Origin: Bacteroidota bacterium
GTDB taxonomy: Bacteria > Bacteroidota > Ignavibacteria > Kryptoniales > JAKASW01
DNA: 64,000 nucleotides
Assembly: GCA_021825585.1 (NCBI GenBank)
Contig: JAKAGT010000004.1
Span: 62,001-126,000 of the forward strand
Reading direction: 5' to 3'
The position numbers and the translations under genes were made by a program. Below, piece by piece: positions 1-64,000 of the stretch. Under the pieces are notes generated by a model, which ran no database searches, was not told the origin of the DNA, and worked only from the letters and a program-made list of their open reading frames with translations. Each line of letters starts with the position of its first letter. Position 1 is the first letter of the stretch.

Positions 1-370
1 GGGCGTTGGGAAGCGAGGTCCTCTTGCCTGCAGCGCCGCCCGCGAGCAGAACCGCCCCCATGCTTGCTGCCAGGCCGACACACGTGGTCGCAACATCCGG
101 CCTGATATACTGCATGGTATCGTAAACCGCCAAGCCTGCCGAGACGCTGCCGCCGGGACTGTTGATATAGAGATTTATGTCCTTGCTCGGTTCTTCGCTC
201 TCGAGGAAGAGAAGTTGAGCGATTACAAGACTCGCGACAGTGTCATCGATTTGCGTACCGATGAAGATGATTCTTTCCTTCAGCAGCCTCGAGAAGATAT
301 CGTAGGCCCGTTCGCCGCGACCCGTCTGCTCGATTACGTAGGGAATTGTAAGTTGGTTGTAGATTTCCAT
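1..370 (-). CDS. clpP: ATP-dependent Clp protease proteolytic subunit ClpP (partial)
   Basis: Serine peptidase subunit that stacks as a tetradecamer and degrades proteins fed to it by Clp ATPases in the cytoplasm. The first 123 residues are present, read from the ATG whose complement lies at 368-370. Visible are the oxyanion-hole glycines in [10 protein letters not shown] (residues 70-79) and the catalytic serine S103 in GLAASMGA. The window ends before the catalytic His and Asp, so the gene is incomplete only because of the edge. It starts 4 bases after the tig stop, which is the common bacterial tig-clpP order and implies co-transcription. Identification is firm. Confidence 0.96.
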
Positions 371-374
371 TTAG

Positions 375-1661
375 TCAGTCCTCGTGTTCGTGTGTCGGTT
401 CTTTGTCGACAACCTTTATTTCAGCATTGTCAACGATGAAATTAAACATCTCGTTGAACAACAGTTTGTTCTTAACATCGTTTGAATTCTTGTAGAAATC
501 AAGCAGTTTGTTCCGATCCATCCTGTACTTCGACGCCTCGTCGTCCGCCGTTCGCTCCAGTACCGCATCGTCCACCTTAAGACCTTCTTTCTGTATTATG
601 GCCGCGGCGAGGAGATTCCATTTGACCGCACGTATCGACGATTCTCTGTAGCGTTCCTTGACTAAACTTTCGTCCACTTCCTGGTTCCGCGACTCTTTCT
701 TCAATTCTTCTATGAGGTCGTTCAAGTAATCTTCGACCATGCTATCAGGAACTTCGAACTCATTCGTTTTCAGAAGCTCTTCCGCAATTTTGCTCCGGAG
801 TTCTTCTTCTGCTTTTTCTTCATAGTAATGCTCAAGTTCCCGCTCGATGTCTTTCTTGAGCGCGTCCAGGCTCTCCATCTTCCCGCCAGATACCTTCTTC
901 GCAAATTCATCGGTAAGATCGGGCATCACGTATTTCTCGAGCTTCTTCACCAGTACCTTGAACGGTTTCTTCCCGGTAGGTTCACCTTTCTTGCCATAAG
1001 TCTCGAGTTCCATATTGAACTCATCGCCGGGCTTGCTTTTCACGAGCCTGTCGCGTATTTCGCTGAGTTCCGGTGCCTTGCTCCTGAGATCTATCCGGTA
1101 GTTCTCCCTGCGCTGTCCGATCAAGGGTACACCTTTTTCATCGATGACCTGAAGGTCGACCGTGGCCATAGCCCTCTCGTTTTCCAGCGAATCTGTCTCC
1201 TGCAGCTCCGCGTTTGCCTCCTGGATATGCATCAGCTCATGCTCTACACTCTCAGGAAGAATCCGGTACATCGACCTTTCGAGCTTCATTCCCCTGTAAT
1301 CCCTGGGCTCAATATCAGGAACTACTTCGTATGTCAGACGGAAATGGAGGGGCTCCCCGATTTTTCTTTCGTCGAGATTGTAGTCGACGACCCCTGCCAC
1401 CTTCGTGTTCTCTTTCTCAAAAATTCCCTTGACGATTTCGTTCACAATGTCCGGAATCGATTCGGATTCAATATCTTCGCCGTACCTCTTCTTCACTATG
1501 GCAAGAGGAGTCTTCCCCTTTCTGAAACCCGGCACGGCCGCATTACGCTGAAATTCCGTATATGCACTCTCAAATTTATTTTTTACCTGCTCATCTTCTG
1601 CAGTTGCAGTCACCTCGAGTTGCTTCTTTAGTCCACCTAAATCTACGATGTTGTAATCCAC
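375..1661 (-). CDS. tig: Trigger factor, ribosome-associated chaperone
   Basis: Cytoplasmic chaperone and peptidyl-prolyl isomerase that binds ribosomal protein L23 at the tunnel exit. It is 428 residues, a normal length. The N-terminal ribosome-binding domain carries the signature VPGFRKGKTP near residues 44-53. The middle FKBP-like region (about 155-240) follows, and then the helical, Glu/Lys-rich C-terminal arms. The charged tail ends in KEPTHEHED. The gene lies directly upstream of clpP with a 4-base gap, so the two probably form one operon transcribed away from the tRNA locus. The start codon ATG at 1659-1661 is preceded by an AAAAGGAGAAA ribosome-binding site. Confidence 0.96.
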   Translation of the reverse strand: MDYNIVDLGGLKKQLEVTATAEDEQVKNKFESAYTEFQRNAAVPGFRKGKTPLAIVKKRYGEDIESESIPDIVNEIVKGIFEKENTKVAGVVDYNLDERKIGEPLHFRLTYEVVPDIEPRDYRGMKLERSMYRILPESVEHELMHIQEANAELQETDSLENERAMATVDLQVIDEKGVPLIGQRRENYRIDLRSKAPELSEIRDRLVKSKPGDEFNMELETYGKKGEPTGKKPFKVLVKKLEKYVMPDLTDEFAKKVSGGKMESLDALKKDIERELEHYYEEKAEEELRSKIAEELLKTNEFEVPDSMVEDYLNDLIEELKKESRNQEVDESLVKERYRESSIRAVKWNLLAAAIIQKEGLKVDDAVLERTADDEASKYRMDRNKLLDFYKNSNDVKNKLLFNEMFNFIVDNAEIKVVDKEPTHEHED

Positions 1662-1682
1662 TTTTTCTCCTTTTGATTAATG

Positions 1683-1876
1683 TGCGAGAGAGGGGACTTG
1701 AACCCCTACGAGTTTCCTCATCCCGCAAAACCCTCCTTGCCTTCGTGGGTAGAGGGGGAGTCGAACCCCCATCCCGTTCCCGGGACTAGCTCCTAAGGCT
1801 AGCGCGTCTGCCAGTTCCGCCATCTACCCGCTGAAGAGTTTTGCGGGACGCGTCTGCCAAATTCCGCCACTCTCGC
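1683..1876 (-). other. Split class II tRNA-Leu-like gene enclosing another tRNA
   Basis: On the minus strand the outer ends fold as a class II tRNA: acceptor stem GCGAGAG/CTCTCGC (1870-1876 with 1684-1690), D-arm GCGG...CGC with GGCAGA loop, anticodon-stem halves TCCCG/CGGGA (1844-1848 with 1721-1725), a GAG-GAAA-CTC variable arm, and a T-arm AGGGG/CCCCT with TTCAAGT loop. Between the anticodon-stem halves sits about 118 nt that includes a complete tRNA-Leu(UAG). The bases next to the stem (CAAAAC and GTTTTG) are themselves complementary, so the stem grows to 11 bp (1838-1848 with 1721-1731). Removing one contiguous segment never leaves a 7-nt loop with U33, so a simple intron is unlikely. 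It could be a relic, a scaffold or a truly split tRNA. CCA is not encoded. Confidence 0.6.
1746..1829 (-). tRNA. tRNA-Leu (anticodon UAG)
   Basis: A complete class II tRNA of 84 nt including the discriminator A. Acceptor stem GGGTAGA pairs with TCTACCC. The D-arm is GCGG/CGC with GGCAGA in the loop, and the anticodon stem CTAGC/GCTAG encloses the loop CTTAGGA, so the anticodon is TAG (reads CUA leucine codons). The long variable arm is CCCG-GGAA-CGGG, and the T-stem GGGGG/CCCCC encloses TTCGACT. CCA is not encoded; the discriminator is followed by CGA. The gene lies wholly inside the anticodon region of another tRNA-like sequence, so its 5' and 3' processing would cut the outer structure. Confidence 0.95.
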
Positions 1877-2085
1877 AGGTCTTAAAATATAACCTTTGGA
1901 GGCCCAATCTTCAAAGACAGCCTGCCCCCCTTCCCACGCCTCAAATTCGACCAATTCCGCCGAATACGAGATGTGTTAGGGTTCCGACCTGCCTGCCGCG
2001 CGTTGAAGTGCCAGGGGCTTCAGGACGGTCGGTTCGCGGGTCTACACCCGGAATAGTTGGCAGTGACTCATTTTCAATCTCAATT

Positions 2086-2144
2086 GTCACCCCGAACCTG
2101 CTTCTGGGTCCAAAAATCAGATGCTGAATCAAGTTCAGCATGAC
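2086..2144. repeat. GTC...GAC intergenic palindromic repeat
   Basis: The 59-bp element begins GTCACCCCGAAC and ends CAGCATGAC, and contains the hairpin TGCTGAA-TCAAG-TTCAGCA. The pattern of terminal GTCA/TGAC with internal dyads resembles the short intergenic repeats common in many bacterial genomes. Related elements occur in this window at 8086-8142 and 50595-50649. It lies between the tRNA locus and thiL. The rest of 1877-2085 shows no gene. Confidence 0.6.
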
Positions 2145-2220
2145 GAATCGCGCAAACCGAGTCACCGCCGAAAAATTTGATTTGCGTGCCACTTTGACTA
2201 TTTTTCCCAAGGAGGAAAAA

Positions 2221-3285
2221 TTGGAGATCAAATTCACACCCATTTCAACGGTCGGAGAATTCGGACTGATAGACAAATTCAGCACAGCGGCCTCGCATTT
2301 CTCCAATCCGGTCATCGTTCAGGGAATCGGCGACGACGCCGCAACAATCAAGCCTTCTCAGGGCAAGCTCACCGTGGTGACTACGGATATTCTCATCCAG
2401 GGAATCCACTTCGACTTATCGTATACGTCGATGAGCCATCTCGGTCGAAAGTCTGCGGCCGCAAATCTGAGCGACATAGCCGCAATGTCCGCGCTCCCAA
2501 CCGCCGCTTTCGTCTCTCTCGGTATACATTCCAATCTTAGCGTGGAGATGATCGGTGAATTCTACTCTTCGCTCACCGATGAGCTGGGAAAGCATCATTG
2601 CGTAATTGCCGGAGGCGATACTTCCGCTTCGCCGATCGGTTTCGTAGTCAATCTGACGCTTTTGGGCGAAGTCGAGCCCGACAGGCGCACTACAAGGAAC
2701 GGGGCCGTTGCAGGCGATATTGTCTGCGTCACCGGTGACCTCGGACGCGCTCATGCCGGTCTGAAAATTCTTCAGAGAGAAAAGAACAGGTATATCGAGG
2801 CCGGCCAGCCTGCGGATTTTACTCCTAACTTCGAGGGATATGACGACGCCCTGCAGAAACATCTCCTCCCCGCAGCACGTGTAGAGTTCGCAAGAGAGAT
2901 CACGGATAAGATCCGGGTGCATTCAATGATCGACATAAGTGACGGACTTCTTTCCGATATGCTCCACATTTGCAAGGCGAGCGGAATCTCGGTAGAGATC
3001 GAAGAGGAGTTGATCCCGATAGACCCGATCACGAGACGAATTGCAGAAGGTCTCGGCGAAAATCCTCTCGATTATGCCCTTTACGGAGGTGAAGATTTCG
3101 AGCTGGCGTTTACGATAGCCGAGGACGACTTCAAGAAACTTTATTCACTCGAAGGAAATGTTCGGGCAATCGGAAGAGTGAGATCCGGCAGCCCGGAGGT
3201 TTCCGTTAAGCGCCTCGACGGTAAGACCGATAAATTCACCGACTTCCCGTCTTATCAGCATTTTGTAAAAGGGGATCCGTCTTAG
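2221..3285 (+). CDS. thiL: Thiamine-monophosphate kinase
   Basis: Phosphorylates thiamine monophosphate to thiamine diphosphate with ATP, the last step of the cofactor pathway. Family motifs are present: the N-terminal GEFGLIDKF, GIGDDAA (nucleotide/Mg binding), TTDILIQGIHF, the GGDTSASP segment, DISDGLLSDMLHI, and YGGEDFELAFT near the C-terminus. I chose the TTG at 2221 because AAGGAGG (2210-2216) sits just upstream, giving 354 residues. The longer frame from 2140 would start inside a palindromic repeat. The 3' end overlaps the convergent phosphodiesterase gene by 4 bases. No TPP riboswitch is visible upstream. Confidence 0.93.
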   Translation: MEIKFTPISTVGEFGLIDKFSTAASHFSNPVIVQGIGDDAATIKPSQGKLTVVTTDILIQGIHFDLSYTSMSHLGRKSAAANLSDIAAMSALPTAAFVSLGIHSNLSVEMIGEFYSSLTDELGKHHCVIAGGDTSASPIGFVVNLTLLGEVEPDRRTTRNGAVAGDIVCVTGDLGRAHAGLKILQREKNRYIEAGQPADFTPNFEGYDDALQKHLLPAARVEFAREITDKIRVHSMIDISDGLLSDMLHICKASGISVEIEEELIPIDPITRRIAEGLGENPLDYALYGGEDFELAFTIAEDDFKKLYSLEGNVRAIGRVRSGSPEVSVKRLDGKTDKFTDFPSYQHFVKGDPS

Positions 3286-4046
3286 CCCAGGATTTTTTTC
3301 GCCAAAGAGTGCACGGCTGCGGGGTTGTCTGAAATGACACCATCCACGCCCAGCCTTATCATCTTCTCTATTCTGCGGATACCGTTGACGGTGTAAACGA
3401 AGACCTTCAGACCGAGATGATGGAAGGCCGTCACTGTTGCCTGATTCAGAAAGAGATGATTCAACACGACTCCCTGGGCATTATACTGCAGCGGGAACGA
3501 CCGCGGGGTAGGATTCAGATTGTGCCGGTAAAGCGGCGCGAAACGAAGGTGTGGAGAGCGAACGTGCAAAACGCGAAGAGCTTCCAGGTTGAAAGATGAG
3601 AAGACGACCTCATCGTTCATTCGGTGCCGCTCTACGGTTTTGATGCATCGTTCCACTAGCTGCGAGACCCCGTTGTGGCGGCGGTGCTTCAGTTCGATAT
3701 TCAGTCTGACTTTCCCCCTTGCGAGCTCGAGCACTTCATCGAGAAGCGGCACTCTCTCGGACCGGAACCTCTGGCTGAACCAGGTTCCCGCGTCGAGAGA
3801 CTTTATGTAGTGTAAATCCGTCTTGCCGATAACGCCGCTGCCGTCGGTGGTCCTGCCCAGACGGTAATCATGAAACACTATCACATGGTCATCGCCGGTC
3901 AACATCACATCCATCTCGAGCATATTGGCACCTGCATCGATTGCCTTCTCGAACGCGACGAGCGTGTTCTCAGGCGCTATCGCAGAGAATCCGCGATGAG
4001 CAACGTTATAGAACTTTACCCCATCTCCGAAAAGTGAACGAATCAT
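3282..4046 (-). CDS. Glycerophosphodiester phosphodiesterase
   Basis: Hydrolyses glycerophosphodiesters to glycerol-3-phosphate and an alcohol, or acts on related phosphodiesters. The GDPD TIM-barrel signature is clear: AHRGFSAIAPENT near the N-terminus (catalytic His and metal-binding Glu), then EMDVMLTGDDHVIVFHD with the second His, then LNIELK, and a C-terminal VNGIRRIEKMIRLGVDGVISDNP. At 254 residues it is the usual bacterial size. It has no signal peptide, so it is probably cytoplasmic. Its stop codon overlaps that of the convergent thiL gene. The exact substrate cannot be read from sequence. Confidence 0.93.
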   Translation of the reverse strand: MIRSLFGDGVKFYNVAHRGFSAIAPENTLVAFEKAIDAGANMLEMDVMLTGDDHVIVFHDYRLGRTTDGSGVIGKTDLHYIKSLDAGTWFSQRFRSERVPLLDEVLELARGKVRLNIELKHRRHNGVSQLVERCIKTVERHRMNDEVVFSSFNLEALRVLHVRSPHLRFAPLYRHNLNPTPRSFPLQYNAQGVVLNHLFLNQATVTAFHHLGLKVFVYTVNGIRRIEKMIRLGVDGVISDNPAAVHSLAKKILG

Positions 4047-4050
4047 ATTA

Positions 4051-4110
4051 GCTGTCAGCCGTCGGCAGCCGACAGTCAGTCTTTACCGGGAGCCGACTGC
4101 CGAAGGCTGA
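4051..4110. repeat. Degenerate 7-bp-period tract (GCTGTCA type)
   Basis: About eight successive degenerate heptamers, such as GCTGTCA then GCCGTCG, occupy the gap between the GDPD gene and the next lipoprotein gene. It is the same class of tract as those at 12327, 13358, 24785, 35918, 41331 and 53312. The core word differs between loci while the period of seven is kept. Confidence 0.55.
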
Positions 4111-4119
4111 TTGCTATCA

Positions 4120-5145
4120 TCATTTGAACTTGATGCTCGAAACTGCAGTTTCGAAGGCGTGTTCGAAGTCTGCACTGTATTTCTTCTGGCTTTGTTCATT
4201 CCAGGTCAGGATGACTCTGATCCAGTTATCGTTCTTCACCACGAAGTAGACGCGTCTCTGAATACCTCTCATCGGCGAATAGGAAATCAGGTATGCCGGA
4301 AGTCCGTCGAGCTGAATTTTCTGACTCTTGGCGCCCGGGTAATTGCCCTTATTCTGGTCGAAAACCTTATCGACGCTCAGTTTCTTAGCATCGAGCACAT
4401 CGACCAGTATGGTGCAATCCTGGAAGTAACCCTGAATAGTGACCGAAGTCTTGATGTCTCCGGATGGTCCCTTCGGTGTTGCGGCGAAATTGTCGGGATA
4501 TTGGATCGAGAAATAACTGTTATCATAGGACTTTGTCGTCTGGGACGGTATCAAGTCGTCAGGAAGCTGCTGCTTGGCCACCGCCTTCGGGATAATGCGG
4601 TAAGTTGACCGTACGGTATCGAACACATCGGAGTAGCGCTTGAACTCATTATTAAATCCTGCTACTTCGTAGCCGTACACCATACTGTCGACAACCGTCA
4701 GAACGCGGTAGGAATAGACCGTATTCTTACTGTCGATTTTCAGGGCGTATGGAATCTTCACCGCGGGATTTCCCGCCAGAGTTGTCTGAACATCCGGATC
4801 AATCTGTGCCTGCTCCGTCCTCAATGAATCCTTGAACTGCTGCACTACATAGTCGAGCGACTTTGCGCCTGCGCTGTCGACGAAGGCATATATTTTCACG
4901 CCTGCCTTCGAACTGGAAGTAGGATCAAAGAACCTGTTCGCGGCGTCGTTGGAGTTGTAGACCCACAATTTCCCGGGGAGTGCGGATTGCGGCCAACCAA
5001 CCGGGACCTTGATTGTGAAAAGGTTGGAGCTATCTCTAAACTCCTGCAATGCCGGGACTGCCACTGGTGTGCTCTTCTGGCATGCCGAGAAGGTGACTGC
5101 CAGGAACATGAGAATTAACAACTCTTTAACAGTTTTTGAATGCAT
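4120..5145 (-). CDS. Secreted lipoprotein of unknown function
   Basis: I do not recognise a family with certainty. The 341-residue protein starts with a lipoprotein signal, with lipobox FSAC around residues 17-20 (MHSKTVKELLILMF then LAVTFSAC), so it is probably anchored in the envelope. The rest looks like two similar segments of about 150 residues. Each has a phrase of the type FTIKVPVGWPQ or FSIQYPDNFAA and ends in a strand-rich stretch, suggesting a duplicated PsbP/DUF1795-like fold that senses or binds something outside the cell. The start at 5145 was chosen over the upstream in-frame Met at 5376 because AGAGGAG precedes it and the signal peptide begins there. Confidence 0.8.
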   Translation of the reverse strand: MHSKTVKELLILMFLAVTFSACQKSTPVAVPALQEFRDSSNLFTIKVPVGWPQSALPGKLWVYNSNDAANRFFDPTSSSKAGVKIYAFVDSAGAKSLDYVVQQFKDSLRTEQAQIDPDVQTTLAGNPAVKIPYALKIDSKNTVYSYRVLTVVDSMVYGYEVAGFNNEFKRYSDVFDTVRSTYRIIPKAVAKQQLPDDLIPSQTTKSYDNSYFSIQYPDNFAATPKGPSGDIKTSVTIQGYFQDCTILVDVLDAKKLSVDKVFDQNKGNYPGAKSQKIQLDGLPAYLISYSPMRGIQRRVYFVVKNDNWIRVILTWNEQSQKKYSADFEHAFETAVSSIKFK

Positions 5146-5460
5146 TTTGCGCTCCTCTATTTGATCTGCCTGACTCTCATCCCGCAGGTCCGTATATCGA
5201 TTTGAATCAGACCGTGTTGGGACGCGGAAATATATGAAGCTTCGGGAGAAATAACAACATTTAAACTTTGGGCCGGGTGTGCACGTGCGACAAATTTGTA
5301 AAAAACATTTTTGTCGCAGACCTACTTGGGCTCCCGGACAACTTACCTCGCTTGAACGCCGAAGATCAGAATTCAACCGTCACGAATCCCCCGATAAGGA
5401 TGGAATTCTGCCATTGTTGCCTTAAATTTATCCAGTCAAACAAATTTGTGAGAGGCAATC
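5146..5460. other. Divergent intergenic region
   Basis: This 315-bp stretch separates the divergent lipoprotein and S46 peptidase genes and must hold both promoters. I see AT-rich blocks around 5235-5310 and 5420-5450 but no clear conserved promoter, hairpin or small gene. Confidence 0.4.
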
Positions 5461-7641
5461 ATGGCATTTTCTAACCTTAAAAAGTTCTCAGCGGTGTTGA
5501 TCGCGACTGTGCTCACAATGGCGGGCTGTTCAACCTACCAGGTGACGAAATCGTCCCTTCACACCTATTTCAATCCGGACACCGTCAAGGCGGGCAGATT
5601 TGACAACGGGAAGATGTGGACATTTGACAATCCTCCGACAAAATATTTTGAGCAGGAGTATAAATTCGCTCCCGATTCGGCTTGGTTTGCAAAGACAAGG
5701 CTCTCGGCCCTCAGGCTGCCGGGATGCACGGCATCGTTTATTTCCGAAGACGGCCTGGTCCTGACCAATCACCACTGTGCTCGTTACGCACTGGACAAGG
5801 TCAACAAGCCGGGGGAAGATCTTCCGGACAGCGGTTTCTACGCTCCTACTCTTGCGGACGAGAGGAAAGTCGAGGGGATGTATGCCGACCAGCTCGTCCT
5901 AATCAAGGACGTCACTCCGGAAGTGCAGAAGGCTTTCGAGACAGGCACTAACGCACAGGAGAAAGTTGCAAACGGCAACGCAGAAATTCAGAAGATCCAA
6001 AAGGAATACTGGAAAAAGTACAAGGAGGAAACACCGGCGGACTCTATGCTGTTCCAGGTGGTCAGCTTCTACAACGGGGCCAAGTATTCGCTTTACGGAT
6101 ATCATCGCTACACGGATGTCAGATTAGTCTTCGCACCGCAGATGATAGTCGCGTACTTCGGCGGCGACTACGACAACTTCACTTATCCGCGATATGACCT
6201 CGACTTCGCACTGTTCAGGATATATGGAAGCGACGGCAAACCTCTCCACTCGCCTGATTACTTCAAATGGAGCAAGGAAGGAGCCAATGAAGGTCAACCC
6301 GTATTTGTAATTGGAAACCCCGGAAGAACCAGCAGGCTCCTGTCGGTGGCCCAATTGAAGTTCATGCGGGATTATCTCTATCCGTACTACCTGGAATACC
6401 TCGGGAACCTCGCGAACGTCTACACCAAGTATATCGCAAATCATCCCGACAAAAAACTCGAGTACCAGACCAGATTGTTCGGCATCTCGAATTCCCAGAA
6501 GGCGATTAACGGTTATCTCGGCGGACTTCGCGACGCCTACCTGATGGCAAGGAAGGAAGCCTTCGAGAGAGATTTCATGAAGAAAGTGGAAGACAACCCG
6601 ACTCTGGAACAGAAATACGGTTCGGCCTGGAAGGATTTGTCGAGAATAGAGAGCGAGAAGGGAAAGGTCTTTCCTGAGATGGTTTCCTACGACGTATTCG
6701 GGCGCGGCGGCTCCGGTTACTTCAGCATAGCCGCGAAGCTCATTAGATATGCGGAACAGATGAAACTCCCCGAGGAAAGCCGTCCGGCGGACATGCGCGG
6801 TGCAAAGCTCGACACGTTCAAGCTGAAATTCTTCCCGAAGGACTTCAGCAAGGAGCTTGAGACGGCTATCCTGGCAACACAGCTGGGCATGTTGCAATCG
6901 AACTTCGGCACCAGCAACGAGGCATTCAACACGCTGCTCGAAGGGCGGACGCCGGACAACGCCGCCGATTACCTGGCCGGAAAATCGGCACTCGGTGACA
7001 GTGCAGAAGTTGTGGCTTTGTTGAACGGATCCCCCGAAGCGATACTCGATTCGACCGACCCGTTTATCCGGTACGTCCTTGCCACGCAAAAGAAAGCGAT
7101 GGAGCTCCAGTCACAGTACGGCAAGCTTTCGGCAGAAGAGACAGCCGATAATATCCTGCTCGGGCGTGCACTCTATGATGTATACGGTTCCGAGATTCCG
7201 CCTGATGCAACGTTCACGCTCAGAATCGCGGACGGAGTGGTCAAAGGATATCCATACAACGGGACGATTGCCCCGCCGCATACAACGTTCTACGGATTGT
7301 ACAACAGATACTACAGCTTCGGCAAAGAGTATCCGTGGAGCCTCCCATCGGTCTGGCAGAACCCGCCTTCAGACTTCAACCTGAGCACACCGCTCGACTT
7401 TGTAGCGACAAACGACATTATCGGCGGCAACTCGGGCAGCGCGGTCATAAATGAAAATCGTCACGTGGTCGGACTCATCTTCGACGGAAACATCGAGAGT
7501 CTGCCGGGCGATTTCATCTATGTACCCGCCGTAAACCGGTCAGTTGCTGTGAGTTCGATGGCCATCCCCGAAGCGCTGAAATATATTTATCATGCCGACA
7601 GGCTGGTGAGTGAAATAAAGGATGGGAAGATAGAGCAGTAA
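5461..7641 (+). CDS. S46 family dipeptidyl-peptidase, DPP7-like lipoprotein
   Basis: Exported serine exopeptidase that removes N-terminal dipeptides from peptides, feeding amino-acid catabolism. The N-terminus is a lipoprotein signal with lipobox TMAGC at about residue 23. The chymotrypsin-like core shows the His in TNHHCA (residues 103-107) and the nucleophile S658 in GGNSGSAV. Length 726 is typical. In this family the residue equivalent to Porphyromonas DPP11 Arg673 sets specificity. Here it is Gly676 (in IFDGN), as in DPP7, which implies preference for non-acidic, hydrophobic penultimate residues. A strong terminator follows. Function call is firm; specificity is inferred. Confidence 0.93.
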   Translation: MAFSNLKKFSAVLIATVLTMAGCSTYQVTKSSLHTYFNPDTVKAGRFDNGKMWTFDNPPTKYFEQEYKFAPDSAWFAKTRLSALRLPGCTASFISEDGLVLTNHHCARYALDKVNKPGEDLPDSGFYAPTLADERKVEGMYADQLVLIKDVTPEVQKAFETGTNAQEKVANGNAEIQKIQKEYWKKYKEETPADSMLFQVVSFYNGAKYSLYGYHRYTDVRLVFAPQMIVAYFGGDYDNFTYPRYDLDFALFRIYGSDGKPLHSPDYFKWSKEGANEGQPVFVIGNPGRTSRLLSVAQLKFMRDYLYPYYLEYLGNLANVYTKYIANHPDKKLEYQTRLFGISNSQKAINGYLGGLRDAYLMARKEAFERDFMKKVEDNPTLEQKYGSAWKDLSRIESEKGKVFPEMVSYDVFGRGGSGYFSIAAKLIRYAEQMKLPEESRPADMRGAKLDTFKLKFFPKDFSKELETAILATQLGMLQSNFGTSNEAFNTLLEGRTPDNAADYLAGKSALGDSAEVVALLNGSPEAILDSTDPFIRYVLATQKKAMELQSQYGKLSAEETADNILLGRALYDVYGSEIPPDATFTLRIADGVVKGYPYNGTIAPPHTTFYGLYNRYYSFGKEYPWSLPSVWQNPPSDFNLSTPLDFVATNDIIGGNSGSAVINENRHVVGLIFDGNIESLPGDFIYVPAVNRSVAVSSMAIPEALKYIYHADRLVSEIKDGKIEQ

Positions 7642-7666
7642 TAGATCGTAATTTAGAATCAGGCAG

Positions 7667-7700
7667 TGACCGCCGTTCAAAAACCGGCGGTCATTTTTTT
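7667..7700 (+). terminator. Rho-independent terminator
   Basis: Perfect stem TGACCGCCG/CGGCGGTCA with a 9-nt loop, followed by TTTTTTT. It is 25 bases after the S46 peptidase stop codon. Its right arm coincides with the last codons of the convergent M20 remnant. Confidence 0.92.
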
Positions 7701-8047
7701 ATTCCTTCCTTTTTCCCCGCAAGTCTATCGTAAAGCACAACCACCGTCTTTATCCCGCCAAAGAAATGCCTCAGGTACAAATGCTCGTTGGGGGCGTGGC
7801 TGTTTTCGTCCGGCAGACCAAAGCCCAGAGGAACCACAGGGGCATCCAATGCTTCCTGAAAAGCCAGCACCTCCGGAATGGATCCACCCTCCCGACTATA
7901 GAACGGCTTCCCGCCGGATACTTCCTCCAATGCCTCGGCCGCCGCTTTCACGGCAGGATGGTCGATAGGAGTCAGCGAGGGTTCACCGCTGTGCATCTTC
8001 CTGACAGAGACGCGAACAGTCAGCGGAGCTATTTGCCTGACGTGCAA
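7691..8047 (-). pseudogene. M20 family dipeptidase, 5'-truncated remnant
   Basis: The 118-residue frame matches only the C-terminal end of M20 (ArgE/DapE/CPG2-type) metallodipeptidases. The segment PFYSREGGSIPEV and the following PLGFGLPDENSHAPNEHL, which carries the last metal-binding His, are typical of the final third of such enzymes, which are normally about 450 residues. The metal-binding N-terminal half is missing. Upstream sequence at 8057-8184 is a block of palindromic repeats and then another gene, so the 5' part has been lost. It may be unexpressed; an intact copy may exist elsewhere. Confidence 0.75.
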
Positions 8048-8056
8048 TGAAAAACT

Positions 8057-8184
8057 CCTCGACGCAAGCGTCGAGGTATCGTTCGGTCATGCCAGCGAAC
8101 GCTGGCATCCAGTTTCTGGATTCCGGCTTTCGCCGGAATGACGCCGCGAGCGGCGGGCGGGGAATGTAACCCTGAGTGATTCAA
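8057..8184. repeat. Composite array of palindromic repeats
   Basis: Three adjoining dyads: CCTCGACG-CAAG-CGTCGAGG (8057-8076); a GTCATGCC...GGAATGAC element with internal hairpins GCCAGCG/CGCTGGC and TTCCGGC/GCCGGAA (8086-8142); and CGCCGCGAGCGGCG followed by GGGGAATGTAACCC and GATTCAA (8142-8184). The last part recurs at 24697-24735. The array lies exactly at the broken 5' end of the M20 remnant and abuts the DPP III stop codon. Confidence 0.7.
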
Positions 8185-10193
8185 CTTCCCGCCTGTGCGT
8201 ATTGGAGCATCTGCTTCGTCAGGCTCATCGGATATTCCAATTTCACGTCAACTATCTTCCCTTTCTTGTCATACACGGGCTTCAGGTCCGGCATGACGAA
8301 ACCGGTATATGCCGTAAGCTTGAGCTTCTTCACACGCTTCAGGACTTCATCGCGCCACCTTGTGTCTATCTTGAGTCCGTACGTATCGACAAGATTCTTC
8401 CCGGCTGCAAGATCGCCCTCCGCCTTAATTCTCATAACCTCGGCGAGGAGTTGACCGACCATCCCGTGCATCTTCTTATAATCGGCAACATGAAAGCGGG
8501 TCTTGCCGTATTTGCTAACGGTCTCGATCGCGTCGGAGTTCTGCATGATGTAGTTGACGACCATCTGACGGTTCTTCATATGGTCCTCCTCCAGCTGGTC
8601 GCCTGAGGGAACCCTGCGAAGCTGCAAAAACACATTCCTGACATAAGCGTCATACATGGCTTTTCCCACATCGTCTGTGGCGACCATCTTCAACCTCTTC
8701 AGCTTCGGGTCGAATGCGTTCCAGAGAGCGACAAGATCCGCTCTTGCCTCTTCGAGCGTCGAATAGTAGCCCGGCAGATGGTCCGCAGGGTCTCCGTTCA
8801 GGCTGTCGCTTACCTTCCCCGAGGCATGACCGAGAACTTCGTGCATTCCCGTGTGCAGATCGTCCGCCGCCAGCCCGTATTTCTTTGCGCGCCTCACCTC
8901 GGCAGTATCAAAACAGAATTCTTCCAGGAGTCCCCTGGGCTCTGATGCATTGTAAGCAGCAACGACGTTATGGAGCAGGACGCTCTTGGAGCCGTAGTTC
9001 TGCCTGATGTATTGCTCGTTCGGTAGGTTGATGCCGATTGCGCTTACAGGTCCCGCATCTCCCGTTTCGACTATCACGTTGACGACGTTTGCAATAGGAG
9101 CCTTGGCGTCCTTCTTCTTGAATTCGTCTTTCCAGGGGGCACGATCTTCGAAGTACTGCGCATTCGCGGCGAGCTTTCTCATGAGAGCCGTCTGCTCTCT
9201 GTCCGTGAAGTACACGACCGCCTCATACTTCCCCTTCTGACCGCGCGGATCCATGTAGACCTCGATGAAGCCTAGTATGAAGTCGACATTGGAGGAATCT
9301 TTCACCCAGCTGATATTGAATTTCTCCCAGTCGGCCGGGTCGCCGGTCTTGAAATAGTTGATGAGCAGCTCGATCGTACGGGCTTGATGTTCGTTTGCGG
9401 CATACTCCTTTGCCTTCTCGAGGTTCTCGACCACTTTCCCTAATTCCTTCGCGTACAACCCGGGCTCAACACCGTACCCTCCGCATCGCCACACAAGCTC
9501 TTCGATTCCGCCGTCATTGCGGATTACTTTCGAATTAAGCGGATACTTCTCGTTCCCCGCCTTTGTCCATGCGTCCACCTCGGCGGTCGTCAGTCCCTCG
9601 TAATTATTGTTCGCGCTGCCGGCGATGAAATCGTGGCCGGGAGTCTTATCCGTAACGACCGCCATGAAATCCGGGCCGAACATTGCCTGCCTGACCTTGT
9701 TGAAGACTTCCATGCAGTGCCCCGGCTCCGGGCATGGCCGGTCGTTGTTCTTCCCGGCAATCGACAGTGCATTTTCAAATTCCTCCGGCGTGCATGCCGG
9801 AACAAACTTCCTCGCCGTGGGGTAGTCGTACATACCGTTATTTATCCAGAAGAGCTTCGTGTATTCCTGAATTGCCTTCAGCGTCTTCGCAGGTACACCA
9901 TCAGGGCGGGACAGGATTTCCTGGCATAAACTCATTATTTCGAGTGCGTACTTGTTTGTCTGGTCTATTGCGATATTCCTGCCGGCGACAGCAGCCTGTG
10001 CCATATAGTAAGCGAAAATCTTTTCGCGCCTCGTCAGCGAGTCGAATCCGTCCGCATAGAGCTGGACAGCTCTTGCGTTTCCTATTTTCTCGAGCTCGTA
10101 AACTCTCTTCGGTTTATATACTTTTTTCGTCTGCGTCATAGAAGCTGATGTTGAGATAATGATGATCATTAAGGGCGCGATACTTCGCCGCAT
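8181..10193 (-). CDS. Dipeptidyl-peptidase III (M49 family)
   Basis: Zinc exopeptidase that removes dipeptides from oligopeptides. The M49 zinc site HEVLGH begins at residue 451 (family motif HEXXGH), and the third ligand motif appears as EEARAD about 30 residues later (family EEXRAE/D). At 670 residues it is slightly shorter than eukaryotic DPP III. The N-terminus (MRRSIAPLMIIIISTSASM) looks like a signal peptide, so the enzyme is probably exported, unlike cytosolic eukaryotic forms. It stands in a run of peptide-degrading genes (S46, M20 remnant, PepD). The start ATG at 10191-10193 gives a sensible signal. Confidence 0.93.
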   Translation of the reverse strand: MRRSIAPLMIIIISTSASMTQTKKVYKPKRVYELEKIGNARAVQLYADGFDSLTRREKIFAYYMAQAAVAGRNIAIDQTNKYALEIMSLCQEILSRPDGVPAKTLKAIQEYTKLFWINNGMYDYPTARKFVPACTPEEFENALSIAGKNNDRPCPEPGHCMEVFNKVRQAMFGPDFMAVVTDKTPGHDFIAGSANNNYEGLTTAEVDAWTKAGNEKYPLNSKVIRNDGGIEELVWRCGGYGVEPGLYAKELGKVVENLEKAKEYAANEHQARTIELLINYFKTGDPADWEKFNISWVKDSSNVDFILGFIEVYMDPRGQKGKYEAVVYFTDREQTALMRKLAANAQYFEDRAPWKDEFKKKDAKAPIANVVNVIVETGDAGPVSAIGINLPNEQYIRQNYGSKSVLLHNVVAAYNASEPRGLLEEFCFDTAEVRRAKKYGLAADDLHTGMHEVLGHASGKVSDSLNGDPADHLPGYYSTLEEARADLVALWNAFDPKLKRLKMVATDDVGKAMYDAYVRNVFLQLRRVPSGDQLEEDHMKNRQMVVNYIMQNSDAIETVSKYGKTRFHVADYKKMHGMVGQLLAEVMRIKAEGDLAAGKNLVDTYGLKIDTRWRDEVLKRVKKLKLTAYTGFVMPDLKPVYDKKGKIVDVKLEYPMSLTKQMLQYAQAGS

Positions 10194-10664
10194 AGCCGCC
10201 TCCCTTTGCCCGTTTATTTTCCCGACTGCGTTTCTTCGGCAGGATACTACAAGGCGAGATGGACTTCAACCGTTGATGCCTCCTCCCAAGTTCTCCGCCG
10301 ACGGTGATCGAACCCTGCGTCATTGAGTTTCGTCATGGCGTCAAGTCTGCACCGCCTTGAACGGCCCGCGGCTGGAATGCCGTGATGCGACCCGATGGGG
10401 CCGATAGAAATACCGTCAGTGGTAGGGTTATGGGAGAAGGCACTCTGAAGTCTCCGGTCGCACACCCACTTTTCGGCTGGATCTCTAGCGGAGCTACGCC
10501 CCAGACCGCCGAGACGTCTATTTGAGTGGCGGCAGGACTCCTCTTCTCTGGCAAGCTTCCCATCGGCCTGAGAAAAAATGGCGTTAAGAAACGAATATTT
10601 ATCTCCTGTGTACTTTAAGAGTCTGACGTATTTTATCGCTCATTATTCTATATATCGTATACGG

Positions 10665-10683
10665 GATGCCGTAGAGCGGCATC
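10665..10683. other. Short perfect hairpin
   Basis: GATGCCG-TAGAG-CGGCATC, a 7-bp stem with 5-nt loop in AT-rich surroundings. No T-run follows on either strand. Role unknown. Confidence 0.45.
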
Positions 10684-10718
10684 TCAATTGTCTAAGTTTT
10701 GCCATATGAAGGTACCTA

Positions 10719-10742
10719 GGCCCCGCGCGGAACCGCGGGGCC
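10719..10742 (-). terminator. GC-rich hairpin downstream of pepD
   Basis: Perfect 9-bp stem GGCCCCGCG/CGCGGGGCC with 6-nt loop, about 10 bases after the PepD stop codon. The T-run expected for an intrinsic terminator is absent, so it may instead stabilise the transcript 3' end. Confidence 0.6.
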
Positions 10743-10752
10743 ACACGACAAA

Positions 10753-12219
10753 TTAAGCCAGGCTTTTCACCATCTCGGCGAGATAATTATAGAACTTCTC
10801 GACACTGTCGATGGCGACATGCTCGTCGGGAGAGTGCGGACCGATGATCGTGGGACCGAAGGAAATTGTATCGACGCCTCCGCCGACCCGGTCATTGATG
10901 ATGCCGCATTCGAGCCCTGCGTGGATCGCCTTGACAGCCGGTTCCTTGCCATACAGGCTCCTGTAGACGTTCTTGCCTTTCGCGAGCACGGCGGAGCCGA
11001 CGTTCGGCTGCCAGCCCGGGTAGCCATCGCTTACCTTTATCCTGGCCCCGGCAAGCTTCGCGACCGATGCGACCTGCGCTGCGATCATATCCTTTTCGGA
11101 TTCGATCGAGCTTCTCTGGCTCGTTACTATCGTTACACCGGCGGCGGAAGTTTTCATGACGGCAACGTTCGTCGAGGTCTCCACTAAATCCGGTATGTCG
11201 CTGCTCATTCTTATAACGCCGTGCGGAAATCCGTTCAGTGCATCGAGCACTGCTGCCTTCGACTTGTCGTCGAATGCCGGCTTTGCCTTCTTCGCCTTCT
11301 CCACCAGGACTTTCGCGTCCGGGTCGGTTGTTGCAAAGGCGTTCTTGAATGTTGCCTCACATTCCGCGGCAATCTCCCGGACCTTTGCCTCGTCTGCGGC
11401 CGGGACGACTATTGTCGCCTCCGCCTCGCGCGGGATAGCGTTGTGCTTGCTTCCACCCTCGAGCGAGACAAGCTTCATTTTCATCTTCGTCCCGCTGTCG
11501 ATCGCCATGAGGGTTCTTGTCAAAAGCTTAAGCGCGTTCGCACGTCCGAGATGGATGTCGACACCCGAATGGCCTCCCTTAAGTCCGCGGACCATTACTG
11601 TGAACACAGATACTTTTCCTGCAACAGCTTTCCTCTTCACCGGTATGGTCATGGTCGTGTCTAATCCGCCGGCACACCCGATATACAGAACGCCTTCTTC
11701 CTCCGAGTCGAGATTCATCATGATCTTCCCGGTGATAAAACCAGGTTCGATATGATTAGCACCCGTAAGCCCCGTCTCCTCGTCGATCGTGAAGAGACCT
11801 TCGATCGGACCGTGGACGAGCGACTTGTCCTCCAGCAGAGCAAGAAGCGATGCGACGCCGATCCCGTCGTCGGAGCCCAGCGTAGTTCCGTCGGCCTTAA
11901 TGAAGTTTCCCTCGCGGTGGAATTTGATCCCATCTTTCAGGAAATCGTGCTGGACATCCCGGTTCTTCTCACAAACCATGTCGGTGTGGACCTGCAGCAC
12001 GACTGTGGGCGACTGCTCCTTCCCCTGGCTCGCCGGCTTCATCACCACCACGTTCCCGACCTTGTCCTGTTTCGACTTCAGTCCCATCGCCGCGGCAGTC
12101 TTCTTGATATACTCGAGTACAGCCTTTTCATTTTTCGATCCGCGAGGGATCGCGCTGATTTCGGAGAAATAGAACCACACCCTCTCCGGTTTCAGTCCAT
12201 TGATAGCTTCTTCGTTCAT
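10753..12219 (-). CDS. pepD: Aminoacyl-histidine dipeptidase PepD (M20 family)
   Basis: Cytoplasmic metallo-dipeptidase that splits Xaa-His and other dipeptides. The N-terminal phrase PERVWFYFSEISAIPRGSKNE is characteristic of PepD. VVLQVHTDMVCEKN carries the first metal His and Asp, DDGIGVA the bridging Asp, FTIDEETGLTGA the catalytic Glu pair, and AIHAGLECGI with a late His (GPHSPDE) completes the site. 488 residues is the normal length. No signal peptide. It probably finishes the breakdown begun by the exported DPP7 and DPP III nearby. Confidence 0.95.
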   Translation of the reverse strand: MNEEAINGLKPERVWFYFSEISAIPRGSKNEKAVLEYIKKTAAAMGLKSKQDKVGNVVVMKPASQGKEQSPTVVLQVHTDMVCEKNRDVQHDFLKDGIKFHREGNFIKADGTTLGSDDGIGVASLLALLEDKSLVHGPIEGLFTIDEETGLTGANHIEPGFITGKIMMNLDSEEEGVLYIGCAGGLDTTMTIPVKRKAVAGKVSVFTVMVRGLKGGHSGVDIHLGRANALKLLTRTLMAIDSGTKMKMKLVSLEGGSKHNAIPREAEATIVVPAADEAKVREIAAECEATFKNAFATTDPDAKVLVEKAKKAKPAFDDKSKAAVLDALNGFPHGVIRMSSDIPDLVETSTNVAVMKTSAAGVTIVTSQRSSIESEKDMIAAQVASVAKLAGARIKVSDGYPGWQPNVGSAVLAKGKNVYRSLYGKEPAVKAIHAGLECGIINDRVGGGVDTISFGPTIIGPHSPDEHVAIDSVEKFYNYLAEMVKSLA

Positions 12220-12555
12220 GTTGTCATCTCGCTTTCAAGATTTTTGATGGATTCATCCCGAGAGCTTCGGGATTCATTTGATAAGAGCTTGGATTTACGA
12301 AATTTACGCACATCCTCCCGACATTGCCGATTCCGAATTTCCTGCTGCCTGTGGCCAATTCCTGTTTCCCGTTTCTGCGCAGACAGAATCTAGGCTATCA
12401 TGGCGAGAGAAGCAACGGGCCATAAGAAGACCGAATGCTGGAATGGTGACACTATGTCGGGCAGGGATTGATAAGATAAGGATTGTCGGGTTGTTCACCG
12501 AGTGAACAGGAGCGTACAGCCGTCATTGACCGCCACCGAGAACAATTCTGAAATG
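12220..12555. other. Intergenic region with heptad tract
   Basis: This 336-bp gap upstream of pepD holds the 7-bp-period tract at 12327-12375. Apart from that I see no gene, hairpin with T-run or recognisable promoter. Confidence 0.4.
12327..12375. repeat. 7-bp-period tract (CCNNTTC type)
   Basis: Seven consecutive degenerate heptamers with a CCNNTTC-like core, for example CTGTTTC followed by CCGTTTC at 12362-12375. The tract is intergenic. It belongs to the same class as the in-gene tracts in murB and the Lon-like gene. Confidence 0.65.
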
Positions 12556-12750
12556 CTAAGGCAGGATCTTCTTTACCCTGCCCACTTCGCCTGCCTCAAG
12601 CCGCACTTTGATGCCGTGCGGATGACTCGATGAGTTTGTCAGGATGTCCTTGACGACGCCTTCTGTTAGTTTTCCGGTCCGCTGGTCCTGCTTGAGGACA
12701 ATAGCGACCCTTATCCCCGGCCTTATGTCGGAGCGTTTAGTACCCTCCAT
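12556..12750 (-). CDS. YwbE family protein (DUF2196)
   Basis: A 64-residue protein matching the small YwbE family throughout: RSDIRPGIRVAIVLKQDQR near the start, then TGKLTEGVVKDILTNSS and HPHGIKVRLEAGEVGRVKKI. The fold is expected to be a small beta-barrel, and the role is not established. It lies 9 bases downstream of the J-domain gene, so the two are probably co-transcribed. Confidence 0.9.
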   Translation of the reverse strand: MEGTKRSDIRPGIRVAIVLKQDQRTGKLTEGVVKDILTNSSSHPHGIKVRLEAGEVGRVKKILP

Positions 12751-12759
12751 AACATTACC

Positions 12760-13353
12760 TCAAATCATTTTTGTTACGACCATATCAATGGCCAGAAGGG
12801 CCTGCGGCAGCAGCATACCGCGCCTGACTTTGTATACCTTACGAATCTGCAGAAGCCGGATCTCAAAGAGTATTGACTGTGAAAACTCAAGCGTCGCTGA
12901 TTCGCCAACCTTCAGCCTGACCTCCCGCTGACGGTGGCCAGGATAGGATACTGTCACCGTTGCATCACCAAGATACTCGTGAACACGTTTTGCCGCGACG
13001 ACCACCTTGTTCTTCCTGGCTTCTGATGTCCCATTATCCAGGACGGTGAGGATGTCCCGCAGGCCCGTCTTGCGCTTACCAGCGACCGTCGAGCCATGAT
13101 TTGCGGATTCAGTGGGGCTTTCAAATTCAGATGAGGCTTGCCCGGGGGCACGTTTGCTCCAGTTGTCTTTCACGAACTTGAATGCCTCATTGACCAGCTT
13201 CATCTTCGCGGTCCCGACCCGATGCATCTTCAAATCGCCTTCGAAGCGGTCCGGATGCCACGCCTTGACCTGTATACTGTATGCCTCTCTCACTTCCTCA
13301 AGCGTCTTCGGAGTGGAGAGTTCAAGTATTCGGTAGGCTTCCTGCCAGGTCAT
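12760..13353 (-). CDS. J-domain protein with unknown C-terminal domain
   Basis: The first 65 residues form a DnaJ domain (AYRILELSTPKTLEEVREAY, then the HPD tripeptide in KAWHPDRF), which stimulates an Hsp70 partner. A charged linker (about 66-105) follows, and then a C-terminal region of about 90 residues rich in beta-strand patterns (DATVTVSYPGHRQREVRL) that I do not recognise. There are no zinc-finger or G/F-rich regions, so it is not DnaJ itself but a type III J-protein, possibly with a private substrate. The start codon sits beside a 7-bp-period tract. It is followed closely by the YwbE gene. Confidence 0.85.
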   Translation of the reverse strand: MTWQEAYRILELSTPKTLEEVREAYSIQVKAWHPDRFEGDLKMHRVGTAKMKLVNEAFKFVKDNWSKRAPGQASSEFESPTESANHGSTVAGKRKTGLRDILTVLDNGTSEARKNKVVVAAKRVHEYLGDATVTVSYPGHRQREVRLKVGESATLEFSQSILFEIRLLQIRKVYKVRRGMLLPQALLAIDMVVTKMI

Positions 13354-13357
13354 CTCT

Positions 13358-13399
13358 CAATTGCCAATCATGAATTATCGATTATCAATCGGAATTCAG
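13358..13399. repeat. 7-bp-period tract (CAATNNN type)
   Basis: Six degenerate heptamers such as CAATTGC then CAATCAT fill the short gap between the J-domain start and the DUF1697 stop, and run into the last codons of the DUF1697 gene. Confidence 0.6.
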
Positions 13400-13960
13400 G
13401 CTCCGTCCGATCTCTGCGAGCTTTTCGATCGTCTCCAGATTCCTGCTCGTCGTTTCGACTCTCAGGACTTTTTCGGTGATGCTGCTGTTAAACGGCGACT
13501 TCGACCAGCCGTTCCGACAAAGCACGTAAATTGTCCTGCCGATTATCTCGAAATCGTCTTCCGACATGGAAGCCTTCGCGAGTTTCATCTTCATACCGTC
13601 GAGCTCATTTATCTTTTCCTTCGGAGGCGCCTGAAGCAGGAACGTAAAATAGATCCTTCCCCCGCGTCTGACTCTCCCATCCGAGAACGGATTCCCTGCG
13701 ATTAATCTATCAAGTTGGCCGAGTTCTAATACTATAACCCCTACCTCGAATTTGAAGGACTCCTTCACCCCATCCTTGATCAGTTTTCCCAATTCAATCG
13801 GATTCTTTTTCTTTGCGACAAATGCGACGTTCCCGCTTTGAATGTAGGTCCTCACGTTCGTGAGACGAAGCTTCTCGTAGAGCTTCCTTAGATCATCCAT
13901 AAGAATGATCTTGTTGCCGCCGACGTTTATTCCGCGAAGTAGAGAGATGTAGACCGGCAT
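13385..13960 (-). CDS. DUF1697 family protein
   Basis: 191 residues opening with the family hallmark YISLLRGINVGGNKII and continuing with DDLRKLYEKL and VRTYIQSGNVAF. This widespread family is of unknown function and looks cytoplasmic. The last codons and stop overlap a 7-bp-period tract, so the extreme C-terminus (RSLNSD) may be recently altered. It is followed by the J-domain and YwbE genes on the same strand. Confidence 0.92.
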   Translation of the reverse strand: MPVYISLLRGINVGGNKIILMDDLRKLYEKLRLTNVRTYIQSGNVAFVAKKKNPIELGKLIKDGVKESFKFEVGVIVLELGQLDRLIAGNPFSDGRVRRGGRIYFTFLLQAPPKEKINELDGMKMKLAKASMSEDDFEIIGRTIYVLCRNGWSKSPFNSSITEKVLRVETTSRNLETIEKLAEIGRSLNSD

Positions 13961-13994
13961 TTAGGTATGGTTCGATTGCCTTTCCTGGGACAAT

Positions 13995-14504
13995 TTATTT
14001 TCCGCCGCTCTGAAGTGCAATCGTTCCATGTATTACCCGGGTTTCCTCGCCTGCACGGTTATGCTCAGCAAGCACGATCCTCATGCACACAGCAAACCTC
14101 GGACATGCATAGGTGAACTCCGGGGACTGCTTCATGCCATCGTTGTCGATTGCTGAGCGATCCACAACGTCAAAGCCTTTCTTAAGGAAGAAGTCCCTTG
14201 CGGTTTCGGTCAGCAAAACAACGCTGCGGGTCCCTTTCTTCCTGGCTTCGTCAAGCATCATGTCGACGATATACGAACCGACACCGTTTCGCTGTGAACC
14301 GGGGCGTACCGCAACCGACCGCAGCAGTGCGTCATTACCGTAGAATTCGAAGCCCGCTATTCCGACCGGTTCACCCTTTTCCTCTGCGACGTAGAACAGC
14401 GTGACGTTCCCGTTGACATCTGCGGTGGGAAGCTCCGTTTCATTCAACAGGGTGAGGATGAGGTCCCTGTCCTCGCGCGTTCCGCGTCTAATTTCGATAT
14501 CCAT
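13995..14504 (-). CDS. ArsN2-type GNAT N-acetyltransferase
   Basis: GNAT enzyme of the ArsN2 type, a family linked with arsenic resistance. Seen are the acetyl-CoA binding signature VAVRPGSQRNGVGSYIV, the strand VVLLTETARDFFLKKGF and the DRSAIDND/SPEFTYACP region typical of ArsN2. I chose ATG at 14504 because it overlaps the arsR stop by one base (TAATG). This gives about 169 residues. A longer frame would run back through arsR. Translational coupling to arsR suggests metalloid-controlled expression. The true acetyl acceptor is not known from sequence. Confidence 0.85.
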   Translation of the reverse strand: MDIEIRRGTREDRDLILTLLNETELPTADVNGNVTLFYVAEEKGEPVGIAGFEFYGNDALLRSVAVRPGSQRNGVGSYIVDMMLDEARKKGTRSVVLLTETARDFFLKKGFDVVDRSAIDNDGMKQSPEFTYACPRFAVCMRIVLAEHNRAGEETRVIHGTIALQSGGK

Positions 14505-14857
14505 TACTCCTTCCCCTTCGTCGAACAGCTCGTGGTGGTGCATCCTGACCTCAGTTCGTCGAACAGGGCGTTTAGATCGGCTGCGAGTTTCTCGATCGCA
14601 TCTTTGTTCAGGCAGTAACAAGATGATGGCCCTTCGATGGTCCCGTCTACCAGGCCGGCATTTTTCAGCTCCTTAACGTGTTGAGACACTGTCGCTTGCG
14701 CGATCGGCAATAGTTCGACGATTTCGCCACAGACGCAGGCGTTCCGTTTGGCAAGCGTGCGCAGAATCGCGACCCTCGCCGGATGTGAGAGCGCCTTCGC
14801 CCACAATGAAAGCCGCACATCCTTCGGCTTGAACCTATCTGTCCTGGTTATCGGCAT
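14504..14857 (-). CDS. arsR: ArsR/SmtB family metalloregulator
   Basis: Winged-helix repressor of 117 residues that leaves DNA when metalloid or metal binds. The helix-turn-helix is visible in LSHPARVAILRTLAKRN and ATVSQHVKELKNAGLV. A CVC pair lies in ACVCGEIVELL at the start of the recognition region, as in As(III)-sensing ArsR proteins (ELCVCDL), and further cysteines lie at SSCYC and in the C-terminal SGCTTTSCS. The gene is followed by arsN2 with a one-base overlap, and a perfect inverted repeat lies just upstream at 14873-14888. Arsenite is the likely but unproven inducer. Confidence 0.92.
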   Translation of the reverse strand: MPITRTDRFKPKDVRLSLWAKALSHPARVAILRTLAKRNACVCGEIVELLPIAQATVSQHVKELKNAGLVDGTIEGPSSCYCLNKDAIEKLAADLNALFDELRSGCTTTSCSTKGKE

Positions 14858-14872
14858 GCTTCAAATTCTTTC

Positions 14873-14888
14873 ATCGTATCTTTACGAT
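14873..14888. promoter_or_regulatory. Putative ArsR operator
   Basis: Perfect inverted repeat ATCGTA-TCTT-TACGAT, 15 bases upstream of the arsR start, in an AT-rich patch between arsR and the divergent sensor kinase gene. Position and symmetry fit ArsR autoregulation; binding is inferred. Confidence 0.6.
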
Positions 14889-15013
14889 AAAGATATCAGG
14901 ATGTTGCGACGGAGTCAAGTGGCATGAGCCTGGTTTGCATCTCATGGCATTTCTGGATAAAATGAACTGTTAAAAAAAATACCATTTTGAAGCAGATGTG
15001 ATCACGTCGGGCA

Positions 15014-17530
15014 ATGTTGGACCTCAATAAGATTTTCCCCTGGCTTTCAATAAGAAGCAAGTTAATCATAGCTTTCGGCGGGCTATCTGTCCTCCCCGTG
15101 CTCCTGCTCGGGCTCTACGGGATCAATTCGAACACGAAGATGATGAAAGAGGTCGCGGTGAAAGACCTGACTCACGACCTTTCCATGGTCCGAAACAGAA
15201 GTGCCAACTTCATGACCGACATAGCCGGGGATATGAGAGTCCTGGAAAACTCTTTCCTGACACACAGGATGCTTGCGGAGTTGAGCACGCAGAGTCACCT
15301 CGTGGAACCTGCTACGGTCCGCCTCCTGAACCAGGATATCCTATCGCTCGCCAGGACCCGGGGAATTTACTATCAGATAAGAATAGTCGATCAGTTCGGG
15401 AATGAGCTGGTCCGAGTCGAGTCCAGATCGCCGGATGCGGCATCGAAATCGTTCGAAATTGTGGACGCGGCATCCCTGCACCACACCCCCGAAGAATACT
15501 ATTTGCTTTTGGTGGACAGTCTCAGCAGGGGACAGTTTGCAATTGCTCCGGCAGAGCTGGCTGCCGGTAACGATAAGACGGTGCCGGTCATGAGTTTCGC
15601 GATGCCTCTGTACTTTCACGGTAAAAGGGAAGCAATACTTATTGCCGACATCTTTGCACAGGATTTCTTCAGCGCGCTTGACACATACCGGAGTCTCAAA
15701 TCCGGCGAAGTAGTCGTCGTTGTCAGCGGGGACGGACATTATCTTTACCACTCGAAAGAAAAGAAAAACTGGAACGCGCTTCTGGCGGCGAGGGACAAGT
15801 ACAATCTCTATCACGATTACGGTGCGGCCACCCGGCAAGCGCTGTTGTCACCGGCCGCCGGCACATTCACGACACGAAGCGGGGACATTATCTCGCACTC
15901 CCCTCTCTTTCCTCCGGACACGCCGGACCATGACGCCGCGTCCAACGCGGCCTTTACGATGCCGCTCTTCATTTTCGATGCGGTTCCCAAAGCGGTGATA
16001 ATGGCACCCGTGCACTCTTATGCCCTGAAGTTTTCGGGCCTTCTCGTCCTTATCCTGATCACAGCGACCGGTCTTAGTATAGTTGCCACTCACCAGTTCA
16101 CCGAGCCGATTGCCGATCTTCAGCAGGGAGCGGACATAATAGCAAAAGGAAATTACAGCCATCGCGTTACCGTCGACACGCGCGATGAGATAGAAGACCT
16201 TGCGGAGCGGTTCAACCAGATGGCCTCCTCCCTAAACGAGAGAGATAAAGAGATCCACCGCTACCGCACGCATCTCGAGGAGACCGTCGAATCCAGAACG
16301 AGCGAGCTCTCGGAGGAGAAATCCAAGCTGCAGGCCATCCTCGACAACGTGCCTAGTGCTTTTCTCCTGCTGGACCGTAGTCTCAGAATCCAGACGACCA
16401 GCTCGGCATTTGCGCGCATAACGGGTTACAGCCCGGACGAAGTGCGGGGCAAAGACTGCAGCAAGATATTCGGCACGAACGGAATCTGCGAGGAATGCAT
16501 CTGCCAGCAGGCGCTTCAGTACGGCAGGGTTGAGTCGCGTGTGACGCAGAGGTCCGAGGGCAAGCGGAAAGAGAAATATATCGAACATATCGCTATCCCG
16601 ATGAAACAAAACGGAGAGGTGCAGGCGGTGCTTGCGGTGATGACGGACATTACCAAGCGCAAACAGCTGGAGCAGCGGCTCGTCCAGACGGAAAAACTGG
16701 TTGCGGCAGGCGAAATTGCGGCGCTCATCGCGCACGAGTTCAGGAATTCACTCACTTCTATCAAGATGATCCTGCAGCTCCTGAAAGAATCTAACGGACT
16801 GTCGCGATCCGAGAAGAAGTCTCTCGGCGTGGCATTGAACTCTGCGGGCGACATGGAAGGCGTGGTGTCCGAGCTTCTAAACTACGCGAGGCCCGTTCCC
16901 ATGGAGTTCAAGATGGAACGCCTGGAGAAGATTGTGAACGAGAGCCTCGCTTTTCTCGATCTCAGGTTCGAAAAAGCGGGAATTCGCGTCGAAAAAGCGA
17001 TTGAGGCGCCGCTTCCGCCGATGTCGCTCGACGTTCTACACCTTCGCGAAGCGATAATAAACATACTCGTCAACGCCATCCAGGCGGTCGACCAGAAAAG
17101 AAAAACCATTACGACCGATCCATCCATTGAGGAAGAAGCGGGAGTAATAAGTGTGACACTGAGGAAGACGGTCCTCAGCAAGACGCTGCACGATTACCCG
17201 TCAGCAGAGATCGACGAATATCCGAATACCGAATTGCTGGGACAGGACGGCAGGGAAATCGTACTCAAGCGGGGCGCCTCGTGTTTGACTCTGGAGATCA
17301 GCGACAGTGGAGTCGGCATCGAGCGCAACAACATCATCCGCGTCTTCGATCCTTTTTTCACAACGAAAACCAACGGGACCGGACTCGGCCTGTCGATGGT
17401 GAAGCGGACCGTGAATTCACACGGCGGAATCATAACCGTTGAAAGCCACAAAGGAAAGGGGACGACATTCCGCATATACTTCCCATCCTGGAGCGAGAGC
17501 CGGAAACTCACCACGAAAAGAGAGGCGTGA
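15014..17530 (+). CDS. Membrane sensor histidine kinase (Cache-like, HAMP, PAS)
   Basis: 838 residues. One membrane helix (about 17-37), a periplasmic sensor region of nearly 300 residues (probably Cache-like), a second helix (about 334-354), HAMP (NYSHRVTVDTRDEIEDLAERF), a PAS domain (about 435-550), a dimerisation domain with H574 in AHEFRNSL (NtrB-like class), and an ATPase domain with NILVNAIQAV, DSGVGI, DPFFTTK and GTGLGLSMVK. The PAS domain contains a Cys cluster (CSKIFGTNGICEECIC), which could bind a metal or respond to redox state. The sigma-54 activator 27 bases downstream is its obvious partner. Together they precede the cytochrome cluster. Confidence 0.93.
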   Translation: MLDLNKIFPWLSIRSKLIIAFGGLSVLPVLLLGLYGINSNTKMMKEVAVKDLTHDLSMVRNRSANFMTDIAGDMRVLENSFLTHRMLAELSTQSHLVEPATVRLLNQDILSLARTRGIYYQIRIVDQFGNELVRVESRSPDAASKSFEIVDAASLHHTPEEYYLLLVDSLSRGQFAIAPAELAAGNDKTVPVMSFAMPLYFHGKREAILIADIFAQDFFSALDTYRSLKSGEVVVVVSGDGHYLYHSKEKKNWNALLAARDKYNLYHDYGAATRQALLSPAAGTFTTRSGDIISHSPLFPPDTPDHDAASNAAFTMPLFIFDAVPKAVIMAPVHSYALKFSGLLVLILITATGLSIVATHQFTEPIADLQQGADIIAKGNYSHRVTVDTRDEIEDLAERFNQMASSLNERDKEIHRYRTHLEETVESRTSELSEEKSKLQAILDNVPSAFLLLDRSLRIQTTSSAFARITGYSPDEVRGKDCSKIFGTNGICEECICQQALQYGRVESRVTQRSEGKRKEKYIEHIAIPMKQNGEVQAVLAVMTDITKRKQLEQRLVQTEKLVAAGEIAALIAHEFRNSLTSIKMILQLLKESNGLSRSEKKSLGVALNSAGDMEGVVSELLNYARPVPMEFKMERLEKIVNESLAFLDLRFEKAGIRVEKAIEAPLPPMSLDVLHLREAIINILVNAIQAVDQKRKTITTDPSIEEEAGVISVTLRKTVLSKTLHDYPSAEIDEYPNTELLGQDGREIVLKRGASCLTLEISDSGVGIERNNIIRVFDPFFTTKTNGTGLGLSMVKRTVNSHGGIITVESHKGKGTTFRIYFPSWSESRKLTTKREA

Positions 17531-17557
17531 CATTGAACGCCGGACATAGGAAATAGT

Positions 17558-18991
17558 TTGGCAGCCACAAAGAGAATCAAGCCGAAGATACTCGTGGTCG
17601 ATGACGACCAGAAAATCAGGTTTGCCTTCCGTGAAGTCCTGAAGAAGGACGGCTATACGACCGTTCTCGCCCGGGACGGCGTCGAGGCGCTCGAGCAGGT
17701 AGAAGCTGAGAATGTTGGAGTCGTCTTCATGGACATCTCTATGCCGCGCCTCGATGGGCTCGAAACACTGAAGAGATTGAGAGAGCGAAACAAAAGCGTG
17801 CCTACCATAATCATCACCGGCTACGGAACGATGCAGACGGCCATCAAGGCGATGCAGCTCGGGGCGTTCGATTACCTGACGAAGCCGCTCGACGTGGAGA
17901 AGGTCCGTGAACTGACGAGGAAGGCGCTCTCAAGTGCCGGCGAACCTGACGACGGTCCAAATGAGCATTCACTGCTGACCGTGGATGTCGTCGACCGGTA
18001 TGAACTTGTCGGCAATAGTCCGGGCATGCAGGAAGTCTACAAACTCATCGGCCTTGTATCCACGACGCCCGCAACGGCACCGGTTCTGATCGACGGTGAG
18101 AGCGGGACAGGTAAGGAGCTGGTGGCGAGAGCAATCCACGCCAGCGGATCGGGAACCGGCGAGCCTTTCGTCGGAATAAACTGCGCGGCTCTCCCCGAGA
18201 CTCTTCTCGAATCCGAACTGTTCGGCTACGAAAAGGGTGCCTTCACCGGCGCTGCTGAAAGGAAGCTCGGCAAGTTTGAAATTGCACGGGGCGGCACGAT
18301 TTTTCTGGATGAGATCGCTTCACTCTCCATGAACCTGCAGCAGAAGCTGCTGCGCGTCCTTCAGGAAAGAGAATTCGAGCGGCTTGGCGGTGATACCGCT
18401 ATCCGCGTAAACGCCAGGTTCGTCGCTGCAGCGAATATCCAAATTGAAAATGAAATTCGGAAAGGAAATTTCAGAGATGACCTCTTTTTCAGGCTCAATG
18501 TAATCAGGATACACTTGCCGCCACTGCGTGAACGTACCGACGACATTCCCCTTCTGGCAAATTATTTTCTCGCAAAGTATAACGAGCAGCTCAACAAAGA
18601 CGTCAAGGGCTTCTCACGCGAAGCGATGGCGCTTCTCCGGGCCTATCAGTACCCGGGTAACGTCCGTGAGCTCGAAAACCTCATCGAGCGGGCACTCATG
18701 CTGGCAAGGGGAGAACAAGTAACACCGGACATGATACAGAGAATGTTCGATTCGCCGTCGGGCAAGGGTTCCTTCTTGCCGGTCAAGAACTCAACGTTCA
18801 AACAATCGCGCGGCATGGTTCTCCAGATGTTCGAGAAGCAGTTCGTCGAAGAGAAGCTCGCTCACCACGGCGGAAACGTCACCGCAGCCGCTAAAAGCTC
18901 CGGCATGACGAGGCAGAACTTTCAACGGATGATGAAGAAGTACGACGTGCGGGCAGAGGATTTTAGAGGCGACGACCCCGCTCAGTCCTGA
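17558..18991 (+). CDS. NtrC-family sigma-54-dependent response regulator
   Basis: 477 residues. Receiver domain (about 9-122, KILVVDDD, phospho-acceptor in VVFMDISMPR), then the AAA+ domain with Walker A GESGTGKE, the sigma-54 contacting loop GAFTGA near residue 227 and Walker B GGTIFLDE, and a C-terminal Fis-type helix-turn-helix (GNVTAAAKSSGMTRQNFQRM). It activates RNA polymerase with sigma-54 at distant enhancers. It starts with TTG at 17558 and sits just after the sensor kinase. A clear -24/-12 promoter was not found in this window, so its targets are not shown by sequence alone. Confidence 0.95.
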   Translation: MAATKRIKPKILVVDDDQKIRFAFREVLKKDGYTTVLARDGVEALEQVEAENVGVVFMDISMPRLDGLETLKRLRERNKSVPTIIITGYGTMQTAIKAMQLGAFDYLTKPLDVEKVRELTRKALSSAGEPDDGPNEHSLLTVDVVDRYELVGNSPGMQEVYKLIGLVSTTPATAPVLIDGESGTGKELVARAIHASGSGTGEPFVGINCAALPETLLESELFGYEKGAFTGAAERKLGKFEIARGGTIFLDEIASLSMNLQQKLLRVLQEREFERLGGDTAIRVNARFVAAANIQIENEIRKGNFRDDLFFRLNVIRIHLPPLRERTDDIPLLANYFLAKYNEQLNKDVKGFSREAMALLRAYQYPGNVRELENLIERALMLARGEQVTPDMIQRMFDSPSGKGSFLPVKNSTFKQSRGMVLQMFEKQFVEEKLAHHGGNVTAAAKSSGMTRQNFQRMMKKYDVRAEDFRGDDPAQS

Positions 18992-18995
18992 CGCC

Positions 18996-19027
18996 AATAA
19001 AATCTTGGCACTGCCAAATTTTATTTG
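18996..19027. terminator. Probable bidirectional terminator
   Basis: Inverted repeat centred on TTGGCA-C-TGCCAA (19005-19017) with an A-rich left flank and a TTTTATTT right flank that pair with one bulge. It starts a few bases after the response regulator stop and separates it from the lone receiver gene. Confidence 0.55.
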
Positions 19028-19138
19028 GCACTTTCCTCTCGACTAGACTTCCCCCTGCTCCAAAAACCCCTCCAAACGTCCCGAATTCGCGGTTTCCTGC
19101 TTCCAGAATGTCGCGGCACGCCGGTTGTTCTATAGGGC

Positions 19139-19552
19139 ATGAATATGACAAGAAGCCCTGTCAAACGGAAACCGAGAATCCTCGTCGTCGATGACGATGC
19201 CAACATCCTGTCCGCATTCCGCGACTATCTGAGGACAAAGAACTGTATCATGGTCGGCGTATCCGATGTGGAACTCGCTTTCAACATGGTCATGAAACGC
19301 TACTTCGATCTCTTGATAACAGATATCAGATTGAACTTCCAGTCGGGTGTCACATTTCTCCTCCGCGCAAAAGAAGCGCGCCCCAACCTACCTGTCATAG
19401 TCATTACGGGATATCCCGACATCGTGACGAAGAACGATCTGAAGACGTACGGGGCAAGCCATATTTTAATGAAACCTCTCGAACTCGACCAGCTCAATAA
19501 GGCAATCGACCACTGCCTGGGCTGGCACGACGGGAAGACTTCAATAGCATGA
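19139..19552 (+). CDS. Stand-alone receiver domain protein
   Basis: A 137-residue CheY-like receiver without an output domain. Acidic pocket RILVVDDDAN, phospho-acceptor Asp in DLLITDIRL, switch Thr in VIVITGYPD, and the conserved Lys in ILMKPLEL. Single-domain receivers pass phosphate on or act by protein contact. It lies between the two-component pair and the haem-porin gene, so it may belong to the same signalling route. The start is the first ATG in the frame; no strong ribosome-binding site decides it. Confidence 0.9.
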   Translation: MNMTRSPVKRKPRILVVDDDANILSAFRDYLRTKNCIMVGVSDVELAFNMVMKRYFDLLITDIRLNFQSGVTFLLRAKEARPNLPVIVITGYPDIVTKNDLKTYGASHILMKPLELDQLNKAIDHCLGWHDGKTSIA

Positions 19553-19602
19553 ACATTTCTAATTTGGAACTTTTTTCCGAGCAAAAACAAAAGGAGGCTC
19601 AA

Positions 19603-20979
19603 ATGATTCAGAGAACCTATCTGCCGTCAATTAGAAAATTCTCCACGGGCAGATCCACGAAAGCACTCTATTGGCTGGCAGCCTTAAGCGTGCTGATAGT
19701 CTTTTCAACCTCAACGGTGCATGCTACGCCAAGCTACGCGCGCCAGACAAATCTGGCCTGCAACGCTTGTCACTATACATATCCGGAGTTAACTCCGTTT
19801 GGCAGGCTCTTTAAATTGAACGGGTACACAATGACAGGCATTCCGGCCCTTCAATCGGCTCACAAGGAACATACGGATCTCAAAATCCCTGAAGTACTCC
19901 CGCTCTCGGCGATGGTGCTCACTTCGTACAATTCGGTGAACAAGGCAGTGTCGGGAACTTCACAGAGCTTTGCCGAATTACCCCAGCAGCTGAGTGTCTT
20001 CGCTTCCGGCGAAGTAACTCCTAACATCGGCACCTTCGTGCAGATCACCTACGATCCGACGTCCGGCACATTCGGCATGGATAACACCGACATCAGATAC
20101 GCCAATCATGCTATTGTCGGTTCCAGAGATTTACTATACGGCCTGACCTTGAACAACAATCCGACCGTGCAGGATGTATGGAATTCGACCCCGGCATGGG
20201 GCTTCCCGTTCGTTTCGTCAGGGGGAGCTCCTACTCCCACCGCCAGCACGATGATCGAAGGCGCCTTGGCCGGAAACGTCGCAGGACTCGGCGCTTATGC
20301 GCTTTACAACGATCTCGTCTATGGCGAAATAAGTCTCTACGGCTCCACTCCGCAGGGCGTTTCATATCCGCCGGACGGGACATGGAGTGAAACCATCAAG
20401 GGTGCCGCTCCATACTGGAGACTCGCGCTGCAGCACGATTGGGGCACCGATTATCTGGAAGTCGGCACGTACGGTATGTCCGCCAGCCTTTTCCCCACAG
20501 GCATTACAGGGAGCACGGATACGTATACCGACGTTGCATTCGACGCGCAGTACGAGAAACATCTGGGTGGAGGCAGTCTGATTGCCCACACGACTTACAT
20601 CATAGAGAACCAAAACCTCGATGCGACTTATGCCGCCGGCGGCTCTGCGTCTCCTTCGAATAAATTGAACACATTCAAGGTGGATTGCAGCTACAATTTC
20701 CCCGCGGATGTCGCACTCACGCTGGGTTATTTGGCGACCAGCGGAACAACCGACGCGGTCCTGTATGCTCCTGCAGCGGTCGCCGGAAGCTTCAGCGGTT
20801 CCCCGAACAGCAGCGCAGTAACGGCCCAGTTCACTTACATCCCCTGGTGGAACACTCAGTTTGCAGTACAGTACGTCGCCTACAACAAGTTTAACGGCGG
20901 GAGCACCAACTATGACGGCTCAGGCAGAAACGCGTCGGATAATAATACACTGTATCTATCCGGATGGCTACTGTTCTAA
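19603..20979 (+). CDS. Cyc2-like monohaem cytochrome fused to outer-membrane beta-barrel
   Basis: 458 residues. The start is set by AAGGAGG at 19591-19597. A long signal peptide ends near residue 45 (STSTVHA). One haem c site, C53-N-A-C56-H57, follows in ARQTNLACNACH, and then the phrase PELTPFGRLFKLNGYTM. The remaining 390 residues alternate polar and hydrophobic residues and end in an aromatic strand (LYLSGWLLF), as in porins. The pattern ARQT-CxxCH-P-L-FGR-FK-GYTM matches the haem region of Cyc2-type fused cytochrome-porins, which pass electrons across the outer membrane in Fe(II) oxidisers. Similar uncharacterised cytochrome-porins also exist, so Fe(II) oxidation is only a hypothesis. Downstream genes encode a bc complex. 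Confidence 0.75.
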   Translation: MIQRTYLPSIRKFSTGRSTKALYWLAALSVLIVFSTSTVHATPSYARQTNLACNACHYTYPELTPFGRLFKLNGYTMTGIPALQSAHKEHTDLKIPEVLPLSAMVLTSYNSVNKAVSGTSQSFAELPQQLSVFASGEVTPNIGTFVQITYDPTSGTFGMDNTDIRYANHAIVGSRDLLYGLTLNNNPTVQDVWNSTPAWGFPFVSSGGAPTPTASTMIEGALAGNVAGLGAYALYNDLVYGEISLYGSTPQGVSYPPDGTWSETIKGAAPYWRLALQHDWGTDYLEVGTYGMSASLFPTGITGSTDTYTDVAFDAQYEKHLGGGSLIAHTTYIIENQNLDATYAAGGSASPSNKLNTFKVDCSYNFPADVALTLGYLATSGTTDAVLYAPAAVAGSFSGSPNSSAVTAQFTYIPWWNTQFAVQYVAYNKFNGGSTNYDGSGRNASDNNTLYLSGWLLF

Positions 20980-21022
20980 GAAAATGATCTGGTATAACAT
21001 ACGAAAACGAATTGGAGAAACG

Positions 21023-21478
21023 ATGAAATCGAAATTATTAGTCCTGGCGGTTCTTATTCTCCTTCCGGCCGTGTTTATGGCGCTGGGTCCGCAGAGTCTG
21101 ACCGCGGCTTCCTCAGACGCACAGCAATCTTCACAGTTGAAGGATAACGGAATTGGTCCCGTCAAGTCGGTAACGCTTGGAAAGACAATCGACAAGAAGA
21201 TGGTGGATGAAGGACAGTCAATATTTTTTGGAAAATGTTCGCTGTGTCACGCCATGAACTCGCAGAAACTTGCACCTCCGCTGGCAGGCGTGACCAAGAC
21301 GCTTTCCCCCGTGTTCATCATGAACTATCTGCTGAATACGGCGCAGATGCAGGAGAAAGACCCTTACATTCAACAGTTAATGCAGTATTATCAGAGCGTC
21401 CCCAAGATGCCCGACCAGAACCTCAGCAAGAGTCAGGCAAGAGCCGTACTCGAATTCCTGAGGTCAACAGCGAAATAG
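21023..21478 (+). CDS. Exported monohaem cytochrome c
   Basis: 151 residues starting at the ATG at 21023, which has GGAG upstream and begins a signal peptide (MKSKLLVLAVLILLPAVF). Haem c site C72-S-L-C75-H76 lies after GQSIFFGKC, and a candidate axial Met lies in SVPKMPDQNLS, typical of class I cytochromes. It should be a periplasmic electron carrier or subunit. It lies between the haem-porin and Rieske genes, so it may link the outer-membrane protein to the bc complex. A strong hairpin follows its stop codon. Confidence 0.92.
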   Translation: MKSKLLVLAVLILLPAVFMALGPQSLTAASSDAQQSSQLKDNGIGPVKSVTLGKTIDKKMVDEGQSIFFGKCSLCHAMNSQKLAPPLAGVTKTLSPVFIMNYLLNTAQMQEKDPYIQQLMQYYQSVPKMPDQNLSKSQARAVLEFLRSTAK

Positions 21479-21488
21479 CCAATCGTAC

Positions 21489-21525
21489 CCCGGCAGGCGG
21501 GGCACTAGAAGAACCGCCTGCCGGG
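21489..21525. other. Intercistronic 12-bp hairpin
   Basis: Perfect stem CCCGGCAGGCGG/CCGCCTGCCGGG with 13-nt loop between the cytochrome c and Rieske genes, without a T-run. It probably affects mRNA stability or processing rather than ending transcription outright. Confidence 0.7.
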
Positions 21526-21572
21526 ATCAAACGGTACAACTTCAGTGAACCAACACATTAAGAAGACTCCCG

Positions 21573-22112
21573 ATGAATAAAAAAGAAAACATAGAACCCC
21601 GAACTCCCGAAAAGCATGAGCAAACACGCCGGGCCTTCCTGAAGATGGGCACCGGCGCCGTAGCCAGCTTTGCAGGTTTGATATTTGCGGTTCCGTTCCT
21701 GGATTCTCTTATCAGTCAATCTATGCGAGTGAAGATAGGCAAGTTCGTGAAGGTGGGCCCCGTCCTGTTTCTTCCGGACGGCGTGCCGGAGAAGATGTTC
21801 TTCGATGAACGTGATGAGGATGCATACATTGACGAGGTTGAGAGACGTGACGTATGGGTCGTCAAAAATGGTGATGATGTCACCGCCTTTTCCCCGGTTT
21901 GCCCCCATTTAGGATGCCGCTACAATTGGAACGCCGAGGACCAGCACTTTGTATGCCCGTGTCACGGCAGTGTCTTCGCGAAAGACGGCAAGGTGCTTCA
22001 CGGTCCGGCTCCACGCGGGCTGGACAAGTTTCCCACGAAAGTCTCCAACGGATTTCTTTCGGTAAAGTGGGAGCGCTTCAAGCTCGGCGTTTCAAAGAGA
22101 GAACTGGTATAG
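21573..22112 (+). CDS. Rieske iron-sulfur protein of a cytochrome bc complex
   Basis: 179 residues. The N-terminus carries RRAFLKMGTGAVASFAGL followed by a hydrophobic helix, a Tat-type anchor as in other Rieske proteins. The [2Fe-2S] site is CPHLGC (box 1) and CPCHGS (box 2) with two Cys and two His ligands, plus the disulfide cysteines. It accepts electrons from quinol at the Qo site and passes them to a cytochrome c. The cytochrome b gene begins 14 bases downstream, so the two are one complex. Confidence 0.96.
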   Translation: MNKKENIEPRTPEKHEQTRRAFLKMGTGAVASFAGLIFAVPFLDSLISQSMRVKIGKFVKVGPVLFLPDGVPEKMFFDERDEDAYIDEVERRDVWVVKNGDDVTAFSPVCPHLGCRYNWNAEDQHFVCPCHGSVFAKDGKVLHGPAPRGLDKFPTKVSNGFLSVKWERFKLGVSKRELV

Positions 22113-22126
22113 GAGAATAGACATAG

Positions 22127-23887
22127 ATGTTCGCGAAATTAGATAAATGGATAAACGACCGCTGGCCTCTTAAAGAGATCTGGAAATCCGCGACCGAAGA
22201 AGAAATTCCCGGTGGGGCCAGCTATGCATACGCGTTCGGAAGCGCGACGCTTTCACTCTTTATTCTCCAGATAGTCACCGGCATCTGGCAGATGTTTTAT
22301 TATGTCCCGACGACCGATCACGCTTATCAGTCGCTCTCGTATCTCCGGCTGTCGGTGCCGTTCGGCTGGCTGGTCCACGGCCTGCACTACTGGGGAGCAT
22401 CAGCAATGGTTGTACTGCTCGCAGTTCACCTGTCTCGTACTTTTGTATGGGGAGCATACAAGAAACCGCGTGAGCTTACGTGGCTCATAGGCGTCTTTCT
22501 TCTGCTCTTCACTCTTGCAATGAGCTTCACCGGGGCGGCATTGCCATGGGACGAGACGGGTTATTGGGCATCCGAGGTCGGCACCAGTATTGCCGGAACG
22601 ATCCCGGTCATCGGCACCTTCGCGGAGCAAGTCCTGCGCGGAGGAGCTCAAATGGGCCAACTGACATTGTCAAGGTTCTTCATTCTGCACGTGGCAGTTC
22701 TCCCCGCGATACTTCTCGGATTCATCGCGCTCCACGTTGTAGCGTTTCGACAGAAAGGAAGTATCGGACCGTGGGAGGAATCGAAGCGAAAACGAGCGGG
22801 ACAATTCTGGCCGGACCAGATATTCAAAGACGCTCTGGTCTTTTCGGTGATCCTCCTCGTCCTCATTGGACTCGCGGCGTTTCTCGCACCGCCGTTTTCC
22901 GGACCGGCGGACCCGATCGACACAACCTTCCAGCCGAAACCGGAATGGAATTTCCTTTTCCTTTACCAGGCCATCAAAGCATTCCAGGGACCCTGGGAGC
23001 CTGTCGGCACCATAGGCATCCCGACTGCTCTTATCGTATTGCTCTTTGGGCTGCCATTTTTTGACAAGCGGCGCGAGCGGAATCCACTGAAGCGGCCTCT
23101 CGCGATGAGCGTCGCTGCCATACTAGCAGTCGGTGTAATAACCCTGACGATCACCGGATATTACAGTCACCCTAATCTGCAGGCTAACCCGAAGAATAAA
23201 ACCGAAGCTCAATCCCGAGCGCCTTCGACCGACGCTGCTGTTTCACAAGGCTCGAACCAGAAGTCTGCAAGCATTCTCCCTGTTGTTTATCCTGCCGGCA
23301 CATCCGGCGTCCAGGACACTAACCAGATCGCATTGCCGCCTGGAGTCAGCGCAATCCAGCCTCCCGCAGAAGTGGGTGAACCGGGAGCTGCCGCCGACAT
23401 GATCGGCAATGCAGGGCACGGTAAGAAGCTCTTCGATGCGAACTGCATCAGTTGTCACGGGAAGGACGGAAGAGGCGGCATACCAAACCCCGGATCATAC
23501 CTCGGGACAATTCCCGCACTCAATCCGGTAAGAAGCGACATTTTCAGCAGGGATCCGGCCGTCTTTTCCGGTAACCTCGATAGATTCATTCAAAACGGCG
23601 CACAGGCACCCGGTCCGAGCTCTTCGACGGGAATGCCTCCGATGAGCATGGTTGCCTATGGAAAGACTCAGTCCCTGACTCAGCCGGAGATCTCGAACAT
23701 CATCGCGTACATTATGCACGTCAACGGAGTCAATCGGGCACACATCGATGACGCTGGCGTAGCCCCGAAGACTTTCTTTTTCTTCTCGCTCGCAGTCTTC
23801 ATCGTACTTTGGCTTATTCTCGGTGCATTTCGATTGGTCTCCGTGCGGCGGAGAACCCTGCTGGCTGAAGAATCGAAAGAGCGGTAA
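22127..23887 (+). CDS. Cytochrome b with fused C-terminal cytochrome c domain
   Basis: 586 residues. Residues 1 to about 345 are a cytochrome b with membrane helices, a His pair in HGLHYWGASAMVVLLAVHLSR and another in LHVAVLPAILLGFIALHVV for the two haems b, the Qo-type motif PEWNFLFLYQ and the b6-like WIND-region start. A Pro/Ser-rich linker follows, then a cytochrome c domain with C440-I-S-C443-H444 and a Met in TGMPPMSM, and a last membrane helix (about 545-565). Quinol oxidation electrons can thus move from Rieske to a haem c within the same chain. No separate cytochrome c1 gene is present. Fused b-c forms are known in some bc complexes. Confidence 0.94.
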   Translation: MFAKLDKWINDRWPLKEIWKSATEEEIPGGASYAYAFGSATLSLFILQIVTGIWQMFYYVPTTDHAYQSLSYLRLSVPFGWLVHGLHYWGASAMVVLLAVHLSRTFVWGAYKKPRELTWLIGVFLLLFTLAMSFTGAALPWDETGYWASEVGTSIAGTIPVIGTFAEQVLRGGAQMGQLTLSRFFILHVAVLPAILLGFIALHVVAFRQKGSIGPWEESKRKRAGQFWPDQIFKDALVFSVILLVLIGLAAFLAPPFSGPADPIDTTFQPKPEWNFLFLYQAIKAFQGPWEPVGTIGIPTALIVLLFGLPFFDKRRERNPLKRPLAMSVAAILAVGVITLTITGYYSHPNLQANPKNKTEAQSRAPSTDAAVSQGSNQKSASILPVVYPAGTSGVQDTNQIALPPGVSAIQPPAEVGEPGAAADMIGNAGHGKKLFDANCISCHGKDGRGGIPNPGSYLGTIPALNPVRSDIFSRDPAVFSGNLDRFIQNGAQAPGPSSSTGMPPMSMVAYGKTQSLTQPEISNIIAYIMHVNGVNRAHIDDAGVAPKTFFFFSLAVFIVLWLILGAFRLVSVRRRTLLAEESKER

Positions 23888-23896
23888 AATCAGAAA

Positions 23897-23945
23897 AGTC
23901 TCGGGTCGGGTCCCTGTTAGCCAGGCAGTCACCTGACCCGAGACT
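23897..23945 (+). terminator. Hairpin after the bc operon
   Basis: Long inverted repeat AGTCTCGGGTCGGG/CCTGACCCGAGACT, 9 bases after the cytochrome b-c stop. No strong T-run follows, so read-through to the cupredoxin gene is possible. Confidence 0.6.
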
Positions 23946-24022
23946 GACTTCACTGAAATCCGCAGCAACAGCTCATATCTGTCTTTACTTTCATCCATCG
24001 GGGCATTAACATTAAGGACGAA

Positions 24023-24679
24023 ATGGAAAGCCAAAGCACAACCCGTAAATACAAATTGATCCCACGAAGCAAACCAAGCCTTGCCGGAACCCTTTTGCTC
24101 ACAGTCGCCGCCGCAACCGTGGCGCTGCTCTTGCCTTACAAGGCCTTTGCCGGGGACATAAAGGGAATTGTCCGTCTCGCCGACCACACCGGCAGCACGG
24201 GTACCGTCGTGTACATCCAGCGGGTTGACAGTACTTTCAAGCCTCCGTCCAGGCCAGTTATGATGGATCAGAAAGACATGAAGTTCATCCCCAGCGTACT
24301 CGCTGTACTTGCCGGGACGAAAGTAACGTTTCTAAACAGCGATAACGTACTCCACAATGTCTTCTCTCCGAGTCAATGCGCAGGCAGTTTCGATCTGGGT
24401 ACATGGCCGAAAGGGGAAAGCCGCTCGCATGTTTTCAGTCAGCCCGATTGCTTCTCGATCATTCTATGCAATGTACACCCACAAATGCAGGCTTGGATCG
24501 CTGTCCTCCAAAACCCTTACTTCACAATTGCCAAAGATGACGGTAGTTTCGAAATCCGCAACGTTCCGCCAGGGCATTACGTCCTGAGTGCATGGCACGG
24601 TTTCTACCAGCGCGCATCGGCCGCGATCACCGTCACTGAATCCGGAACCGTAGTTCAGAATTTCCGACTCGTTAGATAA
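24023..24679 (+). CDS. Cupredoxin-like periplasmic protein
   Basis: 218 residues with a signal peptide (hydrophobic run TLLLTVAAATVALLLP then KAFAG). The copper-site pattern of plastocyanin-like proteins is visible: His in SDNVLHNVF and then Cys, His and Met in LCNVHPQM, the type 1 copper ligand set. The C-terminal part (FTIAKDDGSFEIRNVPPGHYVL) looks like a carboxypeptidase-regulatory/CNA-B strand domain; some methylamine-utilisation-like proteins share this layout. It follows the bc genes after a hairpin and is a candidate soluble electron carrier for the complex. The redox partner is inferred. Confidence 0.85.
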   Translation: MESQSTTRKYKLIPRSKPSLAGTLLLTVAAATVALLLPYKAFAGDIKGIVRLADHTGSTGTVVYIQRVDSTFKPPSRPVMMDQKDMKFIPSVLAVLAGTKVTFLNSDNVLHNVFSPSQCAGSFDLGTWPKGESRSHVFSQPDCFSIILCNVHPQMQAWIAVLQNPYFTIAKDDGSFEIRNVPPGHYVLSAWHGFYQRASAAITVTESGTVVQNFRLVR

Positions 24680-24696
24680 TTAGGAATGAACCACGT

Positions 24697-24735
24697 CGCC
24701 GCAAGCGGCGGGGAATGTACCCCTCAGCGATTCAA
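24697..24735. repeat. CGCCGCAAGCGGCG-GGGAATGTA repeat
   Basis: Hairpin CGCCGC-AA-GCGGCG followed by GGGAATGTACCCC and GATTCAA. It is the second copy of the element ending the array at 8142-8184, here without the neighbouring GTC...GAC unit. Confidence 0.65.
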
Positions 24736-24784
24736 TCGCCCCAATTTTTGCCGTTGATGAAGCGGCAGCAGGTGTTCCCCCGTT

Positions 24785-24847
24785 CGTTATTTTTGCCCCC
24801 GCAGTTTCCGCCCCGTATCTGCGCCCCTTCGTATTTTGTACCGAATT
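24785..24847. repeat. 7/14-bp-period tract (CCGTATT-TTTGCCC type)
   Basis: Four degenerate 14-mers plus a half unit, for example CCGTATCTGCGCCC at 24813-24826. Each is two heptamers, so it fits the same period-7 class as the other tracts. It is intergenic, downstream of the cupredoxin gene. Confidence 0.55.
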
Positions 24848-24850
24848 AGG

Positions 24851-24887
24851 GACCATCGCCGGGTCGATCAGGTTCCCGGCGATGGTC
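24851..24887 (-). terminator. 13-bp hairpin downstream of the tricorn-like gene
   Basis: Perfect stem GACCATCGCCGGG/CCCGGCGATGGTC with 11-nt loop, 12 bases after the tricorn stop codon. There is no long T-run on the minus strand. It may serve both convergent genes. Confidence 0.7.
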
Positions 24888-24899
24888 AGCCAGACGGCT

Positions 24900-27800
24900 C
24901 TACTTCGTCTTCACCGGGTACGGCGGCCTCGGCGGAAACGTGAAGGGATGCTCCTTGATCTCCTTCATCGCAGTCTTGATCGCCATCTGAAGCTGCGGGT
25001 CCTTGCCCGCCATCACCGACGCCGGATCGTTTTCCACATAGATACCCGGATCCATGCCATGGTTCTCAATCCACCACTTGTCCTGCGTGCCGTAAAAACC
25101 ATTGTTCGACTGGTCAACGTGGCCATTATCGATTGTGGTCTGTGTGTTGACGATGCCCGTCAAACCTCCCCACGACCTTGTGCCGACGATGGTTCCGAGG
25201 TTTCTCGCCTTGAAATCTTCAAGGAACGCCTCTCCGTCAGAGCCGTTGTACTCGTTCGAAATGACGACGTATTTGCCTGTTGACGTGCTTCCGGGATACC
25301 GGAACGGCACCATGTTCGCAAGGACGTTGTGCGCCACCATCTCGCGCTCGAGCTTATCGATAAGGAAGTATTCCGTCCAGCCGCCGGAATTGCGGCGTAC
25401 ATCGATGATGATTCCCTTCTTGTAACGGAACGCCCTCCAGAACTTGTCGAACTCTCCGATATTCGGCGCGCCCATGGCATTGATGTGCATGTAACCGAGT
25501 TCGCCGTGGCTTTCCTTCTCGACGGTGTTTATGTTGTTCGTCAGCCATCTGAAGTATCTCAGCTGAGGCCCGTTCCTGATCGGCTCAACTTCGTAAGTCT
25601 TAGCGCCGACTTCGGTGGGATTGCTGTTTACGGTGACGCTTACCTTCTGTCCTTTTATGACCTGGAGATACTTGAAGTAATCCTCCGGCACTCTGATCTG
25701 GTGGCCATCGATGGCGATCAGGTAATCGCCTTCCTTAAGGTCGATGTCCGGCCTGACGAGCGGCGATTTGAGATTGAGGTTGTACTCCGTCGGCCCGTAG
25801 ATGGTGGCAAACTTGTAGTAGCCTGCAGAATTGTCGGGTACGAGGTCGGCGCCCAGCCAGCCGGTGTACACTTCAGACTTCGGCACCTGGTCCGGACCGA
25901 AGTCCCCTCCGGATATATATGTATGAGAGACGCTCAGTTCGCCGACCATCTGCTGCATTACCCAGTTGAGCTGCTGCCTCGATGTTATGTACGGGATATA
26001 GGCCCTGTACTCGTCGCCGATCGCTTTCCAGTTCAGGCCGAACATATTCGGATCGAAGAAGAAGTCCCTGTACCACCGCCATGTGTCGTTGAAAATCTGG
26101 AGCCATTCCTTCCTCGGATCGACGGTGTATCTCATGCCGTCAAGGCTCAACTTATTGCCAAGTTCCCTGGTCTTGTACGCATCGTCCCAAGAAGTCGTGT
26201 AGATATCCTTCTCTCTCTGGATAAGCATATATCGACCGTTCAGAGAAGAAGTGAAGTTGGCGATTTTCTGGCTGGCGATGGTCTCTTTCTTGTCTTTCAT
26301 GTCGAAGATATGGAGATCCCATTTTGTCTCTCCGCCCGGCTGGAAGATTTCCCCGTATTCGGCCTCGGTGAACTTCGGCACGGAACACCACGCAACCTTG
26401 CCGTCTCCTGCTTTCAGATAGAAATAGTTGCCGGCCGGCACCGGGAGCGGATATGTCCGTAACTCGATGCCTTTAAGATCGATGCGGAAAGTGCTCGACG
26501 GTTCCGGTTCATCTTTGTCAACCGCATCATCGAAAGGAGGTTTCAATCCGGCTTGCAGCTGGACTGCCATCACCTGCTGGGGGGCATCGATCACGTGGTC
26601 GTCTTCGTAGAAGTCCATCTGCACGTCGAAATTCCGGCTGGACAGGTAATATAGATATTGTCCATTGGCATCGAACGTCGGATTTATGTTGTCATAGAAA
26701 TCGTCGGTGATCGGGTAGCTCTTGTTCTGGTCGAGACTGTAGAGGTAAATGACGCTGTTCTTGTTGTAGTGGACAAAGCTGTATGCAATCCATTTGCTGT
26801 CGGGCGACCAGGTGTAATCGCTTATTTGCCAGTAGAATTCGTCGTTTTTCAGCTGGTTTGACGACGCGAATTCATGAAGCTGTTTCGTTGCAACGTCTAC
26901 GTAAAATAAATCAAAATTCTTGTTGCCGAACAGAATCTTCTTCCCGTCAGGCGACCAGACCAGGTGGTAGTCGGTTCTGTCGAGGGTCGTCGTCAACGGA
27001 ATCCATTCTCCCCCGTCGACTCGCTGCATGTACAGCTCATATTCTCCCGACTTATCGGAGAAGAATGCGACCCATTTCCCATCGGGAGAGATTTGAGGAT
27101 ACTTCTCGCGAGTGCCTGGTGTGTTAGAGAGATTATGGGTCTGTCCTTTTTCAGTGGGTACGACAAACACATCTCCCCTCGCCTCGATCGCCGCATCCTT
27201 GCCGTCATTGGAAATTGTGGCGTAGTGAATGTAGTCTTTCGGGTTGATGACCCTGTCCCTCAATTCCCAACTGTCGGATGGAACGTTGACCGAGATTTGC
27301 TTCACATCGCCGGTTGACGCGTCCATCACTTCAAGATAGCCGTCGTGCACAAATACGATATGTTTATGATCGGTCGACGGAGTCATGACGTCAACATCGT
27401 TGTAATGAGTCAGGACAGTCACCTCCCCGGTCGATAAATCTCTCTTATAGATATTCGAGATCCCGTTAGTGCTGTCGCAGACATAATACATATCGTTTCC
27501 GATCCACATCGGGTATGCATTTACCCCGACGTAGGTGGTGATCGGCGTGAACCTGTTGGTTTTGAAATCATACATCCAGATGTCGGGGTACCAGCCTCCC
27601 TTGTAACGCTTCCAGTAGTAGTCCTCTAGGCCCTTCCTGACGTACACCATCTTGCTCCCGTCGGCATTGAAACTGCAGTCTCTGCCGCGGTCGATCGGGA
27701 AGCGTTCCGGCGCTGAACCGTCCTTGTCCGCAAAATACAGGTTGGGATCTCTGTAGATATAGTTTTCCCAAAATGATCTGAAGACCACGCGTTTCCCGTC

Positions 27801-28151
27801 AGGGGTCCAGGTCACCGTCTCGGCTCCTCCCGGATTGTATGTAATCCTCTTCGGGGCACCTCCTTCTGACGGCATCACGTAAATGCTCTGCTGGCCGTCG
27901 TAGCTGGCAGTGAACGCGATCGACTTTCCGTCCGGCGAGAAGCGCGCCCTGTACTCATCACCCGGGAAAGTTGTGAGTCGCGTCGCCGTTCCTCCGGCTG
28001 AACTCACAAGCCAGAGATCACCTTCGTAAGTAAAGACTATTTCGTTCCCGTGAATGTCCGGATCGGTCATGAACCTTCCCTGTTCATGAGCGAGAGCGAG
28101 GCCAGACATTAACAAAAGTGAGATTGAAAAGGCTGTAAGAATCTTCTTCAT
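24900..28151 (-). CDS. Tricorn-like S41 protease, exported
   Basis: 1083 residues with a signal peptide (MKKILTAFSISLLLMSGLALA). The order is as in tricorn: a first beta-propeller (repeats such as ARFSPDGKSIAF), a second propeller (VWSPDGKKILFGN), a C1/PDZ/C2 core, and the serine site. Catalytic H743 lies in SVSHTYISGGD, and nucleophile S971 with D972 in NGSDGEAF, close to tricorn numbering (His746, Ser965). Tricorn degrades oligopeptides from upstream proteases. This form is exported, so it acts in the periplasm or outside. The lone gene is followed by a C45-type hydrolase on the same strand upstream. Confidence 0.93.
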   Translation of the reverse strand: MKKILTAFSISLLLMSGLALAHEQGRFMTDPDIHGNEIVFTYEGDLWLVSSAGGTATRLTTFPGDEYRARFSPDGKSIAFTASYDGQQSIYVMPSEGGAPKRITYNPGGAETVTWTPDGKRVVFRSFWENYIYRDPNLYFADKDGSAPERFPIDRGRDCSFNADGSKMVYVRKGLEDYYWKRYKGGWYPDIWMYDFKTNRFTPITTYVGVNAYPMWIGNDMYYVCDSTNGISNIYKRDLSTGEVTVLTHYNDVDVMTPSTDHKHIVFVHDGYLEVMDASTGDVKQISVNVPSDSWELRDRVINPKDYIHYATISNDGKDAAIEARGDVFVVPTEKGQTHNLSNTPGTREKYPQISPDGKWVAFFSDKSGEYELYMQRVDGGEWIPLTTTLDRTDYHLVWSPDGKKILFGNKNFDLFYVDVATKQLHEFASSNQLKNDEFYWQISDYTWSPDSKWIAYSFVHYNKNSVIYLYSLDQNKSYPITDDFYDNINPTFDANGQYLYYLSSRNFDVQMDFYEDDHVIDAPQQVMAVQLQAGLKPPFDDAVDKDEPEPSSTFRIDLKGIELRTYPLPVPAGNYFYLKAGDGKVAWCSVPKFTEAEYGEIFQPGGETKWDLHIFDMKDKKETIASQKIANFTSSLNGRYMLIQREKDIYTTSWDDAYKTRELGNKLSLDGMRYTVDPRKEWLQIFNDTWRWYRDFFFDPNMFGLNWKAIGDEYRAYIPYITSRQQLNWVMQQMVGELSVSHTYISGGDFGPDQVPKSEVYTGWLGADLVPDNSAGYYKFATIYGPTEYNLNLKSPLVRPDIDLKEGDYLIAIDGHQIRVPEDYFKYLQVIKGQKVSVTVNSNPTEVGAKTYEVEPIRNGPQLRYFRWLTNNINTVEKESHGELGYMHINAMGAPNIGEFDKFWRAFRYKKGIIIDVRRNSGGWTEYFLIDKLEREMVAHNVLANMVPFRYPGSTSTGKYVVISNEYNGSDGEAFLEDFKARNLGTIVGTRSWGGLTGIVNTQTTIDNGHVDQSNNGFYGTQDKWWIENHGMDPGIYVENDPASVMAGKDPQLQMAIKTAMKEIKEHPFTFPPRPPYPVKTK

Positions 28152-28243
28152 GCATACCTCGGTTATTGATATGATTTCAAATGGGCCACGACCGGGTCGG
28201 AAGCGAAGCTCTGTCGCCGGTCATGACATAGAATTTCCAATGT

Positions 28244-29659
28244 CTATTTCTCTCCGGCCTTGACCTCCACCCAAGGCTCGGTCGGTCGATCCTTTATCAG
28301 GCCGGTCATCCACCTGTATTGAGGATGTTCGGAGAGAAACTTTTTCGCGGAAAACGGTGTGCCGCACGCATCGCCCCATCTTGCATAGAACGACATGTTT
28401 TTTGCCATCTTTGCATCTACAACCTTGCCGTCAAGTGTTCCCCAGGGCGAGAAAGGCTTGCCGGGGCCTCCGTCCATTCTCGAATCAAGTTCCGAATGCC
28501 CGCAGAGAGTTCTCTGATCGGGATGGACCTTGTTCAGGTAAGTATCATAGTGGTCCGCTTCGAACTTCTCGGCGAGAGCAATGTTGATCTTGCCCGCGTA
28601 TTTCTTCATGAGCTGATGCCATCTCACGTCTCGTGCGACAGAAGAATACTTGATATTGGTTTCCTGCTCCGTCGTCTCGAACCTTAGTATCTTCAGGTTC
28701 TTTGCCACGTTCGAGCCGACGAAATAGCCGTCCGTCTTCGTTTGGAGCGCGTGGTATTTCAGTCCGAGTTCGAGCCTCGCGATCTCATTTGTCTTGATGT
28801 CGCCGAGAAGCCACGCGTTCGCATAACCGCCGTTGTTGTCCTTCTCCATTATCTTGCACCATTCACCGATGGAATTTGCATATTGTGTCGCATGCCTCAT
28901 GCGCGAAAATTCCGGTGAGCCGCCCGGATTGAATCCGGAAAACGACCCGATGGTCGTCTCCGAGCCCACGAGTCCGGCGTCGGTTATGAAGAAGTCCGTT
29001 CCGCTGTGGATGAATCCCGGAAAAGTCTGCATCAGGATCCTGTGCCCCTTGTCCGGCTTTATGTCGATTATCACGTTGCAGAGAGGCTCTTCGTAACCTC
29101 CCATCGTGTTGTGGCCCAGTACTATCTTGCCGTCTGCCGTCATGCTTCCGGTGGCAATGAACGAGCTGCAGGATTCCTGTCTCGGCTTAGGTGTGCTTAT
29201 CCTCAGCGAATCTGCTACGGCGGGCCACCAGTAATCGATCAGCTCCATGTAGCCGTTGAGTCCGACAATCTCATTTTGTGTCACGGAATCGCCGGCAGCG
29301 TCCATACCTTCGACTATGCCGTCAATTTCCGCAAGGTTTTCGGGATCGACCCCGGGCGTAAGTATTCTCCCCGCCGCATTTACAAAGTAAGCCCAGTCCA
29401 TCCCGCTCAGGTAATCCCACCTTTTTCTCAGGACACGGAGCGACTCTTTTATTTCCGGGGCGAGGAGATAGCCGTGCTGGAAGCCGCGCTCTTCCGGGGT
29501 ACCCTCGATATGTAAATAGACCCATCCGGCTTTGTCAAACCTGTAACCCTTCGCAAGCCAGGCTTGTTGCTCCTTTGTGAGCGCCGCATTTGGCTGCGCA
29601 AAGGCCTGACATGAAAACAGCAAAAGGAAAAACGTGAAAAAGGTAAATCGCTTTCTCAT
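28244..29659 (-). CDS. C45/phospholipase B-like Ntn-hydrolase, secreted
   Basis: 471 residues with a signal peptide (FFLLLFSCQAFAQ). The middle region resembles C45 acyltransferase/phospholipase B-like proteins. C164 in ESCSSFIATG, followed by GKIVLGHNTM, would become the N-terminal nucleophile after autocleavage. The preceding GLNGYMELIDYWWP and the upstream HIEGTPEERGFQHGYLLA are also typical. Such enzymes hydrolyse amide or ester bonds, and the substrate cannot be read here. It shares direction with the tricorn-like gene and may be co-transcribed (92-base gap). Confidence 0.8.
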   Translation of the reverse strand: MRKRFTFFTFFLLLFSCQAFAQPNAALTKEQQAWLAKGYRFDKAGWVYLHIEGTPEERGFQHGYLLAPEIKESLRVLRKRWDYLSGMDWAYFVNAAGRILTPGVDPENLAEIDGIVEGMDAAGDSVTQNEIVGLNGYMELIDYWWPAVADSLRISTPKPRQESCSSFIATGSMTADGKIVLGHNTMGGYEEPLCNVIIDIKPDKGHRILMQTFPGFIHSGTDFFITDAGLVGSETTIGSFSGFNPGGSPEFSRMRHATQYANSIGEWCKIMEKDNNGGYANAWLLGDIKTNEIARLELGLKYHALQTKTDGYFVGSNVAKNLKILRFETTEQETNIKYSSVARDVRWHQLMKKYAGKINIALAEKFEADHYDTYLNKVHPDQRTLCGHSELDSRMDGGPGKPFSPWGTLDGKVVDAKMAKNMSFYARWGDACGTPFSAKKFLSEHPQYRWMTGLIKDRPTEPWVEVKAGEK

Positions 29660-29705
29660 TTTTGCCTCCTATGATAATGGTATGAAGAACAGAAGAATGT
29701 CTCCG

Positions 29706-29999
29706 TCACTTCCAATTCACCGGAGCCCTGCACAGTTCCAGGTTGTCGCTCTCGCGCTTTACGTCACAGTAGTAATGATCCCCGGCGTCTTCTGAAGAGA
29801 CGACGATCGTGTCGCCGAGCTGCGCCTCGGACAGATAGTTTATCTCGAAAGTGCTGAGACTTCTCTTTTCGGCGAACTCGACGGGGAAGCTGTCGAGTAT
29901 CCACTGAAGTATATCCGGCCTTGCTTTCCCGGTTTGATCTACGTCGTACGAATGAAGACGAAACGTCTGCGTATGGACAGGGGCCACAGAATCGTTCAT
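29706..29999 (-). pseudogene. Acyl-ACP thioesterase-like C-terminal fragment
   Basis: 97 residues that align in pattern with the C-terminal hot-dog domain of FatA-type acyl-ACP thioesterases: YDVDQTGKARPDILQWILDS followed by STFEINYLSEAQLGDTIVV. Full enzymes have about 250 residues and two hot-dog domains. The N-terminal domain is missing, and the usual GHVNN in the C-domain helix entrance is replaced by GKARP. Upstream minus-strand sequence does not continue the family. It may be a decayed gene, or a small independent hot-dog protein using the ATG at 29997-29999. Confidence 0.55.
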
Positions 30000-30202
30000 A
30001 CTATTCTCCGGTCTGTCCCGGACATTTTCCCCGTTCCGTCCGTGATCGCCCTCAGCAAAGAAGCAGGAACCTCGAATCTCAGAGATGGGATCAATGAAAC
30101 GCCCGCCATTTCAGTTCCGCTTCGGCCCTTCCCGTTTATCGAATTATCAACTCTAATGCTGCTCGTGCGTCCGTGAATTTAGTCAACCCCTGAAGGAAGA
30201 GC

Positions 30203-30236
30203 AAGTTGACCGCCGTCCGGAGGCGGCGGCCAACTT
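30203..30236 (-). terminator. Hairpin downstream of the M16 gene
   Basis: 15-bp near-perfect stem AAGTTGACCGCCGTC/GGCGGCGGCCAACTT with a 4-nt loop CGGA, 8 bases after the M16 stop codon. On the minus strand a short T/C-rich run follows. The rest of 30000-30200 shows no gene. Confidence 0.65.
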
Positions 30237-30244
30237 TGACAGTA

Positions 30245-32983
30245 TTACTTCGGTGCCGGGCCTTCGGTTATCTGGACGAGATCGTCCGGGCGGACCCATT
30301 TCTTAAATGCATTCTGGATGTCTTTTGCGGTCAATTTCAAATAAATATGTGCCGCCCGTATCGGTTCATCCAATGGAAGGTCTTCGAGCGCTCGACCGAT
30401 TAAGCCGTCCGCGATACTGTTCTCGCTGGATTCTGAAAGCGGTATCTCGCGCATCAAAAGCGCCTGGGCCTGCCTCAGTTCCCTCGGCGTCACTTCGGTA
30501 TCCTGCATCTGCTTAAGATCCCTGACGACAATCGTCCTGGCTTTCGAGACGTTATCCGGATCGCATGCGTACTCGACTACATAGCTGCTGCGAGTCTTCG
30601 CGATATGGAATGTAGAGCCGACGTAGTAAACCAGCCCATTGTTCTCGCGAAGATCCCTGTAGAACCTCGTCGCATAGAAAGCTCCGCCGAGGACATGGTC
30701 GCCCAGTATCAGGGGATAGTAGTCCGGATTGGACCGGGTTAGACCAAGAATCTCAGCGAGATAAACGCGGTCCTGTACCCTGCTTTGATCAGGCACGGCA
30801 GCAACTGAAGGTTTGTTCAACGGGACGTGAGGGAGATCCGTCGTAGGCTTCGGACCCGATGCTTTCCACGATCCGAAATACTTCTGGATGACCTCCGCGG
30901 CCTTCTCGGGAGTTACCTTGCCGATGACTACAATTGTCGTCATATCGGGACGGAACGCGTGGTCATAATAATCTTTCACTTCCTGAAGATTGACCGCTCC
31001 GACCGACTGCGGCGTAGGATGCCTCAAGACAGGGTCGCTTTTTGGAAGCAGGGCGGACTGGAGGGCATGCGTCGTCAGGTAGTCCGGACTCTGAAGCTCG
31101 CCGGCAACGGTAGCGGCGGTCCGGCGCTGGATTATGCCGAAGGCTTCCGAGGGAAGTGCGGGATGCAGCTCATTGTCTGCAAGCAGCTGAACGCCCTTGT
31201 CGAAATTGTCGGCAAGGACTCTGACTGAGAAGTTTATGCCCGCAGACTCGCTCGCCCCTATGCTGTCCAGGGCTTTCTGGAACTGTATGCGGTTAAGCGT
31301 GGTCGAACCGAATTCAAACAACTGGTTGAGAATTTCGCTGACTCCGTCCTGTCCTTTCGGGGTCTGAATCAGCGAATTGCTCTTTATGCTTCCGATTACG
31401 GAGACCGTATTGCTGATCGATTCCGGCTGGACGATTAGCCTGATTCCGTTCGGAAGCATCTTCACCGTCGGGTTAACCGTGGATTTAGGTACGGTCAGTC
31501 TCCCGACGGCAGTTTCTGCCCATGCCGGCAGCGTCACATTCTTGGTTTCTTTCGGCGTAAACGATTCGGCACCACCGAACCCCCTCGACGTGACCGGACT
31601 GCCTGAGGCCTGAGGCGTCAGGACAGCTACAATCGAGTTCGGTGTGCCCAGGTACTTCTTCAGGGCACGATTAACATCCGCCGTGGTGACATTTTCAATC
31701 ATCTTGAGGTCTTCATCGGGAGATTGTCTCCCCTCGATGGCCAGCGCATCGGACCACTCCTGGGCCAGACCGGACACGGAGTTCTTCTGAAACTCGGCGT
31801 CAGTAATCTCATGCCGCTTCGATGCCTCCACAAGGCCTGCGGACACACCGGACTGGATCTCCCGTTCAAGAACCATCTTCACTTCTCTGAGGAGCTCTTC
31901 GGAATTATATCCCTTAGGGAATGCCGCTGCAGCGAAACCCAGGCCCGCCTTCGGAAGGGCATCGTATTGGAACCCGGCATAAAGCGCCCTACCTGCGGGG
32001 ACAAGCGCATACAAATCACCGCGCTGGCTGCTCAGAACATCAGACAGTACCTGGCATGCTGCGTAATCAGGACTATTCGTCCCGGGCATTCTGAAAGCAA
32101 TTATTGCGAACCCGTAGGGGAGGTCAGTCGACAGCCGCATCGTGTCGGCCTTCACGGGTTGGAACTTGAATTCGGGACGCGGAGGAAGCGGGCGCGAGGG
32201 AAGGCTGCCGAACAGTTCCTTCACCAGGCCGAGTGCATTCTGAGGATTCACGTCTCCGACGATGACCAGGACGGCGTTGTTCGGTACATACCACGACTGG
32301 TGAAAATTGTCCAGCATTCCGGCGCTCGTCTTGTCGAACGACGGGCGGGTGCCCAGCGCGTCATGTGCGTAAGGTGTACCATCAAACATTGCAGCGAGCA
32401 GCTTCGTGTAGAAGACATATTCCGGGTTGGAAAGATCAGAAGCCACTTCCTGCTCGATTGCGCCTCGTTCCTTGTCCCACAGGCTGTCGGTACCCAGGAT
32501 TGCTTTCATCCGAATGGATTCGATGTGAAGAGCGACGTCCAGGTCCTCAGACGGAACCGTGAGGAAGAACTGAGTGACCATCTGTTGTGTGTCCGCGTCG
32601 AAATCACCGCCCATTGCGGCAGTGATATCGGCAAGCTGCGTTGCGGACAGACCCGGGCTTCCGCGAAACATCATATGCTCCAGAGCATGCGCGGTTCCGG
32701 GAAATCCGGCCGGCGCTTCGTCTGACCCGACCAGGTAGTTTATCTCCGTTGTCACAACCGGTGCCAGCGGGTTTCTTACTATGACTACGCGCAGCCCGTT
32801 GTCCAGGGTGGCACGGAGCACTGATTCTCCGCCTGAATTGTTCTGGCTCGCGATCGAGTCGGTTGAAAACGGAAGTATGAAAATCGCTCCGACAAGTCCG
32901 AGCAAGGTAAACAGCCTGAGCAGACCTCTTAGGCCGGTGATTTCGCCAAAGAAATGGCCTTGGGTCGGGGAATCCCTATGCAT
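30245..32983 (-). CDS. M16 family zinc peptidase (pitrilysin-type, two domains)
   Basis: 912 residues from the ATG at 32983, chosen because CCTGGAGGAAAG lies directly before it; the frame extends further upstream without a good site. An N-terminal hydrophobic segment (LRLFTLLGLVGAIFILPF) acts as signal or anchor. The first half has the inverted zinc motif H99-ALE-H103 with the downstream Glu. The second half (about 480-912) repeats the fold without the metal site, as usual in M16. It probably degrades peptides in the periplasm. Confidence 0.93.
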   Translation of the reverse strand: MHRDSPTQGHFFGEITGLRGLLRLFTLLGLVGAIFILPFSTDSIASQNNSGGESVLRATLDNGLRVVIVRNPLAPVVTTEINYLVGSDEAPAGFPGTAHALEHMMFRGSPGLSATQLADITAAMGGDFDADTQQMVTQFFLTVPSEDLDVALHIESIRMKAILGTDSLWDKERGAIEQEVASDLSNPEYVFYTKLLAAMFDGTPYAHDALGTRPSFDKTSAGMLDNFHQSWYVPNNAVLVIVGDVNPQNALGLVKELFGSLPSRPLPPRPEFKFQPVKADTMRLSTDLPYGFAIIAFRMPGTNSPDYAACQVLSDVLSSQRGDLYALVPAGRALYAGFQYDALPKAGLGFAAAAFPKGYNSEELLREVKMVLEREIQSGVSAGLVEASKRHEITDAEFQKNSVSGLAQEWSDALAIEGRQSPDEDLKMIENVTTADVNRALKKYLGTPNSIVAVLTPQASGSPVTSRGFGGAESFTPKETKNVTLPAWAETAVGRLTVPKSTVNPTVKMLPNGIRLIVQPESISNTVSVIGSIKSNSLIQTPKGQDGVSEILNQLFEFGSTTLNRIQFQKALDSIGASESAGINFSVRVLADNFDKGVQLLADNELHPALPSEAFGIIQRRTAATVAGELQSPDYLTTHALQSALLPKSDPVLRHPTPQSVGAVNLQEVKDYYDHAFRPDMTTIVVIGKVTPEKAAEVIQKYFGSWKASGPKPTTDLPHVPLNKPSVAAVPDQSRVQDRVYLAEILGLTRSNPDYYPLILGDHVLGGAFYATRFYRDLRENNGLVYYVGSTFHIAKTRSSYVVEYACDPDNVSKARTIVVRDLKQMQDTEVTPRELRQAQALLMREIPLSESSENSIADGLIGRALEDLPLDEPIRAAHIYLKLTAKDIQNAFKKWVRPDDLVQITEGPAPK

Positions 32984-33247
32984 CTTTCCTCCAGGGGTTA
33001 AGGTGAAACGAGTCGCTACTTCGGTGGATGTGGCCAAACCGCTTTCAAATTGGCTTAATAGGCGACGTAGACTGGAAACGGGTCGTGTTCTTGGTTCATG
33101 CGGTTTTTCGACAAATTCTGCAGCTCTCGAGGTTTTAATGAAAAGCCAATTTTCTTCCATCTATTTTAATAATCCGGGCCAACATTTCATAGACGTAAAT
33201 TGAACAGCGACGTTGAACAAAACGTTCGAAAGGATTAATCTTGGCAC

Positions 33248-33763
33248 ATGGAAAATTTCGATGAACTTTCACGGGAAGAACTCCTGAAGGTAGTCAAGAT
33301 GTTCGCGAAGAACTGGCTTGCTCATGACGGGAGCTGGTTCCTCGCAGCTGAAGAGAAATTCGGAATGGAAACGGCGGTAGAGCTCGATACAAAATCATGG
33401 GAGCGGTTCGCCGTCGCCGAAGCCAGAAGAATCAAATCCGAGATCGGTCTTCCGGATAACGGCGGGCTCATGGCACTGGAGAAGGCTCTCCAATACAGGA
33501 TGTACTCCGCCATAAACAAACAGCAGATCGAGTTCCTCGACGAGAACACGCTCGTCTTCAGGATGGTGGAATGCCGTGTGCAGTCGACACGAATGCGCAA
33601 AGGCTTGCCGCCGTTTGCTTGCAAGCCTGTGGGCGTCGTGGAATTCGGTAAGTTCGCAAGGACGATCGATCCCCGAATAAAGACTTCAGTAATCTCCTGT
33701 CCTCCCGACCCGATCAGGGACTTCTATTGCGGCTGGAAGTTCACGCTTGAACCTGAAAACTAA
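33248..33763 (+). CDS. DUF6125-type protein
   Basis: 171 residues. The N-terminal phrase NWLAHDGSWFLAAEEKFGME and the middle DENTLVFRMVECRVQSTRMR resemble the DUF6125/L-2-amino-thiazoline-4-carboxylate hydrolase-like group. Cysteines at ECRVQ, FACKP, ISCPP and FYCGW are spread through the second half and may bind a cofactor or metal. No signal peptide. It is convergent with the helicase gene and stands alone. Function is unknown. Confidence 0.7.
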   Translation: MENFDELSREELLKVVKMFAKNWLAHDGSWFLAAEEKFGMETAVELDTKSWERFAVAEARRIKSEIGLPDNGGLMALEKALQYRMYSAINKQQIEFLDENTLVFRMVECRVQSTRMRKGLPPFACKPVGVVEFGKFARTIDPRIKTSVISCPPDPIRDFYCGWKFTLEPEN

Positions 33764-33801
33764 AGAAGTCGACGGCCTTCCACTGATTAAGTGATTTACC
33801 C

Positions 33802-35436
33802 TTACTTCTTGTGTGGAGCCTGTCCACCGTGATGAGGGCGTGGACCCCTGCCTTGACGTCCGGGATACTGTCTCCTCTGAGGTTGGCTCTTCTTAGGCAG
33901 CGGAAACTTCGGCTCGGGAAGCGGAGTCAAAAGATCATCTTCAGGGTAGATCGACGGGATATCCTCTCCGAGAAATTTCTTGATTGCAGGGATAGAATAA
34001 GCATCCGTCTCCGTGGCAAAACTTATCGAGGTACCGCTTGCACCCGCTCTACCCGTCCTGCCGATCCTGTGCACGTAATCTTCCGGATTCTCGGGGAGCG
34101 TAAAGTTTACTACGTGGCTGATCCCTTCGACATGAAGCCCGCGCGCGGCAACATCCGTCGCGACAAGCACCTTCGTACTTCCTGAGCGGAAATTCTCCAG
34201 GCGTTTGATTCGCCGGAGTTGCTCCACATCTCCGGAGAGGAGCGAGCAGTTTATTCCGTGCGATGAGAGATGATCTTTAAGATCTCTGGCCGTGTCCTTG
34301 CGATTCGCAAAGACTATCACTTTGTCGAGCCCTCGTTTAGTTATCAGGTTGTAAAGGATCTTGAATTTCTCGATGTCTGTGGTCAGGTAGAATACCTGCT
34401 TGATGGTCTTTACGACGACTCTCTCCGGTTCGATCTCGACGATGCTCGGCTCCGTCGTCCATCTCGAAGCTAGCCTGTTGACCTCCGGTGTCAGTGTCGC
34501 GCTGAAGAGCATGGTCTGTCGCTTCGATTTCGGCGGAGTGCTTTCGATTATCCTGCGAACGTCGGGTATGAATCCCATGTCGAGCATCCGGTCGGCCTCG
34601 TCTATTACGAGTATCTCGATCTTATCCAGATGTATATTCCCCTGCTTTTTGAAATCGAGGAGCCTGCCTGGCGTTGCGACGACGATGTCGACTTTCCCTC
34701 CCGAGAGAGTCTCCTTCTGTTCCCTGTATTCCATCCCTCCGAGAACTGCAAGCACTTTCAGGTCGGTGTACTTCATCAGCCCGTCGGCATCCTTCTTTAT
34801 TTGCATCGCAAGCTCTCTTGTGGGAGCAAGGATCAGAGCTCGCGGCGCTTTTCGATTTGGCTCTTTCAGCGGATTGTTAAGCAGCCTTGTTATAATTGCA
34901 ATGAGGAAGGCCGCAGTCTTGCCGGTTCCCGTCTGCGCGCGCCCGGCGGCATCGAGCCCTTCAAGCAGCTTCGGGAGTATTCCGGCCTGAATGGGTGTGC
35001 AATACTGGAAATTGAGGTCGGAAATAGCATGCATGACTTCGGGGGCGAGGGCAAAATCATGAAAGCGCGTCTTGTCCTCCATCGGAGGGACGACAAACCG
35101 CGAACTTTCCCAGGCCTTCCCTTCTACCGCCTTTCCTTCTGCTACTTTCCCCTCTACCGCTTTTCCTTCGACTCTCCTTGCCTCAACTTTCGGCTTATCC
35201 TGAGGACGCCTGTTGTCGGTGTAGGGTTTTCTATTATCCTTCTGATTCTTTGTGGGCTGAGGTCTTCCACCCGGCTGATTTCTCCTTCGATCTCCCTGAG
35301 GTGGCCTCCTCTGGTCTTCTCTCCGCCTGGGTTGGTGAGTCTTTTCTATCTGCCTTGGAGCTTTCTCCTCGACCTTCTTGACCTCTGGCTTTTCTTCTTT
35401 ACGGCCAAACAGCTTTTTTAATATGTTCTTTAACAA
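33802..35436 (-). CDS. rhlE: DEAD-box RNA helicase, RhlE type
   Basis: 544 residues. The helicase core starts near residue 120: Q motif (FHDFALAPEVMHAISDLNF with CTPIQ), AQTGTGKT, PTRELA, VATPGRLLD, DEAD, SATL, and HRIGRTGRAG. It unwinds RNA in ribosome assembly or decay. The unusual part is a basic, Arg/Pro/Gln-rich N-terminal extension of about 115 residues that includes a tandem VEGKA-type repeat coded by 15-bp units. The C-terminal tail is also basic (RRQYPGRQGRGPRPHHGG), as in RhlE. It stands downstream of murB on the same strand. Confidence 0.92.
   Translation of the reverse strand: MLKNILKKLFGRKEEKPEVKKVEEKAPRQIEKTHQPRRREDQRRPPQGDRRRNQPGGRPQPTKNQKDNRKPYTDNRRPQDKPKVEARRVEGKAVEGKVAEGKAVEGKAWESSRFVVPPMEDKTRFHDFALAPEVMHAISDLNFQYCTPIQAGILPKLLEGLDAAGRAQTGTGKTAAFLIAIITRLLNNPLKEPNRKAPRALILAPTRELAMQIKKDADGLMKYTDLKVLAVLGGMEYREQKETLSGGKVDIVVATPGRLLDFKKQGNIHLDKIEILVIDEADRMLDMGFIPDVRRIIESTPPKSKRQTMLFSATLTPEVNRLASRWTTEPSIVEIEPERVVVKTIKQVFYLTTDIEKFKILYNLITKRGLDKVIVFANRKDTARDLKDHLSSHGINCSLLSGDVEQLRRIKRLENFRSGSTKVLVATDVAARGLHVEGISHVVNFTLPENPEDYVHRIGRTGRAGASGTSISFATETDAYSIPAIKKFLGEDIPSIYPEDDLLTPLPEPKFPLPKKSQPQRRQYPGRQGRGPRPHHGGQAPHKK
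35113..35172. repeat. In-frame 15-bp tandem repeat in rhlE
   Basis: Four degenerate 15-bp units inside the helicase gene code for VEGKA, VEGKV, AEGKA and VEGKA in the linker before the helicase core. Because the unit is a multiple of three, copy number can vary without breaking the frame. Confidence 0.8.
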
Positions 35437-35446
35437 CTTATTCTTC

Positions 35447-36610
35447 CTATTTCTGAAACTCTGATTTAGTTACGTTTTTCCTTGTGTTTACGGATCCGCT
35501 TCGGTACGAATCCAACTTTTGCACGACAACCGCTTCCCTCTCGAGTGCGATTCCGAAGTTCTTGAATACGGCTTCCTCGATGCTTGCTGCAAGCGAGAGA
35601 AGCTCTTTCGTTGTGCCCGATTGATTTATGAGCGCAAGTGCGTGGTTCGACGAGATACCGACGCCGCCCATACGGTATCCCTTGTGAAAGCCGGAATTCT
35701 CGACTAACCATGCTGCGGGGATCTTCATTCCTTCGGCGGTCTTGAAAGAAGGCGCTTCCCCGATCTTGTTCTCCCTCAACTTGCCGAGGAGACTGTCATA
35801 CTCCGCTGCAGACAGGACAGGATTGACAAAAAACGAGCCGACAGAACGCGAGTTCGGGTCATGCTCATCCACGACCATCGACTTCCTCCGTCTCAGCGTC
35901 AGAACGGCTTCCCTGATCGTCGACAATCGACTCTCTACTTCCTCCTGCCTCCCGCTTCCCGTCTCCTTCTTTCCCGATTCGACATAATTCTTGAGCTCTG
36001 CATACTTCAAACTCGGTCGACCGTGTCTCTCAAGTCTATGCCTGACCCCGACTATGACAAAGCGGTCCTTCTCCTTCGATTTAAAAATGCTGCTGCGATA
36101 GCCGAAGCCGCATGCCTCCGGAGTGAATTCCACAATCTTAAGCGAGCTTCTGTCGATTGCCTTGACCGAGACGATTGAGTCCTTCACTTCCTGACCGTAG
36201 GCTCCGACGTTCTGAATCGGCGTCGCACCCACCGAACCGGGTATTCCGGACAGGCACTCGACTCCCGCGAGATCGTTCTCGACACACGATTTCACGAAGC
36301 TGTCCCATACCTCGCCCGCTGCTGCAGTGGCGGATGTGAAGCTGCCTTCATCTTTGAACGAGATCCCCTTCAGATCGACTTTCAGCACGAGCCCGTCGAA
36401 ACCTTCGTCCGCAAAGATAAGATTGCTCCCGCCGCCCATGATTTGAACGGGGAGCTTCTCGCTTTCGGCAAAAATCAACGCGGACCGAATCTCTTCCACC
36501 GTCTCACACCGGACGAAATACCTCGCAATTCCTCCGAGTCCAATCGTCGTGAAGTCGGCGAGCGGAATTTCCGACCTGAAATCAAGCAATCCGTTTGGTT
36601 TGACGCTCAT
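35447..36610 (-). CDS. murB: UDP-N-acetylenolpyruvoylglucosamine reductase
   Basis: Reduces UDP-GlcNAc-enolpyruvate to UDP-MurNAc with NADPH and FAD in peptidoglycan synthesis. FAD-binding motifs TTIGLGGIARYF and MGGGSNLIFADEG, the Tyr-containing CGFGYRSSIFK, and the catalytic SVGSFFVNP and C-terminal LEREAVV are all present. The start at 36610 (MSVKPNG) is preferred over a TTG at 36628. Between KYAELKNYVES and STIREAVL lies a charged extra segment (GKKETGSGRQEEV) coded by a 7-bp-period tract, so this copy is longer (387 residues) than usual. It lies in a loop and the frame is intact, so the enzyme is probably active. Confidence 0.93.
   Translation of the reverse strand: MSVKPNGLLDFRSEIPLADFTTIGLGGIARYFVRCETVEEIRSALIFAESEKLPVQIMGGGSNLIFADEGFDGLVLKVDLKGISFKDEGSFTSATAAAGEVWDSFVKSCVENDLAGVECLSGIPGSVGATPIQNVGAYGQEVKDSIVSVKAIDRSSLKIVEFTPEACGFGYRSSIFKSKEKDRFVIVGVRHRLERHGRPSLKYAELKNYVESGKKETGSGRQEEVESRLSTIREAVLTLRRRKSMVVDEHDPNSRSVGSFFVNPVLSAAEYDSLLGKLRENKIGEAPSFKTAEGMKIPAAWLVENSGFHKGYRMGGVGISSNHALALINQSGTTKELLSLAASIEEAVFKNFGIALEREAVVVQKLDSYRSGSVNTRKNVTKSEFQK
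35918..35980. repeat. 7-bp-period tract inside murB
   Basis: Nine degenerate heptamers (for example TGCCTCC then CGCTTCC on the plus strand). 63 bp is a multiple of three, so the murB frame is kept. The word resembles those at 12327 and 53312. Confidence 0.7.
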
Positions 36611-36793
36611 ACCTTTTAAGATAACCAATGCCGACCAATTCTTCCGCCCCTAAAATGTCGACGGGCATCCGACCCAATTATGGGGATTTCACTCGCAAAA
36701 CTCCAAGAGACGACGGTATGTGTTTGCGTTCCTTGACAGGGTCCCTGATAGCCTCTAATTTCGGTCAAGAGAACTAACTGAAGAGGGCTTAGG

Positions 36794-38095
36794 ATGGGTC
36801 GCATGTTTGGTACATTTTCACTGACATGTTTCTTCTGCCTTGTCGGGAGCGGCTATGGACAGGGCGAGACTGCCGTGTCTTTCCTTCTGATACCAACCTC
36901 CGTGGAGGGAAACGGAATGGGGGGAGTCGCAGCATCCCTGGTGACCAGCGATGCCATATCGACCATTTCAAACCCGGCACAGCTCGGGTTCTTCGGCCTG
37001 AACAACGACCTCAGCCTGAGCACTTACACCCCGAAAACCGGCTGGCTTCCCGGTAACTCAGGAAGCGGCCTCAGCCTTAACGCGACAGCGCTCAGCGCTG
37101 GCTTGCAGCTCAACCGGTATGCAAAACTTCCCGCTGCGATCAGTCTCGGTGTCGGCTACTCACAGGTCTACTTTGATTTCGGAACGTTCACCACAAGTCC
37201 CGCCAATACTTCGACGGGAGCCTCGCAGTTCCACGCTTATGATAAGGCGGATAATATTACATTTGGGGTGGGGATCGATTACGTCGTGAGACTCGGCGTC
37301 GGATACAACTTCAAGTGGATAAATTCGAAGCTCAGACCGTCAGTTCCGGCACAGACGGCCGGACCAATCGAAGCGAAGGTCCCCGCGCATGACTTCGGCA
37401 TGATTCTGCAAATACCTGTCGTCGACGTCGCCTCTCATTTCCGCGGAGAACCTGTCACATTTAACAACAGAGTTTCGCCCCTTCTCAATTTGACGTTGGG
37501 ATATGCCAGCAGGAATGTCGGTGAAGAAATCAGTTATGCGGGACAATCCGATCCACTTCCCCGCCAGGCGGCCCTCGGATGGAATTTCGAAGTCGGGCTT
37601 TCGTCACAGGTTAACGACCGACCGTGGAAGCTGCTCTCCTTCACATGGGCAAGAGAAGCCACCGATGTCCTTGTCTCTTCGTCAACGAAAGAAGTGGCTT
37701 CTGCACCCGGAGACACGAGCTACGTTTCTACCTTCTCGTACGGAAGCGGACTAGGCGACATGCGCCCGATCGATAATCTCTTGTTCGGCAAAACTCACGG
37801 TACAATCGACTTGATGAAGGGATGGCAGGTTCAGTTAGCAGAGTGCCTGTACTTTAGGGAAGGCTCGTACACCGGGGTCGGCGGGTTGTTGTACGACACT
37901 CGGGGCGCGAGCTTCAAGCTCAACGGGTTCCTCAAACTCTTAGCCTCGCTCGGGATCTGGAACCCAGCGTACGACTGGGGAGCTTACTTCGTTGATCACT
38001 TCGATCTGCAGTACAGCAGGAGCATCTACACGAGCACGCAAAACTCTTTAATAAACGGCACGGAATTCAACTCCATCAACATTGTGTTTAAGTGA
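36794..38095 (+). CDS. PorV/PorQ family outer-membrane protein
   Basis: 433 residues with a signal peptide ending near GSGYGQG. The early motif VEGNGMGGVAASLVTSDAIS then ISNPAQLGFF is the signature of the PorV/PorQ/UPF0164 beta-barrel family; FadL-like folding is expected. Alternating strand patterns continue to the C-terminus, which ends in a hydrophobic strand (INIVFK). PorV and PorQ take part in type IX secretion in Bacteroidota, but many family members do not, so the role here is open. A close paralogue follows after an 81-base gap. Confidence 0.85.
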   Translation: MGRMFGTFSLTCFFCLVGSGYGQGETAVSFLLIPTSVEGNGMGGVAASLVTSDAISTISNPAQLGFFGLNNDLSLSTYTPKTGWLPGNSGSGLSLNATALSAGLQLNRYAKLPAAISLGVGYSQVYFDFGTFTTSPANTSTGASQFHAYDKADNITFGVGIDYVVRLGVGYNFKWINSKLRPSVPAQTAGPIEAKVPAHDFGMILQIPVVDVASHFRGEPVTFNNRVSPLLNLTLGYASRNVGEEISYAGQSDPLPRQAALGWNFEVGLSSQVNDRPWKLLSFTWAREATDVLVSSSTKEVASAPGDTSYVSTFSYGSGLGDMRPIDNLLFGKTHGTIDLMKGWQVQLAECLYFREGSYTGVGGLLYDTRGASFKLNGFLKLLASLGIWNPAYDWGAYFVDHFDLQYSRSIYTSTQNSLINGTEFNSINIVFK

Positions 38096-38176
38096 CTCAA
38101 GTACTTAGTTTTATTCTTTGACACGACCTTAACTAAACAACTCTTCCGTGAATGCAAACGAAAGAAAGAGAAGCAT

Positions 38177-39394
38177 ATGAAGAATTTGAAAGGTCGTGTG
38201 ATATTCCTGCTGCTATCTGCCTGTACAACACATGCGGCAGCTCAACTTCTGACTTCCTCACCGTCAGTGGACGCCATTGGAATGGGAGGCGTTGCCGCTT
38301 CTCTCCCTTCCGACAATGCGATGGCGCCGATGGCCAATCCGGCTCAGGTGGGCCTCTTCAGCCTCAATGGGATTCTCAGCGTGGGGACGTATGTGTCTCC
38401 AACTTCGTATTCGAACTGGTGGGGAAATCAATCTGTGGCCACCTCGTCAGCAGTGGCAGGGATGGATTTGACCGGATATATGAACACTCCTTTCAGAGTC
38501 TCGATCGGGCTCGGGTATTCGAGGACAGGCGAGAATTCCACGGGCTATCCTTATTTCAAAAGCTATGATCAAGCCAACGATGTTTCATTCGGCATAGGGT
38601 TTAATTATTTCGTAAATGTCGGCTTGGGTTTCGGTCTCAACTGGATATCTTCGAGTTATCAAAACCAGCCGTTGCAAAACCAGGAGAGCAACGCAACGAC
38701 CTACAGCTACGGCGGGATCGTACAAATTCCGGTAGCGGAAATTCTTCAGGGAGAGAAGAAGGAGGGCGCGATAGACAATCCGACAGTTCAATCGATTGCC
38801 AATCTCGCAGTCGCGTATAACGTCAGAGACATGGGAAGTATTCCGGACAATTCAACTCTTTTCTCCCGCCAGGGAGATCTGGGGATCAATTTCGAAATCG
38901 GAGTCGAATCAAGTTTCAATGGTCAGCCATGGAAACTCTTATCTGTGACTCTGGCACGTGAAGCCGACGAGTCACTTACGAGAGCAGATTCGGTTTTTTA
39001 TACACTCAATCGGGGTGATTCAGTCTACAATTATTTCGAGGCATACACTAGCGCCATCCGCCACATGAGTCCTTTTAACAATCTTATCGTCGGCACATAT
39101 GGTACAAACGTCGGCGTCAGGTCGGGTTTGCAAATCCAGGCCGCGGAATTCCTCTACCTGCGTTTCGGAAAAGGAGCCGGTTCTTTCGTAGGGAACTACA
39201 CGACATTCGGATTCGGCATCCGGCTCAGAGGGTTAATGCGACTCCTCTGCCTCGTAAGCAACGATTCTAATCCGAAGGGTTTTCTCATGTCGCTTCTGAC
39301 CGACCACGTCGATCTGCAATTCGACTACAGCAAAATGACAAGCTGGAACGGCGCACCGGCATTTAACGAGCTGAATATGGTCGTGAAGCCTTGA
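38177..39394 (+). CDS. PorV/PorQ family outer-membrane protein (paralogue)
   Basis: 405 residues with a signal peptide (FLLLSACTTHAAAQ). Same layout as the preceding gene: SVDAIGMGGVAASLPSDNAM then MANPAQVGLFSLN, matching segments such as INFEIGVESS and a C-terminal HVDLQFDYSKMT. The two proteins evidently arose by tandem duplication and then diverged. The stop is 18 bases from the convergent DUF1015 stop. Function is not known beyond an outer-membrane barrel. Confidence 0.85.
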   Translation: MKNLKGRVIFLLLSACTTHAAAQLLTSSPSVDAIGMGGVAASLPSDNAMAPMANPAQVGLFSLNGILSVGTYVSPTSYSNWWGNQSVATSSAVAGMDLTGYMNTPFRVSIGLGYSRTGENSTGYPYFKSYDQANDVSFGIGFNYFVNVGLGFGLNWISSSYQNQPLQNQESNATTYSYGGIVQIPVAEILQGEKKEGAIDNPTVQSIANLAVAYNVRDMGSIPDNSTLFSRQGDLGINFEIGVESSFNGQPWKLLSVTLAREADESLTRADSVFYTLNRGDSVYNYFEAYTSAIRHMSPFNNLIVGTYGTNVGVRSGLQIQAAEFLYLRFGKGAGSFVGNYTTFGFGIRLRGLMRLLCLVSNDSNPKGFLMSLLTDHVDLQFDYSKMTSWNGAPAFNELNMVVKP

Positions 39395-39412
39395 CACGGT
39401 TAAGCCCAGGTA

Positions 39413-40690
39413 TTACTCAAGCGCGTTCAGCAGCAGTCCCGACAGAAGCTTCGGATAAAAATACGTCGACTTCTGCGGCATGACGGCACCGGCATCGGCG
39501 ACTTCTTTCACCTGCTCGACTTTCGTGGAATTCAGTATGAAGCCGAGCTGTCCCTTGCCCGACTGGACCGCCTCGTCCACCTCATGCCTGTCGATGGTGT
39601 AATTCAAGTTCAGCTTCTTCTCCTGCGCCTCTTTCGAAATGCCAAGCGTTTGCGTCAAAACGTAATCGTGAAGCAGCGTGACATCCAGCCTCTTCACCGG
39701 GGCGGGCACATTTTCCTTCACGATCGAAAGCACGTCCGAACCGGGCTTCAGTTTCATCAAGTAGTACTTCTTCTCCGGCAGGACCATGCCGTAAGCGTGG
39801 TCGCCCGCCGACAAAAGCGAGGAAGCGAGCGAGTCGACGTCAGACTTCGCGGTCATGTCGAAATGTGCCTTCACCGTATCCATCAGCTTCTTCGAATCGA
39901 AGCCACCCAGGCTGTGGAGTATCCTGTGCGTCGGGTAGACGACCAGTCCGGAGTCAAAGATGTTCGTGAAGTACATCATTATGTAATTGTAGGCTTCCTT
40001 GCCGGTATGCTTGGGGTTCTTCTCCTTCATGATCCGCTGGTACTCGAGGGCCGTCTCGTACCTGTGGTGCCCGTCGGCGATATAAACCGGAATTCTGGCG
40101 AGCAAATCCTGAAACACCTTCACCGTTCCCTTGTCTACAATCCTGTAAATCCTGTTGTTGACGCCATCCTGGTCGGCTTCGAGAAACGGTTTGGACTTCG
40201 CCGCCCTGTCGTACTCCTTTTCAAGGACCTTGCCCTGGTCGCCGTAAATGCTGAATATCTGGCTGAACGATGCTTTGGTGGCTGTCATTAGTTTAAGCCT
40301 GTCCATCTTCGGTCCTGAAAGCGTATGCTCATGCGGAAGAACGACGCCCGCTTCAAACGGCTCAAGTTTAATCCATGATACGAAGCCACGCCTTGTCACC
40401 GTCTTGCCGTCCTGTGTCTTGAAGGTTTGCAGGTATGGATAGATTGCGGGATCGCTGTCCTGTACCAGGGCCCTCTCCTTCAGCATCCTCTGCATTTCCT
40501 TCGCGGCAGATGGATACGGATCGGGATCGGGATTCAGATCAAGCCTTATGATATTGTTCGGGTCTCTTTTGAAAAGCTCCTGCTGCTGCTCCTTGTTTAT
40601 CACGTCGTAAGGTGGTGCGACTACTTTCGAAAGGTCTTCGACGATTTCAGTGTTGTAATGAATCGCTTTGAAAGGTTGAATGTCTGCCAT
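39413..40690 (-). CDS. DUF1015 family protein
   Basis: 425 residues with the clear family opening IQPFKAIHYNTEIVEDLSKV and VVAPPYDVINKEQQQELF, then NIIRLDLNPD, YLQTF, RRGFVSWIKLEPFEAGVVLPHE (charged patch), and IADGHHRYETALEYQ. DUF1015 proteins are widespread and cytoplasmic, and some are suspected to act in serine or phosphoserine metabolism; no activity can be claimed here. It is a single-gene unit convergent with the PorV-type paralogue. Confidence 0.93.
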   Translation of the reverse strand: MADIQPFKAIHYNTEIVEDLSKVVAPPYDVINKEQQQELFKRDPNNIIRLDLNPDPDPYPSAAKEMQRMLKERALVQDSDPAIYPYLQTFKTQDGKTVTRRGFVSWIKLEPFEAGVVLPHEHTLSGPKMDRLKLMTATKASFSQIFSIYGDQGKVLEKEYDRAAKSKPFLEADQDGVNNRIYRIVDKGTVKVFQDLLARIPVYIADGHHRYETALEYQRIMKEKNPKHTGKEAYNYIMMYFTNIFDSGLVVYPTHRILHSLGGFDSKKLMDTVKAHFDMTAKSDVDSLASSLLSAGDHAYGMVLPEKKYYLMKLKPGSDVLSIVKENVPAPVKRLDVTLLHDYVLTQTLGISKEAQEKKLNLNYTIDRHEVDEAVQSGKGQLGFILNSTKVEQVKEVADAGAVMPQKSTYFYPKLLSGLLLNALE

Positions 40691-40834
40691 TATGATTCTC
40701 CGGTTATGTGCAGTTATAATAACAAACGCGGGTTTTGTTATGCAAGGTGCGGAGGGAAAAGCCTGCTAATTCATGTTAGAAGAGCAAACCGTGAGCGGTT
40801 CATGAACATTATGGTACAAACCGAAAACTGCCGA

Positions 40835-41311
40835 TTACTTCCTTTGTATCAGGCCCTTCCTGAGCAGTGCGATCTGCCCCGAATGGTAGACGTTATGGTC
40901 GATAATGCCGTGCAGCATGGTGTAATTATCGTAGTTCTTCCCGCTGGCTGGGCTCTCAAGCTGTGCCGGAGTCAACACCCGTATTCGATTGACGAGACTC
41001 TCGAAAGCAGTTTCCATCCGGGCGAGTGTCTTATCCCAGGCATTCTCTGTCATCTCCGTCGGAGCGCACCAGTCGTCCTCCGGTTCCGGCTCTACAATCT
41101 TCCCGTCGAGCCTCTGTCGCACGATCTCCATCCAGAAGGCGATATGGTCAACTATGACGGAGATCATGTGTAAACCTCCCGACAACTGCGAGTAGGCCAT
41201 CTCGGGAGTAACGCCGACAAGCGTCTCTCTCAGAGAAGGTCCGTGCCACGGCTCGCCACAGTAAGTCTTCCGAAGGAGCTCTGCTATTCTGTTCGCTTCA
41301 TCCATCTCCAT
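40835..41311 (-). CDS. DinB family protein
   Basis: 158 residues forming the four-helix DinB/YfiT metal-binding fold. The three-His pattern is seen: His in IVDHIAFWMEIV, then DHNVYHSGQIALLRKG near the C-terminus. Members include thiol transferases and stress proteins, and the activity of this one is not evident. The gene is short, has no signal peptide and sits upstream of a 7-bp-period tract. Confidence 0.88.
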   Translation of the reverse strand: MEMDEANRIAELLRKTYCGEPWHGPSLRETLVGVTPEMAYSQLSGGLHMISVIVDHIAFWMEIVRQRLDGKIVEPEPEDDWCAPTEMTENAWDKTLARMETAFESLVNRIRVLTPAQLESPASGKNYDNYTMLHGIIDHNVYHSGQIALLRKGLIQRK

Positions 41312-41330
41312 AATCCCTCCTCGCCCCTCT

Positions 41331-41386
41331 CACTTTCCCGGTCTATTTGCCTTTGATCCTATCACCTTTTGACCTTTGACTCTGGA
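41331..41386. repeat. 7-bp-period tract (CCTTTGA type)
   Basis: About eight degenerate heptamers, such as CTTTTGA then CCTTTGA at 41366-41379, fill the gap between the DinB start and the era stop. Confidence 0.6.
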
Positions 41387-41391
41387 GCTTC

Positions 41392-42318
41392 TTACCTGTA
41401 CCCCAGTCTCTTTATCTTCCCCTTGTCGTCGCGCCATTCCTTCTCGACCTTCACAAATAGTTCGAGAAACACCTCGTGCCCGATCATTACCTCGATTTGT
41501 CTGCGCGCATTCTGCCCGACCTGCTTGAGAGCGGCCCCTCCCTTGCCGATAATTATTCCCTTATGTGAATCTCTTTCCACATATACTACCGCCCGGATGA
41601 AGGTCTTTCTCTCGCTGTCGCTCTCCCTGAACTCCTCTATCTCGACTGTCGTGGAATATGGGACCTCTTCTTTGAACAGTTTGAATATCTCTTCGCGTAT
41701 CAGCTCGCTCACGAAAAACCGCTCGTCCCTGTCGCTGACGTAGTCCTCCGGATAGAACGCGTTCCCCTCGGGAAGATATTTCACGATCGTCTTCTTCAAG
41801 TCGACAAGATTCTCGCCCTTGAGGGCGGAGACCGGGATAATTTCCGTGAAGGGGTACAGCAAGCTGAATGCCTGGATCAGCGGAAGCACTTCGGCCTTCT
41901 TGAGGAGGTCAATTTTGTTGAGCACGACGAAAACCGGCTTTTTGTCCTTTAGCCCCACAAGCCTTGCCATAGCCGCGGATTTCTTCACCGATTCAACGAT
42001 TCCCCGCCCGCTCGCATCCACAAGGAACACTAGTACATCCGCTTCCTCTATCGCTTCCCCCGCAAACGACATCATCACCTCCTGAAGCGCATATTTCGGC
42101 TTGATCAACCCCGGCGTGTCGAGGAAGACTATCTGGTAGTTGTCATCTGTGAGTATTCCCGCAATCTTGTGGCGGGTCGTCTGAGGCTTGGGAGTCACGA
42201 TTGAGAGTTTCTGTTCGAGGAGCGCGTTGAGAAGCGTGGACTTGCCGACGTTCGGTTCACCAATCAAAGCGACATAGCCTGTTCGGAATCTGGGTCCCCG
42301 TTTACTGTTCTCAGTCAT
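41392..42318 (-). CDS. era: GTPase Era
   Basis: 308-residue GTPase needed for maturation of 16S rRNA and the small ribosomal subunit. G1 GEPNVGKST, G2/G3 TTRHKIAGI and DTPGLIKP, G4 NKID, G5 SALKG, and a C-terminal KH RNA-binding domain (KGIIIGKGGAALKQVGQNARRQIE) are present. The start ATG at 42316-42318 fits the family. Identification is firm. Confidence 0.96.
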   Translation of the reverse strand: MTENSKRGPRFRTGYVALIGEPNVGKSTLLNALLEQKLSIVTPKPQTTRHKIAGILTDDNYQIVFLDTPGLIKPKYALQEVMMSFAGEAIEEADVLVFLVDASGRGIVESVKKSAAMARLVGLKDKKPVFVVLNKIDLLKKAEVLPLIQAFSLLYPFTEIIPVSALKGENLVDLKKTIVKYLPEGNAFYPEDYVSDRDERFFVSELIREEIFKLFKEEVPYSTTVEIEEFRESDSERKTFIRAVVYVERDSHKGIIIGKGGAALKQVGQNARRQIEVMIGHEVFLELFVKVEKEWRDDKGKIKRLGYR

Positions 42319-42468
42319 CGCCGGGAGAGCTCCAAATCATGAACGCCAGGCTCCGGACAACAAATGACTTCCAACGGGTCAACAGTTAAACTCTTCAGCT
42401 CCTGACATTCGACAATTATCACTTTATGAGTGGATTGAAATTTGGGAGTTTGCTTCGGCAGCTCATTA

Positions 42469-42807
<339 letters not shown>

Positions 42808-42954
42808 TTAAAGCTCCTCGGTTTTATCGGGCCGTTATTCGTTTTCATGAGATTGCCAAACAATATTGGCACAAATCGGTTATAGAAGCAAGAAAGGAAA
42901 ATTGTAAAGGTTCCCCGCTCTTATTAAATTTTATTGCAATAATTCGGAGCAGAC

Positions 42955-44055
42955 TTGAAAGCAAAACTAGCACTCGCCAACGGTGCGGTCTTCACTGGGG
43001 AATCCTTCGGTGCGGAAGGCGAAACGGCAGGCGAAGTCGTATTCAATACAAGCATGATAGGTTACCAGGAGGTACTGACTGATCCCTCCTACTGCGGACA
43101 AATTGTCACTATGACATATCCGCATATGGGCAATTACGGAATAAATCCCGAAGATTTCGAATCGTCCAAACCGCAGGTTGCGGGCTTCGTTGTAAGAGAG
43201 TACAGCAAATTCTACAGCAACTTCCGCGCTACCGAAAGCCTGGGCGATTTTCTCAAGCGAAACGATATCGTTGGAATAGAAGCAATCGATACTCGAAAGC
43301 TTACCAGGATGATAAGGGAAGCCGGCGCGATGAATGCCGTGATCTCGACGACCGATCTCGACGATGCCTCGCTCGTCAGGAAGGCAAAGGCATTCCCTTC
43401 GATGTCGGGTCTCGACCTCGCAAAAATCGTCACCACAAAGAAATCATACAGGTTTCCGCAGAATGGGAAGACGGATTTCAAATTCAGAGTTGTCGCGTAC
43501 GACTACGGAATAAAGACCAATATTCTGCGGAAGCTGTATGAGCGCGGCTGCGACGTAACGGTCGTCCCCGCAAACACATCCGCCGACGAAGTCCTAAAGA
43601 TGGATCCCGACGGGATATTCCTTTCGAACGGTCCGGGCGACCCGGCGGCGGTCACGTATGGAATCGACAACATCGGGCAGCTCATAGGCAAGAAGCCCAT
43701 CTTCGGCATCTGCCTTGGACACCAGATTCTTGCTCTTGCCGCCGGGGCGAAGACGTTCAAGATGAAATTCGGACATCGCGGCGCGAATCACCCCGTGAAG
43801 CGCCTGTCGAATGAAACGGTCGAAGTAACCTCTCATAATCACGGTTTTGCGGTAGATCCCAATTCCCTCCCGGCGGATTATGAAGTCACTCATATCGACC
43901 TGAACGACGATATCCTCGAAGGGTTCAGACACAAGAGCCTCCCTCTGTTCTGCGTTCAATACCACCCGGAGGCGTCTCCCGGACCGCACGACAGCGACTA
44001 TCTTTTCGACGACTTCATCAAAATGATGGAAGACGTTAAAGTAGAGACGAGATGA
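42955..44055 (+). CDS. carA: Carbamoyl-phosphate synthase small subunit
   Basis: Glutaminase subunit that supplies ammonia to CarB for arginine and pyrimidine synthesis. 366 residues from a TTG at 42955 with GGAG a few bases upstream. Class I amidotransferase nucleophile C253 in GICLGHQ, LSNGPGDP, TSHNHGFAVD, and the final His-Glu in QYHPEASPGPHDS. Normal length. The large subunit is not in this window. Confidence 0.95.
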   Translation: MKAKLALANGAVFTGESFGAEGETAGEVVFNTSMIGYQEVLTDPSYCGQIVTMTYPHMGNYGINPEDFESSKPQVAGFVVREYSKFYSNFRATESLGDFLKRNDIVGIEAIDTRKLTRMIREAGAMNAVISTTDLDDASLVRKAKAFPSMSGLDLAKIVTTKKSYRFPQNGKTDFKFRVVAYDYGIKTNILRKLYERGCDVTVVPANTSADEVLKMDPDGIFLSNGPGDPAAVTYGIDNIGQLIGKKPIFGICLGHQILALAAGAKTFKMKFGHRGANHPVKRLSNETVEVTSHNHGFAVDPNSLPADYEVTHIDLNDDILEGFRHKSLPLFCVQYHPEASPGPHDSDYLFDDFIKMMEDVKVETR

Positions 44056-44200
44056 TTGCGACTTCGCCGACACCGGCGATAACGGAATTCCCCGGGACAA
44101 TTGAGGTTTTCAGAAAGGGTGTTTTCTCAGGTCACAGCGAAGGCCCGCGCTGCTGCCAGCGCGTCTCAGCCGAAGGACTTCCGATTCTCCCTCTCACTGC

Positions 44201-45442
44201 TTACCATAGTCTTGGATTCACCACATCGTTGTAGATCGAGCCGAATGTGAAGCTCAATCCGAACGAAGTCCAATAAGAATACTGTGTCGCCAGCTCGGTC
44301 TGCTGCAGGAGGATCTGGTCTGCCGTCGCACCCGATTGTGGAAGAGAGAGCTGATCATGGATCAGCGATATGTCTCCCGACAGGTTTACAGACAGTCCGT
44401 GAGCCACAGGGAGTGATATTTGGGTGTAAAGTTCGAGATCGTTTTGCGCGAAGTTCCTGAGATAATTGGCCCCGTTAAGTGATGCGCTTACCGTCCCCCA
44501 TGGCTGCGTCAGGTTGAGGATGAGAGAAAGGTGTTCGCTTGCCAGCCTGTCGTAATACTTATTAAATACGGTCTCAAGATAATAGGATGAGTACTGGTAG
44601 CTCAGCTCGTACCGGAACCTCAGCTGCCGCATCGTAGCTTCGGAATAGGGAAAGATATCGTATTCCACCTCCGGCGACAGGGTGATCTGCTCCTTCTCGT
44701 TGTTGTATATGGACGAAAAGGAGGAGACTACTCCTCCCACCGACCAATGGTTTCCGAAACTGAGCGCCCCCATTCCTTCGAGAGTTCTCTGCCTCGTGAT
44801 GGAAACAACTGCTTGTCCGTCAGTTGTGTAGTGATCTTCCTGGTAAACGCCGCTTCCGGTGAAGAGGAACTTGGACCGGCGAGTGGTTCTGCTGACTGAA
44901 ACAGACCCGGACCATTTGTCTCTCGTGGTAAGCGCCTGGCCGTTCACATAACCGTTCGCACTGATGTTGAAGACCCAGTGATCCCACTTATCGATCGGGG
45001 CGGACCTTTTGCAGGATTTTGACAGGTCGACGGAGAGGTAATTAGCAATCGGCATCCTTTCGGCGTACCGGATCAGTCCCAGCTCCAGCATTCTGGACAC
45101 TCCCTCCATGATCTGCTCCGACGTTTCGGCTGGACCCGACGAATATTCAAGCGTGTCGTTGACGCCGGTAAATTTTTCCCGGCCCAGGAAAATAAGTGTG
45201 TATTCCTGTCCACCTCCCCCGGTAGGCATATTTGTTATAATGACTTCCACCTGTGCTTCATTCCGGTCGCGCACATAGTTGACGAATCTCACGTGTGTTC
45301 TTATGTAATTGAAATTGCACGTCCCGCAATCAAGAAAGACTCTGGGTTCAGTCAGGCCGGTTCCGGCAAATTCGGAATTATTCAGGGCAAAGGCGCTTGC
45401 CGAAACGGAGAAGTATACGAGAAAAAGGAGAATCTTTCGCAT
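44201..45442 (-). CDS. Predicted outer-membrane beta-barrel protein
   Basis: 413 residues with a signal peptide (ILLFLVYFSVSASAFA). The region after it contains a conspicuous FLDCGTCNFNYIRTH motif and a globular part of about 120 residues. From about 165 onward the chain alternates as in a beta-barrel and ends FGLSFTFGSIYNDVVNPR with aromatic-rich strands. I do not recognise a specific family; similar barrel proteins with a CxxC-bearing N-domain occur in Bacteroidota relatives. It is divergent to a lipoprotein gene and may be functionally linked. Confidence 0.7.
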   Translation of the reverse strand: MRKILLFLVYFSVSASAFALNNSEFAGTGLTEPRVFLDCGTCNFNYIRTHVRFVNYVRDRNEAQVEVIITNMPTGGGGQEYTLIFLGREKFTGVNDTLEYSSGPAETSEQIMEGVSRMLELGLIRYAERMPIANYLSVDLSKSCKRSAPIDKWDHWVFNISANGYVNGQALTTRDKWSGSVSVSRTTRRSKFLFTGSGVYQEDHYTTDGQAVVSITRQRTLEGMGALSFGNHWSVGGVVSSFSSIYNNEKEQITLSPEVEYDIFPYSEATMRQLRFRYELSYQYSSYYLETVFNKYYDRLASEHLSLILNLTQPWGTVSASLNGANYLRNFAQNDLELYTQISLPVAHGLSVNLSGDISLIHDQLSLPQSGATADQILLQQTELATQYSYWTSFGLSFTFGSIYNDVVNPRLW

Positions 45443-45772
45443 TTTCTAAATCTACATGTATTTGATCGAACGTTTTAGGCTCGTTTTTCGCAGATTTGCG
45501 ACACTCTGGTTCATTAGTGGAACATCATCCCACTACATAAACGAAACTACAACTTCGCCGTCTTTAAGTAAAGAGACTCAAACAGGAAAGTTTTTCTGGC
45601 TCCGGATTCGACACGCTTCGCCACACAGTGCAAGACTTGCAGGGCGGACACACCTTTTGCGCGGTTGATGAGAGAACAGGGAACATAACTACACAAATTG
45701 AACGCTGTGATGTGAAATCCCACTCCGTAATCGGCACGATATGTGATCCTACACTTAGAAAAAGGAGAAGCG
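45443..45772. other. Divergent intergenic region
   Basis: 330 bp between the barrel protein and the lipoprotein. It is AT-rich around 45440-45560. The small open frames crossing it have no family resemblance. No hairpin or operator is obvious. Confidence 0.4.
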
Positions 45773-46579
45773 ATGCTGACACGAGCGAGCATCTTAACGG
45801 TTTTAATGTCGGTGGTGTTGTTCGGATGTTCTCAATCGGGAAATCCGGTTTCCTCGTCCGGTTCACAGGGGAACGTGATCATGTCAGTGGCATTCACAAA
45901 CAGCTCGACACCTGTCGGACTCTCCAAGGTGAGCTCCGTTACCTCTGCAGACTCAATCCGCATTGACAGCGCCATAGTCGTGTTGGCAAAAATCCGATTC
46001 GAGTCGAATATCGATACGGTGGAGGTCGACACGAGCAGCAGCGTGCCGTTCATCAACATAGACCGGGCCGATTCAAGCGCGACCTTCTGGGGGCCGTTCG
46101 TGATTCATATTCACGATACCGTAGCAATCAACTTTGCCAATAAGACGCTTCCTCCCGGAACTTACACGGGCATCAAGTTCGCCGTCTACAGACTCGGAAG
46201 GGGAGAAGGCTTCGAGGACAGCGAACATTTCAACCACCCGAATAGGAACCCGAGCGACACCGCTATCACCAATTACAGCATAGCGGTCTGGGGATCGATA
46301 TATAAGAATGGCACATGGGTTCCGTTCGCGTTCAAGGATGATCAGAACCTGGAATTCAAGGTCAAGGGAACATTTACAATCTCCAGCGCTACTTCAGCGA
46401 TCAACATTGCGCTCAACTTCAACATGGGTTCATGGTTCATGAATCCCTTTAACGGCTCGATTCTCGACCCGACGGACATGTCGTTCAGGAATCAGATGAT
46501 GATAAGGGAAGCAATACAGCACTCGTTTGAAAATGGTCGGTGCGGTCGATGGGAAGATTTTCGGGATTGGGGATTTTGA
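45773..46579 (+). CDS. Lipoprotein of unknown function
   Basis: 268 residues from the ATG at 45773, set by AAAGGAGAAG upstream. The signal peptide ends at a lipobox (VVLFGC, Cys at about residue 19), so it is a lipoprotein. The mature part is strand-rich with DSIRIDSAIVVLAKIRF and LPPGTYTGIKFAVYRL, which loosely recalls DUF4382-type extracellular domains; the match is weak. A good terminator follows. It is divergent to the predicted barrel protein gene. Confidence 0.75.
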   Translation: MLTRASILTVLMSVVLFGCSQSGNPVSSSGSQGNVIMSVAFTNSSTPVGLSKVSSVTSADSIRIDSAIVVLAKIRFESNIDTVEVDTSSSVPFINIDRADSSATFWGPFVIHIHDTVAINFANKTLPPGTYTGIKFAVYRLGRGEGFEDSEHFNHPNRNPSDTAITNYSIAVWGSIYKNGTWVPFAFKDDQNLEFKVKGTFTISSATSAINIALNFNMGSWFMNPFNGSILDPTDMSFRNQMMIREAIQHSFENGRCGRWEDFRDWGF

Positions 46580-46654
46580 GATGAAAGGCGCGAGAAAAAA
46601 CGCATGAGAGACAAGATCATATAGATTTGCCAGCCTCAAGCCACAAAGGGAAAG

Positions 46655-46700
46655 CGGGGCTCGCCAGCGAAAAGCAGGTGGGCCCCGTTTCTTTTATTTT
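46655..46700 (+). terminator. Rho-independent terminator
   Basis: 11-bp stem CGGGGCTCGCC/GGTGGGCCCCG (two G-U pairs), 11-nt loop, then TTTCTTTTATTTT. It lies 75 bases after the lipoprotein stop and ends at the convergent gene's stop codon. Confidence 0.85.
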
Positions 46701-47065
46701 CATTTGTACCTGAAATGCCGCATCGTGTCGGGCAGCGGACGCCCCGGAATGTTAAACGGAGGCTCCGGCATATGGTCGATGTCTAAGCTATCGGGAATTT
46801 TGAATATCATTCCGGGATCTATCGACGGATCGGTTCTGCTGATGAGTATGAAATATTTAACATTCCCAATCACGACTCCGTCAGGTTCGATGCGAGGGCG
46901 CTGCATCAGCAACCGTTGCAATTGGTCCTCACCGAATTTCCTGACGGAATCAGGCGCTTGCTTTGCCAGACTATCTGCTTTAACCTGTGCATGCGCACAC
47001 TGAGCAGACAGCAGGAACAGAACTACCAGAGATGTGGACAAAAAGTCGGTTTGGCGAAAAATCAT
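46700..47065 (-). CDS. Small exported protein of unknown function
   Basis: 121 residues from the ATG at 47065, which begins a signal peptide (hydrophobic STSLVVLFLLSAQC then AHAQ). A GTG-started longer form to 47122 is possible. The mature part has a Pro-rich C-terminus (EPPFNIPGRPLPDTMRHF) and a short strand-rich core (EPDGVVIGNVKYFILIS). No family is recognised. It is a single gene facing the lipoprotein terminator. Confidence 0.6.
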   Translation of the reverse strand: MIFRQTDFLSTSLVVLFLLSAQCAHAQVKADSLAKQAPDSVRKFGEDQLQRLLMQRPRIEPDGVVIGNVKYFILISRTDPSIDPGMIFKIPDSLDIDHMPEPPFNIPGRPLPDTMRHFRYK

Positions 47066-47285
47066 CTTCAAATTCAACTTGTGTAAGCATGTTCCATGTT
47101 GAAAATGGAGGTTCTCGTCCACGTCTCTAGTAGTTTCACAATGAGTCCTCGCTTCATTGAGATAGATCTAAACACGCAGACACCGCCACAAGAGACTCAC
47201 TATTTCAATTCTTTCTCCGCATCTCCGGCGTCTTTTGTGATTGATCTCCAGACGTAGCCGCAGATCTCTCTGCTACCGCTCAATA

Positions 47286-48578
47286 TCATTTCTTCGTAGA
47301 AAGTTCGCTCAACCTGTTTCTCGCATACTTCGCAAACGATTCGTCGACTCTCCGGTCCGCCTTGAGAAATCTCCGGTACCAGTACATCGCTTCCTTCGTA
47401 TGATGAGATTGATCGTAAGCTAAACCGAGCCCATAAACTGCATCCACGTTTTCGGGATCGATTTCGAGCACCTTCCGGTACGTACTGATCGCCTTACTAT
47501 ATTCTTTGACGCGAAGTTGGGCTGCAGCTATGCTCTTCAAAATAGAGAGATTGAACGACAGCGTCCATTTTGAGAGCGAATAGGCAATCTGCATCGTCTT
47601 GATGGCTTCCCTTGGCTGGTTGAGCTGCATGAGGGCCAGACCGAGGTTCAGCTGCGCCTGCGGATCCCTCGGATCCAGCTTCACTTCATATCTGAAGAAA
47701 CTCTCCGCGGAGTCGTAAATTCCCAGATTATAATACCACAGACCGATGTTGCCTATGTCTTCGGAAGTCGTGTCTTGGGACAACGAGAGGTAGCGGTTCA
47801 TCAGGCTGATGGCGGTCTCGAGGTTTGCCTTGTCTTTCATTTTGCCGTGACACAATGCAAGTCTCTTTATGACGAATGGTGATGGTCCAAAAGTCTGCAA
47901 CACTCCCGAATACTCTTTGGCAGCGTAGGGATACTTGTTAGTATTATAGTAAACTTCGGCGAGCATGAGTTTTGCAGCGGCGTTTGTGGAGTCGGCCGTG
48001 AGCAGTCTGGCAATGAACGGAAAAGCGTCTTCGTACTTGCGTGCATCAAGAAGCCCATTGCAAAGGGCGATCGCTTCACGCTCGTCGAAACGCTCCATCA
48101 CGAATTCTTCCGCTTCTGTAAACCTGTCCATCGCGCAAAGCGTATTTACGAGCTCCACCCTCGCTGGATTGTATGTCGAATCCCGCAAAACAGTTATCCC
48201 CAGATACCGGATTGCTTCAGCAGGGTTGTGAAGTGCAATCATTATCACCGCACGGTAGAAGCAAGCAAGCGGGTACAAGGAGTCGGAGGAATCGACGGCG
48301 GCCAGCGACTCGAGACTTCTCCGGTAGTCGCCGATCTGGTACAGGCAAGCGCTGCGGTAATACTCGAGTGGGGCTGTCGAATCCGCCGGACTAAGCTTGT
48401 CGAAAACATCGAGTGCTTTCCGGTATTGTGCAGAATTGAAATAGCGAAGACCATCGCTGAACCGATTGAGACTGTCGGCTTCTGCGGCGACAGAAACCGG
48501 CACCGCCTTTGCGGCGGAGGTTGCAAGCAACAGTATGATCAGAGCTTTCAAGTAAGCCTCCTGGTACGAATGAATCAT
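47286..48578 (-). CDS. Exported TPR-repeat protein
   Basis: 430 residues. N-terminal signal (LKALIILLLATSAAKA), then repeated helix-turn-helix units of 34 residues characteristic of TPRs, for example AQLNLGLALMQLNQPREAIK and AVYGLGLAYDQSHHTKEAMY. It is likely a periplasmic or outer-membrane-associated scaffold. Its start overlaps the TonB-domain gene stop by 4 bases (ATGA), so it is the last gene of the sigma-factor operon. The partner is not known. Confidence 0.88.
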   Translation of the reverse strand: MIHSYQEAYLKALIILLLATSAAKAVPVSVAAEADSLNRFSDGLRYFNSAQYRKALDVFDKLSPADSTAPLEYYRSACLYQIGDYRRSLESLAAVDSSDSLYPLACFYRAVIMIALHNPAEAIRYLGITVLRDSTYNPARVELVNTLCAMDRFTEAEEFVMERFDEREAIALCNGLLDARKYEDAFPFIARLLTADSTNAAAKLMLAEVYYNTNKYPYAAKEYSGVLQTFGPSPFVIKRLALCHGKMKDKANLETAISLMNRYLSLSQDTTSEDIGNIGLWYYNLGIYDSAESFFRYEVKLDPRDPQAQLNLGLALMQLNQPREAIKTMQIAYSLSKWTLSFNLSILKSIAAAQLRVKEYSKAISTYRKVLEIDPENVDAVYGLGLAYDQSHHTKEAMYWYRRFLKADRRVDESFAKYARNRLSELSTKK

Positions 48579-49360
48579 TTCCCCTTTTTCGGCATCTTCC
48601 CGTACTTCTCAATCATCCACTTTGCATGCCTTACCATCTCATCCAGATTCAAATTGTCAATCCTTACCCCTTCGAGAAACATCTGGTACCTTTCCACTGC
48701 CTGGACGTATTTCTTCTGCCTCTCATATTTCATCCCGGAATTGTAGAAAGAGATGAGTCGATCCAGTTGTGTAGCACTTGACGTTGAAGCTGAATTAAGT
48801 CCCGCTTTTTCAATAATCTTGTGCTGGCCCTGGCCCGGAGGCACACCCAACTCGGATGATTTAATCTTGTCGGCAGGGCTCGGCCGCAATTTGAATGTAA
48901 ACGGAATGACAACCCACACACTCACCGGTTTGTTGTCAAGCATAGCGGGTGTGAATCTATACTTCATCGCCGCATCGATTGTGGGTTGGTTAAAAACAGA
49001 ATAGCTGACCTTCAATCCGCGACTCACAAGGGAACCCTCTCCTTTCACCAGATGTGCCGTTGTATCCTCGGCCTTCAAGTTGAATTCCAAAACAACTGCT
49101 TTGCGCGGAATTCCGTCTTTGCCGACCAAAACTTTCAAAATAACCCGTCCTTCGATTCCGGCTTTTTGTGCAAGCTCGGGATATTTTGCAATGGCCTGTT
49201 TCACAATCTGTGGTTCTTTCTCCACAGGCAAGAAATCCGGAGGCAGAGCCGATGAATCAGGCACAGAATAATTGGGGAGAAGTTTTGCCTGAGCTCTGAT
49301 ATCCGGCGCGGATAGAAACATCAGGATAGACAACAGAACGATCTTCGGTTTGCTGTTCAT
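48575..49360 (-). CDS. TonB C-terminal domain protein
   Basis: 261 residues with a signal peptide (IVLLSILMFLSAPDIRAQA). A TonB C-terminal-like region is visible at about 57-155: YPELAQKAGIEGRVILKVLV, PTIDAAMKYRFTPAMLDNKP and VSVWVVIPFTF. There is no classic N-terminal membrane anchor with Pro-rich linker, so it is probably a TonB-box-type binding module and not the energiser itself. After about 200 a short TPR-like helix pair follows (YNSGMKYERQKKYVQAVERY). It overlaps both neighbours by 4 bases. Confidence 0.85.
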   Translation of the reverse strand: MNSKPKIVLLSILMFLSAPDIRAQAKLLPNYSVPDSSALPPDFLPVEKEPQIVKQAIAKYPELAQKAGIEGRVILKVLVGKDGIPRKAVVLEFNLKAEDTTAHLVKGEGSLVSRGLKVSYSVFNQPTIDAAMKYRFTPAMLDNKPVSVWVVIPFTFKLRPSPADKIKSSELGVPPGQGQHKIIEKAGLNSASTSSATQLDRLISFYNSGMKYERQKKYVQAVERYQMFLEGVRIDNLNLDEMVRHAKWMIEKYGKMPKKGK

Positions 49361-49806
49361 CTCATTGCACCTTTCGAATCGCGGATCGACACCGGATAAA
49401 CTACCTGCGTCGGCATCCCGTACACTACGTGCGACGGCACCGCTTTCAGAATCGCATTAATCTCATCCCGGTGCATGTTCTCCTGCAGCATGAAGCCGAT
49501 TGCAAAAGACACAATTAAAAGTATCACTGCCGCCATAGACACAACATAAACCGGAATTCTCAATTGATAGCCCAACGCATTCGTGTTCTGCTTGCGTCCT
49601 ATCTTCCGGGAAATCGATTCATCAAGGCCGGCCGGATAGCTCATTCTGTCGTCGCTCGCCAGTGAATGGAGTTTCACCGCTGTGCTGAAAAAATTCTGGC
49701 AGCTCTCGCAGCCATAAAGGTGGGAGAGAGCGGCCTCTATGTTATCTGTGCTTTCCTCACGGTCGAGGAAAGCGCTGAGCCTTTCCTGCACGAAGTCACA
49801 GTTCAT
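49357..49806 (-). CDS. Membrane anti-sigma factor with zinc-binding N-terminus
   Basis: 149 residues from the ATG at 49806, placed one base after the sigma gene stop (TGA-A-ATG). The N-terminal MNCDFVQERLSAFLDREES and HLYGCESCQNFF form the zf-HC2/ZAS pattern with His and Cys ligands that binds ECF sigma factors. One membrane helix follows (VYVVSMAAVILLIVSFAIGF). The periplasmic tail of about 45 residues may receive the signal. It overlaps the TonB-domain gene by 4 bases. Confidence 0.87.
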   Translation of the reverse strand: MNCDFVQERLSAFLDREESTDNIEAALSHLYGCESCQNFFSTAVKLHSLASDDRMSYPAGLDESISRKIGRKQNTNALGYQLRIPVYVVSMAAVILLIVSFAIGFMLQENMHRDEINAILKAVPSHVVYGMPTQVVYPVSIRDSKGAMR

Positions 49807-49807
49807 T

Positions 49808-50317
49808 TCACACATCTCCATAAAGCTTCTTGTAGATTTCACTTGCCATCTTTCTCGCCTTGAACAGTCTCGACTTCACTGCCGACACAGTCGTATCGAG
49901 CGCCTCCGCAATCTCCGCGTAGCTGAGCCCGTTCCATTCTCGCATGACCAGCACCTCACGGTAGTCAGCGGGGAGATCGTCCAGCAGTTTTCTTAGCATC
50001 TGCGGAGAATCGCTGTATTCGGGATCGCTTGAAAGGAGCTCCTGCAATTCGTCACCGTCCCCGCCGAGGTTGCGGATTTTTCCCCTGTCCCGGATCATGT
50101 TCAGACACTTGTTCCTCGCCGACTTGTACAGCCAGACTTTGACCGACGTCTCGCCGTCGAACCGGTTGACGTTCTGGAAGAATTTGATGAATACGTCCTG
50201 CACAACGTCCTTTGCCCCTTCCCTGTCGTTGAGCATTCTGCAGCAGAATCGATAGACGCCGGTTTTGTGATGGTTGTAAGCCGCCATGAACTCCGCCCTG
50301 TCTTCAGAAATCGGCAC
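49808..50317 (-). CDS. ECF-type RNA polymerase sigma factor
   Basis: 169 residues. Region 2 (GAKDVVQDVFIKFFQNVNRFDG and SVKVWLYKSARNKCLNMIRD) and region 4 (LPADYREVLVMREWNGLSYAEIAEAL, then VSAVKSRLFKARK) are clear. There is no sigma-1 region. The gene begins an operon of four genes in which each stop touches or overlaps the next start: anti-sigma, TonB domain, TPR. The promoter it recognises is probably its own, but I could not define it. Confidence 0.93.
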   Translation of the reverse strand: MPISEDRAEFMAAYNHHKTGVYRFCCRMLNDREGAKDVVQDVFIKFFQNVNRFDGETSVKVWLYKSARNKCLNMIRDRGKIRNLGGDGDELQELLSSDPEYSDSPQMLRKLLDDLPADYREVLVMREWNGLSYAEIAEALDTTVSAVKSRLFKARKMASEIYKKLYGDV

Positions 50318-50896
50318 GATTCCCTTTCCGAATCTTCTCAGCTCATTAAACTCCCGAAGGATTGCGAGCCTATATCTAAATAACCCACGAGACCCGCAAA
50401 AGTTGTCGACTGCAACAATGTTCGCAAATCGTCTTTAAGATTCAACTTTTGACGGTAAGTCGCTCAATTGGCAACACGCCTGGCGAAGGTATCAAAGCCT
50501 TTGCGCCGCAACCTTCGCAAGGTTACCAATCCCGCTTCAATGTGACAAACTACCGTGAAATGCCTCAAATGTTGAAATTGTGTTATCCCATATAAGATTC
50601 CTCCGCGCGCTCACCTTGACTTCGTCAAGACTCACTTGGTCGGAATGACTACTCATTTGGTTCTGATGCGTGACTGGAACCTTATCCGGAATTCGCTACG
50701 AAACAAACACATTTTTCCTCCAGATCAATGTGTTCACCGATCGGTTTCATTTAACAAGCTCTTTCCATCTTCCCTCCATCCCGGTGCACGCAGAAAGTCT
50801 CTCGCATCCGCTCGGGGCAAGCTTTTGCCTTTTGACCTGCTGTTCCATTGTCTTTCACCTGTTCCACCGATAAATTAAAAAAAAGGCGGCTGCATC
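50318..50896. other. Divergent intergenic region
   Basis: 579 bp between the sigma factor and the Lon-like protease. A palindromic repeat lies at 50595-50649. The parts at 50320-50590 and 50650-50890 show no gene with family resemblance. The promoters of both flanking genes must be here. Confidence 0.4.
50595..50649. repeat. AGATTCCTC...GGAATGAC palindromic repeat
   Basis: The element contains the hairpin CTTGAC-TTC-GTCAAG and ends in TCGGAATGAC, like the GTC...GAC units at 2086 and 8086. Intergenic. Confidence 0.5.
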
Positions 50897-53377
50897 TTGA
50901 AAAACGTGAAGAAATATCGTGAACTGACTCCGGATGAGCTTACCTGGCACTGCCCGGAGAGCGAACTCAATTTCAATTCAACAGAAGAGCTGGAGTCCAT
51001 CGATGCTATTATAGGACAGGAGAGAGCCGTAAAGGCGCTGCAATTTGGTGTGGAGATAAAGAGTCCGGGTTACAACGTATTTGTAAGCGGGATCGCCGGC
51101 ACAGGAAGGTTGACCACGATAAAACGGCTGCTCGAAGAAATCACGACGGAGTGTACCCCATCTCCCGACAGATGTTACGTTTACAATTTCAAGGAGCCTG
51201 ACAATCCTCACCTCCTTGAATTCGAGCGCGGACATGGAAGCAAGTTCAATGATGACCTCAGCGCGACCGTCCGATACCTGAGGAGGAGGATTCCGGAGCT
51301 TCTCACCGGCGAAGCCTATACCGACTCGAGGGACAAGATCGTAGACGGTTTTGAGAAACGCGAGAAGGCTCTCCTGCAGGAATTTCAGAAGAAGATCGAA
51401 AGCGACGGCTTCGCGCTGGTCCCGATACAGATCGGCCCGGTGGCCCAGCCGCAGGTCTTTCCAACTTTCATGGGCAAACCCATCTCGATCGAGGAGCTCG
51501 AGCAGCTTGCCGCCGATGGGAAGATTACCCGCGGGGAGTATTCGGGAATCGAGCAGAAGCTCCAGGAGCACAGGAAGGAGCTCGTCGCCGTTGCAAGGAA
51601 GGGTTCTGCACTCGCAAGGGAGATGATGAGAAAGGTCGAGGAGATGGAGCGGCAGACCGTCGCAGGTGTCGTGGGATTGATATTCGATGAACTCGAAAGC
51701 AGGCACAAGAACAACCAGCAGGTCTTGGATTACCTCAAGCTTGTACAGGAACACACGCTCAACAACATACAGATTTTCAAAAGAGTTGAGGAACAGGATA
51801 CGGAAATGCCGCTTGGCGCCCCGCCGCCGCAGAGGCCCGAGACTGATCCATTCATCGTCTATCGCGTGAACGTCATCCAGGATAACACCGGGAAAGAACC
51901 TTGCCCGGTCGTAATTGAGACGAGCCCGACTTACACGAACCTGTTCGGCACGATAGAGCGGACCGTGGACGCGCGCGGGTTCCTCCAGACGGACCATATG
52001 AAGATAAAAGGCGGTGCCCTGTTGAGGGCGGACGGCGGCTTCATCGTGTTAAACGCGCTCGATGCACTGACGGAACCCGGAGTCTGGAAGGCGCTCAAGC
52101 GTACGCTGATGTACAGGAAACTCGAGATTCAGCCTCTCGACACCTTTTTCCAGGTGAGCCAGCTCGCGCTGAAACCCGAGCCGATCGAAATCAACGTCAA
52201 GGTCATCCTCATCGGCGATCCTTACATCTATAATATACTCTACGATGCTGAAGAAGATTTCAAGAAGATATTCAAGGTAAAGGCGGATTTCGACAGCGAA
52301 GTCAAGCTCGACCCCCAGAAGATAAACGAGTACGCTCGATTCGTGGCCCGCATTTGCAGGATCGAGAAGCTGATGCACTTCGACAAGTCCGGCGTCGCAG
52401 CCGTGATAGAGTTTGCGGCGCGGCGGGCAGGCAGGCAGGACAAACTCTGGACCAGGTTCAGCGATATTGCCGATCTGCTGCGGGAGGCAAACTTCTGGGC
52501 GAGCAAGAACTCACACAGGCTGGTTAACCGCGAAGATGTCAACAGAAGTCTCGATTCGCTCATAGAGAGAAACAATTTGATTGAAGACAAGATTCAGGAG
52601 ATGATCGAGCAGGACGTCCTGATGATCGACACAACTGGCGAGCGCGTCGGGCAGGTCAACGGGCTTTCAGTCTACGACATCGGCTACTATTCATTCGGGA
52701 GGCCGACGAGGATTACCGCGGCGGTCGGGATGGGCAAAGCCGGAATCACGAGCATCGAGCGCGACGCAAACCTGTCCGGCAAGATACACGACAAGGGAGT
52801 GATGACGCTTTCGGGCTATCTCCGCGACAGGTTCGCGAAGGAGAAGGCGCTTTCTCTCTCGGCAAGCATCGCGTTCGAGCAGTCGTACAGCGGCGTCGAC
52901 GGCGACAGCGCATCATCTACCGAGCTTTACGCCATACTCTCCAGCCTGAGCGATTTGCCCATCAAACAGGGCATCGCCGTTACCGGAAGCGTGAACCAGA
53001 AGGGCGACATACAACCGATCGGCGGAGTGAACCAGAAGATCGAGGGATTCTATCAGGTATGCAAGGCGAAGGGACTGACCGGCGACCAGGGAGTCATCAT
53101 ACCGACAAGGAATGTGAAGGATCTCGTCCTGCGCGACGAAGTCGTACAAGCGGTGAAAGAGAAGAAATTCCACATTTACCCGGTAGAGAAGATTGATGAA
53201 GGGATAGAGATACTGACCGGCAGACCGGCCGGCAAGCAGGATCCGAAAGGAAAATACGAGAATGATTCGGTATTCGGACTCGTAGCAAAGCAACTGAAGA
53301 AAATGGCTGGAGAAAAGAAGGAGACTGGGGCTGGGAGAACGGGAAAACGCAATACGGGGAGACGAAGGAGGAGATAG
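50897..53377 (+). CDS. Lon-like ATP-dependent protease (AAA_32/S16)
   Basis: 826 residues from a TTG at 50897. The N-terminal AAA-like region has SGIAGTGRLTTIKRLLEE in place of a standard Walker A, followed by a coiled helical insertion (about 170-290). Then comes a second ATPase portion (LRADGGFIVLNALDAL) and the C-terminal S16 protease: Ser in GDSASSTELYAILSSLS and Lys in GSVNQKGDIQPIGGVNQK form the Ser-Lys dyad. These Lon-related proteases degrade unfolded proteins. The last 22 residues (KKETGAGRTGKRNTGRRRRR region) come from a 7-bp-period tract. It may be independent of the neighbouring genes. Confidence 0.9.
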   Translation: MKNVKKYRELTPDELTWHCPESELNFNSTEELESIDAIIGQERAVKALQFGVEIKSPGYNVFVSGIAGTGRLTTIKRLLEEITTECTPSPDRCYVYNFKEPDNPHLLEFERGHGSKFNDDLSATVRYLRRRIPELLTGEAYTDSRDKIVDGFEKREKALLQEFQKKIESDGFALVPIQIGPVAQPQVFPTFMGKPISIEELEQLAADGKITRGEYSGIEQKLQEHRKELVAVARKGSALAREMMRKVEEMERQTVAGVVGLIFDELESRHKNNQQVLDYLKLVQEHTLNNIQIFKRVEEQDTEMPLGAPPPQRPETDPFIVYRVNVIQDNTGKEPCPVVIETSPTYTNLFGTIERTVDARGFLQTDHMKIKGGALLRADGGFIVLNALDALTEPGVWKALKRTLMYRKLEIQPLDTFFQVSQLALKPEPIEINVKVILIGDPYIYNILYDAEEDFKKIFKVKADFDSEVKLDPQKINEYARFVARICRIEKLMHFDKSGVAAVIEFAARRAGRQDKLWTRFSDIADLLREANFWASKNSHRLVNREDVNRSLDSLIERNNLIEDKIQEMIEQDVLMIDTTGERVGQVNGLSVYDIGYYSFGRPTRITAAVGMGKAGITSIERDANLSGKIHDKGVMTLSGYLRDRFAKEKALSLSASIAFEQSYSGVDGDSASSTELYAILSSLSDLPIKQGIAVTGSVNQKGDIQPIGGVNQKIEGFYQVCKAKGLTGDQGVIIPTRNVKDLVLRDEVVQAVKEKKFHIYPVEKIDEGIEILTGRPAGKQDPKGKYENDSVFGLVAKQLKKMAGEKKETGAGRTGKRNTGRRRRR
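53312..53374. repeat. 7-bp-period tract forming the end of the Lon-like gene
   Basis: Nine degenerate heptamers (for example TGGGGCT then GGGAGAA) directly before the TAG stop codon. Translation gives a basic, low-complexity tail. It is the same class as the tract inside murB. Confidence 0.65.
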
Positions 53378-53390
53378 TGCGTTTACAACC

Positions 53391-53415
53391 GCGACTCACT
53401 TTAGAAGTGAGTCGC
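53391..53415. repeat. GCGACTCACTT dyad repeat, copy 1
   Basis: Perfect 11-bp stem GCGACTCACTT/AAGTGAGTCGC with loop TAG, 13 bases after the Lon-like stop. Same core as 55764-55800 and, degenerate, 57433-57457. It may double as a terminator. Confidence 0.7.
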
Positions 53416-53468
53416 AGTCAACTTTCCCAATCGTCGCGGGTACTATCACTGCAGACATTTGCCGGTCT

Positions 53469-55616
53469 CTATTCGAGAGGCTGAAAACCGGGGTGACCGG
53501 TCTGCCAGAGAATAAAGGAATACTGGTCAGCGAAATTCCGGAAAGTCACCATTTTCTCTTCGGTAAAATGCCCGCTCTCGTAGTTCACCTTCATGAGTAC
53601 CGGCTTGCCCGAGCCAGTCGCCTGCTGGAGGGCAGCCGCGAATTTTCCCGGCTCCCATGCGACAACGCGCGGGTCATTCCAGCCTGCGACACAAATCACG
53701 GAAGGATACTTCACGCCCGGCTGCACATGCTGCACGCCGTCCATCTCATACAAAGCAAGACATTGCAGCGAGTCTTTCACCGTCCCGAACTCCGCAATGT
53801 TCGGGGGACCGTTCGGCGTGAACTCCATGCGTATGGCGTTTGCACAGCCTACGTTGCAGATCGCAGCCCCGAACAAGTCGGGCCGTTCGGTAATCGCGCG
53901 GCTGATGAGTATGCCGCCGGCGCTCGTTCCCATGCCGGCAAGCCTGGCGGGGGAAGTGTACCCCTCCTTAACCAGGTATTCTGCACAAGAAATGAAATCC
54001 TTCCACGTATTCGGCTTCGTCGTCTTGTATCCAGCCCTGTACCACGATTCTCCCTTCTCGCCGCCGCCGCGCACGTGTGCGTATGCGAGCACGACCCCCT
54101 TCAGGGCAATCGACCGGCGGATGCTGAAATAAGGTGTGGCGCTGTAACCGTAGGCACCGTATCCTTCCAGGAGACAGCTGTTGTTGCCGTCTTTGTGCAG
54201 TCCTTTCTCATAAATAATCGAGAGAGGGATCATCGTGCCGTCGTGACCGCGCACCTCCACTTCCTCCGACACCAGGTTTTCAAACCCGGGATATTTTATA
54301 TCGGTATTGAAAGCGCTTTCCGCAAAGAAATCCTTGTCCGCATCATAATCGTACCACTTTGTCGGCGACGTCCACGAGGAAATCGTAACGAGAAACCGGT
54401 TGCCGAATCTGTCGGGACAGCTAACATCGACGGTGCCCGACATCGGGAGCGAAAGCTCGGTCGTCTTCCCGCTGTTGAAATGATAAGAGAGTACACGTCC
54501 TGTAATCCCGTTCGAGTAAACGGCAAGCAAATGGTCATTGCTCTTGGCAATGTACTGCAAGACGTCTTTCTGCTCCGGCAAAACAGTTTCCGCATGATCC
54601 CAATCGGGATGGTCAATGCGTGTCGAGACGAGCTTGTAATTGTGGGCCTGTTTGAGGGTGATCGCGTAGACTCTGTCGCCGTGAAACTCCATCCCGCGTA
54701 CCAGGCTGTCCGACTGGGTACAGAGAACCTTCCAGTCGATCCTGGAATTCTCCATTTCCCTCGCAGGGGCATAATACACTCGCATCTCCGGCTGAACGGT
54801 ATAAAGATATCCGAAGACGTAATCGGGGTATGTTTCGTCCATTACGGCGATGGGGAATTCGTTCGGGGCAATGTTGAGCTCGGGGTAACTCCCGTTGCTG
54901 AAGAAGTCGATATCGCCTGATGTGTCTGCGCCAATCTCGTGCAATTTCGTTTTCAGGTTCAGCTCGAAATCCGGACTCTTGTTGTCGGCGCTCTTCTGCC
55001 ACAAGTAAACGAGAGACATATTATCCAGCGTCCAGCAAATCGGTCCGCGGGTCGGGAAAATGCTCTCGGGATAAAGTGTTCCGTCATCGACATTCAGAAT
55101 CCGAATCTCGGAAACCTCGGCTCCCCCGGAGGATAACGCCAACGCTACATTCTTACCGTCGTAGCTGGGGACAAAGCTGACAACGGTCGTGACGACCCCC
55201 TTTTGATACGTAGCGGGATCGAACAGCAGTTTCTCGTCCCCGTCCCAGTCTGCGCGCCAATAAATCTTACCGATGTTTTCGCCGCCCCTGGTCTTCCTGT
55301 AAAAGAGCCTGTTTGCCTCGAAGACGATCTCGGAATAGTTTGCGGGTTTGAGCGAGTCCAGCGACATCCACTCTTTAACCAGAGAATCCCTGCCCGGGAT
55401 TCTGTTCAAAAGACTGTCGCTCAACAAAGCCTGAGCCTTGAACCAGTCTTCCACTTCTTTGCTCTTGATGTTCTCCAGCCAGCGGTAAGGATCCTTGATG
55501 GTTTTCCCCCAATACGTGTCCGAGCTATCTACGGTGCGCGTAGGCGGATATGCCAGCTGGGGATAGGCAATCATAGTTGTGGAAAAAAACAGGAAACCGA
55601 AGAAGATTCTTTTCAT
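53469..55616 (-). CDS. Prolyl oligopeptidase family serine peptidase (S9A)
   Basis: 715 residues with a signal peptide (FFGFLFFSTTMIAYP). The propeller domain precedes an alpha/beta-hydrolase domain with oxyanion YGAYGYSATPYF, nucleophile S565 in GTSAGGILISRA, Asp in WNDPRV and His in ESGHFTEEKM. It cleaves short peptides after proline. Exported, so it fits the set of extracellular peptidases in this window. Its 5' side is followed by the dyad repeat and the L-serine dehydratase gene. Confidence 0.94.
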   Translation of the reverse strand: MKRIFFGFLFFSTTMIAYPQLAYPPTRTVDSSDTYWGKTIKDPYRWLENIKSKEVEDWFKAQALLSDSLLNRIPGRDSLVKEWMSLDSLKPANYSEIVFEANRLFYRKTRGGENIGKIYWRADWDGDEKLLFDPATYQKGVVTTVVSFVPSYDGKNVALALSSGGAEVSEIRILNVDDGTLYPESIFPTRGPICWTLDNMSLVYLWQKSADNKSPDFELNLKTKLHEIGADTSGDIDFFSNGSYPELNIAPNEFPIAVMDETYPDYVFGYLYTVQPEMRVYYAPAREMENSRIDWKVLCTQSDSLVRGMEFHGDRVYAITLKQAHNYKLVSTRIDHPDWDHAETVLPEQKDVLQYIAKSNDHLLAVYSNGITGRVLSYHFNSGKTTELSLPMSGTVDVSCPDRFGNRFLVTISSWTSPTKWYDYDADKDFFAESAFNTDIKYPGFENLVSEEVEVRGHDGTMIPLSIIYEKGLHKDGNNSCLLEGYGAYGYSATPYFSIRRSIALKGVVLAYAHVRGGGEKGESWYRAGYKTTKPNTWKDFISCAEYLVKEGYTSPARLAGMGTSAGGILISRAITERPDLFGAAICNVGCANAIRMEFTPNGPPNIAEFGTVKDSLQCLALYEMDGVQHVQPGVKYPSVICVAGWNDPRVVAWEPGKFAAALQQATGSGKPVLMKVNYESGHFTEEKMVTFRNFADQYSFILWQTGHPGFQPLE

Positions 55617-55763
55617 GCTATTGCCCTCCTAACGAAAGTGCAGGATTAGAGTATAGGTAGGTGTTGCTTGAACCACTTTCGCGGATACCCCACTGCCCTT
55701 CCGAAAGATCCCGTCTGCCGCCCTGGCCTTTAGACACCGGAATATCCGAAAAAATATGCGACT

Positions 55764-55800
55764 CTAACTGCGACTCACTTCAAAAGTGAGTCGCAGTTAG
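55764..55800. repeat. GCGACTCACTT dyad repeat, copy 2 (17-bp stem)
   Basis: Perfect stem CTAACTGCGACTCACTT with its complement and loop CAA, between the S9 and sdaA genes and 13 bases after the sdaA stop. It is likely to end transcription of sdaA although a T-run is missing. Confidence 0.75.
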
Positions 55801-55813
55801 CCCAGTTAGCCAC

Positions 55814-57193
55814 TCAACACTCCGGTACGTTGACGGCAAGCCCGCCAAGAGAAGTCTCTTTGTATTTGCTCGCCATGTCGACGCCGGTTTGACGCATCGT
55901 CGCGATCACTTGATCCAGGGACACCTTGTGGAAACCGTCCCCCTTGAGTGCGATGCGCGCCGCGTTGATTGCCTTGACCGCGCCCATCGCGTTGCGCTCG
56001 ATGCACGGGACCTGGACGAGACCGCCGATCGGGTCGCAGGTCAGGCCGAGGTTGTGCTCCATCCCGATCTCAGCCGCGTTTTCGACCTGCTCGTTCGTGC
56101 CGCCGAGTGCAGCCGCGATCCCGGCGGCGGCCATGGAACAAGCGACCCCCACCTCGCCCTGGCAGCCGACTTCAGCACCGGATATGGAAGCGTTCATTTT
56201 ATAGAGCATGGCAATCGCCCCTGCGGTTAAGAGGAACCTTATTATCCCGTCGTTGTCGGGGCCGGGGGAGAAGTGATAATAGTAGTGCAGAACTGCGGGG
56301 ACAATGCCCGCCGCACCGTTCGTCGGCGCAGTCACCACACGGCCGCCGGCGGCATTCTCTTCATTTACTGCCAGCGCGTACAGGTTCACCCAGTCGAGGA
56401 TGCTCAGCGGATCGCGGAGCGCCTGTTCCGGCCGCTCGATCAGTTCCCTGTGAATGTGGGGCGCGCGTCTCTCGATTTCCAGCCCGCCGGGGAGCGTCCC
56501 CTCCGTCTTGAGCCCGCGTGCCACGCATCCCTGCATCACTTTCCAGATATTCAGGAGCCCTTCGTGTACCTCGCGCTCCGAACGCCAGCGCACCTCGTTC
56601 TGCATCACAAGCTGCGCGATGGTTATGCCTCTCTCGTTGCACAACCGGAGAAGCTCTTCGCTGCTGGTGAATGGGTTCGGAGCAGGGACGCGGCTGCCCT
56701 CCGGAGGAGCCAATTTGTCCTCCGTTCCGGTCGCCACGAATCCTCCTCCGACGGAGTAGTAAAGTTGAGAGGTGAGCCGCTGCCCCGCGCTGCCGAACGC
56801 AGTGAAGCGCATGCTGTTGGGATGCGCAGGAAGCGTTTTCGCAGTCACGAAGCGCAGTTGTCTCTCCTCGTCGAAACTTATGCGCTGTTTACCCGCAAGT
56901 TCGATCTCGCGGGAAGTGCGCACGGTGCCGATCAGACCAGTAATATTGTCCGGATCGACTCCCTCCGGGGTGATTCCCATCAGCCCGAGCAAGATCGCCC
57001 GGTCCGTACCGTGCCCCTTTCCCGTATAAGCGAGCGAGCCGTACAACTCGATGTCCACTGACGAAACACTATGAAGGACATTCTTCTCTTCGAGGAGAGT
57101 CACGAAACTTCTTGCGGCACGCATCGGCCCGACGACATGCGAACTCGACGGTCCGATACCGATAGTATATATGTCGAATACGCTGACAATCAT
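55814..57193 (-). CDS. sdaA: L-serine ammonia-lyase, iron-sulfur-dependent
   Basis: 459 residues; deaminates L-serine to pyruvate and ammonia. The opening [26 protein letters not shown] is the family start, and the [4Fe-4S] cysteines appear in [13 protein letters not shown] and [13 protein letters not shown] single-chain, SdaA-type enzyme. No serine transporter adjoins. It fits amino-acid fermentation or use of serine from secreted peptidases. The frame is intact with the usual length. Confidence 0.95.
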
Positions 57194-57327
57194 TTTCGTT
57201 CTTTCATGTGTTCTGAATTTTACAGTGGGGAATTTTGTGCGGACGCGGCCACATATTCAAGTCCGTATAATACCGCCCGCTTCAGAAACTTATTCCGGTG
57301 TTCCCGCTCCGCAGATAAAAACAATTC

Positions 57328-57411
57328 TTAAATGAACACCACTTTGCCGCGGAGTTTCGCAAGCTCCAACGCATCGAGCGAACCCAGTGACGCGAATCGC
57401 AAAGCTTTCAT
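57328..57411 (-). pseudogene. Collapsed remnant resembling a quinone oxidoreductase
   Basis: A 27-codon frame, MKALRFASLGSLDALELAKL followed by RGKVVFI and a stop. The first part resembles the N-terminus and the last part the C-terminus of zinc-type alcohol dehydrogenase/quinone oxidoreductase proteins, which are normally about 330 residues. This suggests a large internal deletion that kept both ends. A short unrelated peptide remains possible. Confidence 0.35.
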
Positions 57412-57432
57412 GTCCGATTCAGCCGGTGGACC

Positions 57433-57457
57433 GCGTTGCACTTTCGAAGTGAATCGC
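57433..57457. repeat. GCGACTCACTT dyad repeat, degenerate copy 3
   Basis: GCGTTGCACTT-TCG-AAGTGAATCGC, 9 of 11 pairs kept. Located between the oxidoreductase remnant and the stop of the glycosylhydrolase gene. Confidence 0.45.
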
Positions 57458-57471
57458 GATCCGCCAACACA

Positions 57472-58605
57472 TTAATCTTTCGTCGCCGCGTTCGCGAAAC
57501 TCTGCCAGAGAGGATCGGACATGCCCTGGAAAGAGAAGATTGAGAGCCCGCTGGATCCGGCATCGTGAGATACGCTAACTGCCTTTGCAATATCGTCAGG
57601 ACTCATTCCGTTAACCATTATGCCGCTATATATCGGCGCATCGTTTCTCATCCCTCTCACTTCCTGTTCAGTCATATATCCGATCCATTCGATTCCTTGG
57701 TCATACGCCCTGTTGTATAGCATTGGCAACGCTCCATCTAAATTCCAATGCATCCACTGTTGCCGGACGTCCCGCCAGTTCGGAAATACGGCCGCGGTGG
57801 CCTTCTTCCCGTGTTTGTGGACGATGGGTACATATATGTCATTTACCAGATGAGTTATCCGGTGATAACGAAACTTTCTCCACGCGTAGTTCCCTGTCGG
57901 ATCCTCAAGCTTCAGCGGGTCGGTTCCGGTTTGCTTCTTGAAGTCCTCACGGCAAACATCGCAGTAACAGTAATCATACTGCGGCAGCTCGCGGTCCTGC
58001 TTGATATTGTACCTCGGCTGGAGGGCTACCGGCAGTATCACGTCGGGATATCGAATGAAATCAAAATGAACTCCGTCCAGACCGTCGATTTGCGAGAGCT
58101 CGGTCACGGTCTCCTTCACAAATTCGCGCGCTCCTTCTCTCGACGGACAGAAGAACTTGTAATTTGGGACATAAGCAGGCTTAACCGCAGCCGACTCTCC
58201 CAGCCGGTTCACAACGTACCACTCCGGATGTTTCTCGACAACTTCCGGAATATTGCAAGGCATCGACCACATCCAGGCATGCACCTCGAGCCCTTCTGCC
58301 TTAGCCAGAGGGAGTATAGTCTCGAGCCACGGCGCGCCGACAGGAAGATGTTTACTCTCGTAAAAAGCCTGGTTGCTGTTATAGATCTCCGGCAGGATGG
58401 CATCGATTCCAGACTGGCGCATTAATGCGAATCTCTTTTTCCACTGATCGACGCTCGCCTCCGTGTCGGTTCCTATCCATACCCAATTCTTGAATCTTTT
58501 CTTCCTGGTTCCAGCAATAAGTCTCTCAACAGGCCTTGTTAGCTCGCCCGCTGCCAGTCCCAGACCGGCAACACCGACAACCTTCAAGAATTCTCTTTTG
58601 TCCAT
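57472..58605 (-). CDS. Putative family 10-like glycosylhydrolase, exported
   Basis: 377 residues. The N-terminus MDKREFLKVVGVAGLGLAAG is like a Tat/Sec signal with KREFLK. The body resembles the GHL10-like family: NWVWIGTDTEASVDQWKKRF, EVHAWMWSMP, DGVHFDFIRYP (acidic residues at the expected active site), and NLDGALPMLYNR. A Cys pair lies in CYCDVCREDF. Probably acts on a glycan in the envelope; the substrate is unknown. No associated carbohydrate genes adjoin it. Confidence 0.8.
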   Translation of the reverse strand: MDKREFLKVVGVAGLGLAAGELTRPVERLIAGTRKKRFKNWVWIGTDTEASVDQWKKRFALMRQSGIDAILPEIYNSNQAFYESKHLPVGAPWLETILPLAKAEGLEVHAWMWSMPCNIPEVVEKHPEWYVVNRLGESAAVKPAYVPNYKFFCPSREGAREFVKETVTELSQIDGLDGVHFDFIRYPDVILPVALQPRYNIKQDRELPQYDYCYCDVCREDFKKQTGTDPLKLEDPTGNYAWRKFRYHRITHLVNDIYVPIVHKHGKKATAAVFPNWRDVRQQWMHWNLDGALPMLYNRAYDQGIEWIGYMTEQEVRGMRNDAPIYSGIMVNGMSPDDIAKAVSVSHDAGSSGLSIFSFQGMSDPLWQSFANAATKD

Positions 58606-58698
58606 CGATTTCCCTTTCTTTGAATAACGAGTTTAAAACGGTTCCCTCTAAGTTCGTCGCTCAGGTGAAAATGGAACGCATCCCGGAATATTATTCTG

Positions 58699-59496
58699 TC
58701 AAGCGGCCGTATCGTCCCTATCGTCCTTCTGTTTTGCCTGCTCTCCTTTCAGGTTCTCGAAAGCGGCCTCAGCTGCCATCTGTTCCGCTGCCTTCTTTGT
58801 TTTGCCCGACCCGATTCCGCGAGACTCCTCGCCGACCAACACTTCGACCGTGAAGGTTCTGTCATGGTCAGGCCCCTCTTCCTTGATGAGATTATAACGC
58901 GGTGCACCGAGTCCGCGAGACTGGGCCAGCTCGAGCAGTGCACTCTTGAAATTCTTATCGAGTGGTTTGAAAGTCCCCTTGCCGATTTCCCTCTCTCTGG
59001 GCATGACAGCCTGTGCTATGAAGCTCCTTGCGGCCTTTATTCCGCCGTCCAAATAGATCGCAGCTATTACCGCCTCAAACGCATCGGAGATGATAGTCTC
59101 ATACCCCCTCTCGATCGCTTGCTGCGCGCTGCTGCTCAAAGCCATAAAATTGGAGAGGTCCAGTTCCGCAGCGCACTCAGCAAGGGCATGCTGGTTGACG
59201 AGGAGGCTTCTCAAACGTGTCATCTGCCCCTCGTCCAGCTCGGGATACTCATTGAACAGAAATTCGGCCACGAGCAGGTTGAGGACCGCATCACCCAGAT
59301 ATTCCATCCGCTCGTTGGACCTTTTCCTCTCGTTGGAGGAGAAAGAGAGCGCCGACCTGTGAGTCAACGCCTCTACAAAATACTCTTCTTTCTTTATCCT
59401 AATCCCGAGGGATTTCTCGAGTTCACCTTTTTTCTTCAGACGATTACCCCGTCTGAGTATCCGTGTCTGAATGAACCTCCTGGGGGAAAAAGTCAT
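58699..59496 (-). CDS. rnc: Ribonuclease III
   Basis: 265 residues; cleaves double-stranded RNA in rRNA and mRNA processing. EALTHRSA, the signature ERMEYLGDAVLNL with catalytic acidic residues, and SDAFEAVIAAIYLDGG are followed by a double-stranded RNA binding domain (FKSALLELAQSRGLGAPRY, GSGKTKKAAEQMAAEAAFENL). It is the last gene of the fab operon, 256 bp after fabF. That gap shows no clear gene. Confidence 0.96.
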   Translation of the reverse strand: MTFSPRRFIQTRILRRGNRLKKKGELEKSLGIRIKKEEYFVEALTHRSALSFSSNERKRSNERMEYLGDAVLNLLVAEFLFNEYPELDEGQMTRLRSLLVNQHALAECAAELDLSNFMALSSSAQQAIERGYETIISDAFEAVIAAIYLDGGIKAARSFIAQAVMPREREIGKGTFKPLDKNFKSALLELAQSRGLGAPRYNLIKEEGPDHDRTFTVEVLVGEESRGIGSGKTKKAAEQMAAEAAFENLKGEQAKQKDDRDDTAA

Positions 59497-59752
59497 CGTC
59501 AGTCTGCGATTTCTGAGCCTAGATTTCCGAAGCGAGCCCTTTATATTTCCGGCTTAATGAATGTGACGAGCGCTGCAATGGAGCGGACCCCCCTTCCCAA
59601 AATGTTCTCCGGGATGAAATTGAACCTGTGCATCGCAAACCGCCGCCAATTTGAACTGCCAGACCCCGTAACGACATCGGTCTTTCATTCTTCCTGTATG
59701 AAGAAGTTCTATATCTCCGGTTTGAATTTTCCGCTCAGGTGACTCTTTTCCA

Positions 59753-61003
59753 TCAATCCTTAAATTTCGCGAATAGCAGCGAGGCGTTGTGCCCACCGAA
59801 GCCGAACGTATTGCTGATAGCGTAATTGACGACTTTCTTCATCGGTTTGTTGGGAACATAATTCAGGTCGCAGTCCGGGTCGGGAAATTCATAGTTAATC
59901 GTCGGGGGAAGCATATCGTTCTGGATCGCGAGGATAGTCGCAATCGCTTCCACGCTTCCGGCCGCGCCGAGCTGGTGACCGGTCATCGACTTAGTGGAGC
60001 TCACATGGAGTTTGTAGGCATGTTCGCCGAAAACCGTCTTTATCGCCTCGGTTTCATTCTTGTCGTTGAATGGAGTCGATGTCCCATGGGCATTTATGTA
60101 GTCGACATCCTCAGGTTTTATTCCCGCGTCGTTGAGCGAAAGTGCCATCGCTCTGACGGCGCCTTCTCCGCCGGGTGCCGGCTGGGTAATATGATAAGCG
60201 TCGGCGGTCAGCCCGAACCCCGACAGCTCGGCTATGATTCTCGCGCCTCTTTTAACGGCATGTTCATAGCTTTCGAGGACCAGGATACCTCCTCCCTCGC
60301 CCATTACGAACCCGTCACGCTTGACATCAAAGGGCCTGCTCGCATGGAGAGGGTCGTCATTCCGGGTCGAAAGAGCCTTCATCGAATTGAATCCGCCGAT
60401 TCCCATCGGGCAGATAGCGGCCTCCGCCCCGCCGGTGATCATCATATCGGCATCGCCCCGCTCGATCAGCATTGCCGCATCTGCGATCGCGTGGCTGGAC
60501 GTGGCGCAGGCAGATGTTGTGGCGTAATTCGGCCCTTTCATCTTGTATTTCATCGATATGTATCCCGCAGCGATATCGGAGATCATCATCGGAACGAAGA
60601 ACGGGCTTATCCTGTCGGGCCCGCCGGTAGCAAAGATCGTCTCCTGCTGCTTGTGGTAGGTCCACATCCCGCCTATTCCGCTTCCGACGACGACACCCGC
60701 GCGCCTCGTGTCGATCTTTTCGAAATCTATCTTGGCGTCCTCAACGGCCTGAGCGGCGGCAGCCATGGCATATTGCGCGAACAAATCCATGCGCTGTACA
60801 CTCTTACGGTCCAGATACTTGAGTGGGTCGAATCCCTTCAACTCGCAGGCAAACTTGGTGTCATACCTGGAAGTATCGAAATAAGTTATGGAACCTGCCC
60901 CGCTCTTTCCTTCCATCATCGACTGCCAAAACTCGCCGACAGTCAGTCCGATCGGCGTTACCACACCCAGACCCGTTACAACGACGCGTTTGCCGCTTTT
61001 CAT
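59753..61003 (-). CDS. fabF: 3-oxoacyl-ACP synthase II
   Basis: 416 residues. Elongates acyl-ACP by condensation with malonyl-ACP. The Cys-His-His triad is visible: Cys in SACATSSHAI, His in NAHGTSTPFND and His in SMTGHQLGAAG; GFGGHNASLLF ends the chain. 31 bases downstream of acpP in the usual order. Identification is firm. Confidence 0.97.
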   Translation of the reverse strand: MKSGKRVVVTGLGVVTPIGLTVGEFWQSMMEGKSGAGSITYFDTSRYDTKFACELKGFDPLKYLDRKSVQRMDLFAQYAMAAAAQAVEDAKIDFEKIDTRRAGVVVGSGIGGMWTYHKQQETIFATGGPDRISPFFVPMMISDIAAGYISMKYKMKGPNYATTSACATSSHAIADAAMLIERGDADMMITGGAEAAICPMGIGGFNSMKALSTRNDDPLHASRPFDVKRDGFVMGEGGGILVLESYEHAVKRGARIIAELSGFGLTADAYHITQPAPGGEGAVRAMALSLNDAGIKPEDVDYINAHGTSTPFNDKNETEAIKTVFGEHAYKLHVSSTKSMTGHQLGAAGSVEAIATILAIQNDMLPPTINYEFPDPDCDLNYVPNKPMKKVVNYAISNTFGFGGHNASLLFAKFKD

Positions 61004-61034
61004 AAACCTTCCCTATCGGTCATCATGACCGCCA

Positions 61035-61274
61035 TTAGCTTACTTTTTGTTTCAGGTAGTTAATCGCATCTCCGACAGTGCGTATCTTCTCTGCGTCCTG
61101 GTCCGGGATCTGAATGTTGAAAGCCTTTTCGAATTCCATAACCAGCTCAACCGTATCAAGAGAATCCGCACCGAGGTCGTTGGTGAATGACGCTTCCGGC
61201 TTAATCTGGGATTCTTCTGCGCCCAGCTTGTTGATTATGATCTCTTTTACCTTTGCTTCGACATCTACTGCCAT
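61035..61274 (-). CDS. acpP: Acyl carrier protein
   Basis: 79 residues, acidic, with the phosphopantetheine attachment Ser in [17 protein letters not shown]. It carries the growing acyl chain. Lies between fabG and fabF, start preceded by a GGAGGTAAAAC ribosome-binding site. Confidence 0.97.
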
Positions 61275-61299
61275 GGTTTTACCTCCATTATGTTTGAAT

Positions 61300-62043
61300 T
61301 TAAACTGACATCCCGCCGTCTACTGCAATCACCTGACCCGTTATGTAATCGGCGTCAGGCGAGGCGAGGAAAAGAATCACTCTTGCTACTTCCTGAGGTT
61401 TTGCTACTCGTTTCAATGGGATCGCATCTGTAACCGCTTTTCGCTGTTCTTCTGTCAGAGCTGCGGTCATATCGGTCTCAATATAACCAGGGGCCACAGC
61501 ATTGACAAGTATGTTTCTGCTCGCGAGCTCCTTCGCGATGGACTTCGTGAACCCGATTATACCCGCCTTTGATGCGGCGTAGTTCGACTGGCCGGCATTT
61601 CCCTTCAAGCCGACGACAGAACTGAGATTTATAATTCTTCCATATCGCTGGCCCATCATAGTCCTGGCCGCTGCTTTCGTGTAATTAAAAACGCTTTTCA
61701 AATTCGTCTGGATAACGGCATCCCACTCTTCCTCCTGCATTCTCAGAAGAAGATTGTCCCTGGTAATCCCGGCGTTGTTGACGAGAATGTCGAGCCTCTT
61801 GAATTCCCGTACGACCCTGTCTATAACTTCGGCAGATGACGCCATTGATACCGCGTCGGCCTCGATCCCGACGGCCTTCCTCCCCAACGCAGCGACCTCG
61901 GATACGAGGGACTCCGCGAGATGGGACGAGCTCTTATAGGTGAACGCGACATCGGCACCGGCTTTGGCCAGCTCGAGCGAGATAGCGCGGCCGATTCCGC
62001 GTGCCCCGCCTGTAACCAGAGCTATTTTGCCCTCGAGAACCAC
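61300..62043 (-). CDS. fabG: 3-oxoacyl-ACP reductase
   Basis: 247 residues, NADPH-dependent short-chain dehydrogenase. [10 protein letters not shown] nucleotide-binding loop, [10 protein letters not shown], catalytic Ser in [18 protein letters not shown] with Tyr and Lys, and [12 protein letters not shown] chose GTG at 62043, with AGGAGGAGGG upstream and one base after the DUF3109 stop (TAG-A-GTG), giving the normal length. The longer frame to 62163 would overlap the previous gene. Confidence 0.96.
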
Positions 62044-62044
62044 T

Positions 62045-62686
62045 CTACTTCCCTCCTCCTTTTCCCGAACTCTCCTGCCCGGGATTCGTTGAACCTGACT
62101 TACCGTCTTCAGGGAAATACTTTCTGTAGTACTCGAGTATCTCTTTATACTTCGCGGAGCCAAGTGCGTGCTCGAACTCTATCGAGCATGTCTCGACCAT
62201 TTTCTTCTCGCTTCCGCGGGAGGCAGTGCAGCACGACGATTCTCCTGAACAGAAATCGTCGTACATAAATACGCCGTCGACCTTGACGATCGGAAAGAGG
62301 ATGCAGTAAAACGGCTTCAGCGAGAACCGCGGCATTCCTTCTTCCTTTTCGGTAACTTGAACGGCACACTTACCATCCTTCCGCAGAAAGACGCACTTAT
62401 TGTTATAAGCCTCTGTGCTGACGCATTTGCCGGACGGAAAATCTGGATCTTGCTCTTCCGTATTGTCGAACCACCTCTCCCTGTCCTTGATCTGGGTCTC
62501 GTCCAGATGCTTCTCGATCAGGTGCCCGTGGGCAAGTATGCGGTCCCGCTCGGACGGATCCAGGTACACGCCGTGGCGGCAGCAAAGCGACGTGCATGTG
62601 TTGGGACCGTCCTTTTCTTCGAAGCCGTTCGTGAAAATCGTCGGGTCGAATTTCAGGCCGGATATTTCAATCTCATGGTCGCTCAT
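62045..62686 (-). CDS. DUF3109-type cysteine-rich protein
   Basis: 213 residues, with about 13 Cys: NTCTSLCCRHGVYLDPSERD, GKCVS, NNKCVFLRKDGKCAV, KPFYCILFP, DFCSGESSCCTA and ETCSIEF. The CCRHGVYLDPSERDRIL phrase is typical of DUF3109, which resembles the YkgJ cysteine cluster and probably binds metal or an Fe-S cluster. It is coupled to fabD (ATGA overlap of 4 bases) and to fabG (1-base gap), so it is expressed with fatty-acid synthesis genes. Its role is unknown. Confidence 0.85.
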   Translation of the reverse strand: MSDHEIEISGLKFDPTIFTNGFEEKDGPNTCTSLCCRHGVYLDPSERDRILAHGHLIEKHLDETQIKDRERWFDNTEEQDPDFPSGKCVSTEAYNNKCVFLRKDGKCAVQVTEKEEGMPRFSLKPFYCILFPIVKVDGVFMYDDFCSGESSCCTASRGSEKKMVETCSIEFEHALGSAKYKEILEYYRKYFPEDGKSGSTNPGQESSGKGGGK

Positions 62687-63654
62687 TTCAGAAGCGTGCT
62701 CCCGTCGTTGACTTTGTCGATTCCCTCGATTTCGCCGGCCTGCACGGTACGTTTTACGAGGCCTTGTAAGACTTTTCCCGGGCCGATCTCAACAAACCGA
62801 TTTATGCCGCCTTCGGACATGTTCGAAACAGTTTCCTGCCATCTCACAGGGTTCGTCAGCTGGCGGACCAGTGCGTCCTTTATCTCCTCCGCCGAACTGA
62901 CCGGCTTCGCCGTGACGTTTGCGTAGACAGGCACTCTTGCGTCATGAATCGGGGCCGAATCTATCGCCTTCTTAAGCTCCTCCCTTGCCGCCTCCATCAG
63001 CGGAGAATGGAATGCCCCGCTCACAACGAGCTCCTTCACTATTTTGGCGCCGCGCGTCCTGGCGAGTTCCATCGCTCTGTGAACGGCGTCGACATCGCCG
63101 GAAATAACGGTCTGGCCGGGTGAATTGTAATTTGCCGGCTGCACCACTCCTTCTCCCGACGACTCCCTGCAAACCTCTTCCAGCACATTCGCTTCGAGTC
63201 CGACGACAGCGGACATGGTTCCCGGGCGAGCGTCGCCGGCGTTCTGCATCAGTCTGCCTCGCAGGCCGACGAGCATCAGTGTGTGCTCGAAGTCCAGTGC
63301 TCCCGCTGCAAACAGGGCGGAATATTCGCCGAGCGAATGTCCGGCTGCAGCATTAAACTCCTTCTTCTCAAGCGATGTGAACGCGACCGCACTGTGCAGG
63401 AATATCGCTGGCTGCGTCACGGCTGTCTGGCGGAGATCTTCTTCCGGTCCTTCGAAACAGACCTTTGAGATGTCGAAGCCGAGAATCTCGTTTGCGCGAT
63501 GATACATCCGCTTCACCCGGTCGCTGTTCTCGTACCAGTCCTTTCCCATCCCGACATATTGCGAACCCTGTCCGGGGAAAATGAACGCGGTCCTGACGGA
63601 GGAGCTGCTCTCTGCGCTAATCGGTTTCAATCCTGACAGTTCTCCATCCCCCAC
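62683..63654 (-). CDS. fabD: Malonyl-CoA:ACP transacylase
   Basis: 323 residues; loads malonyl groups on [16 protein letters not shown], active serine in [10 protein letters not shown], the second His in SGAFHSPLM, and [15 protein letters not shown]. The open frame starts with GTG at 63654, overlapping the fabH stop by 28 bases; a TTG a few codons later is possible, so the start is uncertain. It lies in the expected position between fabH and fabG. Confidence 0.95.
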
Positions 63655-64000
63655 TTAATGTAAATCGCGCCCCAGGTATAGCCGGCACCGAACGCCGACA
63701 GTACAAGGTTCTGTCCTTTCTTCAGCTGCCCGTTCTGGTAGTATTCTGAGAGGCAAAGGGGTATCGTAGCCGCCGTTGTGTTGCCGTATCGGTCGATATT
63801 CAGCATGACCTTGGAGCTGTCCAATTCCATCCGGTTCGCGGTCGCGTCGATGATTCGCTTGTTAGCCTGGTGCGGAACAAGCCAGTCGACGTCGTTGCTG
63901 GTGAGGTTGTTCTTTTTCATAATTTCGTACGACACATCTGCCATCCCGACTACCGCAACCTTGAAGACTGCCTTACCGTCCTGGTAGAGGTAATGCATCT
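63627..64000 (-). CDS. fabH: 3-oxoacyl-ACP synthase III (partial)
   Basis: The last 123 or so residues of FabH, which starts fatty-acid synthesis by condensing acetyl-CoA with malonyl-ACP. The C-terminal catalytic His is in [18 protein letters not shown] and Asn in [14 protein letters not shown], followed by [16 protein letters not shown]. The N-terminal half with the active Cys lies beyond the window, so it is partial because of the edge. Confidence 0.95.

Follow-up and report, generated by a model that had tools for sequence, protein, structure and literature searches.

The window, by which we mean the whole 64-kb stretch of DNA that was analysed, carries on its minus strand, at 35447..36628, an open frame of 393 codons that begins with TTG and has an ATG at codon 7. 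It encodes a MurB: in a profile search the FAD_binding_4 and MurB_C domains score over cut-off, and there is a full-length match to the NCBIfam PRK13903 equivalog (351 bits, cut-off 231). This is the second, PRK13903-type, murB copy of the genome, which we call G000 to tell it from the other genomes of our relatives set (G001, G006 and so on). The other complete copy, 312 residues long and over cut-off for PRK13905, lies in locus L096 in the gene order murC-murB-ftsQ-ftsA-ftsZ, where the FtsQ match is weak and under cut-off; an alignment of the two MurB proteins over 356 positions shows 27% identity. With another murB located beside murC, ftsQ, ftsA and ftsZ, it is doubtful that the copy in the window is essential.

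Inside this frame, at 35918..35980 (minus strand, residues 217-237), lies a degenerate tandem tract of nine heptamers, 63 bp in all and in frame, which encodes ESGKKETGSGRQEEVESRLST. On the coding strand the units are GAATCGG, GAAAGAA, GGAGACG, GGAAGCG, GGAGGCA, GGAGGAA, GTAGAGA, GTCGATT and GTCGACG; the division into heptads is our own, every unit begins with G, and there is a purine bias on one strand. Identity at lag 7 is 34/56 (0.61) and at lag 14 it is 26/49 (0.53), as against 0.16-0.43 at the remaining lags between 1 and 24. Not one of 20,000 dinucleotide shuffles matched the tract at lag 7, and 13 of 20,000 attained the same fraction at some lag from 4 to 24. The nine degenerate in-frame heptamers of the original prediction are thereby confirmed. 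Codon or amino-acid bias as the source of the period was also considered and is ruled out by resampling, as one of 20,000 synonymous-codon resamplings and none of 20,000 codon-order shuffles were as periodic. The 7-nt period thus exceeds what composition and codon use provide, as would be expected of a tandem heptanucleotide repeat.

The tract gives the top lag-7 signal of the window (the runner-up reaches 30/56), and it is not among the rows that Tandem Repeats Finder reports at a minimum score of 50. A separate 15-bp tandem array at 35114..35169 beats it at lags 15 and 30 and by Tandem Repeats Finder; this array encodes repeats resembling GKAVE within the linker at the N-terminus of a protein similar to DEAD-box helicases (33802..35436, minus strand). 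A short exact-unit pattern run across the window found no excess (12 matches, 9.2 expected); a degenerate heptad pattern run across the genome found 15 matches versus 7 for the reversed control, which we take as a lead only. When the tract was used as a DNA query against its own genome, the next-best match had an E value of 0.6, that is, chance level, and there are no dispersed copies.

How much of the tract is extra can be judged from the relatives. The set comprises 61 genomes including our own, 59 of which have a murB match; 28 of the 30 murB loci returned were aligned, the partial L043 and L045 being left out. From the motif LKYAEL to the motif LTLR there are 40 residues in G000 and 33 in the closest relative, G006, whose MurB protein is 83% identical; the other eleven genomes of the genus have 33, 36, 36, 37 (five genomes), 38, 40 and 51. 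The loop thus ranges over 33-51 residues in 13 genomes of the same genus, with 37 the commonest length. In five genomes that belong to other families within the class it has 37 residues, and in ten more distant genomes 29-31. The 51-residue loop, in G011 (L028), contains a short inverted repeat that differs from the heptad tracts. The flanks of the tract are conserved, as had been claimed, and the loop itself is variable in both sequence and length.

The nucleotide alignment of G000 and G006 murB has 1179 columns, 1000 of them identical, and every gap falls at 35928..35978 (minus strand), inside the tract. This is the sole length difference between the two genes: a net 21 nt, equal to three heptads (seven codons), split into four gaps (4, 3, 8 and 6) rather than three clean heptads. 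The final two heptads match native sequence (ESRLSTIRE in G000, ETDLESIRE in G006). Insertion of the whole 63 bp is therefore ruled out, the net change being +21 nt versus G006 and +9 nt versus the commonest loop length, and the claim that all 63 bp form an extra segment is not supported. Judged by these alignments, the heptad tract occupies a loop of variable length, instead of being 63 bp inserted into a loop of fixed size. The G006 loop has no lag-7 signal (13/50, p 0.68), so that growth from a pre-existing short tract is not directly seen. The only relative examined with any lag-7 signal in this loop is G005, where it is weak (40 residues; 29/71, p 0.03, uncorrected over 28 loops). The segment, in short, is not conserved, so that the case named as refuting the original prediction, a segment both conserved and free of repeats in every relative, does not apply.

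AlphaFold2, run with three sequences, gave a mean pLDDT of 53.9, too poor for firm placement of the loop; it predicts helices at 210-218 and 227-249, which flank the first part of the tract. In the alignment the solved MurBs 5jzx and 4jay have gaps at the tract position. The predicted helices together with the gaps versus 5jzx suggest, but do not prove, that the tract forms a surface loop and a helix extension.

Tracts of period 7 and 8 form a wider class in this lineage, of which the murB tract is one member. In 850 kb of G000, a strict criterion (at least 23 matches in 35 positions) found 16 lag-7 and 10 lag-8 tracts, as compared with 0, 0, 1, 0 and 1 at the control lags 4, 5, 10, 11 and 13, and with none at lags 7 and 8 in one block-shuffled copy. 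Part of this sample was pre-selected, consisting of contigs with the heptad pattern, DNA hits, or an IVP or murB match, and the pre-selected stretches hold 13 of the 16 strict lag-7 tracts; therefore the tracts are clustered, and across the genome they are sparser than the full sample would imply. The less selected 462 kb (the window and contigs C73 and C50) has three strict lag-7 tracts versus 0-1 at the control lags, and under a looser criterion (28 positions, 19 matches) seven at lag 7 and one at lag 8 versus 0-2. In 200 kb of G010, on a contig taken for its murB match, the looser criterion gives nine at lag 7 versus 0-1. Merging the criteria gives 33 tract places in the G000 sample, with units that vary from place to place; 15 are wholly enclosed by open frames of 250 codons or more, by our own count of uncurated frames, and for most of the 33 there is no clear inverted self-match within 150 bp. 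Among the places seen, a single RND transporter frame of 1197 codons on contig C32 (L083:6450-10040) has three separate period-7/8 tracts, two identical 67-bp heptad tracts (L080:16373-16439 and 19751-19817) lie 3.4 kb apart in secreted-type proteins, and one of those counted inside a frame (L078:17499-17590) probably precedes the start of TruA.

Several of these tracts lie in frame in conserved genes. In TruA of G000 (L078:16624-17640, contig C32) a loop of 46 residues consists of an inverted pair of period-8 tracts with no gene between them. Of 14 genomes with a match, nine were compared at this loop. G001, G007, G013 and G015 have 8 residues there, and the loop has 46, 34, 28 and 34 residues in G000, G004, G005 and G009, where the best periods are 8, 8, 7 and 7 and the signal was reached by 0, 2, 0 and 0 of 2000 shuffles. 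Four of the nine genomes thus have differing period-7 or period-8 tracts at one and the same loop. Pairing of the two arms is clear in G000 (score 37) and G009 (39) and not in G004 (18) or G005 (14). The 17-residue loop of G003 (L165) has a different, short inverted repeat unlike the heptad tracts. A GHMP kinase of G000 has about 65 extra residues at a place that holds just one or two in G005 and G015, with flanks identical to G000 at 74% and 61% in G005 and at 53% and 48% in G015; its in-frame period-8 tract (L089:4150-4281, contig C18) is separated by about 540 bp from an IVP gene with arms of its own. Finally, at L063:8526-9827 (contig C73) one frame of 434 codons runs from FolD through a heptad linker to a PF05635 four-helix-bundle domain. 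The same FolD-IVP fusion is found in G006, G003, G008 and G002, with a stop in G009, and unfused FolD ends near residue 295 in G001, G005 and G007. The comparison of arms at FolD is only suggestive, as several between-species scores exceed the within-species ones and the own pair of G008 scores 22. The in-frame tracts in TruA and the GHMP kinase support the original prediction as far as conserved genes are concerned; that the murB of the window is an essential gene is not supported, given the second complete MurB.

In our opinion, the most probable account of the murB tract, to which we give a probability of roughly 0.6, is that it is a short period-7 tandem tract that grew in place within a loop tolerant of length change. 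Out-of-register copying of DNA with a step of about 7 nt, by slippage or short-range template switching, would have added about three units relative to G006 (21 nt, seven codons), and point mutation would then have blurred them. Others have proposed a 7-nt slippage step linked to the polymerase, according to PMC4679880. The tract would have persisted because the frame was kept, because it lies, as predicted, at the surface with a helix on either side, and probably because its gene is one of two murBs. We infer the copying mechanism, a gain in G000 rather than a loss in G006, and the neutrality of the extra residues, all three.

A different origin is offered by the genes that encode the IVP (S23p, PF05635; TIGR02436) four-helix-bundle protein. 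This family is related to the retroelement protein Avd, as stated in PMC10053308; two of four of our proteins tested hit the Avd model, under its cut-off. PF05635 has nine matches in G000, eight of them over cut-off, and occurs in 47 of the 61 genomes of the relatives set (none in the seven f2 genomes) and in 116 of 148 genomes of a phylum set (113 over cut-off), our own genome being included in both. The genome also has three PF00078 reverse transcriptase matches, which show no link with the IVP genes.

We collected 77 IVP loci (8 from G000, 29 from relatives, 25 further ones from the phylum set, and 15 chosen from 29 plasmid records), 75 of which have full flanks; they are high-scoring, mostly one per genome and in some cases near-orthologous, hence not fully independent. 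A lag-7 tract (18/28) is present no more than 300 bp from the IVP gene in 54 of the 75, versus 7 of 75 at 900-1200 bp (Fisher p 1.3e-15). Lag-8 tracts number 19 near and 3 at 900-1200 bp, and lags 4, 5, 10, 11 and 13 give 1-4 near and 0-2 distant; with either lag 7 or lag 8 the near count is 68 of 75. When the upstream flank is compared with the reverse complement of the downstream flank, the median scores are 33 in relatives, 31.5 in G000, 31 in the phylum set and 53 on plasmids, as against 18-19 for mismatched pairs, and the own pair exceeds the 95th percentile of mismatched pairs in 20/27, 7/8, 15/25 and 11/15 loci, respectively. By eye, the arm unit is common to both arms and specific to each element, also inside G000. 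Where the arm score is at least 27 (58 of 75 loci), the strand running towards the gene is more than half purine in 46 of 58 upstream and 45 of 58 downstream arms. The association holds in this class, elsewhere in the phylum, and on plasmids of cyanobacteria, Azospirillum and Gemmatirosa. Plasmid IVP genes lie, among other places, between cas6 and cas4, between two ribonucleotide reductase genes, and between cas10 and cmr3; three heptad-armed IVP genes (L190, L192 and L197) are within CRISPR-cas clusters of cyanobacterial plasmids. As a general rule for IVP genes, inverted heptad arms were absent from the literature searched, which is weak evidence as most subscription journals are not covered by it; heptamers beside S23p appeared there only in the paper on the Coxiella intervening sequence (PMC4990558).

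The murB tract might accordingly be imagined as a solitary decayed arm or footprint of an IVP-type element, whether of arms around a PF05635 gene or of a gene-less pair as in TruA. Such arms are common around IVP genes, gene-less pairs do exist in TruA of G000 and G009, and the murB tract has the same one-strand purine bias. Lag-7 density also rises with the number of IVP copies over nine genomes, kinship ignored (Spearman 0.77, p 0.016, which using the less selected part of the G000 sample leaves unaltered; 0.66, p 0.07 when G000 is left out). On the other hand, none of the nine PF05635 matches lies in the window, and the tract has no inverted partner within 3 kb, the scores at 300, 1000 and 3000 bp being inside the range of 100 shuffles; it has neither the gene nor the second arm of such an element. 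DNA relatives of the tract are at chance level only, and G005 has no PF05635 match, yet it has heptads in TruA. That the murB tract descends from such an element is hence possible and unproven, and we regard it as unlikely.

A wider proposal appears somewhat more plausible to us, and we still offer it tentatively, as one that may well turn out wrong. IVP genes may form the centre of a small, widespread element that ends in inverted heptad arms instead of fixed terminal repeats, each element with its own unit. The intervening sequences of rRNA would be members that landed in rRNA, and the TruA pairs and perhaps the murB tract would be small derivatives that reshape conserved proteins in frame. 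The two arms could be kept alike through pairing or arm-to-arm copying. The association of arms with IVP genes is an observation; mobility and the derivation of the murB tract are part of the proposal only.

Returning to growth in place, there are two further alternatives to it, and both seem improbable to us. The extra charged segment may have been selected as a functional surface extension of the tract-bearing MurB copy. Indeed, none of the aligned homologues from the genus has fewer than 33 residues between LKYAEL and LTLR, but the segment is conserved neither in sequence nor in length (33-51 residues), and solved MurBs have gaps at its position. As for chance, a purine-rich, low-complexity loop that merely happened upon period 7 would fit the purine-rich loops without a period in several relatives (0.70 in G006), the 13 of 20,000 shuffles that attain the fraction at some lag, the selection of the segment from 64 kb and the silence of Tandem Repeats Finder, but not the complete lack of such shuffles at lag 7, the second peak at lag 14, or the similar tracts in other parts of the genome.

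Repeats of this kind have precedents. Heptanucleotide repeats are described with the unit GGGNATC in Xanthomonas and Nostoc, where they are under-represented in coding regions (PMC4692102), and with the unit TAACTGA in Beggiatoaceae (PMC4679880). Our tracts resemble them in being tandem 7-nt units, dispersed, and in one case purine- or G-rich; unlike those repeats, which have one unit per genome and are mostly intergenic, they have varied degenerate units, show period 8 as well, and in several instances lie in frame in conserved genes. Rickettsia palindromic elements are found in frame in protein genes, are about 150 bp long and have a conserved sequence (PMC10969869). The likeness is that of a repeat-derived peptide in frame in conserved proteins, with the TruA insert of G000 an inverted pair; the difference is that here only the period is common and the murB tract is not palindromic. 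The murB tract does not belong with these elements, as it has no inverted structure within 3 kb and no dispersed copies in the genome. In the intervening sequence of Coxiella 23S rRNA the inverted ends make up a 28-bp stem, and tandem heptamers precede S23p (PMC4990558); it shares with our IVP loci an S23p/PF05635 gene, inverted ends and tandem heptamers adjoining the gene. In contrast to it, our loci are not in rRNA genes, to judge by annotation or by our reading of the loci, and the murB tract has no S23p gene.

Heptanucleotide repeats have thus been noted in bacteria before, and no source for them has been agreed upon. The link between such tracts and IVP genes provides a concrete candidate element. 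The in-frame tracts in TruA, in the FolD-IVP fusion and in the GHMP kinase indicate that repeats of this kind alter conserved proteins, and the murB tract itself is a mild example of the same.
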